This document shows, in pieces, positions 1 through 33,430 of a stretch of 33,430 bases of DNA. Made by a program: the position numbers and the translations under genes. The notes beneath the pieces are model-generated. The model searched no databases and was not told where the DNA came from. It was given only the letters and a program-made list of their open reading frames with translations. Source of the DNA: a virus. Position 1 is the first letter of the stretch. Each line of letters opens with the position of its first letter. The DNA is taken from positions 1 to 33,430 of IMG/VR virus record IMGVR_UViG_3300037587_000423; one strand, written 5' to 3'.

Positions 1-517
1 CGAGGGTCAGTTCACTGGCGATAGCGTCAAACTCCTCGCCGTTCATGGCGGTCCCTGGCTCCTCAATGCGACGAAGGAAAAAGCCGGTGGACATATCAAC
101 AGGCTGCTGCATCTCGATCCGCTTCATCAGCTCGCGGCCACGATCGGAACGAAACGCAACATCAGGATTAATGGCGACATCGCTGATCAGTCGATTCTGC
201 TCGATGCGGAAATTCAGGTGCATGGCGCCGACGTTGTGCTGGATAAGTGACCGAGGGTCAGATGCGGAGACAAAGCCGCCGTTGACCATTGGATGCTCGG
301 CAGGCGCCGGAATGAATGCAGCGTTTGCCTTCAGGTCTTCGCCTAGCTGGAAAGTATCCTGGGATGTGTAAAGGATGCCGTTCATCACCGTGTCGGCGAT
401 CATGTGCTTGGCGCCCTTGATGATGATGTGCTCAACGCCTTCAATAGTTGTCGAGCTGATGTCCGCCGCGTTCATTCGCAGCGTTGACTGTACGTTGACC
501 CGGATTTGCTTTGGCAT
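1..517 (-). CDS. DUF2213-family prohead protease/scaffold-like protein (partial, C-terminus outside window)
   Basis: The frame is open from an ATG at 517 to the left window edge (172 codons visible), so only the N-terminal part is seen. The N-terminal stretch GVEHIIIKGAKHMIADTVMNG and the motif AEHPMVNGGF (about residues 75-85) are typical of DUF2213 phage proteins. These lie between the minor head protein and the major capsid gene and are thought to act as capsid maturation protease and/or scaffold during prohead assembly. The start is supported by a GGAG about 11 bases upstream. It is the last gene of the leftward late cluster in view and follows a hairpin terminator (557-585), so it may have its own promoter or depend on readthrough. 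The family assignment is by motif memory; protease activity is inferred only. Confidence 0.75.
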   Translation of the reverse strand, partial: MPKQIRVNVQSTLRMNAADISSTTIEGVEHIIIKGAKHMIADTVMNGILYTSQDTFQLGEDLKANAAFIPAPAEHPMVNGGFVSASDPRSLIQHNVGAMHLNFRIEQNRLISDVAINPDVAFRSDRGRELMKRIEMQQPVDMSTGFFLRRIEEPGTAMNGEEFDAIASELTL

Positions 518-556
518 GTTCTATGGCTCCATTCAATTACTCAAATGATACCACAT

Positions 557-585
557 AAAAAAGCCAGCGGTTAGGCCGGCCTTTT
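557..585 (-). terminator. Rho-independent terminator, potentially bidirectional
   Basis: On the minus strand the stem GCCGGC/GCTGGC (one G-U pair) has a six-base loop and is followed by TTTTTT. On the plus strand the same hairpin is followed by CTTTTT. It lies between the small-gene cluster and the DUF2213 gene, and the stop codon of the 571-804 gene is in its loop. Confidence 0.65.
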
Positions 586-804
586 TGGTCTGCTGTCCGA
601 GCTAGTAACCTGTAATCTCTGATGGGTGATACCAGTCTTCTGACCACCCCATTTAAACGGAGCTCCCAGCATGCCTTGGCTGTATACATTGAGTTTTACG
701 GACCGCATACCAAAGAACGTTCTGACCCTGCTCACCCTTATCAATTCAGCCGTTAAAGCGTTCCCTGAAGTGCAGGATGGAACTGAAATGCGATTTATAC
801 TCAT
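571..804 (-). CDS. Small hypothetical protein (77 aa)
   Basis: I do not recognise this protein. The ATG at 804 is preceded by GGGAG with a spacing of about 8, and that ribosome binding site lies at the end of a 50-base repeat (811-860) that also precedes the gene at 1075-1314. The central part, around FFGMRSVKLNVYSQGM, looks like folded protein, but the C-terminus is basic and low in complexity. An alternative short frame starts at an ATG inside the repeat and ends after 25 codons, and a later stretch of that frame also looks protein-like, so a decayed or frameshifted gene is possible. The stop is in the terminator loop. Moderate to low confidence. Confidence 0.4.
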   Translation of the reverse strand: MSINRISVPSCTSGNALTAELIRVSRVRTFFGMRSVKLNVYSQGMLGAPFKWGGQKTGITHQRLQVTSSDSRPKRPA

Positions 805-810
805 ATCTAA

Positions 811-860
811 TCTCCCGCGCCATACCTGGCGCTCAATGTTTCGCTTGCTCGATATTGAGC
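811..860. repeat. 50-bp perfect direct repeat, copy 1 (leader of 571-804)
   Basis: Identical over 50 bases to 1323-1372. Read on the minus strand it holds a near-palindrome GCTCAATATCGAGC, a hairpin GCGCCA-GGTA-TGGCGC, and the GGGAG ribosome binding site of the following gene. It therefore looks like a duplicated 5' leader or operator rather than coding sequence. Confidence 0.9.
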
Positions 861-866
861 TGTGCG

Positions 867-1034
867 CTAGCTGTCTTTATCGGCCAAATCCTCAATAGCA
901 TCCTGAATGCTCTTACGGCTCCGATAGCTCAATTTCCACTCGCCGTCATCGAACCGGAAAACCTTGCCATGAATGCCGATCTTATAGTAAGAACCGAACA
1001 CACGGACCATTGCTCCTTCTGGTGCTTCGCTCAT
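867..1034 (-). CDS. Small hypothetical protein, 55 aa, copy 1 of a duplicated gene
   Basis: The product starts MSEAPEGAMVRVFGSYYKI and ends EDLADKDS. It is nearly identical to the product of 1816-1983. The start is the ATG at 1034 with GGAG 8 bases upstream, conserved in both copies. The middle (KIGIHGKVFRFDDGEWKLS) is a small beta-like segment with many aromatic and Gly residues; the end is an acidic helix. Function unknown. The sequence upstream of the start still carries the last codons of the endolysin-like gene that precedes copy 2, so this copy arose by segmental duplication and was placed downstream of another gene. Confidence 0.7.
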   Translation of the reverse strand: MSEAPEGAMVRVFGSYYKIGIHGKVFRFDDGEWKLSYRSRKSIQDAIEDLADKDS

Positions 1035-1059
1035 CACGGATACTCCGGCATGAATTGGG
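875..1059. repeat. Segmental duplication, copy 1 (about 185 bp)
   Basis: Aligns without gaps to 1824-2008 at a constant offset of 949 bases, with scattered substitutions. It includes almost the whole 55-residue gene, its ribosome binding site and the 3' end of the DUF5675 gene. Confidence 0.9.
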
Positions 1060-1074
1060 GTGTCGATAGGGCTG

Positions 1075-1314
1075 CTAGGCGTCTTTGTGCTGGTATAAGA
1101 TCCCACCAGCGCTATCAAAGATTTTCATCTTCCAATAAGGGTGGCAGTTACTAATCCGGCCATCTTCATCAAATTTGACATTGAAGTTTGCTGATGAATT
1201 ACCGCCGACTATTTTCCCTGTGCGCCCATCCACTTCGCATGGAGTTCCTTTTCTGATCCTTGGTATTACTCGATATTCACAAGTTGCATCAATGTATTTC
1301 TGTGTATTTGGCAT
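1075..1314 (-). CDS. Small hypothetical protein (79 aa)
   Basis: I do not recognise it. The start chosen is the ATG at 1314 (MPNTQKYIDATCEY), preceded by GGGAGAGG at good spacing; an in-frame ATG seven codons earlier lies within the 50-base repeat and has no ribosome binding site. The product has a KGTPCEVDGRTGKIVGGNSS stretch followed by NVKFDEDGRISNCHPYWKM, which reads like a small beta-barrel/KOW-like fold with a Gly-rich turn, but this is only an impression. It sits between the two members of the duplicated 55-residue gene family. Confidence 0.65.
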   Translation of the reverse strand: MPNTQKYIDATCEYRVIPRIRKGTPCEVDGRTGKIVGGNSSANFNVKFDEDGRISNCHPYWKMKIFDSAGGILYQHKDA

Positions 1315-1322
1315 CTTTTTCC

Positions 1323-1372
1323 TCTCCCGCGCCATACCTGGCGCTCAATGTTTCGCTTGCTCGATATTGAGC
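1323..1372. repeat. 50-bp perfect direct repeat, copy 2 (leader of 1075-1314)
   Basis: Identical to 811-860 over 50 bases, including both inverted repeats and the ribosome binding site. The identity stops inside the start region of the downstream gene. Confidence 0.9.
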
Positions 1373-1379
1373 CAGACAG

Positions 1380-1757
1380 TTAGGCTCTCGCCCGGTACTC
1401 ATCCCAGTACGGATCCTTTAGCCACTCGCCAAAGCTCTGGCCGCTTTCTGATGACAAATAAAGCCGATAACGCTTCTGGCCTCGGGTCATCTTTGGTAGT
1501 TTTGGACGGGTTTCAATTGCTTTCGCCTTTCCTGAATCGGTCACGTAAAACGCCCGATCTCTGTCACTACAGAAAGAAGGGGTCTCGCCTTCCTCCATGA
1601 GCCCGGCAGTGCAAAGCCTGTCGATTGCGGGCATGTCGTGGTGCCCATCGCCTGCTAAAAAGTGGTTCCGATATGGCTCTTTAACCTCTGGTTTAGTTAT
1701 GCCGAGCGCGTGGTGAAGTACGCTGAAATCCGAGTCTAACAATTCATCATCTGACAC
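1380..1757 (-). CDS. Conserved phage hypothetical protein (125 aa)
   Basis: The likely start is the GTG at 1757, which has a GGAGG 8 bases upstream; an ATG five codons earlier (1772) overlaps that ribosome binding site and is less likely. The sequence HHALGI...PYRNHFLAGDGHHD...LCTAGLM and the later FYVTDSGKAKA resemble an uncharacterised family I remember from many Gram-negative phages, with a winged-helix-like 'VT..G' ending. No function is assigned. The C-terminus (GQSFGEWLKDPYWDEYRARA) is Trp/Tyr rich. It is downstream of copy 2 of the 55-residue gene. Confidence 0.7.
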   Translation of the reverse strand: MSDDELLDSDFSVLHHALGITKPEVKEPYRNHFLAGDGHHDMPAIDRLCTAGLMEEGETPSFCSDRDRAFYVTDSGKAKAIETRPKLPKMTRGQKRYRLYLSSESGQSFGEWLKDPYWDEYRARA

Positions 1758-1815
1758 TATTAATACCTCCATTACCAAAAACACTCCAGAACCAGACCAG
1801 CATCGCACCAGCCCC

Positions 1816-1983
1816 TTAATCCCCTTTATCAGCCAAATCCTCAATAGCAGTCTCAATGCTCTCCCGGCTCCGGGAACTCAATTTCCACTCACCATCATCG
1901 AACCGGAATACCTTGCCATGAATCCCGATCTTATAGTAAGACCCGAACACGCGGATCATTGCTCCTTCTGGTGCTTCGCTCAT
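1816..1983 (-). CDS. Small hypothetical protein, 55 aa, copy 2 of a duplicated gene
   Basis: Same length and register as 867-1034, differing at a handful of positions (for example SSRSRESIETAIEDL against SYRSRKSIQDAIEDL). The ATG at 1983 overlaps the TGA of the DUF5675 gene (TGATG) and the ribosome binding site GGAG lies within that gene's last codons, so translation is probably coupled. This is probably the ancestral location, because the flanking endolysin end is complete here. Function unknown. Confidence 0.75.
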   Translation of the reverse strand: MSEAPEGAMIRVFGSYYKIGIHGKVFRFDDGEWKLSSRSRESIETAIEDLADKGD

Positions 1984-2008
1984 CACGGATACTCCGGCAT
2001 GAATTGGG
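1824..2008. repeat. Segmental duplication, copy 2 (about 185 bp)
   Basis: Partner of 875-1059. It lies across the junction of the DUF5675 gene and the 55-residue gene. Confidence 0.9.
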
Positions 2009-2408
2009 AGATCATAATATCAAGGCGATCAGCACCGGCAGTGAGGCTGCGGAACAGATCGACCGCTTTCCGGCTATTCGATACCGCCACTCTGTCGCCC
2101 ATTTGAGACATACCCAGGCCAACGCAGCCCTCTACATCATCGGCATAGTTGGCAACGTGGAACAGGATCAGCGACCGCTCTGGCACTCCGACGATCTGCC
2201 AGGTGTCAGGGAACCGTGCAGAGCTGTATCGCTCACACCGATAATAACCCTGCGGAATGCAGGACTCGAACGCCTTGTTGTTGAGCCAGGGGCGCTCGAT
2301 GGTATAGAGCACGGCATCACCGGCGAACAGGCGGCCAAGGGTGCCGGCGGGCGTGTATGCGTAACGCTCAAGCCTGAGTCGCATTGCTGAGTCGTCGGAA
2401 TTATGCAT
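1983..2408 (-). CDS. DUF5675 family protein, probable lysis or peptidoglycan-active enzyme (141 aa)
   Basis: The product matches the DUF5675 pattern: an N-terminal RLERYAYTPAGTLGRL, then YTIERPWLNNK (about residues 35-45), CIPQGYYRCERY, a conserved HVANYADDVEGCVGLG segment, and SRKAVDLF near the end. DUF5675 proteins occur in phages in lysis positions and are often suggested to be peptidoglycan hydrolases; I regard the function as inferred. There is no signal peptide, so if it is an endolysin it needs a holin. The ATG at 2408 has GGAG 7 bases upstream and overlaps the end of the preceding gene by 8 bases; the stop overlaps the next start (TGATG). Confidence 0.75.
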   Translation of the reverse strand: MHNSDDSAMRLRLERYAYTPAGTLGRLFAGDAVLYTIERPWLNNKAFESCIPQGYYRCERYSSARFPDTWQIVGVPERSLILFHVANYADDVEGCVGLGMSQMGDRVAVSNSRKAVDLFRSLTAGADRLDIMISQFMPEYP

Positions 2409-2751
2409 CGGGCTTCTCCTGTGCCGCTTTGGTCATGGCTTTGTAGGCTTCTACCGCGCAGGCTCTTTCCTCATCGCCATGTGTAATCTCACCCCAGAAA
2501 CCCTCAATCATCTCCTCTGTCGGCTCCACCGGCACCGCCACCATCCCAGCCTCTGACATCACCTGCTTGGCTTGGTCCAAGGTGATGGGTGCGCGCTTGT
2601 TCCAATACAGCGCGGCTGTCTCTTTGCTGTGTGTTGGAACCGATGTACTGAGAACACAAGACTGACACTCAACAACGTGTTTCTTGTTTGTCTCTGCGAA
2701 ATCAGCCTCCCCACCGCAATGGGCGCACGGCAATAGCTCTGTATCACTCAT
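2401..2751 (-). CDS. Lar-like zinc-ribbon protein with phage accessory C-terminal module (116 aa)
   Basis: Starting at the ATG at 2751 (TGATG overlap with the previous gene), the N-terminus LLPCAHCGGEADF, followed by VECQSC and an AALYWNKRA segment, fits the restriction-alleviation Lar-like zinc-ribbon pattern (two CxxC pairs then a Trp-Asn motif). The C-terminal half (VPVEPTEEMIEGFWGE...AVEAYKAM) is a separate small module I remember attached to many phage proteins. Lar proteins of lambdoid prophages modulate type I restriction, but most relatives are untested, so this is only a family hint. An ATG eight codons earlier is within the upstream gene and is less likely. Confidence 0.65.
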   Translation of the reverse strand: MSDTELLPCAHCGGEADFAETNKKHVVECQSCVLSTSVPTHSKETAALYWNKRAPITLDQAKQVMSEAGMVAVPVEPTEEMIEGFWGEITHGDEERACAVEAYKAMTKAAQEKPDA

Positions 2752-2957
2752 CACAGCCCCCACATCCGCAGCCACTTGCGCTGTGCGTTCTGGTACATAG
2801 CCATCTGGTTTTCCGGCTTCATAAGCAGTTTGGTAACTGCCATCCGATAAGCTAACCCAACGCCTAGAGGGCTTAAATTCTTCGGGTTGCTCCAGTCGAT
2901 CGCCGTTGCCTTCTCGAGCTGGGATTCAACCTCTGCTCTAAATTCGCTGATGTTCAT
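2751..2957 (-). CDS. Small hypothetical protein (68 aa)
   Basis: Unrecognised. The product (MNISEFRAEVESQLEKATAI at the start) is mostly helical, with a Met-rich, basic end (NAQRKWLRMWGL). It is packed between genes with 1-3 base overlaps on both sides, which supports it as part of the leftward operon. Confidence 0.65.
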   Translation of the reverse strand: MNISEFRAEVESQLEKATAIDWSNPKNLSPLGVGLAYRMAVTKLLMKPENQMAMYQNAQRKWLRMWGL

Positions 2958-3394
2958 TATTTTGACTCCTGCTCTGCGGCCTGCTTGCGTAGATCAGCGG
3001 CCACAGTCTCGAAGTGGTCACCTAACTCCTCGAATGTCATTTCTTTACCATAGACATGCGGCTCTGCGCCCATGTCATAGAATCGATCTGACAGCATTTT
3101 CATTATATCGGCATCGTGAAGCAGGAGAGAGGCTGCGGGGGCTTCGTTGATAATGTCACATACCGCCCATTTTAATCCGTACAGTTCATCTTTGTTTTGC
3201 AGGTTCGGAGCGCAGTCTTTAAGAACCCGACTCAGCCGCTCAACCCTTGCCGCCAGCTCGTCGCGCTCGGCTTCTATGGACCGACGACCATCCTTCTCTT
3301 TGATTAATGCTGAGTGCATCAGGTTATAGGCCGCAGCCAGATCGCCGCGCTCTTGCTCAAGAGTCTCGATTACTTTTTTGCATTCGCATGTCAT
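2957..3394 (-). CDS. Coiled-coil phage hypothetical protein (145 aa)
   Basis: Residues 5-60 form a charged heptad-like coiled coil (ERDELAARVERLSRVL). The C-terminal half, from PAASLLLHDADIMKML to DHFETVAADLRKQA, resembles the C-terminus of the 221-residue protein at 13156-13821 (HDAALLERIADKYQSIGAVP). The two are probably distant paralogs. Such proteins are common in phage small-gene clusters; function unknown. The ribosome binding site GGGGAAA precedes the ATG at 3394. Confidence 0.7.
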   Translation of the reverse strand: MTCECKKVIETLEQERGDLAAAYNLMHSALIKEKDGRRSIEAERDELAARVERLSRVLKDCAPNLQNKDELYGLKWAVCDIINEAPAASLLLHDADIMKMLSDRFYDMGAEPHVYGKEMTFEELGDHFETVAADLRKQAAEQESK

Positions 3395-3404
3395 ATTGTT
3401 TCCC

Positions 3405-3488
3405 CTATCCCGTAACCATAAAGAACATCACCACAAAAGGACCGGCCACCAGAGCGACCGATGCCACGAAACTAATAGCCGCTTTCAT
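3405..3488 (-). CDS. Very small membrane protein (27 aa)
   Basis: The frame ATG(3488) to TAG(3405) encodes a single hydrophobic helix, MKAAISFVASVALVAGPFVV followed by MFFMVTG, with a Lys at the N-terminus. It overlaps the end of the preceding gene and lies 10 bases before the next. The ribosome binding site is weak (GAAGAG). It could be a holin or regulatory membrane peptide, given the DUF5675 gene a few genes downstream, but nothing proves this. Confidence 0.5.
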   Translation of the reverse strand: MKAAISFVASVALVAGPFVVMFFMVTG

Positions 3489-3717
3489 TGGTCTTCTCTT
3501 CGAACACCGCCAGCTCAAGGTCTTCAATGCTCAGTAGCTCTGAATAATCGGCCTCAGTGCAATCGCGGGTGATGCTCATTACTTCAAACTCAACCTCTCC
3601 ATCATCGCCCAGGTCTTGCTCAAGGCCATCAGGCGTGTGGTAGTAGGTCATGGGTGTGGCTGGCGTGAACGAGATCAGATTGATGTCGTATATCCAGCCG
3701 TTTTTGATGATTTCCAT
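3472..3717 (-). CDS. Small acidic hypothetical protein (81 aa)
   Basis: The start at 3717 (MEIIKNGWIYDINLISF) is supported by GGAGAGA about 6 bases upstream. The product is acidic (DGLEQDLGDDGEVEFEV; LLSIEDLELAVFEE) and looks like a small alpha/beta domain. Unrecognised. A weak promoter-like TTGACA (minus strand, 3766-3771) with a poor -10 lies just after the stop of the minor head protein gene, upstream of this gene. Confidence 0.65.
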   Translation of the reverse strand: MEIIKNGWIYDINLISFTPATPMTYYHTPDGLEQDLGDDGEVEFEVMSITRDCTEADYSELLSIEDLELAVFEEKTNESGY

Positions 3718-3775
3718 GACTCTCTCCGTGGTTGTTTCATACAGAGTAGAGCAGCCATGAATTACTGTCAAGCGT

Positions 3776-5641
3776 TTATCTTGAGGGGAAGAAGGACTTG
3801 CCTTCCTTTTTGACTTTGGCAACAAAGGCGGGATTTTCAGGGTTGCCTGATCTGTCTGTAAGAACTTCCACAGTGCTACATCTGCAATTACTTGCTATTA
3901 TGCCATTAGCAACCATTAACCCGCTGACTTCCTGGAGATCATAAACATGACCAGCGTAAAAAACAGAGCGAATGTCAACGACCTTATCGAACGATACAAG
4001 GCCGGCGAGTCCGTCAACAGCATCGCCAAGAGCCTTGGGGTCTGCAACAGAACCATCAGCGACTGGTTCCATGACAGCGGATTCAGGTGCGCTCAATTCA
4101 CCATGAAAGACAGGTTTGACTTGCCGGGCCTTCATGCCCAGCACGCAGCAGGAAAATCTATTCTTCAGATCAGCAACGAAACCGGAGTATCCAGAATAAC
4201 GCTCAATCGATGGTTTGACAAAGCAGGGCTTGTCTACAGAGGAAAGAGCGCGGCGTGCCAAAAGAGGGCTGACAAGATGACGCCGCAGGAGCGAAAATCC
4301 ATTGCCAGCAAAGCTCAAGAGGCTAGGCGCGGACAGGTTGATTCCGGCGACGTTAAGCGGAAAAGGGCCTCCGCCAGGGTGGAGAATAGAATCGGACTTT
4401 ACGAACGAGAGATCATGCAGGGTCTTAGAGACAGAGGAGTTGGCTGCGACATCCAATGGCCGTTCGACATCTACAATATTGACGTATTCATCCATTCCAG
4501 CCGCGTCGCCATGGAAGTCTATTCCCACCACCCTGGCAAGGCTCGGATGACCGATCTCCACAAGAGAGCAAAACACATGCTCGATAGTGGTATCAGCATG
4601 ATCGTCGTCCAGGTCACTTACCCCAGCAAGATTTTTCACCTCGGTCCCGTATGCGATAAGATCGTCGCTTTTCATGATCTGTGCAGCCGGGATAAGTCCG
4701 CGACCGGTCAATATGGGGTGGTTCGGGGTAACGGTGAGATTCCGGCCACCAGCAGTCACGATATTGATAACGTCGCCAGAGTAATGCGCTTTTGATCCTG
4801 CTATAAAGCGCCCTCTGACCTTGGTGTCAGGCAGATAGCAATTTATCGCATTGCCATCCTTCTGATACCACTCCTCCTGGTCGGTCGTGGTGTGCAGTGT
4901 GCCATGCCTGGCCGCATGAGTTCTCCTGGTGGTGGGCAGCAGGGCAGATAGATGCAGCTCACGAGTAAACACTCCCAGATCATCCCTGGCACTGTCGGAC
5001 TCCTCCCACTTGGCCCGGCGATGAGCCATGTTCACTTCTGTCCTTGCTATCCTCTCAGCCCTGGACTTTGCAACGCCGAACCGCTGGCGAATATCCCGAG
5101 AGATTGTGCGAGGGCTCTGCCCGGATGCCATTCCCTCACCAAGCACCCTGGCCAGGTCTGCCCGGGTGTCGCCGGCAAACCCCACCATCGTTTCAAATGA
5201 CCGGGCCTGAATGAATTGCAGGCGGCTACGGTATGCCGGGGAGCTGAGTACCTGGACAATAGACCGGTTGTAATCGTCTGATATGCCGCCTAGGTTAATG
5301 ACGGCCTCACCGGTGCCGAGCTGGTAAGCGTCCTCAATGGCCTGGTTCAGGAAGTAGTCAGGGCTTCGATTCTCAAGGATGAACTGCTCAATAATCGACT
5401 CGATAAATTCTGATGTCTGAGCGATCAGGTTGGCGTCGAGCTCATAGATATACCGAATCTCCCGGTTAACCACGGCGCCGGTCTCTGCATCGACTATGCG
5501 AAACGGGACGGAATTGAATCTGGCAAGAACGAGCCGCTGCGCCTGAAGCAGCCGCAGCTTGATTACCTTGTCAGTGCGACGAAGGATCCGCCCTGTATTG
5601 CTCGGATTTTTCTTGTTGCGGGGGAGTATGGGGTTAGCCAT
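3776..5641 (-). CDS. Minor head protein, phage Mu F-like (head morphogenesis), interrupted by an intein
   Basis: A 621-residue precursor. Extein residues 1-267 plus 586-621 form a normal-length (about 303 aa) MuF-type head morphogenesis protein: an N-terminal helical part, RAERIARTEVNMAHRRA at about 194-210, and the conserved tail motif KDGNAIN-CRCSTVEV, which is split by the intein exactly before its first Cys. MuF proteins sit at the portal vertex and are needed for head assembly. The intein (268-585) begins CYLPDTKV and ends GIIASN with Cys586 as the +1 nucleophile. The ATG at 5641 overlaps the portal stop (TAATG). The unspliced protein would be disrupted in its most conserved motif, so splicing should be required. 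An endonuclease gene is encoded antisense inside the intein. Confidence 0.9.
   Translation of the reverse strand: MANPILPRNKKNPSNTGRILRRTDKVIKLRLLQAQRLVLARFNSVPFRIVDAETGAVVNREIRYIYELDANLIAQTSEFIESIIEQFILENRSPDYFLNQAIEDAYQLGTGEAVINLGGISDDYNRSIVQVLSSPAYRSRLQFIQARSFETMVGFAGDTRADLARVLGEGMASGQSPRTISRDIRQRFGVAKSRAERIARTEVNMAHRRAKWEESDSARDDLGVFTRELHLSALLPTTRRTHAARHGTLHTTTDQEEWYQKDGNAINCYLPDTKVRGRFIAGSKAHYSGDVINIVTAGGRNLTVTPNHPILTGRGLIPAAQIMKSDDLIAYGTEVKNLAGVSDLDDDHADTTIEHVFCSLVEIGHPSLARVVGIDFHGDAAGMDEYVNIVDVERPLDVAANSSVSKTLHDLSFVKSDSILHPGGGPFPLNVAGINLSAPSLLSFAGNGFSLLRRHLVSPLLARRALSSVDKPCFVKPSIERYSGYSGFVADLKNRFSCCVLGMKARQVKPVFHGELSAPESAVMEPVADGSVADPKALGDAVDGLAGLVSFDKVVDIRSVFYAGHVYDLQEVSGLMVANGIIASNCRCSTVEVLTDRSGNPENPAFVAKVKKEGKSFFPSR
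3887..4840 (-). mobile_element. Intein (318 codons) in the MuF minor head protein gene
   Basis: Precursor residues 268-585. Block A is Cys268 with YLPDTKVRG. Block B is LTVTPNHPIL, with the T305-x-x-H308 pair expected for N-terminal splicing. Block F is VYDLQEVSG (Asp568), followed by MVANGIIASN. Asn585 is the terminal Asn and Cys586 the +1 residue. The usual penultimate His is Ser584, a known variation that often slows splicing. No LAGLIDADG or HNH motif is visible on this strand in the central 200 residues, where a mini-intein needs nothing. Instead the opposite strand carries a homing-endonuclease gene at 3947-4795, covering intein residues 16-298. Confidence 0.9.
3947..4795 (+). CDS. Homing endonuclease, Vsr/PD-(D/E)XK-like with two N-terminal helix-turn-helix units, encoded antisense within the intein
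   Basis: 282 residues. Two HTH-like units are visible (about 8-46, with SVNSIAKSLGVCNRTISDWF; about 62-96, with ILQISNETGVSRITLNRWF). A basic linker follows (TPQERKSIASKAQEARRG). The nuclease-like domain is at about 148-232: E153/E155, YNIDV with D179, VAMEVYSHH with E190 and H194/H195, then D203 and R207, and a hydrophobic strand ISMIVVQV. This order fits Vsr-like homing endonucleases (EDxHD group). The ATG at 3947 has GGAG with a 9-base spacing. Its codons are exactly opposite the intein codons, and start, stop and ribosome binding site all lie inside the intein. It presumably cuts intein-less MuF genes to spread the intein; this role is inferred. Confidence 0.8.
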   Translation: MTSVKNRANVNDLIERYKAGESVNSIAKSLGVCNRTISDWFHDSGFRCAQFTMKDRFDLPGLHAQHAAGKSILQISNETGVSRITLNRWFDKAGLVYRGKSAACQKRADKMTPQERKSIASKAQEARRGQVDSGDVKRKRASARVENRIGLYEREIMQGLRDRGVGCDIQWPFDIYNIDVFIHSSRVAMEVYSHHPGKARMTDLHKRAKHMLDSGISMIVVQVTYPSKIFHLGPVCDKIVAFHDLCSRDKSATGQYGVVRGNGEIPATSSHDIDNVARVMRF

Positions 5642-7014
5642 TATTCGTCTTTATCCAGATCATCCTGATTGCCAATGCCAATGCCATCCAGGTCATCCAG
5701 CTCATCCAGGTTATCACCCGGCCCGTCGTCTTCCTCTTCCGCTTCAAACCCAGACGCCTCCCTGATCTCGTCCGAGCTGAACGGAATAACCCCGGCGCCA
5801 AGTCCGGCCGCATTTATCTTTGACATCTTCTCTCCGTTACCCAACCGGTCAGACTGCGTTGGCTCCAGCAGGCTTTCCCAATCGACCACAAAGTCACGGC
5901 GCTCAATCGCCCCGATCTCCATCAGCCTATGTACCGTCAACTCAATCTGCGGGATCAGGAAGTTTTCACGCCTGGACATGTTGGTCTGAGCCCATTCAAC
6001 GGTATCCTCTCCAGACGCAAGGCGACCGGTCTGCATGCCAACAAGGATGGTCGATGGAATGGAGATCGACGCGGCAAAATCCTGCAGCGCAACTTGGAAT
6101 GGTTTTTCAGGATCGCCCATGTTGATTGATGTGCTGTTCGAGGTCATGGCTTGCGTCAGGAGCTGTTTATCGTAACCCTTGGCAAACGCATCAATCTGTT
6201 CTTCCAAAGCGTCAGGCAGGCCATTCATGTCGGTTCCGAGCGCCTGTGCAAGCTGCTGCAGGTTTGCATCTTTGTCGATGTCGATGTGTAGGCTTCCGCG
6301 TGAGTTCTTCCAGAAGCCCTCTCCGCCGGCGCCGATGATCTTTTCCATGGTCTGAAGATCGTTGAACCCGGCCTCAAGCGCTGGCACTCCGTAAATGCTG
6401 CCGTCGTCTGCCCCCTCTGCCCAGATGATCACCCGGGACGGATGCACATCAACAGCGCGCACGCTGTTAGGGTCTCGGTCTCCGGCTGCAGTCTCCTGGA
6501 ATTGGTACATAGCAGGCTCGGAATAGGCATCGCTTGTCTGGTCCTGGTTCCAGTCTTTAACAAAAAGCTGACCCTCAAACACCGGGATGAATTTGCTGAA
6601 CTGCTCCGGGCGAATGGTGCCCATTGGCTGCGATAGCGTCTTGTTGTCTCGCACGATCATGATCAGCCCAGCATAGCGACCAACCCGGTTGCGATAGTCA
6701 ACGCCGCGCAGACGATTCCACATGTAGATGTTTTTGGCGAACAGCTCGAAGCTCTTTTCCCACTCTGTCTGCTCATGAGGCTCGCCAGCTTCGATGATGG
6801 CCGGCATGGTTTGCCAGCTCTTCTCGACAGGACGAATTATCCCGGCCCGCGCAATGCCGAAGCGGCGGAACATGCTCCAGTGCATGTCGAATGTCAGGGT
6901 ATCGGAATACCCAAAATCACTCCATGCTTGTTGGTGTTTTGAGTCGAGAGTCCCGAAGCTGGATGCGAACCGACTTATAAGGGCATTCGTCATAATTTGT
7001 AAAATTGATTTCAT
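5641..7014 (-). CDS. Phage portal protein, DUF1073 family
   Basis: 457 residues, the usual size for DUF1073 portals. Recognisable features are an N-terminal FGTLDSKHQQ region, GIARAGIIRPVEKSW (about 53-67), the central VHPSRVIIWAEG with GSIYGVPALE, and TILVGMQTGRLASGEDTVEW near residue 325, followed by a RRENFLIPQIE helix. The last 35 residues are acidic and Asp/Leu-rich. The portal is the dodecameric ring through which DNA is packaged by the terminase encoded upstream and to which the MuF protein attaches. The start at 7014 has GAGG about 12 bases upstream; an internal ATG eight codons in (MTNALISRF) has no ribosome binding site. Confidence 0.88.
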   Translation of the reverse strand: MKSILQIMTNALISRFASSFGTLDSKHQQAWSDFGYSDTLTFDMHWSMFRRFGIARAGIIRPVEKSWQTMPAIIEAGEPHEQTEWEKSFELFAKNIYMWNRLRGVDYRNRVGRYAGLIMIVRDNKTLSQPMGTIRPEQFSKFIPVFEGQLFVKDWNQDQTSDAYSEPAMYQFQETAAGDRDPNSVRAVDVHPSRVIIWAEGADDGSIYGVPALEAGFNDLQTMEKIIGAGGEGFWKNSRGSLHIDIDKDANLQQLAQALGTDMNGLPDALEEQIDAFAKGYDKQLLTQAMTSNSTSINMGDPEKPFQVALQDFAASISIPSTILVGMQTGRLASGEDTVEWAQTNMSRRENFLIPQIELTVHRLMEIGAIERRDFVVDWESLLEPTQSDRLGNGEKMSKINAAGLGAGVIPFSSDEIREASGFEAEEEDDGPGDNLDELDDLDGIGIGNQDDLDKDE

Positions 7015-7060
7015 GCCTAGTCGGCCTCATATGGGTGTATCTTGCAATAGTACCAGAATT

Positions 7061-7630
7061 CTATCGATCTTGTGGCTTCAGGCTTCCGTGACCCTCTGCA
7101 AAGCCATGATGTATAGAAGCCTTATCTCTTGCCAATGCTGCGTCACATTTTCTTTGAAACCTGCCAAGGTGCTTTGCTCGCCCGTCTACCATAATGCGCG
7201 CCACCCATTTTCCACGATCCAAGTAAACACCTGTGATACCAGATGTGTTGTTTTTGCTCAAAGTCTCATTTCTGTGGTTTTCTTGGTGGGTTATGTCCCG
7301 TAGATTATTTATCCAGTTGTTGTGCCTGACTTGGTCTCTGTGATCTACTTCAAGACTCGGCCACTCGCCATAATGCAGAAGCCAGGCTATACGGTGGCCC
7401 CGGTACAGAACTCCTTTCATATTCAGCATTATGTACCCGCTGTCCTTGCTCAATGACCCCGCTATTTTACCAGCAAATTTAGTATTGAACAGCTTCGATC
7501 CCATTGATGCTGGCTGCCGGTGGCGCCATGTCAAAGAACCAGTGTCAGGATCGTAATCAAGGAGAGTCGCAGCCAATTCGTAAGGAAGCGCGGCTTCCTT
7601 ACGCAGAGCGGCAGCAGATTTGGATTTCAT
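7061..7630 (-). CDS. HNH homing endonuclease, free-standing (189 aa)
   Basis: Layout of the phage HNH/AP2-like group: a DYDPDTGSLTWRHR strand segment (25-38), GHRIAWLLHYGEW, the HNH core VDHRDQVRHNNWINNLR (D96, H97, N104, N109), an ENHRN linker, then the DNA-binding segment SGITGVYLDRGKWVARI...HLGRF. It lies between the large terminase and portal genes, where head operons normally have no gene, and does not interrupt either. It has its own upstream leader with an extended -10 promoter and a large hairpin (7683-7753). It is probably a selfish gene that cuts near its own insertion point in phages lacking it. Confidence 0.88.
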   Translation of the reverse strand: MKSKSAAALRKEAALPYELAATLLDYDPDTGSLTWRHRQPASMGSKLFNTKFAGKIAGSLSKDSGYIMLNMKGVLYRGHRIAWLLHYGEWPSLEVDHRDQVRHNNWINNLRDITHQENHRNETLSKNNTSGITGVYLDRGKWVARIMVDGRAKHLGRFQRKCDAALARDKASIHHGFAEGHGSLKPQDR

Positions 7631-7682
7631 GAGGGGTAGCCTCTTAAGTGGTGAACGCTTCTAACTGCGGGGGCTTTGAATT

Positions 7683-7720
7683 GGAGTACAACTCAGGGGA
7701 TCAATCCCGAATTGCACTCC
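7683..7720. other. Long imperfect hairpin in the leader of the HNH gene
   Basis: Outer stem GGAGT/ACTCC, a mismatch, CAA/TTG, a mismatch, TC/GA, a bulge, then GGG/CCC around a seven-base loop. It lies about 50 bases upstream of the HNH start and downstream of the putative promoter. There is no T-run. I see no tRNA or group I intron core; a role in mRNA stability or as the homing target remnant is possible. Confidence 0.45.
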
Positions 7721-7744
7721 TACACCCACCACAGGCAAGACTTG

Positions 7745-7753
7745 ATTATAGCA
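7745..7753 (-). promoter_or_regulatory. Extended -10 promoter for the HNH gene
   Basis: The minus strand reads TGCTATAAT, a perfect extended -10 element (TGnTATAAT), with no good -35. It lies between the terminase stop and the HNH start, so the HNH gene may be transcribed independently of the late operon. Confidence 0.45.
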
Positions 7754-7799
7754 TCTTAGGCCTTCCATTCACACTGATCAGCACATTGGTCATGTTCTG

Positions 7800-9398
7800 C
7801 TACCTGTAGGCTCTGGCTTGCTGTCTTGTCGATAATAACATATTTACGACAGACTGCCCTGGGCGCGTGAGCATGTTCTCGACCGCATCCATCATCGTAT
7901 CTACTTGATCGTCGTGCTTATGGCTGTCGTCAGCAGTGAATTGAGCGCATTCAGTCACGAAATCCATAACGAACGACTCACCAATTGGCAAAAGCACGTT
8001 GCCCATTTTTATCTGTGGCGCTGCGTCCATAGCCCTAGTCAGCTTGTTCTGGCCGCTGCCGCGACGAACGGCAGTTATCGGCAGAGGGATTTGCCTGCCA
8101 CATTCTTGAATTAGACCGCTTCCTGAGCTGGCGTCCTCAACAAGCACGCTACGCAAAATTCCATGATTACCAGTTTTATTGAGATCCCAGTGCTTACTGA
8201 TGAAGTTAAGAAATGCAGTTCTCAGCTCGGGCGCTTCCAGCTTGTCCCTAAATACATCCACCAGATAGATTCGGCCTTGCCAAAACCCCCAGCATGAGAA
8301 AACTGAATAATCGTTGTGCTCGGCCGTTTTCTGCGCGGTATCACAGCATATTATCCTGTATTCATATGTTATGGGACGAGGATCGCACCCCTCCCCTTCA
8401 CCATACCAGCCGAACCAGTCGGGATTGAATATCTGGCCGCCTAGTGCGATCGGTTCTTGTAGATATTGGCTGCTGAATGTATAGAGGTTTTTCTCCCTCA
8501 ACTCTATCAGCTGGTTTATGTCTTCCATTTCTGGCCAATAAGACCAATAACCATCAATCTTCTCTGAGTACCTTACGCTTTCCCAGCACTGGTCGCGAAA
8601 TCTCTCATCGAGGCTTTCGATGTATTCCTCATTGATCAGAGCGGGGATTTTGATGTGCTTGAAGGCTAGACCCATGCCTCCGCTGAGCATGAACCCTGAT
8701 GAGTCCTCTCTATGCAGTCTTTGCTGTATCAACCCTATTGGCGTCGGGTTGTCTTTTGACTTATCACCCCTGCGAGATCGCACGGTGTCGACAAGAATCC
8801 TGTGCTGCCGCTCTCTCTTTGTTGTGGAGAATTGATCCTCCGGCTTATCAAAGTCATCAAGCATGACGGCGCCGCTAAATCCTGGGCCAGGGAAACCACC
8901 GCGGCCGCCCGTCAACCTACCCCCAGCAGGGGCGCTTACCACTTCAAATATCGTCTTTCCCTTGCTGTCGGCCAACTGCCATTCTTCCGACATATCTGAT
9001 TTAAAAGTGCTTGGCCACAGGTATTGCCACTCTGGCGACTTGATCATATCTCTTGTTCGGCGTGAGTTACGAGTAACCAGGCTTGCGGCGTAAGACACGT
9101 TCAAGAATCTGCCACGGCCGGGGGTCTTAATCAGAGCGTAGGCCGGCAAAGCTATGCTCATAAGCTCTGTTTTAGTGCCGCCGGGAGGAATATTAATGAT
9201 GAAGTTGCCAAGACGGCCCGCAATGAGTTCGTCGGCGTAATAGCCTATCATCCGGTGGTGCCAGTTTATCAACAACTTATCGCCCTGCATAAGCTGGAAC
9301 CAGATTCGCGCAAATGTCAGAAAATTGTGCTCTGACAGAACCTTGATAGCTTGGCGCCTAGATTCGTCCAGTTCATCCCACTCTAGAATATCACTCAT
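7800..9398 (-). CDS. Terminase large subunit
   Basis: 532 residues, full length for the family. The ATPase part has an atypical Walker A-like loop at 71-78 (PPGGTKTE), a Walker B at 177-182 (AVMLDD, followed by FDKPED), and RGGFPGPGFSG before it. The RNase H-like nuclease domain has D353 (IICCDTAQK), the VLVEDASSG segment (E421/D422) and DDQVDTMMDA (496-505). This motor translocates DNA through the portal and cuts the concatemer. The start ATG at 9398 overlaps the stop of the HNH gene upstream (ATGA). The small subunit gene is unusually far away, at 14727-15119. Confidence 0.92.
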   Translation of the reverse strand: MSDILEWDELDESRRQAIKVLSEHNFLTFARIWFQLMQGDKLLINWHHRMIGYYADELIAGRLGNFIINIPPGGTKTELMSIALPAYALIKTPGRGRFLNVSYAASLVTRNSRRTRDMIKSPEWQYLWPSTFKSDMSEEWQLADSKGKTIFEVVSAPAGGRLTGGRGGFPGPGFSGAVMLDDFDKPEDQFSTTKRERQHRILVDTVRSRRGDKSKDNPTPIGLIQQRLHREDSSGFMLSGGMGLAFKHIKIPALINEEYIESLDERFRDQCWESVRYSEKIDGYWSYWPEMEDINQLIELREKNLYTFSSQYLQEPIALGGQIFNPDWFGWYGEGEGCDPRPITYEYRIICCDTAQKTAEHNDYSVFSCWGFWQGRIYLVDVFRDKLEAPELRTAFLNFISKHWDLNKTGNHGILRSVLVEDASSGSGLIQECGRQIPLPITAVRRGSGQNKLTRAMDAAPQIKMGNVLLPIGESFVMDFVTECAQFTADDSHKHDDQVDTMMDAVENMLTRPGQSVVNMLLSTRQQARAYR

Positions 9399-10219
9399 TT
9401 CGGCTTGCCGTGGCCAGGGTAAAACCCAAACTCTTTGTTTGCTGCATCTCTCGCCATCACTGCTGACTCTAAGGAATCAAACCGCCCGAGTTGCTTAGAT
9501 TTGCCATTTATTTCGATTACAGATCTCCATTTCCCGCGAGAACTGTCCCAGCTAACTCCATTGTGACCGCTTTTATTATCCGATCTTATGGATATGTTTC
9601 TGCAGTTCTCTTGGCGATCAACAATGCGCAAATTAGACCATCTATTGTCTGCTCGTCGCCCGTTCTTGTGGTCTATCTCATCAGATGGCCAGCTTCCAGT
9701 CATTATCAGCCATGCTACCCTGTGCGCTCTGAATGTCTTTCCATCTACGTTTACGAATCGATACCCAGATTCGGCAACGTGCCCAGCTTTTTCACCTACA
9801 AATTTCTGATTAAACGCAGTGTCTGATGGCTTTCTGGTTATTCGCTCCTTGTATATGAACTCTCCGGTTCCCGGGTTGTAATCAAAGCAAGAAACTATCC
9901 TTTCTGGAGCAAGATCGGCCGAGCCATGGGAGCGATTATATTGGGACAGATTTTCCGCCCTGTTGTCGGACTTGTCGCCGTTGAGATGAACAATAATGTC
10001 TATTGGCAGCTCACCAGTGATAGCAAGCCACGCTAGATTGTGAGCCCTAAAGACCTTCCCTGATAAGCTTATTACGCAGTGCCCGCGAGTGACAACTGTG
10101 CCAGCAACGGAGCCAGCCTTATGACTGCCATGCTTCCAAAGAAAGACCCCTGTTTCAGGATCATAATCTAAGAAGGACAGGGTTTTCTGGTATGAGGATA
10201 TATCTGCGGATTTTGGCAT
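9395..10219 (-). CDS. HNH homing endonuclease with internally duplicated HNH module (274 aa)
   Basis: The start chosen is the ATG at 10219 (MPKSADISSYQK) with GGAG 7 bases upstream; 28 further in-frame codons upstream lack a ribosome binding site. Module 1 (15-95) has LDYDPETGVFLWKH, GKVFRAHNLAWLAITGE and VHLNGDKSDNRAENL. Module 2 (111-198) has FDYNPGTGEFIYKE, GKTFRAHRVAWLIMTGS and IDHKNGRRADNRWSNL. Only the second is followed by the AP2-like DNA-binding tail (SGHNGVSWDSSRGKW...LGRF). A tandem duplication within the gene is the simplest explanation. Its TGA overlaps the terminase ATG, so it is co-translated with an essential late gene and may affect terminase output. Confidence 0.87.
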   Translation of the reverse strand: MPKSADISSYQKTLSFLDYDPETGVFLWKHGSHKAGSVAGTVVTRGHCVISLSGKVFRAHNLAWLAITGELPIDIIVHLNGDKSDNRAENLSQYNRSHGSADLAPERIVSCFDYNPGTGEFIYKERITRKPSDTAFNQKFVGEKAGHVAESGYRFVNVDGKTFRAHRVAWLIMTGSWPSDEIDHKNGRRADNRWSNLRIVDRQENCRNISIRSDNKSGHNGVSWDSSRGKWRSVIEINGKSKQLGRFDSLESAVMARDAANKEFGFYPGHGKPK

Positions 10220-10266
10220 GACGGGCTCCGATTGGTTGATCCTTGGCCAGATAACCGGAAGAACTC

Positions 10267-10286
10267 GGCGGGTGATCAAGCCCGCC
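10267..10286 (-). terminator. Possible hairpin terminator
   Basis: GGCGGG and CCCGCC pair around an eight-base loop between the small membrane gene and the HNH gene. The following tract on the minus strand is only weakly T-rich (GAGTTCTTCC), so termination is uncertain. Confidence 0.35.
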
Positions 10287-10315
10287 TCATTCCAGTTTCC
10301 CAACCACAGGAGAGC

Positions 10316-10420
10316 CTATAGCTTACCACCTGGAGGGCTGGTGATCAATTTCTTGATTATCAGAGCTGCTGCGGCAATGGCAACCATCCCAACAACCGCA
10401 AACGTGATTGAAAAGTTCAT
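10316..10420 (-). CDS. Very small membrane protein (34 aa)
   Basis: The ATG at 10420 is preceded by AGGTG 6 bases upstream. The product begins MNFSITFAVVGMVAIAAAAL, is hydrophobic to LII, then has KKLITSPPGGKL, so it should insert with a basic, cytoplasmic C-terminus. It lies between SSB and the HNH/terminase pair. Holin-like or regulatory roles are possible; none is shown. Confidence 0.55.
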   Translation of the reverse strand: MNFSITFAVVGMVAIAAAALIIKKLITSPPGGKL

Positions 10421-10453
10421 TCTTGCACCTTTGATTGAGTGATTCAGTTGAAT

Positions 10454-10469
10454 GGCGGCCCGGGCCGCC
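10454..10469. other. 16-bp perfect GC palindrome after the SSB gene
   Basis: GGCGGCCCGGGCCGCC lies about 20 bases after the SSB stop (minus strand). It would form a strong hairpin without a T-run; it may protect the 3' end of the SSB message or act as a pause site. Confidence 0.5.
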
Positions 10470-10489
10470 GGTTGCTTTGAGTAATACCG

Positions 10490-10936
10490 CTAAAAGGGTA
10501 TATCATCGTCAAAGTCATCTTGCCCGGCAGGCTGCTGCTGCTGGCTGGACTGCTGCTGCCGATGCGGCGCCTGCTGATAGCTCTGCTGCTGTCCCGACTG
10601 AGCCTGATGCCCCCCACTCTGCTGCTGCGCCTCAGTCTTACCCTCAAGGCCGATGTGGCCGACACGGATAGTAAGCGCCGTTCGCGTCTGCCCGTCCTTG
10701 TCGTACTCCCTGGACCCGAGCTCTCCGGATACCGACACGCGCTGGCCCTTCTTGAGATAGTCGATCAGCTGGCCCTCTGCGCGCTTGCCCCAGATGGCGC
10801 AATCCATCCACAGGGTTTGTTCGTTGTCGCCGTAGCCTGATTTAACTGCCACGACCATGTTGATAACTGAGCTCCCATTAACGTCCCGGCGCTCTGCGTC
10901 CCGGCCCAGGTTGCCGGTGAAATTCATTATGTTCAT
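10490..10936 (-). CDS. ssb: Single-stranded DNA-binding protein
   Basis: 148 residues. The OB-fold covers about 1-105, with MNIMNFTGNLGRDAERR at the start, TLWMDCAIWGKRAE in the middle and KKGQRVSVSGELGSREY after it. A Gln/Ser-rich disordered linker (about 106-137) leads to the acidic tip DDFDDDIPF, the peptide that bacterial SSBs use to recruit replication and repair partners. It coats single-stranded DNA during phage replication and should work with the RecT, exonuclease and helicase encoded on the plus strand. It lies in the minus-strand block of small genes rather than with the replication genes. Confidence 0.93.
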   Translation of the reverse strand: MNIMNFTGNLGRDAERRDVNGSSVINMVVAVKSGYGDNEQTLWMDCAIWGKRAEGQLIDYLKKGQRVSVSGELGSREYDKDGQTRTALTIRVGHIGLEGKTEAQQQSGGHQAQSGQQQSYQQAPHRQQQSSQQQQPAGQDDFDDDIPF

Positions 10937-10989
10937 TTTTCTACTCTCCGTTTGGGGTGATATAACGCCCCGGTTGGGTCGATCAATAG

Positions 10990-11157
10990 TTAGCTGCCTA
11001 TTCTCTCAATGCAGCTATAATCACCGTTTAATATCTCTTCTAAATCATTCATGCAGTCATGGCGTACAGCAGACTCTAACTTCAGACTGCCATCTTTGTT
11101 CCCCATGTGAGCAACTTCTCTCCACATCTCAATCAATTCTCTAAGCTTATCTTCCAT
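10990..11157 (-). CDS. Small helical hypothetical protein (55 aa)
   Basis: The ATG at 11157 has a strong GGAGAGGA ribosome binding site. The product (MEDKLRELIEMWREVAHMGN at the start, then LESAVRHDCMNDLEEIL) is acidic and helical, like many short phage accessory proteins. Unrecognised. Confidence 0.6.
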   Translation of the reverse strand: MEDKLRELIEMWREVAHMGNKDGSLKLESAVRHDCMNDLEEILNGDYSCIERIGS

Positions 11158-11197
11158 CCCATCCTCTCCTCATAACAATTCAACCGGCCTTCAAGCG

Positions 11198-11380
11198 CTA
11201 CTCTGCCTGCCTAAAGTTACTACAACTAACCAAATCAACCGTGGTGTGTCGTCCATACGGGTCGGTTGTCTGAACTGTAAATTTGTTTAATAAACAAAAA
11301 TCCTTCATTTTCTTATCACTGTTACACCCAAACCCTAAAACTTCATGTTCCTGACCTCTGTATGTGCAATATGTTGCCAT
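11198..11380 (-). CDS. Small hypothetical protein (60 aa)
   Basis: The ATG at 11380 has GGAGGA about 6 bases upstream, within the end of the previous gene. The product (MATYCTYRGQEHEVLGFGCN at the start, VQTTDPYGRHTTVDLV later) has three Cys residues and a beta-like pattern. Unrecognised. Confidence 0.6.
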   Translation of the reverse strand: MATYCTYRGQEHEVLGFGCNSDKKMKDFCLLNKFTVQTTDPYGRHTTVDLVSCSNFRQAE

Positions 11381-11382
11381 GA

Positions 11383-11547
11383 TTATCCTCCATCCTTTGC
11401 TTCGTAAGTCATCGGCGCCATTTCCCGCAACGGCTTATCGAGATCCAGCGCGTGCCGAGCCATCTCCTTAGCTTGCGGGTGTACGGCGTACTTGGCGATA
11501 TTCTGCAGGCCCAGCGTTAGCCGGGCGATCGTTTGGTCTTTTGTCAT
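11383..11547 (-). CDS. Small hypothetical protein (54 aa)
   Basis: The ATG at 11547 overlaps the stop of the upstream gene (ATGA) and has GGAGG 8 bases upstream. The product starts MTKDQTIARLTLGLQNIAKY and is helical and basic/acidic mixed. Unrecognised. It ends two bases before the next start. Confidence 0.6.
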   Translation of the reverse strand: MTKDQTIARLTLGLQNIAKYAVHPQAKEMARHALDLDKPLREMAPMTYEAKDGG

Positions 11548-11816
11548 GTGCCCGGCCTCCAGGGCTCAGACTTGCTGTGAACCACATGGGCGCCACCGGT
11601 TAACGCTTCCGCCTCAGTCGATGACCGGGCCTGCAGAACAATCCGGCCCTGAGTGCCATCGGCCCTGCGTGTGGTCAACGTATAGTTGCGCATCTGCTCA
11701 TGATCCATGTGAATGCATTTATGGTCGTCAGGCGCAGCACACTCATTGCTGGTGCAGTGAATCAGTCCGCAGGTAGTGCCCTTCACCGGGGCGCCGTTCA
11801 TTTTACAAGTTGCCAT
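11544..11816 (-). CDS. Small Cys-rich protein with probable metal-binding N-terminus (90 aa)
   Basis: The N-terminal 40 residues hold Cys4, Cys16, Cys21, Cys26 and Cys34 plus His residues (KGTTCGLIHCTSNECAAP, then DDHKCIHMDH). The same arrangement occurs in the plus-strand protein at 22100-22282 (GAMCGFVIVSTNKCGAP, then ESKECEH), so the two share a small zinc-ribbon-like module. The C-terminal half is a beta-like segment (NYTLTTRRADGTQGRIVLQA). A strong GGAGG precedes the ATG at 11816. Function unknown. Confidence 0.65.
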   Translation of the reverse strand: MATCKMNGAPVKGTTCGLIHCTSNECAAPDDHKCIHMDHEQMRNYTLTTRRADGTQGRIVLQARSSTEAEALTGGAHVVHSKSEPWRPGT

Positions 11817-11961
11817 CTTTAGCCTCCTTTAGCGCTGCTGCAAACCGATCCGGTGAATCCCGGTGCCAGTCGTATAGAGTCTGGCGGCTCTTGCCAATAC
11901 GCCGGGCCGCTTCTGCCAGGGTTAGGCCAGTCTCAAGCCTGCACTGTTCGGCCGCTGTCAT
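11803..11961 (-). CDS. Small helix-turn-helix protein (52 aa)
   Basis: ATG(11961) to TAA(11803). The product has one clear HTH, TLAEAARRIGKSRQTLYDWH (about 14-33), followed by a short helix RFAAALKEAKDG. The ATG overlaps the TGA of the gene before it and the end overlaps the next gene by 14 bases. It is probably a small DNA-binding regulator or a remnant of a transposase/terminase-type HTH. The 17-bp palindrome at 12283-12299 just upstream of this gene pair is a candidate operator. Confidence 0.6.
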   Translation of the reverse strand: MTAAEQCRLETGLTLAEAARRIGKSRQTLYDWHRDSPDRFAAALKEAKDGNL

Positions 11962-12239
11962 GCTAGCGTGCCATTTGTCCAAACATCATCGAAGTTCTTT
12001 GCGGCTAGTTCAGGGGTATCTCCGAATCCCGCTACTCCCATCTGCAGATCGTCACCAAGCAGGCAGCACCACTGGTCGCCATCTGGATAGATCTTAGGCC
12101 TGAGCATCATGGAAGGACGCTTCTTTTCAATAGCAACTTCCTCATGAGCTGCTGCAGCCATTTGCCATGCAGCACCAGCCAGTTGTGCTTGATAAGAAAT
12201 ATCGCTTGCTGCTGCTTGCGACCATTCGTCATTAATCAT
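11958..12239 (-). CDS. Conserved phage hypothetical protein (93 aa)
   Basis: The segment PKIYPDGDQWCCLLGDDLQM followed by GVAGFGDTPELAAKNFDDVW (about 48-88) is a widely distributed phage motif that I recognise but that has no assigned function. The Ala-rich N-terminal 40 residues are helical. It is preceded by GGAG with 10-base spacing and by a candidate promoter with an overlapping palindrome. First gene of its transcription unit. Confidence 0.7.
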   Translation of the reverse strand: MINDEWSQAAASDISYQAQLAGAAWQMAAAAHEEVAIEKKRPSMMLRPKIYPDGDQWCCLLGDDLQMGVAGFGDTPELAAKNFDDVWTNGTLA

Positions 12240-12269
12240 CTCGTTTGCTCCGTTGTTTGCGTTGAAGGA

Positions 12270-12299
12270 ACTCTAGCAACTACTTTACAGTGTGTAAAG
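12270..12299 (-). promoter_or_regulatory. Candidate promoter with overlapping 17-bp operator palindrome
   Basis: Minus strand -35 TTTACA (12293-12298), 17-base spacer, -10 TAGAGT (12270-12275). The perfect inverted repeat CTTTACA-GTG-TGTAAAG (12283-12299) covers the -35 box, a usual layout for repression. It drives the 12239 gene and the HTH gene after it. Confidence 0.5.
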
Positions 12300-12338
12300 G
12301 TATTAGTTAGCTATTTGCTTGCCGTCTTTCCCCCCGTG

Positions 12339-12518
12339 TCAGTTAACTGGCAACTCAAAGCTAACCGATGTCCCGCATCTGCATCTTACATACACTTCGG
12401 TTGTATATTCTGGGTTAATGTCTTCCTGAGTAGACACCTGGATATCTTCGCCACACCCAGAGCATGTCTCAATGTAAGTCTGTGCGTATTTTGACCCAAA
12501 ATCGTATAGTTCACTCAT
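12339..12518 (-). CDS. Small zinc-ribbon protein (59 aa)
   Basis: Two Cys pairs (CSGCGE at 19-24 and CRCGT at 46-50) separated by about 25 residues form a probable zinc ribbon, with a beta-like C-terminus. The start is either the ATG at 12518 (right after the upstream stop, re-initiation) or four codons earlier at 12530; neither has a strong ribosome binding site. Function unknown. Confidence 0.6.
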   Translation of the reverse strand: MSELYDFGSKYAQTYIETCSGCGEDIQVSTQEDINPEYTTEVYVRCRCGTSVSFELPVN

Positions 12519-12520
12519 AA

Positions 12521-12964
12521 TCACGCCCATTCATCAAGCTTCTGAATCGCCCGATCAATGCTGTCTCTCGCCTCGACCAGATCCTGCCGCTCCTCTTTCA
12601 CGCCCCGCAACCCTGGAGCTAGCAGCTTCTTAATCGCGTGGTCAATGGCAGGCTTAACCAGCGAGCTGATCGTGCCTGTGAACGAGCCTAAGACATCGTA
12701 AACGTCAACCCACACGCTAGGGAGGATTTCACGGTCATACTTGTTACGCGGCTTCTCGCGGCCTGGGAATGGTCCAACAATCCGATCCGCCAGCGGCTTA
12801 TCCCGAATCTGCTGGCCTACATCGCGGCGAGAGAGCATGGCGGGTAGGTCTTCGACCGGCAGACCACGGTCCGCGCTGACATAGAAGCGGATTTGGACCC
12901 CGCTGCTTGCCTTCTCAATGCTGTAACTCTCAGCCCACTCCGGCACCCATTTGATATCATCCAT
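12521..12964 (-). CDS. Hypothetical protein (147 aa)
   Basis: The ATG at 12964 has GGAG 8 bases upstream and lies after the end of the 12990-13163 gene, which argues against longer in-frame starts (13015, 13087). The product has an N-terminal alpha/beta part (WVPEWAESYSIEKA, IRFYVSADRGLPVEDL), a basic region (PGREKPRNKYDRE), then VWVDVYDVLGSFTGTISSLV and a C-terminal coiled-coil helix. Unrecognised. Confidence 0.65.
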   Translation of the reverse strand: MDDIKWVPEWAESYSIEKASSGVQIRFYVSADRGLPVEDLPAMLSRRDVGQQIRDKPLADRIVGPFPGREKPRNKYDREILPSVWVDVYDVLGSFTGTISSLVKPAIDHAIKKLLAPGLRGVKEERQDLVEARDSIDRAIQKLDEWA

Positions 12965-12989
12965 ATCTATATCTCCGCTTTGCTCTTTG

Positions 12990-13163
12990 TTAACGGGAAA
13001 TCTTACCGTAGCCATAACCAGCCTTAAACAGAGAGAACCAGCCAATAATGGTCTTATCTGTATAGCATCCGTCTGTATCGACAGCATCTATCAATGTTTC
13101 ATCAACATCGGGTATCGCTAAAAACCAATCCTCGAAGGCATTAATCAAATCGTGATCATCCAT
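12990..13163 (-). CDS. Small acidic hypothetical protein (57 aa)
   Basis: ATG(13163) with GGAGG 9 bases upstream, stop TAA at 12990. The product starts MDDHDLINAFEDWFLAIPDV and continues with DTDGCYTDKTIIGWF; it is acidic and aromatic rich. It overlaps the end of the upstream coiled-coil gene by 8 bases. Unrecognised. Confidence 0.65.
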   Translation of the reverse strand: MDDHDLINAFEDWFLAIPDVDETLIDAVDTDGCYTDKTIIGWFSLFKAGYGYGKISR

Positions 13164-13821
13164 TGCTCAATGCCTCCTGTCTGATTTGTGCGGCTTCGCC
13201 CCTTAGCGTTGAACTATGTATGAGATGCGGCACGGCTCCGATTGACTGGTATTTGTCAGCAATCCGCTCCAACAGCGCCGCGTCATGCTCAGCGAGGGAT
13301 TGGGCGGGGGCTTTTCTAAGAGCGCAGGAGATGGTATCGGTAACCTCGTCACGTCTTGACCACTCTCCGCAATCAGGGCTTGATCCAGACCCTAGAGCAT
13401 CGATAGGGAGCGAGGCGATGAAATCACGAATCCCAGAAAGAGTTTCAGTCAGGTTGTGAGTTGCTGCGAACCATCGATCCCTTTCCAGCTTCAACTCCTT
13501 GAGCCGCTCAATCTGCGCATCACGCTCAGCCAGAGCTTTCTCGCAAGAGTTAAGCAATGTCGTCTGGCATTCAAATGAAATTTCCTGCATCCCTATCCGT
13601 AGCTCAGCCTCAGATATCAGCTCAAGGAAGTATTGATCACCCGCGACTGACTGTTCAGCCTCGTCCTGGCTTATGTGGGATTTGATGACCCCTGACGTAA
13701 CTGCAATGCTGTTTGCTGCATGGCGGAAGGCGGCAATCATGTGCTTATCCAGCCGCTCCTGCTCCCTATTAATCATGGAGTCAGGCCAGCTATTAAGATC
13801 AGTTTCTTTACTGTTTTCCAT
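13156..13821 (-). CDS. Coiled-coil phage hypothetical protein (221 aa)
   Basis: A helical N-terminal half (AAFRHAANSIAVTSG) and a coiled coil around 90-120 (EKALAERDAQIERLKELKLE) are followed by a C-terminal segment (APAQSLAEHDAALLERIADK) resembling the end of the 2957-3394 product. It is the first gene behind a good promoter (13855-13882). Function unknown; such proteins are abundant in phage accessory regions. Confidence 0.65.
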   Translation of the reverse strand: MENSKETDLNSWPDSMINREQERLDKHMIAAFRHAANSIAVTSGVIKSHISQDEAEQSVAGDQYFLELISEAELRIGMQEISFECQTTLLNSCEKALAERDAQIERLKELKLERDRWFAATHNLTETLSGIRDFIASLPIDALGSGSSPDCGEWSRRDEVTDTISCALRKAPAQSLAEHDAALLERIADKYQSIGAVPHLIHSSTLRGEAAQIRQEALSNG

Positions 13822-13854
13822 ATCGATCTCGCTTAATTAAATGGTCGAGCCTTG

Positions 13855-13882
13855 AGTATAGACCCTTGAGTATTGCAGTCAA
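13855..13882 (-). promoter_or_regulatory. Promoter TTGACT-N16-TATACT overlapping a stop codon
   Basis: Minus-strand -35 TTGACT (13877-13882) and -10 TATACT (13855-13860) with a 16-base spacer. The TGA inside the -35 box is the stop codon of the 13879-14085 gene. It should transcribe the 221-residue gene and those after it. Confidence 0.65.
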
Positions 13883-14085
13883 GCGTTATTGCATGACCCG
13901 ATAACCAGCTCATCGCCAAACAGCGCAACCAGCTCGACAATGCCGAATGATTGGTGGTCGCCGTCCAGGTCGATAACGTAATTGGTAAATCGGGATTTGT
14001 GATAATCGCCAGCCTTGAGCTTTGACAGGATGAGCTGGCGATACCGGTCGTACTTATTGAACCTGCCGGTGATTACGGCAGGCAT
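13879..14085 (-). CDS. Small hypothetical protein (68 aa)
   Basis: Starts MPAVITGRFNKYDRYRQLIL and has IDLDGDHQSFGIVELVALFG later, an alpha/beta pattern. No clear ribosome binding site was found, so the start is uncertain. Its stop codon lies in the -35 box of the next promoter. Unrecognised. Confidence 0.55.
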   Translation of the reverse strand: MPAVITGRFNKYDRYRQLILSKLKAGDYHKSRFTNYVIDLDGDHQSFGIVELVALFGDELVIGSCNNA

Positions 14086-14101
14086 GGTGGATCAGGAGCC
14101 A

Positions 14102-14521
14102 TCAAGAACAACCTTCGTCCTGCCAGTCTTCAGCAAGCATATCTGTTTGAGATGCCAACCAAGGAACCCGGCTTTTCGGCGCGGCGCAGTTGTCGGTCTG
14201 CAGTCCCGTGGTGTCGATGAAGATGTACGGGCTTGTCATCTTGCTGTTTTCATCAGGCGACTGCAGTTCAATGAAAATGCCCTTTCCGTTCCACCCTTGA
14301 CGGGCAACCCGGCGGCCAGCTTTAAGCTCATGCAATGCTTGTCCAAAATTCATAATCGTTTCCTTGCCTTTGATATTGCTCAGATGATCTTCAAGCTCTC
14401 CGGTGCGCTTAGATGCCTCCTGCGCCACCTCGTTGGCAACCTGCCTCAGCGCCAATAGAAGCGACCGGCTATTTGGCATTCCCACCTGCCGCATTATCTG
14501 TTTGTATCGATCGTCATTCAT
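14102..14521 (-). CDS. Tad2-like (DUF2829) anti-Thoeris protein with N-terminal phage module (139 aa)
   Basis: Residues 57-139 carry the DUF2829 pattern: MNFGQALHELKAGRRVARQG, WNGKGIFIEL, SPYIFIDTTGL and RVPWLASQTDMLAEDW. Studied members (Tad2) bind and sequester the cyclic ADP-ribose isomer made by Thoeris ThsB, blocking abortive defence. Residues 1-56 (IMRQVGMPNSRSLLLALRQV, then ANEVAQEASKR) are a separate small phage module found elsewhere on its own. The ATG at 14521 has GGGGAAA just upstream. The internal ATG at 14353 has AAGGA 8 bases upstream, so a free Tad2 domain could also be made. The family call is firm; activity in this phage is inferred. Confidence 0.82.
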   Translation of the reverse strand: MNDDRYKQIMRQVGMPNSRSLLLALRQVANEVAQEASKRTGELEDHLSNIKGKETIMNFGQALHELKAGRRVARQGWNGKGIFIELQSPDENSKMTSPYIFIDTTGLQTDNCAAPKSRVPWLASQTDMLAEDWQDEGCS

Positions 14522-14730
14522 AATTTCCCCATCATTTTCAGGATTGCTTGGTTGGCGATCTTGGCTGGTTCTACACCGCGTCCGCAATCGCCCTCGAAAG
14601 CTACGTCATAGCAGGAGCATTCACCGCGGACTCCGAGGCTTCCGCGCTTATTAAGTAATACCATTGAATTCTCAGCCCAGGGCTGCTGCCGGTCAGATGC
14701 GTCGAGTATGTCCCTATGCTTGGCTATCAT
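14518..14730 (-). CDS. Small hypothetical protein (70 aa)
   Basis: ATG at 14730 behind GGGGAAATT, the same ribosome binding sequence as the next gene; ATGA overlaps at both ends. It has three Cys residues (GECSCYDVAFEGDCGRG) and a C-terminal helix (IANQAILKMMGKL). Unrecognised. Confidence 0.6.
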   Translation of the reverse strand: MIAKHRDILDASDRQQPWAENSMVLLNKRGSLGVRGECSCYDVAFEGDCGRGVEPAKIANQAILKMMGKL

Positions 14731-15119
14731 AATTTCCCCGCAACGTCTGAGAGAGCCTTGGCATCGACAACCGCATGCTTGTGCTCTTGCGGCCCGCCGC
14801 CTGGGCCGGTGATCTCCTGCCGGTCGGTCCAGTTGAAGTTCTTGAGGGCGAAGATGTGCCCAGCTCCTGCTCCTTTGGCAAGACCATTCTCGTAAGCGTT
14901 CTCAACCAGGAAGCTGGCCCTTTTTACAGAGCAAGAAAACCCGTCCCTTTTTGCATAGTCATAAAACGATTGCCGACTAGCAAAACCGAGGTGTAGAGCC
15001 ATTCCGGTAATCGTCAGCGGCTCCTTGTCATCGAAGCATGCCAGGACGTATTCATCGACAAGATCATCAAACTGATCTGGTGAATCAATGATCCTTGGCC
15101 GACCGTTTACGAGAGGCAT
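14727..15119 (-). CDS. Terminase small subunit (gp3/Nu1-like DNA-packaging protein)
   Basis: 130 residues. An N-terminal GRPRIIDSPDQFDDLVDEY helix is followed by a DNA-binding HTH (LTITGMALHLGFASRQSFYD, about 35-54), then VKRASFLVENAYENGLA and the highly typical HIFALKNFNWTDRQEITGPG. This order matches small terminases of the P22 gp3 type that bind the packaging site and hand DNA to the large subunit. The large subunit gene is about 5.3 kb further on, with a block of small genes, SSB and an HNH gene in between. The TAATG overlap with the previous gene indicates coupling. Confidence 0.85.
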   Translation of the reverse strand: MPLVNGRPRIIDSPDQFDDLVDEYVLACFDDKEPLTITGMALHLGFASRQSFYDYAKRDGFSCSVKRASFLVENAYENGLAKGAGAGHIFALKNFNWTDRQEITGPGGGPQEHKHAVVDAKALSDVAGKL

Positions 15120-15286
15120 TACTTATCCTCGGCAACCAAGCGGAACTTTTTGGTCGGGTGCTTCTGGGTGAGGATGTAAGACGGTTTGCCTTCGAGAGAC
15201 ATGCTGAGCAGATCCTGGCAGCCTTCGCGCATAATCTCGCGGACTGTCTTGGCGTTGTTGCCTCGTTCGATCTTAGGTTTTGACAT
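15119..15286 (-). CDS. Small basic hypothetical protein (55 aa)
   Basis: ATG(15286) with AGGGAATT upstream, TAA overlapping the terminase start. The product (MSKPKIERGNNAKTVREIMR at the start, then SYILTQKHPTKKFRLVAEDK) is basic. First gene of the leftward transcript from the 15319-15346 promoter. Unrecognised. Confidence 0.65.
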   Translation of the reverse strand: MSKPKIERGNNAKTVREIMREGCQDLLSMSLEGKPSYILTQKHPTKKFRLVAEDK

Positions 15287-15318
15287 AATAATTCCCTGGT
15301 ATTGGTTCGGTCAGTCAA

Positions 15319-15346
15319 TTGTTACCCATCAGCACCCCCGCGTCAA
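15319..15346 (-). promoter_or_regulatory. Leftward promoter TTGACG-N16-TAACAA
   Basis: Minus-strand -35 at 15341-15346 and -10 at 15319-15324 with the same 16-base spacer as the other promoters in this window. It faces the small terminase cluster and forms the left side of the divergent control region. Confidence 0.5.
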
Positions 15347-15368
15347 GCTTTGTGAGTGTTTTTTGAGT

Positions 15369-15745
15369 TTGCCGCGCTTGCCGCAGCTTGCCGCAAAGAA
15401 AGGGGCATACGATTGATAATCATTCGCTCCTATAAGTAGTTGTTTTATAACAACAATAATAATAACAATATTCTATTAGTACTCTGCTAATACCCATCTG
15501 CCCCTTTGCCCCTGGGTACTCTCCGTTCCATTTAAATTCATTTCCTCAATTTGGTCCTTTAGAGACTCATATCATATTAGGGGGTGTCGGCAGAGGGGCG
15601 CGGCAAACGCGGCAAAGCGGCAAATATCTGTTGATAACTTGAATATTGTGTTTGAAATCATGCGGTTAAAACGTGCCGAACGGAGCGGCAAGCGCGGGGC
15701 AAGCATCGGCAGAGGGGGCAGAGTGCGCGGCAAAGGATCGGCAAA
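15369..15745. other. Intergenic repeat region, candidate replication origin or control region
   Basis: This is the only long stretch without a convincing gene (about 15320-15940). Three TTGCCGC repeats lie at 15369, 15378 and 15388. At least five copies of the inverse GCGGCAA lie at 15600, 15609, 15617, 15685 and 15727, plus TCGGCAAA at 15738. Between the two groups is an AT-rich stretch with AATAATAATAA (about 15440-15480), and TGCCCCT/AGGGGCA words also recur. TGTTGATAA at 15629-15637 is the complement of TTATCAACA, one base from a DnaA box. Iteron-like arrays flanking an AT-rich core between divergent operons suggest an origin; operator sites for a phage repressor are the alternative. Confidence 0.5.
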
Positions 15746-15829
15746 CTGGCGGAGAGCCTCGGAGTCTGGTCACAAATCATCCAGAATAATAGATACTAAT
15801 ATCTATCTATCCTCGCCATAAAAGGAGCA

Positions 15830-15857
15830 TTGACATCAAGCCTTAGCCTCGTATTGA
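15830..15857 (+). promoter_or_regulatory. Rightward promoter region TTGACA-N16-TATTGA
   Basis: -35 at 15830-15835 and -10 at 15852-15857. Two further TTGAC words follow at 15854 and 15871 with poorer -10 sequences. It faces the early replication genes that start at 15941. Confidence 0.45.
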
Positions 15858-15940
15858 CCGCCTTTAGTCCTTGACTGCTCTGAGCCTATCTATTAGTCTA
15901 TCTACAAATTAAGCGTTGCTAGCGAAAAAAGGATCTTCAA

Positions 15941-16171
15941 ATGGCTTTAGAAGAAGAAAATAAGCAGCTGGAAGAGAGAGCCACATGGCCGTTTCGTGAT
16001 ATGTGCGTTGGCGAGACTTCCTTTTTCCCCTTCAATGAGGACAAGCAGAGAGCAATAAGGGCTCAATCGTACTGCCACATTTATGGCCGCCAGTCGGGCA
16101 AGGAGTTCAGAACCGGAACCATAAGGCCGGATCATGGCGAGGCGGGAATCATTGTCAGGAGGGTGAAATGA
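15941..16171 (+). CDS. Small phage hypothetical protein (76 aa), paralog of the next gene
   Basis: After a Glu-rich N-terminus, the pattern TWPFRDMCVGETSFFPF, then SYCHIYGRQSGKEFRTGT and GIIVRRVK, belongs to a common small phage family ('PF..M.VG.SF' then a Gly/Lys-Phe and a final hydrophobic strand). Function unknown. AAGGA lies about 8 bases before the ATG. First gene of the rightward early operon; it overlaps the next gene by 4 bases. Confidence 0.7.
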   Translation: MALEEENKQLEERATWPFRDMCVGETSFFPFNEDKQRAIRAQSYCHIYGRQSGKEFRTGTIRPDHGEAGIIVRRVK

Positions 16172-16383
16172 GCGCTCCCAAGCAGCGAAGGAAGCGGTGG
16201 CCCTTCCAGAGGATGGCAGTCGGCGACTTTATTCAATACAGCCGAGATAAAGCCAACGACCGGGCAAATGCAGCCATGAAGTACGTTCACACCTACATGC
16301 AAGGCAATGATAGAAAGTTCACTTGTCGAACGCATAAAGCCGAATCAGGCGAGCGGATCCTGGTAATCACGCGCATCTCATAA
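16168..16383 (+). CDS. Small phage hypothetical protein (71 aa), paralog of the previous gene
   Basis: The same pattern as 15941-16171: RWPFQRMAVGDFIQYS, MKYVHTYMQGNDRKFTCRTH and a final ERILVITRIS. The tandem arrangement and matched motif order point to an old duplication. The ATG overlaps the previous stop and has GGAGG 7 bases upstream. Function unknown. Confidence 0.7.
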   Translation: MSAPKQRRKRWPFQRMAVGDFIQYSRDKANDRANAAMKYVHTYMQGNDRKFTCRTHKAESGERILVITRIS

Positions 16384-16403
16384 TCCCAACCGAGAACACC
16401 CTT

Positions 16404-18047
16404 ATGCAGATGGTAACGAAGGAGATCTACTCCGAGTTCACGACGGCGATCATCGAGCGCGACGAGCTGGATATGCCGAATGACATTATTCTACGGATTT
16501 CCAGAAAGCACGGCATTCCCACTCATCAATTCATAATCGAATGCATCAATGATAAGACTCAGCACATCGTTGGATGCAACGCCACTTCGACTCTATACGA
16601 CCAGGCTGAAGGCTACAGCTGGTGGGTTGACGTAAACGGCACGACAGCCGATAAGCCGATCACCGCTGAAATCTGCGACGACAGCCTCCTGGGTCAGTTC
16701 GTCAATGCCATATCGCTGGCCATCAAGTTCCCGGTGCAAACAGCCTTCCTTCATGGCCTCTCAGTCGTCGCCTCTGCGATGACGCGCAGCTTTAGGTATG
16801 AGATGTACGGTGATGACTCAAACCCCGTGAATCTCTATACAGTGAGCGCTCAGCCGCCTTCAACCGGCAAGTCCGGCATCAATGGCTACCTAAGCCGTCC
16901 GGTTCGGCAGTCGTTTGCGGAACTCAACAAGGATAACTCGGTGGAACGCCAGGTGATCGAGTCGCAGCTTGAGGGGATGGCCGCTGAGAGGAAGACAGAA
17001 TCGAACGACACGGCCAAGGCGAATATCATCAGAGAGATGGCGGTCCTTCAGGAAAGGCATAAAACCCTTCCGAATTACGTCTACTCGGTCGATGACGCCA
17101 CCCCGGAGGCCATGGAGAAGATCGCAGCCAACCAGTTGGGCATGATTAACGTGATTTCTGATGAGGCGGATATCATCAACATCGTCCTGGGATCGGTATA
17201 CTCCGACAAAAAGGGGAACAACTCGATTTTCCTGAAGGCGTTCGACGGCGGGCACCACTCGTCAGCTCGATCTACCCGGGATGGATACGAAGGGCCGGTT
17301 TATGGCTGCTTTGCTGTTCTGGCGCAGGATGAGTCGGTCAACGCTATCCTGGAGGCCGGGCAGCTTGGCCGGGGGATATCGGAGCGCTTCTTGATTATGC
17401 GAGAGCCCAACATCCTTGGGACTCGTGATTTCACCGTTTATCACGCGCCGGATCCTGAACTGGTTAGAAGCTATGAACAGCTGGTCAACAACTTGGTTAA
17501 GGCTGAGCCGACAGTACTGCGGTTTGATGATCAGTCGATGATTCTCATCCAGCAGTATCGTAACGGCCTGGAGAAACGGCTGGCGGACGGCGGCGAGTAC
17601 AGCAACTCAATGCTTCGCGGCACACTTGGCAAGGCGGATAAACAAATCTGTAAAATCTCATGCGTGCTGCATGGCGTCGATAACTTCCAGCTATCATCGA
17701 CCGCGTCATCAAGGATCAAACCGGAGACTGTAGAGCGGGCCATCGCCATGTATGACCAGCTGAAGGATGCATACGTCCGGGCGACCGACAGCCAGGGTTA
17801 CGCCGGTAACGGCGCGGCGGTAAAAGTCCTGATCGATAAGCTGAGAAAATTCGCCGATGATGGTGCACTAGGAATAGATGTTCGCAAGCTGGCCAGGACC
17901 GTCGAGAAGTCATCCCTGTTCAACAACACATCGAAGCCCACGAAATACATCAGAGAAACCTGCCTTCCAGAGCTGGTGAAGCTCGGGTTTATCGCCGTGC
18001 TGGGAGACAAGATATTCATCAACCCTAAGATCAACATAGGCGCTTGA
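16404..18047 (+). CDS. DUF3987-family primase/helicase-like protein
   Basis: 547 residues. A central P-loop (AQPPSTGKS, about 149-157) lies in a RecA-like core, with VYSVDDATPEAMEKIAANQL, then ISDEADIINIVLG (probable Walker B, with D and E) and QLGRGISERFLIM. This is the pattern of DUF3987 (YfjI-like) proteins, which act as replication initiation or helicase-like ATPases in phages and mobile elements. There is no separate primase domain visible in the N-terminal 90 residues. The first ATG lacks a good ribosome binding site; the second ATG two codons on is equally possible. The stop TGA lies in the -35 box of the next promoter. Confidence 0.8.
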   Translation: MQMVTKEIYSEFTTAIIERDELDMPNDIILRISRKHGIPTHQFIIECINDKTQHIVGCNATSTLYDQAEGYSWWVDVNGTTADKPITAEICDDSLLGQFVNAISLAIKFPVQTAFLHGLSVVASAMTRSFRYEMYGDDSNPVNLYTVSAQPPSTGKSGINGYLSRPVRQSFAELNKDNSVERQVIESQLEGMAAERKTESNDTAKANIIREMAVLQERHKTLPNYVYSVDDATPEAMEKIAANQLGMINVISDEADIINIVLGSVYSDKKGNNSIFLKAFDGGHHSSARSTRDGYEGPVYGCFAVLAQDESVNAILEAGQLGRGISERFLIMREPNILGTRDFTVYHAPDPELVRSYEQLVNNLVKAEPTVLRFDDQSMILIQQYRNGLEKRLADGGEYSNSMLRGTLGKADKQICKISCVLHGVDNFQLSSTASSRIKPETVERAIAMYDQLKDAYVRATDSQGYAGNGAAVKVLIDKLRKFADDGALGIDVRKLARTVEKSSLFNNTSKPTKYIRETCLPELVKLGFIAVLGDKIFINPKINIGA

Positions 18048-18071
18048 CGTTACTGGTTGATGGTGTATAGT
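18044..18071 (+). promoter_or_regulatory. Promoter TTGACG-N16-TATAGT overlapping a stop codon
   Basis: -35 at 18044-18049, -10 at 18066-18071. The TGA of the DUF3987 gene is inside the -35 box. The first bases (TTGACGTTA) are shared with the promoter at 22881. Confidence 0.65.
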
Positions 18072-18113
18072 GTCTTACATCAGCAATCAAACCGAAACTA
18101 AAGGAATACAGAG

Positions 18114-18359
18114 ATGGCGATTATAAAATTACCGGATGATCTGACAAATCGTAATGCAGCGTATCAGGTTGATGACATAAGCGCCGGCATCAGGTATTTG
18201 GTAGCTGGAACTGCTCTCAAATCCTTTCTTAAGAGCCTTCGTGCAAGCGGTGATTGTTGGTACCACGTTGAAATGTGGTGCACTGCCCAAGAGCGTTTCG
18301 AGAATGATAGCGATAACAAGATGCTTCGGCTGCCAACTGGCGTAGAAGTATTTCCATAA
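18114..18359 (+). CDS. Small hypothetical protein (81 aa)
   Basis: AAGGA with 9-base spacing precedes the ATG; the gene directly follows its own promoter. The product has YQVDDISAGIRYLVAGTALK in the N-terminal half and GDCWYHVEMWCTAQERF later. Unrecognised. Confidence 0.65.
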   Translation: MAIIKLPDDLTNRNAAYQVDDISAGIRYLVAGTALKSFLKSLRASGDCWYHVEMWCTAQERFENDSDNKMLRLPTGVEVFP

Positions 18360-18400
18360 CCCGCCGATTAACGGCTTTAGGTAAACAACGAGGAAAGATC

Positions 18401-19612
18401 ATGAAAGAGCTAATCAAAATCGAAAGCGTAACAGCTGTCGATGTATTCAATAACGCAGGGCTAGATCCGCTGCTTGAGCAGATAAAAGACGAGGTTCGCA
18501 GCTTTGTGCCTGACCTGTCGACTGTGACCGGGCGCAAGGCCATCGCATCGCTGGCGGCCAAGGTGGCAAAGTCTAAAGCCTACCTGGACGGACTTGGCAA
18601 AGACCTTGTTGCAGACCAGAAGGCGGCCATCAAAACGGTTGACGCTGAGCGCAAACGCATGCGTGATGATCTGGCCCTTCTGAAAATCGAGGCGCGCAAG
18701 CCTCTCACCGATTGGGAGGATGCTGAAAAGACCCGGGTTGAGGTATTGAACAAGCGCCTTGCAGACCTTGAGGGAATGTCTGCAGAGGTCAATCAGGAGA
18801 CTTTTGAGGAATATGGATCAGAAGGATTGCGCAGTATCCTGGCAATTGTTGAATCGATCGCTATAGATGACAGCTGGCAGGAGTTCAAACTTAACGCCGA
18901 ACGGGCCAAGAAGCAGGTTATAGGATCTCTAAGTCTGTCCATGGCAACCCGTAAAAAGGCCGAAGACGACCAGGCAGAGCTTGACCGGCTGCGCCGCGAG
19001 CAGAAAGAGCGTGATAAGCGCGAGCATGAAGAACGAATTGCACGCGAAGCAGCGCAGAAAGCCGAACAGGCGGCTGCTGAAGAAGCTGAGAAGGAACGAC
19101 TTCGTGTCGAGCAGAAGCAGCAGGAAACTCAGCGCAAAGCCGATCAGGAACGCAAGCGCATTGATGATGAGCGCAAGGCCGAGCAGCGCAAAGCTGAAGA
19201 GGATCGGCAGGCTGCTCAGCAGAAGCTTGACGAAGAGCAGTTGGCCAGAGAAGAATCTGAACGCCGTGAGCAGGAAGCCATCGAGCGCGAGAGGATCGCC
19301 AAAGAAAACGCAGAGCGTGAAGCTGAGGAGGCTGAGCAGCGCCGTATCGATGGGCTCAAGCAGGCAGAGGAAGATGCTGCGCGCCGTGAGCAGGAAGCCA
19401 TCGATCGCGAGCGCAATCGCCGGATTCAGGAGGAGCAGGCTGCAGCAGAAGAGGCCCGCAAGAGAGAGGCTAACACCCAGCATAAAGGTGCCGTTAATCG
19501 CAAGGCGGTATCAGAGCTGATGGGATTTGCTGGGCTAACAGATATTCAAGCTAAGAAAGCAATAACAGCGATCGCTAAAGGTTCCATCACTGACGTTTCT
19601 ATCTCTTACTAG
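18401..19612 (+). CDS. Long coiled-coil phage protein (403 aa)
   Basis: The N-terminal domain (1-115: PLLEQIKDEVRSFVPDLST, GRKAIASLAAKVAKSKAYLD, LVADQKAAIKTVDAERKRMR) belongs to a family often placed next to phage RecT and nuclease genes and sometimes annotated as TolA-like. Residues about 195-365 are an uninterrupted charged helix of Glu/Arg/Lys/Ala heptads with internal duplications (RREQEAIERER and RREQEAIDRER, 40 residues apart). The C-terminus (VSELMGFAGLTDIQAKKAITAI) is a short globular end resembling the ends of several phage proteins. It may be a structural adaptor in recombination, but this is inferred from context only. The ribosome binding site is GAGG. Confidence 0.75.
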   Translation: MKELIKIESVTAVDVFNNAGLDPLLEQIKDEVRSFVPDLSTVTGRKAIASLAAKVAKSKAYLDGLGKDLVADQKAAIKTVDAERKRMRDDLALLKIEARKPLTDWEDAEKTRVEVLNKRLADLEGMSAEVNQETFEEYGSEGLRSILAIVESIAIDDSWQEFKLNAERAKKQVIGSLSLSMATRKKAEDDQAELDRLRREQKERDKREHEERIAREAAQKAEQAAAEEAEKERLRVEQKQQETQRKADQERKRIDDERKAEQRKAEEDRQAAQQKLDEEQLAREESERREQEAIERERIAKENAEREAEEAEQRRIDGLKQAEEDAARREQEAIDRERNRRIQEEQAAAEEARKREANTQHKGAVNRKAVSELMGFAGLTDIQAKKAITAIAKGSITDVSISY

Positions 19613-19671
19613 TAACCCACGCCCTGCTTCCACGCGGATTCCAGGGCCTATTCAATTCAAGAGGTGATAAA

Positions 19672-20181
19672 ATGACCCCGATAATTATGGGACTTATCCA
19701 GGCCGCGCCGATGCTGGCAAAGTGGATCTCTGGTGACGACAAGGAAAAGCCTATTGTCGATAAGGCAATGGAGATTGCGCAGGCGCTGACCGGGCAAAAA
19801 GGAAAGTCGGCAGTTGACGCGATCAACTCGGACCCGGCCTTGGCGTTTGAGTTTCAGAAGGCGGTGCTGGATAACGAAAATGAGCTCAACCGGCTGGCCT
19901 ATGCCGACAGGGAAAGCGCTCGCAACATGCACAAAGAGAACCATAAGCAGGCGGACGATCTTGCAGATCATATTATTAGATGGAATTACGGCTATATAGC
20001 CGTAACTGTTGCGGTTGAGTGCGTGGCTATCTGGTTCTTAAAGGAACACGCTGTAGAGCTTAGCGCTGTGACAAGCGTCTGTACCTGGATAATCAAAGGC
20101 GCTCTTGATGAGCGCCGCGACGTTACCGGGTTCTATTTCGGCTCAGCCTTGGGTAGCCGGCTAAAGGACTCGGCAAAATGA
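19672..20181 (+). CDS. Holin-like 3TM-family membrane protein (169 aa)
   Basis: The N-terminal half is soluble and helical (IVDKAMEIAQALTGQKG, FEFQKAVLDNENELNRLA, DRESARNMHKENHK). A membrane segment follows (YIAVTVAVECVAIWFL, about 108-123), then a second weaker one, ending in DVTGFYFGSALGSRLKDSAK. The DRESAR element and the YFGS.xGSR ending match the holin family with up to three transmembrane segments known from gene-transfer agents and phages. It would form membrane lesions at lysis, but it lies within the early replication operon, far from the DUF5675 gene, so timing and function are uncertain. AGAGGTG precedes the ATG. Confidence 0.65.
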   Translation: MTPIIMGLIQAAPMLAKWISGDDKEKPIVDKAMEIAQALTGQKGKSAVDAINSDPALAFEFQKAVLDNENELNRLAYADRESARNMHKENHKQADDLADHIIRWNYGYIAVTVAVECVAIWFLKEHAVELSAVTSVCTWIIKGALDERRDVTGFYFGSALGSRLKDSAK

Positions 20182-21926
20182 AAACACTGCGAGATTATCA
20201 GCAGACGGTCCACGACGACACGATCCAGCATATGAAAACAACGCAGGGCACTGACCCGGTTGTGGTCGATGCGAGCGTGGGCGCCGGGAAGTCGCTTCTG
20301 ATTGCAAATCTGTGCAAGCATGTCGCTGACAAGGGCGGGAAAGCCATGGTGCTGGCCCGCCAGGGTGAGCTGGCAGAACAGAATAGCTCGGAAGCGTGGG
20401 AAATCGGCCTGGAGAACAGCAAGTTTTCAGCCAGCCTGGGTTGTCGATCTACCAGGCACCCGGTGATTTTCGGAACCGAAGGGACCGTGGCCAGGGCGTT
20501 GAATAAAGAGCTGGCCGGATACGCCCCCGACCTGCTTTGCATCGATGAATCGCACATGGTCGCATACGACAACCCTGAAACACAGTTCATGCAGATCATT
20601 GAGCATTTCAAGCGGATCAAGCCTAAGATGCGGATCGTCGGCATGACCGGCAGCCCATATCGTGGCATTACTTCGATCGTCGGCCAGTTCTGGAAAAAGA
20701 AGGTCGGCAACATCTCGACTGAATACCTGATCGAAAACGGATGGCTGGTGCCGCCGGTGTTCGGGTTCCCGCTTGAGGAAAACGAGGGGTTTAATTTCGG
20801 CGACATCGAGACCCGAAACGGATCAGCAGAGTTTGACGAAAAGCAGCTAAATGCAGTGGTCCTGGAGGATAAGACCCTAACCCATCGGATCATGCATGAA
20901 GTTGTCGAGCGCGGAAAAGACCGGCATGGCGTGCTGATATTTTCCGCCACCAAGCGGCATACCAAGGAAGTCCGAGAGAGCCTGCTGCTGGCCGGTGTTG
21001 ACGATCACCAGATAGGCATCATCACCGAGTCCACCAAGAATGCAGTTCGGCGCGACATCCTGGCCCGGGCCAAGGCCGGCGACTGCCGCTATGTGATAAA
21101 CGTCGGAGTTTTAACGACAGGCGTTAACATTCCTCGGTGGGATTTAATTGTCTACTTGAGGCCCATTGGCTCTCTGGTGCTGTTGGTGCAATCGCTGGGG
21201 CGCGGCCTACGCTTATGCGAGGAAACCGGCAAGACTGATGCGCTGATTCTCGACTATGCCGGCGTAATGTCCCGCCTCGGCCACCTCTACGACTCCCCGA
21301 TGCTTGAAGAGGCTCAGCTCCAGAAGGCAAAGATTGACCACGATATGATTCAGTGCCCGAAGTGCGAGACCGAGAACAGCAAGTTCGCCAGGCGATGCAT
21401 GGGCAAGGATCTTGAGCAGCCCGATCTACGCTGCGATTTCTTCTGGCAGTCGCAAAAGTGCAAACAATGCGATTGGGAAAACGACATCTCTGCAGTCGAG
21501 TGCCGCAACCCTGGCTGCCGGCATGAGCTGCGCGACCCTAACGCACAGCTGCTGCATAAGGCATACTCTGATGATGAGATGGTGCCGGTGGTGAGCATGA
21601 AGATCACATCAACGAAAAATCGAGCTGTGATGGTTCAGTATATCCTCCATCAAAAGCCCGAGAGCGGGTGGCCGACCGAATTCTACGCCGTAGAGAACGA
21701 CAAGATGGCTCGCGTTTGGCGTGCACGCTTTGTTTCCGCCCATGTTCGAGACCCGGCCTGGCGTTCCAGAGTCATGTCGATGCGGTCGGCTGAAACCATC
21801 GTCAAGAACCAGGCGGTTTTCGATGCTCCGACTCACATTGCATTCAGGGTCAACGAGAAGGGGCATCACGTTGTCGGCCGCAAGCGGTTCATCAGCGGCA
21901 GGATGGAGGAGCAATCCAGCTCTTGA
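20178..21926 (+). CDS. Superfamily 2 DEAD/DEAH helicase with zinc ribbon
   Basis: 582 residues. Motif I ASVGAGKS (32-39), Ia LARQGELAEQ, II DESH (123-126, LLCIDESHMV), III GMTGSPYRG, IV-V GVLTTGVNIP (about 310-319) and VI QSLGRGLR (338-345) are all present. From about 393 there are Cys pairs (CPKCETENSKFARRC, KQCDWE, CRNPGCRH) that form one or two zinc ribbons, a layout seen in phage replication or recombination helicases. It overlaps the preceding gene by 4 bases, and its stop TGA lies in the -35 box of the next promoter. Confidence 0.9.
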   Translation: MKTLRDYQQTVHDDTIQHMKTTQGTDPVVVDASVGAGKSLLIANLCKHVADKGGKAMVLARQGELAEQNSSEAWEIGLENSKFSASLGCRSTRHPVIFGTEGTVARALNKELAGYAPDLLCIDESHMVAYDNPETQFMQIIEHFKRIKPKMRIVGMTGSPYRGITSIVGQFWKKKVGNISTEYLIENGWLVPPVFGFPLEENEGFNFGDIETRNGSAEFDEKQLNAVVLEDKTLTHRIMHEVVERGKDRHGVLIFSATKRHTKEVRESLLLAGVDDHQIGIITESTKNAVRRDILARAKAGDCRYVINVGVLTTGVNIPRWDLIVYLRPIGSLVLLVQSLGRGLRLCEETGKTDALILDYAGVMSRLGHLYDSPMLEEAQLQKAKIDHDMIQCPKCETENSKFARRCMGKDLEQPDLRCDFFWQSQKCKQCDWENDISAVECRNPGCRHELRDPNAQLLHKAYSDDEMVPVVSMKITSTKNRAVMVQYILHQKPESGWPTEFYAVENDKMARVWRARFVSAHVRDPAWRSRVMSMRSAETIVKNQAVFDAPTHIAFRVNEKGHHVVGRKRFISGRMEEQSSS

Positions 21927-21950
21927 TAATGCCTGTCAGTATGTTATGCT
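21923..21950 (+). promoter_or_regulatory. Promoter TTGATA-N16-TATGCT overlapping a stop codon
   Basis: -35 at 21923-21928, -10 at 21945-21950. The helicase stop TGA is inside the -35 box. Confidence 0.5.
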
Positions 21951-21974
21951 TGATATTAACAAGGGAGGAGCAAA

Positions 21975-22076
21975 ATGATGATCTGGGCAGGCCTTGGCGT
22001 TGTGATGATTATAGCCATAGGCATCGAAGGAAATATCGTTGAGTTCCGAGAATGGATTGAATCAGAGTTTCACTGA
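21975..22076 (+). CDS. Very small membrane protein (33 aa)
   Basis: ATG at 21975 with GGAGG 6-7 bases upstream, TGA at 22074-22076. The first 17 residues (MMIWAGLGVVMIIAIGI) form a membrane helix, followed by an acidic amphipathic tail (VEFREWIESEFH). It directly follows a promoter. Unknown; a small regulatory membrane peptide is possible. Confidence 0.55.
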   Translation: MMIWAGLGVVMIIAIGIEGNIVEFREWIESEFH

Positions 22077-22099
22077 AGCGGGTTTTAAGGAGATTGATT

Positions 22100-22282
22100 A
22101 TGGAAAGACCTGAATGCAAGTGCAAAGGGACCGTCTGTCCTGGCGCGATGTGCGGTTTTGTCATTGTGAGCACCAACAAGTGCGGCGCACCTGAAAGCAA
22201 AGAGTGTGAGCACAGAGGTGGTTTTGATCGGGGCGGAAGGCGCAATCAGAACAACGAAGGCGATCTAGTCGACAACAGCTAA
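22100..22282 (+). CDS. Small Cys-rich protein, probable metal-binding module (60 aa)
   Basis: The ATG at 22100 has AAGGAG with 7-base spacing; the two codons before it are a TTG and ATT and are not the start. Cys residues occur in PECKCKGTVCPGAMCGF, STNKCGAP and KECEH, matching the N-terminus of the minus-strand protein at 11544-11816. The C-terminus is Gly/Asn-rich and probably disordered. Function unknown. Confidence 0.65.
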   Translation: MERPECKCKGTVCPGAMCGFVIVSTNKCGAPESKECEHRGGFDRGGRRNQNNEGDLVDNS

Positions 22283-22299
22283 ACAACCACGGAAAAACC

Positions 22300-22473
22300 A
22301 TGACCACAGACAGTGAACTCCAGCTGATGCCATGCCCGTTCTGCGGAGGCGAGGCGCAGCTTTTTAAACCCGGCCCGTTCAAATGGACCGTGCTGCATAA
22401 ATGCGATGCGGTTCGCTGCGAGATATCGCCAGGCAAGAAAGCCAAGGTTATCGCGCTATGGAATCAACGATAA
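22300..22473 (+). CDS. Lar-like restriction-alleviation zinc-ribbon protein (57 aa)
   Basis: ATG(22300) to TAA(22473). The product has the Lar-like order LMPCPFCGGEAQLF (CxxC), KCDAVRCEIS (second Cys pair) and a final KAKVIALWNQR (the Trp-Asn ending). The E. coli Rac prophage Lar protein alleviates EcoKI restriction; most relatives are untested. The ribosome binding site is weak (GGA). Second Lar-like gene in the window, the other being at 2401-2751. Confidence 0.7.
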   Translation: MTTDSELQLMPCPFCGGEAQLFKPGPFKWTVLHKCDAVRCEISPGKKAKVIALWNQR

Positions 22474-22491
22474 AACTAATTTGGAATAACC

Positions 22492-22884
22492 ATGCCGATC
22501 AAAACATACGACTCAGGCTACCGAGGCGCCTGCCGAAAGGAAGATGCCGAGCAGATCGACTGCGTTGCCTGGGTCCGGCACCACCATCCGGCCATGACCA
22601 CGTTGCTGATGCACCCGCCCAATGAAAGCAAGGTGCCGGTCCAATACCGGGCTCAGCTGTCGAAGATGGGAATATTGCCCGGGGCGTCCGATCTGATCCT
22701 TCTTTATCCCGCCTCTGGCCACCCCTACGCCCTGTTTGAGCTAAAGCGATGCGATCGCACCAAGTCGCGTCTATCTCCTGCGCAGCGCGGAGTTCTGGAG
22801 GCTGCTGATGCTGTTGGAGCGTTCGCCAGCGTCTGCTATGGCTTCGATCAGTTTAAGCTGGCGTTCATTGATTATATTGGTTGA
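22492..22884 (+). CDS. VRR-NUC domain nuclease
   Basis: 130 residues. The PD-(D/E)XK core of VRR-NUC proteins is visible: an N-terminal acidic helix (RKEDAEQIDCVAWVRHHHP), MHPPNESKV, LPGASDLILLY (D67), FELKR (E83, K85) and SPAQRGVLEAA (Q98). Phage VRR-NUC proteins are thought to act as structure-specific or junction-processing nucleases in recombination. Its neighbours are the helicase, RecT and YqaJ genes. The stop TGA is inside the next promoter. Confidence 0.88.
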   Translation: MPIKTYDSGYRGACRKEDAEQIDCVAWVRHHHPAMTTLLMHPPNESKVPVQYRAQLSKMGILPGASDLILLYPASGHPYALFELKRCDRTKSRLSPAQRGVLEAADAVGAFASVCYGFDQFKLAFIDYIG

Positions 22885-22908
22885 CGTTAGTCTGTATATA
22901 GCTATACT
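22881..22908 (+). promoter_or_regulatory. Promoter TTGACG-N16-TATACT overlapping a stop codon
   Basis: -35 at 22881-22886, -10 at 22903-22908. The TGA of the VRR-NUC gene is inside the -35 box. It drives the 72-residue gene and, by overlap, recT. Confidence 0.7.
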
Positions 22909-22934
22909 GTCAGACATCAACCAAGGGGGAATAT

Positions 22935-23153
22935 ATGCTTGAACCAATGGATTATGAAGACCTCATCAAGAGGTCTGAAGCAACCACCAAAGCCATTATC
23001 GGTGACGATGATAGCGCTGGTAATTTTAATGCCGGAATGCACGGCTGCCTGCTGCATCATCTTAAGCAAGCAGTGAATCGGCACAACTTGCTGCTGAAGC
23101 TCTACAACGAGAAAAGAGAAGAGTGCTATAAGCTGATGGAGGCAAGCCGATGA
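22935..23153 (+). CDS. Small hypothetical protein (72 aa)
   Basis: AAGGGGG about 6 bases before the ATG. The product has an acidic N-terminus (MDYEDLIKRSEATTKAIIGD) and a helix (LLHHLKQAVNRHNLLLKLYN). The stop overlaps the recT start (ATGA). Unrecognised. Confidence 0.65.
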   Translation: MLEPMDYEDLIKRSEATTKAIIGDDDSAGNFNAGMHGCLLHHLKQAVNRHNLLLKLYNEKREECYKLMEASR

Positions 23154-24100
23154 ACCTCCCACCAGCAGTACAGCAAGCCCAGGGGATCATTCTGGCGCAG
23201 GAGCAGCAATTCAACGAACTGGTGATAGACGACAAGGTGGCGTTTGCCGCCGAGTCTCAGTTTGCCTGTCAGTTGATGCGGGCCAATGACTACCTTGCCG
23301 GGATCGCCATCAAGAACCCTCAGAGCATGATTGATGCGGTGATCAATATTGCCGCCATAGGTATCAGCTTGAACCCGGCCAGCAAGCATGCCTATCTGGT
23401 GCCGCGTAAAGGTAAAGTCTGCCTCGATATCTCCTACATGGGTCTGCTGCACCTAGCCATCGATAGCGGCTCTCTGCTGTGGGGGCAGGCCAAGATTGTT
23501 TACCAGTCCGATAAGTATACCAACAACGGTGTCGAGAAGGCGCCAACGCATACCGCTGACACCTTCGGAGACCGTGGGGCGATCGTCGGGGCTTACTGCA
23601 CCGTCAAGACCTCCGGCGGCGACTTCCTCACCGAGGAAATGAGCATCGACCAGATTAAGTCGGTGGCCAACCGGTCGGAGTCGTTCAAGAAGAACTCCGG
23701 CCCCTGGAAGACAGACTATGAGCAGATGGTGCGTAAGACGGTGGTCAAGCGGGGCTCGCACTACTGGCCCAACTGCGAGCGCCTGTCTAACGCGATCGCT
23801 TACCTCAACAAGTCAGGCGAGGGAATTGACTTCGACAACGAGCGCCGGGGAGCCGGGCCTGTCGATGTGAATCTGACCCCAGAGCAGATCGAGAAGATCA
23901 CCAGCCAGATTGACGAGCTAGGGACCACCAGAGATATCGTCCTTGGCTTCGCCGCCAGCAACTTATTCAAGCGGGATGTGCAATCGCTAGCCGAGCTGAC
24001 CAAAGACGAGGCAAGCAAGCTTTCTGACCTACTGAGCCAGCGTTTGGGGCAGCAGAAGCAGAAGATGGAAAAGCCAATTGATACTGATGAGGTGTTTTAA
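23150..24100 (+). CDS. recT: RecT-family single-strand annealing protein
   Basis: 316 residues. The RecT pattern is clear: FAAESQFACQLMRANDYLAG, AAIGISLNPASKHAYLVPRK, VCLDISYMGLLHLAIDSG, VYQSDKY and GAYCTVKTSGGDFLTEEMSI, then SEQ-like KNSGPWKTDYEQMVRKTVVK. RecT anneals complementary strands after the exonuclease (24455-25138) resects DNA ends. The C-terminus is acidic (PIDTDEVF). It follows the 72-residue gene with a 4-base overlap. Confidence 0.92.
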   Translation: MNLPPAVQQAQGIILAQEQQFNELVIDDKVAFAAESQFACQLMRANDYLAGIAIKNPQSMIDAVINIAAIGISLNPASKHAYLVPRKGKVCLDISYMGLLHLAIDSGSLLWGQAKIVYQSDKYTNNGVEKAPTHTADTFGDRGAIVGAYCTVKTSGGDFLTEEMSIDQIKSVANRSESFKKNSGPWKTDYEQMVRKTVVKRGSHYWPNCERLSNAIAYLNKSGEGIDFDNERRGAGPVDVNLTPEQIEKITSQIDELGTTRDIVLGFAASNLFKRDVQSLAELTKDEASKLSDLLSQRLGQQKQKMEKPIDTDEVF

Positions 24101-24101
24101 G

Positions 24102-24455
24102 ATGAATATGAATAAGAAAATATTACAGTGGTATGCCACGGGCGAAACAGGGGTCAGCTCTAAAGCAATGGCCGCGGCTGTATCCGGATGCGAGCTTGAC
24201 CCAGGTTGGAGCGATCACCCGTCTGATCCTGCTGATTTCAATCGTTGCTTGAAATTCCTGATTGCTGTTCCGGAAGCAAATCTTCACATGAGCAAGGTGG
24301 CAGCGCTGAGCGACATCTGGGCAAAGCTCGTTGATCGCTGGGATGAGTTAGAGCAATGCTTTATCGATGAGGTCGGGTTTGATTGGGAAAAGGGGCGCGA
24401 GCTTCATGCAAGCAAAACCTATCAGATGATGAAAGAAATCCAAGGGAGAGCATAA
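24102..24455 (+). CDS. Phage hypothetical protein (117 aa)
   Basis: The ATG at 24102 follows the recT stop by one base, with GAGGTG upstream. The motif order NKKILQWYATGETGVSSKAM, then HPSDPADFNRCLKFLIAVPE and WAKLVDRWDELEQCF, is one I recognise as recurrent in phage RecT operons, but without an assigned function. The stop overlaps the exonuclease ATG by one base, so the three genes are probably translated together. Confidence 0.7.
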   Translation: MNMNKKILQWYATGETGVSSKAMAAAVSGCELDPGWSDHPSDPADFNRCLKFLIAVPEANLHMSKVAALSDIWAKLVDRWDELEQCFIDEVGFDWEKGRELHASKTYQMMKEIQGRA

Positions 24456-25138
24456 TGACAACCCACGCCGACCTACTAGCCCGCCTAGCCACCCACGAAG
24501 CCCGGCTTGGCTTCAACCCGGTCACCGTAGAGCAGCAGACCTTTGACTGGTTCAAGATGCGCCTGGGCGTTATCACGGCCAGCAAGGCCAGCATTCTGCT
24601 GATGAAGTCCGGCAGCCTGACCCGGCAGGGGTACATGGCCGAACTAGTCGCAGAGATCGCCACAGGAGCCCCGCAGGAGGCAGTAAGCGCCAAGGCAATG
24701 CAATGGGGTAACGACCATGAGCCAGCCGCTAGGGAGACATACCAGTTCATCACAGGCCGATCTGTAGAGCAGCTGCCGTTTGCCTATGGCGACGAAGCTA
24801 TGCGCACAGGATGCTCGCCGGACGGCATTGCAGACGATGGGCGCGGCGTCGAGATAAAGTGCCCGTTCAGCAGTAAGAACCACATTGAGTCGCTGGCGAA
24901 CAACGTAATCAAAAAGGATTACATCGCTCAGATTGATTACAGCATGTGGGTGACCGGCCTGGAAGCCTGGGACTTCTGCAGCTTTGACCCACGGATGCGC
25001 AAGAATAACCTGCACCGGATCGAGAAGGTAAGCGGGCCCGGCGTCAAACTGTTCGATGACGCCGTGCCGCAGTTTATCGAGGAGATGGACCGCATGCTGG
25101 CTGCGGTCGGGTTTGAGTTTGGGGGTCAGTGGTCTTAG
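24455..25138 (+). CDS. YqaJ-like viral recombinase / exonuclease
   Basis: 227 residues. The lambda-exonuclease-type core is visible: FDWFKMRLGVITASKASILL, QWGNDHEPAARETY (E89), GCSPDGIAD (D123), GVEIKCPFSSKNH (E133, K135) and YIAQIDYSMWVTG (Q159). It degrades 5' strands from double-strand ends and delivers single-stranded DNA to RecT. It ends the rightward early operon, followed by a shared hairpin with the tail-fibre gene. Confidence 0.9.
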   Translation: MTTHADLLARLATHEARLGFNPVTVEQQTFDWFKMRLGVITASKASILLMKSGSLTRQGYMAELVAEIATGAPQEAVSAKAMQWGNDHEPAARETYQFITGRSVEQLPFAYGDEAMRTGCSPDGIADDGRGVEIKCPFSSKNHIESLANNVIKKDYIAQIDYSMWVTGLEAWDFCSFDPRMRKNNLHRIEKVSGPGVKLFDDAVPQFIEEMDRMLAAVGFEFGGQWS

Positions 25139-25144
25139 AGGGTG

Positions 25145-25171
25145 AAGGCGCTACTCAGTGAGCGGCGCCTT
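25145..25171. terminator. Bidirectional hairpin terminator between convergent operons
   Basis: AAGGCGC and GCGCCTT form a 7-bp stem (25145-25151 with 25165-25171) with further short pairing in the 13-base loop. It lies between the exonuclease stop and the tail-fibre stop and can serve both directions, although U-runs are short. Confidence 0.55.
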
Positions 25172-25176
25172 ATCGT

Positions 25177-27714
25177 TCACATCGCCGCTATGATAAAGCA
25201 AAGCAGTTCTTCATAACGGATGCTGTATTGCTCCCCTGCCGCCTTGTAAAACTGGACGACATCGCCGCTCTTCTCATCAACAATCTCAAGCTCTTCATCC
25301 CACTCGTCATAGCAGAACAGACCATATTTGTGAGCGTCAAGGCCATGAGACTCAAAGATAGCCTTTACTGTCTGCGCGCCGATCCCGGTATGCGTCCTGG
25401 CTGCGTCACCTTTTTCTTCAATGGACGTATTCAGCCTGTAGGTTTTGAGAGCCGCTTTCAATTCTAGCGCTACCACCTTCTCAATATTATCCAGAGACTG
25501 TAAATCTGACTTTGTGCGCTCATCTGATGTAACTGTAAACGCTACCTGAGTATTACCACCTGACCAAGGTAGCGATGCCGATCCGCAAAGAATGCTGTTA
25601 GCTACGCCGGGGGTTACTTCCCCGGGTTTTACCTCAAGCGTCAGAACCCCTGTAACCTCTGTTGTCGTTACCGCCGTAAAAATCCTCGTCCGTGTTGGGC
25701 ATCGGTACGACGAAGACCCGCCTATCTGAAGTAGATTCCCGCCACCCGTAGACAGTTGCTGTAGCGATAGAATCTCTAGCCCAGCGTCGATGTGTTTTTT
25801 GAGCAGCCGCCCTGCCGTAGCTCCTCCTGATCGATTGCCGTAACGGAGGTAATCAACGCCAATTGACGTTGTAGTAGCTGACCACGTTCCTGATTTGCTT
25901 GCAAAGTAGGTTATAAATCCTTCATCCACAGACGTCGAACCAACCGTGATAATCACAGTTTCGTTGTTAGCATTTTTCACCGTAACCAATGATGCTGTTG
26001 GAATAGAATCTATTCCGGTGATCGCGGTCAGCGTTACAGCAGATGAATACCAACTAACACTTGGTATTTGCATATCTACCATGAAGTCAAGCAAATCTGA
26101 CAGTGCTGTAAACTCTACTCCGGTGAATGGGTTGTATATTCCACCGTCAACACCACGCGGATAGATGCCAAGAGACAGTCGCTTCAGATCAAAAGGCACG
26201 TAGGTAGATGCAATATCTGTGTAATCAACGCCTGAAGCGTCATCCTCTTTGAATATGATGATCCCGTCAGTTGGCGCATTAACATTGCCAGGCCTCAAGG
26301 AGATAAATAGATGTCTCAGGCTTCCGTCTGGATGTGCTGCTAATCCTTCACTCTCCGTCCGCTCGATAGTGAAGCCAGCGTCAGAAAGTGAGGTCAGAAA
26401 GCTATCTGCCTGAACCGCGCCATACTTGATCAAAGATCCTTCATAGGAGCATCGCGCTACACCAAAGTCTGAAACCGCGTCAGAAGTTGCCCCATCTAAA
26501 GCAGGAATGTAGCTACCCCCAAGCCCGAATAGAACATCCCCATCTTTGAGCAATACCCCTTGCGTCTTGGGTATAAAAGGAAATGTTGTATTTGATGAAT
26601 CTTGAAACCCTACAATCGACTTAGATACAAAAAACTCACCGGTTTTATTGAAATCCTCGTCGTAAATATTCCACTTGGTCCGTGAATTCTCTACGCCTAG
26701 ATCAGCGAAATCTTGCTCGATGATCCACTTTTCATCACCGAAAGAATACTGAAGACCGACCGCTGTGATACCAACATCTGAGCCGATAACTATATCCGCA
26801 GTAGTAGGAAGGGTTGTAATATCATACTTAAAAAGAGCTGAACCGGATCTGTTGTATAAGAACCTGGAAGCGCCTTCGTTTCTGACTACCGCAGATTCTC
26901 CGCCAGTTGCAACACCGAACCATGATGTCTGCGTTCCAGTGGAGTCATATACAACGATGATCGAGAATACAGGACTCTGATCAGGCGCATACTTGATGAA
27001 GGTGTTTCCAGCGTCGTCATAGCTGAAGCCTTGCGGAAACAGAAAGGTGGCACCTGGAGAAGTAGCTAAAGCTGTAGCGTAGCCAATAAACTCTAGCGGA
27101 AACTCGTCAACCACGCTCTTGCGATAAACAAAATCTGTAATCTTGGCGGGTATTCGAGCTGCGCTAAGGCCGTTCCCAAGAGTTACAACCCTATTCCCGT
27201 CTGCAGTCTGCGCTGCCGTAGCTAGGAATTCACCGCCCTCTCCATCACCGGGTGAATCCAACCCCTGTACGGTCAAGGTCATTCCTATTATTATATTAAC
27301 TATCCCTGCATCTATGGACAGGGGGTTAATTGCTGTCATGTCTGCCACTGTAGCGAATAGAGTGCCGTACCTTAGATCACCCTGCGATTCAATGACGCCT
27401 TGATAAACACGCCAATTAGCAATATCCCCGGCAAAAGTTGCCCCAGAAGTATGCGCAGTCACCGCGATATAAAAAATACCAGAATCAGTCACCAAATCTT
27501 TAACTTGATAACTTGTAGCTGTTACCCATGCGCCTCGATCAGTAACAGCTGCGATCGATTCGATAATCCGATCTATCGACTGAATCCCTTTCCCTGTGCG
27601 CGTGGTTACGACAGCGCTCGGGCCATTAACAATAGAATCAAGTTTTGCCGCATTGTCCTGGGCAACATCAAATCTGTCATTAGGTACTGTAAATTGTGAT
27701 AGATCAGTAGCCAT
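25177..27714 (-). CDS. Tail fibre / receptor-binding protein with C-terminal S74 intramolecular chaperone
   Basis: 845 residues. The N-terminal region includes an attachment part, a helical stretch and GAWVTATSYQVKDLVTD, which resembles small carbohydrate-binding tail modules. A long beta-rich middle (about 140-640) looks propeller- or lectin-like. The last 116 residues (from 730) start SDERTKSDLQSLDNI, the autocleavage motif of peptidase S74 chaperones, in which the Ser of SDxRxK is the nucleophile, followed by GIGAQTVKAIFESHG and a helical end. The chaperone trimerises the fibre and is then released. The ATG overlaps the stop of the tail-tip gene (TAATG). Confidence 0.85.
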   Translation of the reverse strand: MATDLSQFTVPNDRFDVAQDNAAKLDSIVNGPSAVVTTRTGKGIQSIDRIIESIAAVTDRGAWVTATSYQVKDLVTDSGIFYIAVTAHTSGATFAGDIANWRVYQGVIESQGDLRYGTLFATVADMTAINPLSIDAGIVNIIIGMTLTVQGLDSPGDGEGGEFLATAAQTADGNRVVTLGNGLSAARIPAKITDFVYRKSVVDEFPLEFIGYATALATSPGATFLFPQGFSYDDAGNTFIKYAPDQSPVFSIIVVYDSTGTQTSWFGVATGGESAVVRNEGASRFLYNRSGSALFKYDITTLPTTADIVIGSDVGITAVGLQYSFGDEKWIIEQDFADLGVENSRTKWNIYDEDFNKTGEFFVSKSIVGFQDSSNTTFPFIPKTQGVLLKDGDVLFGLGGSYIPALDGATSDAVSDFGVARCSYEGSLIKYGAVQADSFLTSLSDAGFTIERTESEGLAAHPDGSLRHLFISLRPGNVNAPTDGIIIFKEDDASGVDYTDIASTYVPFDLKRLSLGIYPRGVDGGIYNPFTGVEFTALSDLLDFMVDMQIPSVSWYSSAVTLTAITGIDSIPTASLVTVKNANNETVIITVGSTSVDEGFITYFASKSGTWSATTTSIGVDYLRYGNRSGGATAGRLLKKHIDAGLEILSLQQLSTGGGNLLQIGGSSSYRCPTRTRIFTAVTTTEVTGVLTLEVKPGEVTPGVANSILCGSASLPWSGGNTQVAFTVTSDERTKSDLQSLDNIEKVVALELKAALKTYRLNTSIEEKGDAARTHTGIGAQTVKAIFESHGLDAHKYGLFCYDEWDEELEIVDEKSGDVVQFYKAAGEQYSIRYEELLCFIIAAM

Positions 27715-30431
27715 TATAAAATCCCATCCTTTTCATAAATTCGTTCATCATATTGAGATAATTCTATTGTAACACGACCGTCTGCGCCGGGCTTTTTGGT
27801 GATAACAGTCCAGTCGGACGCATTCACATCATCAAGAACACCGAGAAGGTACCGGCTGCCGGCCTGTATTGTTGATCCGTCTGCAACTATGCCCGACCCT
27901 GCGAAAGTGGCCGTGAATTGCTTTTGTCCAGTTACTGTGGCTGCTACGGGCCCGAGCACGGCGCCCTGAGAGTCGGTTATTACCGCGAAAATGGTTCCCG
28001 CTGCCAGCTCGTCAAGGCGCTCGCTTGTATCGAATGTGGTGCCGTTGATCGCTCTGATCTCGCCCTCACTTATATCGCCATCGAAGATGTCGACCCATCC
28101 AACCCGGTCGCCTATATCAACCAGCATGCCATCAGATAGAACTTTGTCAGAAACAGTTCGGCGCTGCCTGAGTATTTTCCTCACTTCCAGGTTTGCCCTG
28201 TCGGTTGCCTGCAAGACCGTCCTGCACCCGGCTAGGTCAATTTTATGCGGCCTGGCGCCTATGGACCCCTCAACTATGGTTTCCCCAACAGAGTCAATCT
28301 TGCGCTTAATCTCGGCCCTTTTGCCGGTCACTGGATCAGTGTACCGGAGAGCGACGCTGTCAAAATCTTTCGGGCGTTGCAGCTTGTAGTTCTGTTTCTG
28401 ATTGTCGCCGCTGGCGATGTTCCGCCGGTTAAACAGCGCGCTCCTAGCTGTCTTTGTCTCATCCCTAAAGAATCTCCACACCTGCCCATCACGATACACG
28501 CCGACCCTGGCCGCGTTGCATATGGTCTGCACTCTCGACCCCAGGCTGATGTCCTTGTCATCGAAGGAATAATCAAACCGCCCAAGCTCCTGATCTGATA
28601 GCCCGTCTTGAATTTCATACAGAGTAGCGAGGTCGATTTCATCAAGAGGCCGGCCGGCAGATACGTGAAGCGAATACAGGACAGCATCAGCGAATTTCCG
28701 CGTATCCGTCAGTGTTGGATTAAACCCACCACCAGCCGTCCAGGTAGGTAATTTCCTTGTGCAATCGATGTTTATTTTTCGTTGAGATGAGCTGATAGCG
28801 AAGCTCGTCGCGACAGTGTTAACGTCAACAGTAGTGATGTCACCGAACCCGGCGCCGGAATACGAAGCGACCGCAACAGCATCCTCCCACTTAACCTGGT
28901 CCAGCGCTGATCCTGCGAATTTATTCGTGGTACGCCTGGCTCTGACCCTATAAAACCCGCCCGAAACTGGAACTGTGAATTTCTCCGTCTTGAATTGCGC
29001 GTCAAAGGTTCCGCCTGTAAATGAATAGTTTTCCGTATCGATAATACCCGTCGGGGTGCCACCTGAGTCTGTCTCTTGGATGTCAGCCTCGATATTGACT
29101 GTGATCACGTTTCCGTTCTGGTCGCGTATTCCTCGCGGCATCTGGAAATGGAACCACACTTGCTCTGCAGTGTCGGCCAGCTGGAACCATCCCACGTTTG
29201 CGTCAGGATCCTGCCCGAATCTGACCATCGTCGCAGACGCGTCATCTTCATCAATGACAGTTTCAGTGACAGTGAACCGAATCGCGCTTAAAGGAGTGCC
29301 GTCTATGGTCGGCAGGAACGTGTCCGGGCCATGAGTGAGAACATTAAAATCACCGTTGTTTGATGCCGTGTCAGCAATGGTGAATTTATTCAGGGAATCA
29401 ATGCTCAGGTTTTCCTCAACATTCAGGTCGAACGAATACACGACCATTGGCGCCGTTGTCACCCTGGTAAATGTCGCTGTCACCGGCCCCTCTGTAGTCA
29501 CTCCGCTGGTCACATCAAGTTGCACCTGGCCCGCGTTGTCGGTGATCGATGCGATAGTGAACGTAGCGTTGTTGCTGACCGTTCCAGTGACCACCAGCTG
29601 ATCACCTGGCGACAGATCCAGGTTATAGGCAAAAGCGTTGTCCGGTATGTCAATCAGATTTGTTGATGTGAACTGAACATTGGCCGGGCTGGCAGCGTCG
29701 AGCTTGTCTTTGAATACAAGCCTCCCGACGCTTGAAACTGTAGGGTCATCAGGCGCGAGCAGCTCCTGTCCGTTGATGTCGTTTGTCTCTCTGCCAATCT
29801 GAAGGTCTGGCGGAATGTCGCCAGGGTCGCGAACGGTAGCCGATGAGCCAGGGATTCCAGAAAGAAGAGATTTGCCGCTCTTGATTTCGTTTATCAGGAA
29901 CTCACCAACGCCAAGGCCGAAAACTTCGCGCACCTGTTTTGTGTTGGCAACGTATTCGAACAGTGATGGCTGCAACAGATCAGGGAATGAAATTATCCTC
30001 CCGAATATTTCAGGCATTGCCTGGTAAGGCCGGGCGATGTTTGTCTGTCCGCTTAGAGAGTTGTTTGGGCTGTCTTTCCCTGTCTGCCCCTGAGAGTTTG
30101 GGATTGATGGCGTAGGGATCAAAATCACAGTGGCGACAGCGATAACAGCTATGGCAATCAGGGCAATGGTGAGGGGGTCAAATCCGCTTGGCCGGTGAAC
30201 GATGTGAAGAACATCACCATCTTCAAGGATTCTGCTGCAATCCTGCTGAGAAATCACCGTTGATTCATGGACGCTGCCAAGATGCAGATCAGTCTCTATC
30301 CCGTGGAACGGCAGCTCCGCCTCGCTCTTTTTGGGATAGCCTCTTTCTAGATGGCTGATTATTGGATGCCCGGAATCAACCGGGATAATCTGCTTATCCG
30401 TTGGGGTGTGGATTACAATCGTTGCCGACAT
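27714..30431 (-). CDS. Tail tip / host-specificity protein, lambda J-like (about 905 aa)
   Basis: The start chosen is the ATG at 30431 (MSATIVIHTPTDKQIIPVD); longer in-frame extensions lie inside the NlpC gene. After a short N-terminal fold there is a hydrophobic stretch (LTIALIAIAVIAVATVILIP, about 87-106), then PEIFGRIISFPDL, FGLGVGEFLINEIKSG and LIDIPDNAF. The C-terminal half includes REVRKILRQRRT-like and WTVITKKPGADGRVTIELSQ segments typical of J-like central tail proteins. It forms the tail-tip hub to which the fibre (next gene) attaches. The gene order NlpC-J-fibre supports the call. The exact start is uncertain because its ribosome binding site is weak. Confidence 0.8.
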   Translation of the reverse strand: MSATIVIHTPTDKQIIPVDSGHPIISHLERGYPKKSEAELPFHGIETDLHLGSVHESTVISQQDCSRILEDGDVLHIVHRPSGFDPLTIALIAIAVIAVATVILIPTPSIPNSQGQTGKDSPNNSLSGQTNIARPYQAMPEIFGRIISFPDLLQPSLFEYVANTKQVREVFGLGVGEFLINEIKSGKSLLSGIPGSSATVRDPGDIPPDLQIGRETNDINGQELLAPDDPTVSSVGRLVFKDKLDAASPANVQFTSTNLIDIPDNAFAYNLDLSPGDQLVVTGTVSNNATFTIASITDNAGQVQLDVTSGVTTEGPVTATFTRVTTAPMVVYSFDLNVEENLSIDSLNKFTIADTASNNGDFNVLTHGPDTFLPTIDGTPLSAIRFTVTETVIDEDDASATMVRFGQDPDANVGWFQLADTAEQVWFHFQMPRGIRDQNGNVITVNIEADIQETDSGGTPTGIIDTENYSFTGGTFDAQFKTEKFTVPVSGGFYRVRARRTTNKFAGSALDQVKWEDAVAVASYSGAGFGDITTVDVNTVATSFAISSSQRKINIDCTRKLPTWTAGGGFNPTLTDTRKFADAVLYSLHVSAGRPLDEIDLATLYEIQDGLSDQELGRFDYSFDDKDISLGSRVQTICNAARVGVYRDGQVWRFFRDETKTARSALFNRRNIASGDNQKQNYKLQRPKDFDSVALRYTDPVTGKRAEIKRKIDSVGETIVEGSIGARPHKIDLAGCRTVLQATDRANLEVRKILRQRRTVSDKVLSDGMLVDIGDRVGWVDIFDGDISEGEIRAINGTTFDTSERLDELAAGTIFAVITDSQGAVLGPVAATVTGQKQFTATFAGSGIVADGSTIQAGSRYLLGVLDDVNASDWTVITKKPGADGRVTIELSQYDERIYEKDGIL

Positions 30432-31338
30432 ATCGCCAATATTCCAAACGTGAATAGAGTTTTTCAAGCGTGCGGATACTATGATAACCCACGCTTCCCG
30501 GCTTGTCGTCTGACCCCAGACAATGCAGGCATCGACCGCCAGTAATAACCCCGACATGGGCCGGTATATCGCCATGGAATGCCGCGAAAACGAGCCCGTC
30601 CGATGGCCCCGGCTCTTTCCTCCACCAGCCTGATTCGGCCTGCTGGAAAAACCCGTCTGCTATCGGTGTGGACCCGTCAGAGTAGCCCCGGACTATCGGG
30701 ATCTGTATGTCATGTACCAAGTGGAAATATAGCGTAACTACAGACCAGCAATCCATGCCGTCAAATGTAGCACCTCTGTTTACCCAAGGGACGCCAACAG
30801 ACATATTTACAAATTCAGAAGGGGTCAGCGTCGAGTTTAAAACAGAGAACATGCCAAATATTCTTGCGGCGCTAACATCGTAAGCCTTAGACGCATCTAA
30901 TTTTGTAGAGAACAGCCCTATATGAATCAGCTTGTTTTTGTGCCTTATTTGAGAAGACCACTTGTTGCCTTGAGCGTAAACGCCCTTGTATCCGCTTTTA
31001 TTTTTACGCCGGTTTGCCCTGCAGTTTGCTATGTTTTTCGAATGATCGCAGGCTCTTAGGTTTTCGGCCCTATTATTCATGGTGTCTCCGTCAGCGTGGT
31101 CTATGTTTTCAGGAATACATCCGTTGTATATATAATACGCCAGCCTGTGAGCATAGACGCCTTTGCGCTTAAAGCCGATTCTTATGTACTGCATTCCGAC
31201 AGAATTGATTTTTATACCGCCGGCACGACTCCCTTTCTTGAATGGGCCTCTGTCCACTTTCCAGTAAGGGACTCCATCACAGAATTCAACCATTGTAGAC
31301 AGTTCAGGGATAAATCGATCATTAGATCGTGGAACCAT
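30394..31338 (-). CDS. HNH endonuclease fused in frame to an NlpC/P60 tail peptidase
   Basis: 314 residues. Residues 1-168 are a whole phage HNH/AP2-like endonuclease: VYAHRLAYYIYNGCIPENID, HADGDTMNNRAENLR (H81, N88/N89, N93), SGYKGVYAQGNKWSSQIR and an ending AARIFGMFSVLN that in free-standing relatives is followed by a stop. From about 175 (FVNMSVGVPWVNRG) a complete NlpC/P60 peptidase begins, with Cys197 (GMDCWS), His261 (PAHVGVI) and His272. Such peptidases (lambda K-like) cut peptidoglycan during tail-tip assembly or entry. No ribosome binding site precedes an internal start at 179, so a true fusion is likely. CAGGAGG precedes the ATG at 31338. Confidence 0.85.
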   Translation of the reverse strand: MVPRSNDRFIPELSTMVEFCDGVPYWKVDRGPFKKGSRAGGIKINSVGMQYIRIGFKRKGVYAHRLAYYIYNGCIPENIDHADGDTMNNRAENLRACDHSKNIANCRANRRKNKSGYKGVYAQGNKWSSQIRHKNKLIHIGLFSTKLDASKAYDVSAARIFGMFSVLNSTLTPSEFVNMSVGVPWVNRGATFDGMDCWSVVTLYFHLVHDIQIPIVRGYSDGSTPIADGFFQQAESGWWRKEPGPSDGLVFAAFHGDIPAHVGVITGGRCLHCLGSDDKPGSVGYHSIRTLEKLYSRLEYWRYVGNDCNPHPNG

Positions 31339-31359
31339 GGGGAAGCCTCCTGTGGAATT

Positions 31360-31365
31360 ATTATA
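31360..31365 (-). promoter_or_regulatory. -10-like TATAAT upstream of the HNH-NlpC fusion
   Basis: The minus strand reads GGGTATAATAAT about 25 bases before the ribosome binding site. No good -35 was found. Like the first HNH gene, this one may bring its own promoter. Confidence 0.35.
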
Positions 31366-31383
31366 CCCATGATACCCCGATAG

Positions 31384-31899
31384 TCATAGCGCCTCCAGCC
31401 CAGGGAAATCCTCGAAAGTATAGACCCTGCTGATATCCTGGTTGGTTGGGTTGTCATCCTCTGCCGTTATGCCGGCACTGTTGCCGTTGAGAATAACGGA
31501 TCCTCCAAACAGCTTGTATTTCTTGACCGGCTCAGTCAGATCGTCGCTCAGATAATACCTGTAAATCACCTCGACAGAGCTCATAAAGCCGAAGTCACGA
31601 ATCAATTTCAGGTTGTCTTTGACATCGCTGCCAACCCGACCGAGCTGGATTGTGATAACCGCTTCAGGCGTGTCAGTCTGCGCCGGGTCTACCACATCGA
31701 AATCGAGCGCTGAAAACAGCACTGTTTGCCCAGCGTCCCGGTCTGCTCCTGATTCGATTCCAAGACTTTTATCAGTGAAGTCTTTGACGAAACGGAGAGT
31801 ACCAATCTGCTCATGCCATATCTCGACAGTCTGGAATCTGATGGTGGCGATCGGCTTCTTATTGAAGAAGTTCTGAATCCTGACGTTTACTTCAGCCAT
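31384..31899 (-). CDS. Tail assembly protein, probably DUF1833-like (171 aa)
   Basis: The product has a predominantly beta pattern with RFVKDFTDKSLGIES, VLFSALDFDVVDPAQTDTPE, VITIQLGRVGSDV and YRYYLSDDLTEPVKKYKLFG. The position between two minor tail proteins and the NlpC peptidase corresponds to the tail-tip accessory proteins (lambda L/M position) and fits DUF1833. The family call is tentative. The ATG overlaps the stop of a 37-residue gene (TAATG). Confidence 0.65.
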   Translation of the reverse strand: MAEVNVRIQNFFNKKPIATIRFQTVEIWHEQIGTLRFVKDFTDKSLGIESGADRDAGQTVLFSALDFDVVDPAQTDTPEAVITIQLGRVGSDVKDNLKLIRDFGFMSSVEVIYRYYLSDDLTEPVKKYKLFGGSVILNGNSAGITAEDDNPTNQDISRVYTFEDFPGLEAL

Positions 31900-32012
31900 T
31901 ACGCCCCCGGCATTTCATTGTTAATGGCATGATCTAGCGCAGTCGCGTCGCCCCATGTCTCAGGAAGGCTGTGAATCATTGCATCCAGCATCATCATCTC
32001 AGCAGGCGTCAT
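31899..32012 (-). CDS. Very small protein (37 aa) in the tail operon
   Basis: ATG(32012) overlaps the TGA of the upstream gene and the TAA overlaps the next ATG, so it is tightly coupled on both sides. The product (MTPAEMMMLDAMIHSLPETW at the start) is Met-rich and acidic. Unrecognised; the compact position argues that it is real. Confidence 0.55.
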   Translation of the reverse strand: MTPAEMMMLDAMIHSLPETWGDATALDHAINNEMPGA

Positions 32013-32491
32013 ACAGGCATCGACTCGTTAATCATGATGTCCAAGAAATTAAGCTGAGACAGGTCGTTCTCGAACTCTTCCCAATAGCCTAGAACAAATT
32101 CAGGATCTGGCTGAGTGGTGAACTCACGAATCACAACCCTGGCGCTGTAGGTGGATATTCCTCCGACCTGAGACACCAGCTGCGGAACCCCGTCAGAAGT
32201 GAAGCGGGCATCCTCTTCGACATCGCCCCATTCAGCTTCAAACGGAAAGTTGAATTCTGCCAGGCCCTTGTCTGCGTTAAGCGGGTCGCGGAACCATGAG
32301 AAGAACACAAGCGCTTCAATGCGATTGAACCGGAGCTGGAAATCATAGAATATCGGCTCATCATCAGTGAAGCGCTCAACAAACGGCGGGCCGGCAGCCG
32401 GGTCCGCTTGCCTGAATGCGGACCCGATAGAACGGCTCTTGCCTTGCTGGATCGCGTTCCTAAGACTTGTCGGCCAGTTTACAGTTGCCAT
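32009..32491 (-). CDS. Minor tail protein (160 aa)
   Basis: Starts MATVNWPTSLRNAIQQGKSR and has FTDDEPIFYDFQLRFNRIEA, LVFFSWFRDPLNADKGLAEF and ARFTSDGVPQLVSQVGG, a pattern of proteins directly downstream of the tape measure that shape the distal tail. The exact family is not certain. The ATG overlaps the tape-measure stop (TAATG). Confidence 0.65.
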   Translation of the reverse strand: MATVNWPTSLRNAIQQGKSRSIGSAFRQADPAAGPPFVERFTDDEPIFYDFQLRFNRIEALVFFSWFRDPLNADKGLAEFNFPFEAEWGDVEEDARFTSDGVPQLVSQVGGISTYSARVVIREFTTQPDPEFVLGYWEEFENDLSQLNFLDIMINESMPV

Positions 32492-33430
32492 TACTGGGTT
32501 TTCCTCGTCACGCTTGTCGATTCGGTAAGCGCCCTGGTGATAGGCCCGTTGCCTGTCCTGATGTCGCTCACGATGGCGTTAATTGTAACCTCTGATCCTT
32601 CCTGGCGCACTCCTCGAACCTCAAACCCGGCGCCCGGCATTTCGTTCTGGACGTTGAAGTTGATATTAATGCTAGGCGCTCCGCCGCCCCGCATGTCCTT
32701 GTTGCTTGTTACATCGCCTCGGGCGCCGGGGATTAGGAACTGCCGGTTTCCCTGCGTGAGAATTTCAGGCCTTCCATCCTCTGCAACAGGGAATGCGCGC
32801 CCAGGGCCTACTGGGCCTCCGTTAAGTCTTCCCCCGCCGAGGGCGAGACCTTGCGAAAGCGCAACTGTTGATGCGATGCCTGCCGCCGCTGGCGCAGCGT
32901 TAGCGCCAAAGCTTGCCAATGATGCAAGAGCAGCTGCCGGAGCCCATGCAGCAGCAGACACCGCCCCAGCCCCTATGGATGCAGCTGTTGCCGCAGTCAC
33001 CCCAGCGGTTCCGATCGCTTGGTTTAACAGCATCTGAACCCCGACCTTTATCAGCGACCCGATCAGGTCAGCCAGGAACGACTGAGCAACCCCCTTGATT
33101 GTCTGGCCCAGGTCTTCACCCTGCACTATGGCCTGCCCAAGCGTATCGCCGATGCTGTCGCCTACGTCCAGCATGGCGCCGGTCCAGCTAGACCGCAGCT
33201 CTTCCGCTGGCCTTGAGGCTGCTTCTGACAATTCGACCAGCCGAGCCGCAGTCTGAGCGCTTACATTTAGCTGCTCAGCAATGAAGGCCTCGTTTGCTGT
33301 CCGCCTAATGCCTGCAAGCTGATCTTGCTTGCTCTGCTCAAGCTTAATTTCTTTATCGTTTAACGCCTGCTGCTGGCTAACAAAAAACTCAGCGTTTCTT
33401 GTTGCAAGCTCGCGCTGCAGGTCGCTGCCT
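32491..33430 (-). CDS. Tail tape measure protein, C-terminal part (N-terminus outside window)
   Basis: The frame is open from the stop at 32491 to the right window edge (313 codons); a TTG at 33231 is not a start because the frame continues upstream as a Gln/Glu-rich coiled coil (for example QLAGIRRTANEAFIAEQLN). Visible parts are LRSSWTGAMLDVGDSIGDTL, then LGQTIKGVAQSFLADLIGSL, an Ala/Gly-rich hydrophobic stretch of about 50 residues, GPGRAFPVAEDGRPEILTQG and INFNVQNEMPGAGFEVRGV. This is the typical C-terminus of siphophage tape measures, which set tail length and help DNA entry. It fixes the tail morphology as long and non-contractile or similar. Confidence 0.85.
   Translation of the reverse strand, partial: GSDLQRELATRNAEFFVSQQQALNDKEIKLEQSKQDQLAGIRRTANEAFIAEQLNVSAQTAARLVELSEAASRPAEELRSSWTGAMLDVGDSIGDTLGQAIVQGEDLGQTIKGVAQSFLADLIGSLIKVGVQMLLNQAIGTAGVTAATAASIGAGAVSAAAWAPAAALASLASFGANAAPAAAGIASTVALSQGLALGGGRLNGGPVGPGRAFPVAEDGRPEILTQGNRQFLIPGARGDVTSNKDMRGGGAPSININFNVQNEMPGAGFEVRGVRQEGSEVTINAIVSDIRTGNGPITRALTESTSVTRKTQ

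Follow-up and report, generated by a model that had tools for sequence, protein, structure and literature searches.

A probable mobile intein in a phage head gene with its homing endonuclease encoded on the intein's antisense strand

In a phage DNA stretch of 33,430 nucleotides (IMG/VR virus record IMGVR_UViG_3300037587_000423, hereafter the window), a minor head protein gene is interrupted by an intein whose opposite strand carries a second gene. The computed reading frames, selection, domains, folds, translation start and distribution make it highly probable that this is a mobile intein with its homing endonuclease on the intein's own antisense strand. Both inteins and homing endonucleases are textbook examples of mobile elements, and the endonuclease is normally fused in frame.

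The head gene and its intein

On the minus strand of the window, an ORF of 621 amino acid residues (5641..3776) encodes a MuF/SPP1-gp7-like minor head protein, which matched Pfam Phage_Mu_F (5.7e-9) and PHROG 758, head morphogenesis (2.4e-84). This gene (3776..5641) hosts an intein of 318 residues (3887..4840, minus strand), whose splice blocks were aligned over 21 phage inteins. The junctions read KDGNAIN|CYLPDTKV...VANGIIASN|CRCSTVEV, with Cys1 at 4840, the terminal Ser-Asn ending with Asn318 at 3887 and Cys+1 at 3884-3886, and the insertion point is the conserved C-R-C motif of MuF. Block B (T-P-N-H, residues 38-41, 4718..4729), block F (H-V-Y-D-L-Q, residues 298-303, 3932..3949) and block G (N-G-I-I-A-S-N, 3887..3907, followed by Cys+1) were all located on the minus strand. 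Thus, the MuF-borne intein that the sequence-only reading had placed at 3887-4840, with its Cys1, TxxH, terminal Asn and Cys+1, was found as described. Among 112 related loci with both intein blocks in a single open frame, residue 1 was Cys in 110 and T38 was present in 111, and both H41 and the terminal N318 were invariant.

The Pfam Intein_splicing match of the window intein (1.5e-5) was below Pfam's cutoff; the same domain was found in 106 of the 112 related sense inteins and was essentially the only Pfam domain there. In AlphaFold2 predictions for the 112 sense inteins, the splicing ends had pLDDT values above 95, and the intein model matched the Mtu RecA intein in Foldseek (prob 1.00). 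The intein model also contained an ordered element at residues 83-145. Residues 151-263 (4052..4390, minus strand), which face the helix-turn-helix (HTH) half of the antisense protein, form a loop predicted to be disordered (pLDDT below 50; sense z about 0). Given that this loop is predicted to be disordered and is nearly without sense selection, the splicing protein tolerates a loop sequence dictated by another gene. Judging from these features, the intein would be removed from the MuF precursor by protein splicing.

The antisense gene

The plus strand of the intein contains a candidate homing-endonuclease gene (HEG) of 282 codons (3947..4795), which lies entirely within the intein and exactly codon-opposite to it. 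Its ATG start, its stop and a GGAG Shine-Dalgarno (SD) core (3934..3937) are all inside the intein, as previously noted, and the CAT codon of the block F His is the complement of the ATG. The product has two HTH units, at residues 7-43 (3965..4075) and 59-92 (4121..4222), both supported by AlphaFold2 helices and by HTH_23, of which a second stretch covers the second unit (HTH_23 match 9e-9, above Pfam's cutoff). An EDxHD/Vsr-like nuclease domain follows at residues 151-248 (4397..4690).

The single HEG sequence gave no significant Pfam match for the nuclease core (MTES_1575, E=0.17). The profile of the HEG family matched PDB 3r3p, I-Bth0305I (1.8e-6, and 5.9e-6 in another comparison), as well as 3hrl (2e-5), and 88 of the 124 family members matched REase_MTES_1575. 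Among the 124 sequences, Y176, N177, D179 and E190 were invariant and E153 was nearly so. The EDxHD signature could be followed in part: its E and D are clear, its H and final D have no assigned residue, and in 3r3p, possibly a mutant construct, D179 aligns with a residue other than Asp. The AlphaFold2 model of the antisense protein had a mean pLDDT of 90.9. Foldseek ranked I-Bth0305I first for this model (prob 1.00, TM 0.62 of target), with a weak best E-value of 0.012, and 3hrl and Escherichia coli Vsr were also near the top. The proposed protein with two HTHs and a Vsr/PD-(D/E)XK-type core was therefore borne out by HTH_23, family profile and predicted fold, and by its sequence and model the gene looks like one for a homing endonuclease of the I-Bth0305I/Vsr (EDxHD) type.

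The lengths of the related inteins were bimodal, ranging from 259 to 299 and from 314 to 335 residues with centres near 272 and 322, and one outlier had 372 residues. The shorter inteins lacked the first HTH unit in an alignment of 19 sequences, and HEGs of the family carry one or two such units; two broad alignments were too divergent to be searched for patterns. Opposite the block F His, ATG, GTG or TTG was found in 95 of the 112 relatives. An SD core at proper spacing preceded it in 81 of these 95, compared with 11% for other in-frame ATG/GTG codons used as the control. A promoter scan of the plus strand upstream of the HEG gave no convincing candidate.

Selection on the two strands

The codon usage of this phage predicts 9.8 antisense stops opposite the HEG of the window and none was seen (P about 2e-5), more openness than chance would give. 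The predicted avoidance of TTA/CTA/TCA-type codons in the intein also held across the 112 loci, in which 744 stop-making codons were expected over the antisense span and 15 were seen. For the sense frame, 577 stop-making codons were expected and none was seen. Because the loci were recruited by the antisense protein, the antisense openness is partly a recruitment effect; the sense openness is free of this effect, save that the 112 loci were chosen with both blocks in one open frame. A free-standing relative of the HEG (L068, described below) contained six of the codons that were avoided elsewhere.

Substitutions were compared by codon position on both strands. Between the window and L005, an 80% relative, the changes in the middle of the intein fell at sense positions 1, 2 and 3 in 86, 21 and 32 cases, respectively (P=7e-7). 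They are thus concentrated at sense position 1, which is the wobble base of the antisense frame, and the identity of the middle was 58% for the sense and 80% for the antisense protein. The splicing blocks of the same pair had the opposite pattern. Over the 112 inteins, the antisense protein was better conserved in 146 of 178 middle columns (P=5e-20), whereas the sense protein was better conserved in 68 of 73 end columns (P=4e-12). A per-column codon-shuffling test resolved three zones: the splicing blocks were sense-selected, residues 127-283 were, with few exceptions, selected for the antisense protein only, and residues 86-126 were selected for both. The splicing ends are under sense selection and the middle is under antisense selection, and both the substitutions and the codon entropy switch strand where one domain gives way to the next.

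The doubly coded element

Intein residues 86-126 (IExVFxxL...DFHGD...VxVV; 4463..4585, minus strand) lie opposite the nuclease core, are ordered in the AlphaFold2 model and have wobble bases locked for both strands. The DFHGD motif at 4505-4519 (minus strand) faces the catalytic VAxE of the nuclease. At this site, the Ala188 codon was GCC in 106 of 108 sequences (46% pooled) and the next Val codon was GTG in 92 of 94 (21% pooled). Given that the wobble bases of both strands are locked at DFHGD/VAxE, the active-site bases are constrained by both proteins. Searches with residues 86-126 identified no Pfam domain and no PDB profile match. The simplest reading of this constraint is selection at the protein level, which is preferred since so many positions are affected; a signal in the DNA or RNA may be responsible instead. 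On balance, we favor the interpretation that this is a widespread and stable architecture, in which opposite strands of one selfish element encode two unrelated proteins, one written over the other, and the bases of VAxE double as the independently selected DFHGD motif.

Family and distribution

A tblastn search with the plus-strand protein identified 94 phage records, with a head gene opposite in every region opened. The hosts of the phages in which the antisense protein is conserved include Gordonia, Vibrio, Pseudomonas, Klebsiella and Salmonella. Searches of IMG/VR and GTDB genomes guided by a profile yielded 178 related loci, of which about 123 were distinct at less than 90% identity after removal of short ones. 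The antisense-in-intein layout was found in 177 of the 178, and the N- and C-blocks of the intein flanked the antisense ORF in nearly all. In an automatic open-frame test, the opposite strand was open across the whole match, in the same register, in 175 of 178 loci. Two of the three exceptions (L137 and L198) have this layout too, in frameshifted form, so many stops in the antisense frame are not a feature of homologous inteins.

The remaining locus, L068, is a homolog outside an antisense context. It encodes 321 residues (2878-3843) with a zinc-ribbon-like N-terminus, an HTH and the nuclease. The gene adjoins and opposes an intein-less MuF gene and ends 10 bases inside it, near the homologous site. 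L068 is a plausible picture of the ancestor. The searches found no further free-standing copies. Among 369 bacterial genomes of one class, a full-length match was found only in the seed genome and the other matches were partial; among 198 genomes of one bacterial family, the seed genome again had the only full-length match. One partial bacterial match that was examined whole proved to be DUF559-like, and its N-terminal part was different. Given that full-length matches in these two sets were restricted to the seed genome, this is a phage family and not a chromosomal one.

The host gene is not always MuF. At L122 (1699-4344, minus strand), the intein is in an XkdF-like head maturation protease and that of L176 is in a portal fusion, both with the antisense HEG. 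Hosts at L104, L118, L119 and L108 include VG15-type and minor-capsid-2-type head proteins, and the intein family spans several head-gene classes. The PHROG 15127 "head protein" profile matches through positions of about 240-590, which look like this intein. Because this profile matches different head genes bearing the intein, it may mislead annotation. In the public phage records inspected, the head gene was annotated and the full antisense gene was not, probably because gene callers discard complete overlaps. In the sense protein of L139, the sequence HSFIASDVPVHN|SQTC, about 30 residues upstream of the intein, resembles the C-terminus of another intein, distinct from the first and located in the same head gene. 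The phage of the window has three more HNH endonuclease genes (7061-7630, 9395-10303 and 30394-31338, the last on the minus strand), of which the last overlaps a tail gene (27714-30575) by about 180 bases.

Mobility

Among 500 records of Jerseyvirus and relatives with a MuF match, 70 covered 80% or more of the gene that bears the intein, and most of the sampled remaining Jerseyvirus-type records matched MuF as two flanks only. The empty allele in Jerseyvirus KE16, compared with VSe101, was exact and in frame. The identities between these two phages were 46-50 of 50 farther off and 38-39 of 50 beside the site, a drop that would be as expected of co-conversion with limited tracts. In Gordonia phages, the exteins were 94-96% identical and the inteins (316 and 275 residues) about 34% identical. 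For Snoke and VSe101, the HEGs were 95% identical and the N-exteins 75%; spurious 100% rows in this table of extein and HEG identities, which came from short end-gap alignments, were disregarded. Mobility is indicated by alleles that lack the intein and by host genes that are nearly identical yet carry divergent inteins. L179 (401-1228) had a stop codon in the nuclease domain and an intact intein frame, a combination that would fit a homing cycle. L180 (3001-3828), like L179, combines an intact intein frame with an internal stop in the antisense nuclease, and both are natural HEG-broken alleles.

In the cycle that we propose, translation of the minus strand would yield the MuF head protein with the intein in it, and the intein would then splice itself out. 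The plus strand would be transcribed separately and, from its own start codon and SD site opposite block F, would give a separate HTH-HTH-EDxHD nuclease. MuF alleles that lack the intein may be cut by this nuclease at the conserved HPN|CRC-type site, and repair of the break would then transfer the element in full, both its splicing domain and its endonuclease.

Discussion

The codon-opposite register favors long open frames, and GC-rich members have chance-open stretches in their exteins too, so the plus-strand ORF might be a chance or mirror ORF whose apparent conservation only reflects that of the intein. Such an ORF would not be expected to draw the substitutions of the middle to the antisense wobble base, where the antisense protein is the better conserved one, nor to fold at a pLDDT of 90.9 into a known nuclease fold, nor to be preceded by SD sites in 85% of the relatives that have a start codon there. 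In addition, the L068 relative stands alone without an intein. The substitution positions and this free-standing gene led us to reject the chance explanation, whose probability we regard as negligible. We hold it equally improbable that the mobility domain is in the sense frame of the intein's middle, with the antisense frame as its shadow. The conserved and predicted ordered element at residues 86-126 speaks for this reading, but it has no PDB profile match, Pfam recognized no nuclease domain in the 112 sense inteins, and most of the middle is disordered and without sense selection. A sense-frame endonuclease was rejected on these grounds.

A somewhat less remote alternative, still unlikely in our judgment, is that the antisense gene is real and does not serve homing, its product being a DNA-binding regulator, a nuclease of defence or competition, or a domesticated immobile enzyme. 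HTH repeats alone match regulators and transposases, the Vsr/DUF559-like fold occurs in non-homing enzymes too, and the cleavage activity of the HEG is a prediction from sequence and model. However, the nearest structure is that of a homing endonuclease, the Y-N-x-D and E residues are invariant in 124 sequences, and the gene lies within an intein that has a conserved insertion site, is polymorphic for presence and absence, and occurs as divergent alleles in hosts that are nearly identical. A mobile intein with an antisense homing endonuclease is thus our preferred reading.

The arrangement had been put forward as undescribed. No antisense endonuclease in an intein was found in the literature searched, and the claim stands to that extent, but a preprint by Gosselin et al., the authors of the ShiLan work, reportedly deals with non-canonical actinobacteriophage inteins and may overlap. 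Some nuclear group I introns of protists carry antisense homing-endonuclease genes. Similar to these introns, the intein has an endonuclease gene inside a splicing element and opposite the host-gene strand. Different from the introns, whose RNA is non-coding so that no double coding arises, both strands of the intein encode protein. Similar to canonical HEG inteins of the LAGLIDADG type, such as PI-PfuI and TliVMA, the intein possesses blocks A, B, F and G, interrupts an important gene at a conserved motif and shows presence/absence polymorphism. Different from them, its endonuclease is not fused in frame, and the middle of the sense protein consists of a disordered loop and one small ordered element.

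The nearest system in the literature searched is the ShiLan element, an HNH endonuclease with zinc fingers encoded in a shifted frame of the same strand, without a detectable ribosome binding site or a splicing domain (PMC11855218). Similar to ShiLan, a homing-type endonuclease is hidden in another frame of a phage insertion that is open in the host frame, the distribution is disjunct and the host-frame product is predicted to be poorly structured. Different from ShiLan, the gene described here is antisense, of the EDxHD type and preceded by an SD site, in an insertion recognizable as an intein. EDxHD enzymes are a recognized homing-endonuclease family with HTH-bearing extended DNA-binding regions, in which I-Bth0305I is classed with group I intron endonucleases (PMC3943268). 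The antisense protein resembles I-Bth0305I (PDB 3r3p) in its catalytic domain, by profile and fold, and in having HTHs in an extended DNA-binding region. Unlike I-Bth0305I, whose PDB entry is named as a mobile intron protein, its gene is nested antisense in an intein. The parts belong to known families and would together work like a homing intein, and it is their arrangement that differs from canonical inteins and from ShiLan.

Two genes share the same bases on opposite strands in phages of very different hosts, which makes this family a clear example, in nature, of overlapping sense and antisense proteins for which selection can be read on either strand. The expression of such genes and the conflict between them are testable in cultured phages, such as Gordonia phage Vivi2 and Salmonella phage VSe101. 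A further implication is that other inteins and insertions should have their antisense strands screened. If the interpretation of the doubly coded element is true, intein and nuclease are locked together at their most constrained point, where drift in the one would cost the other.
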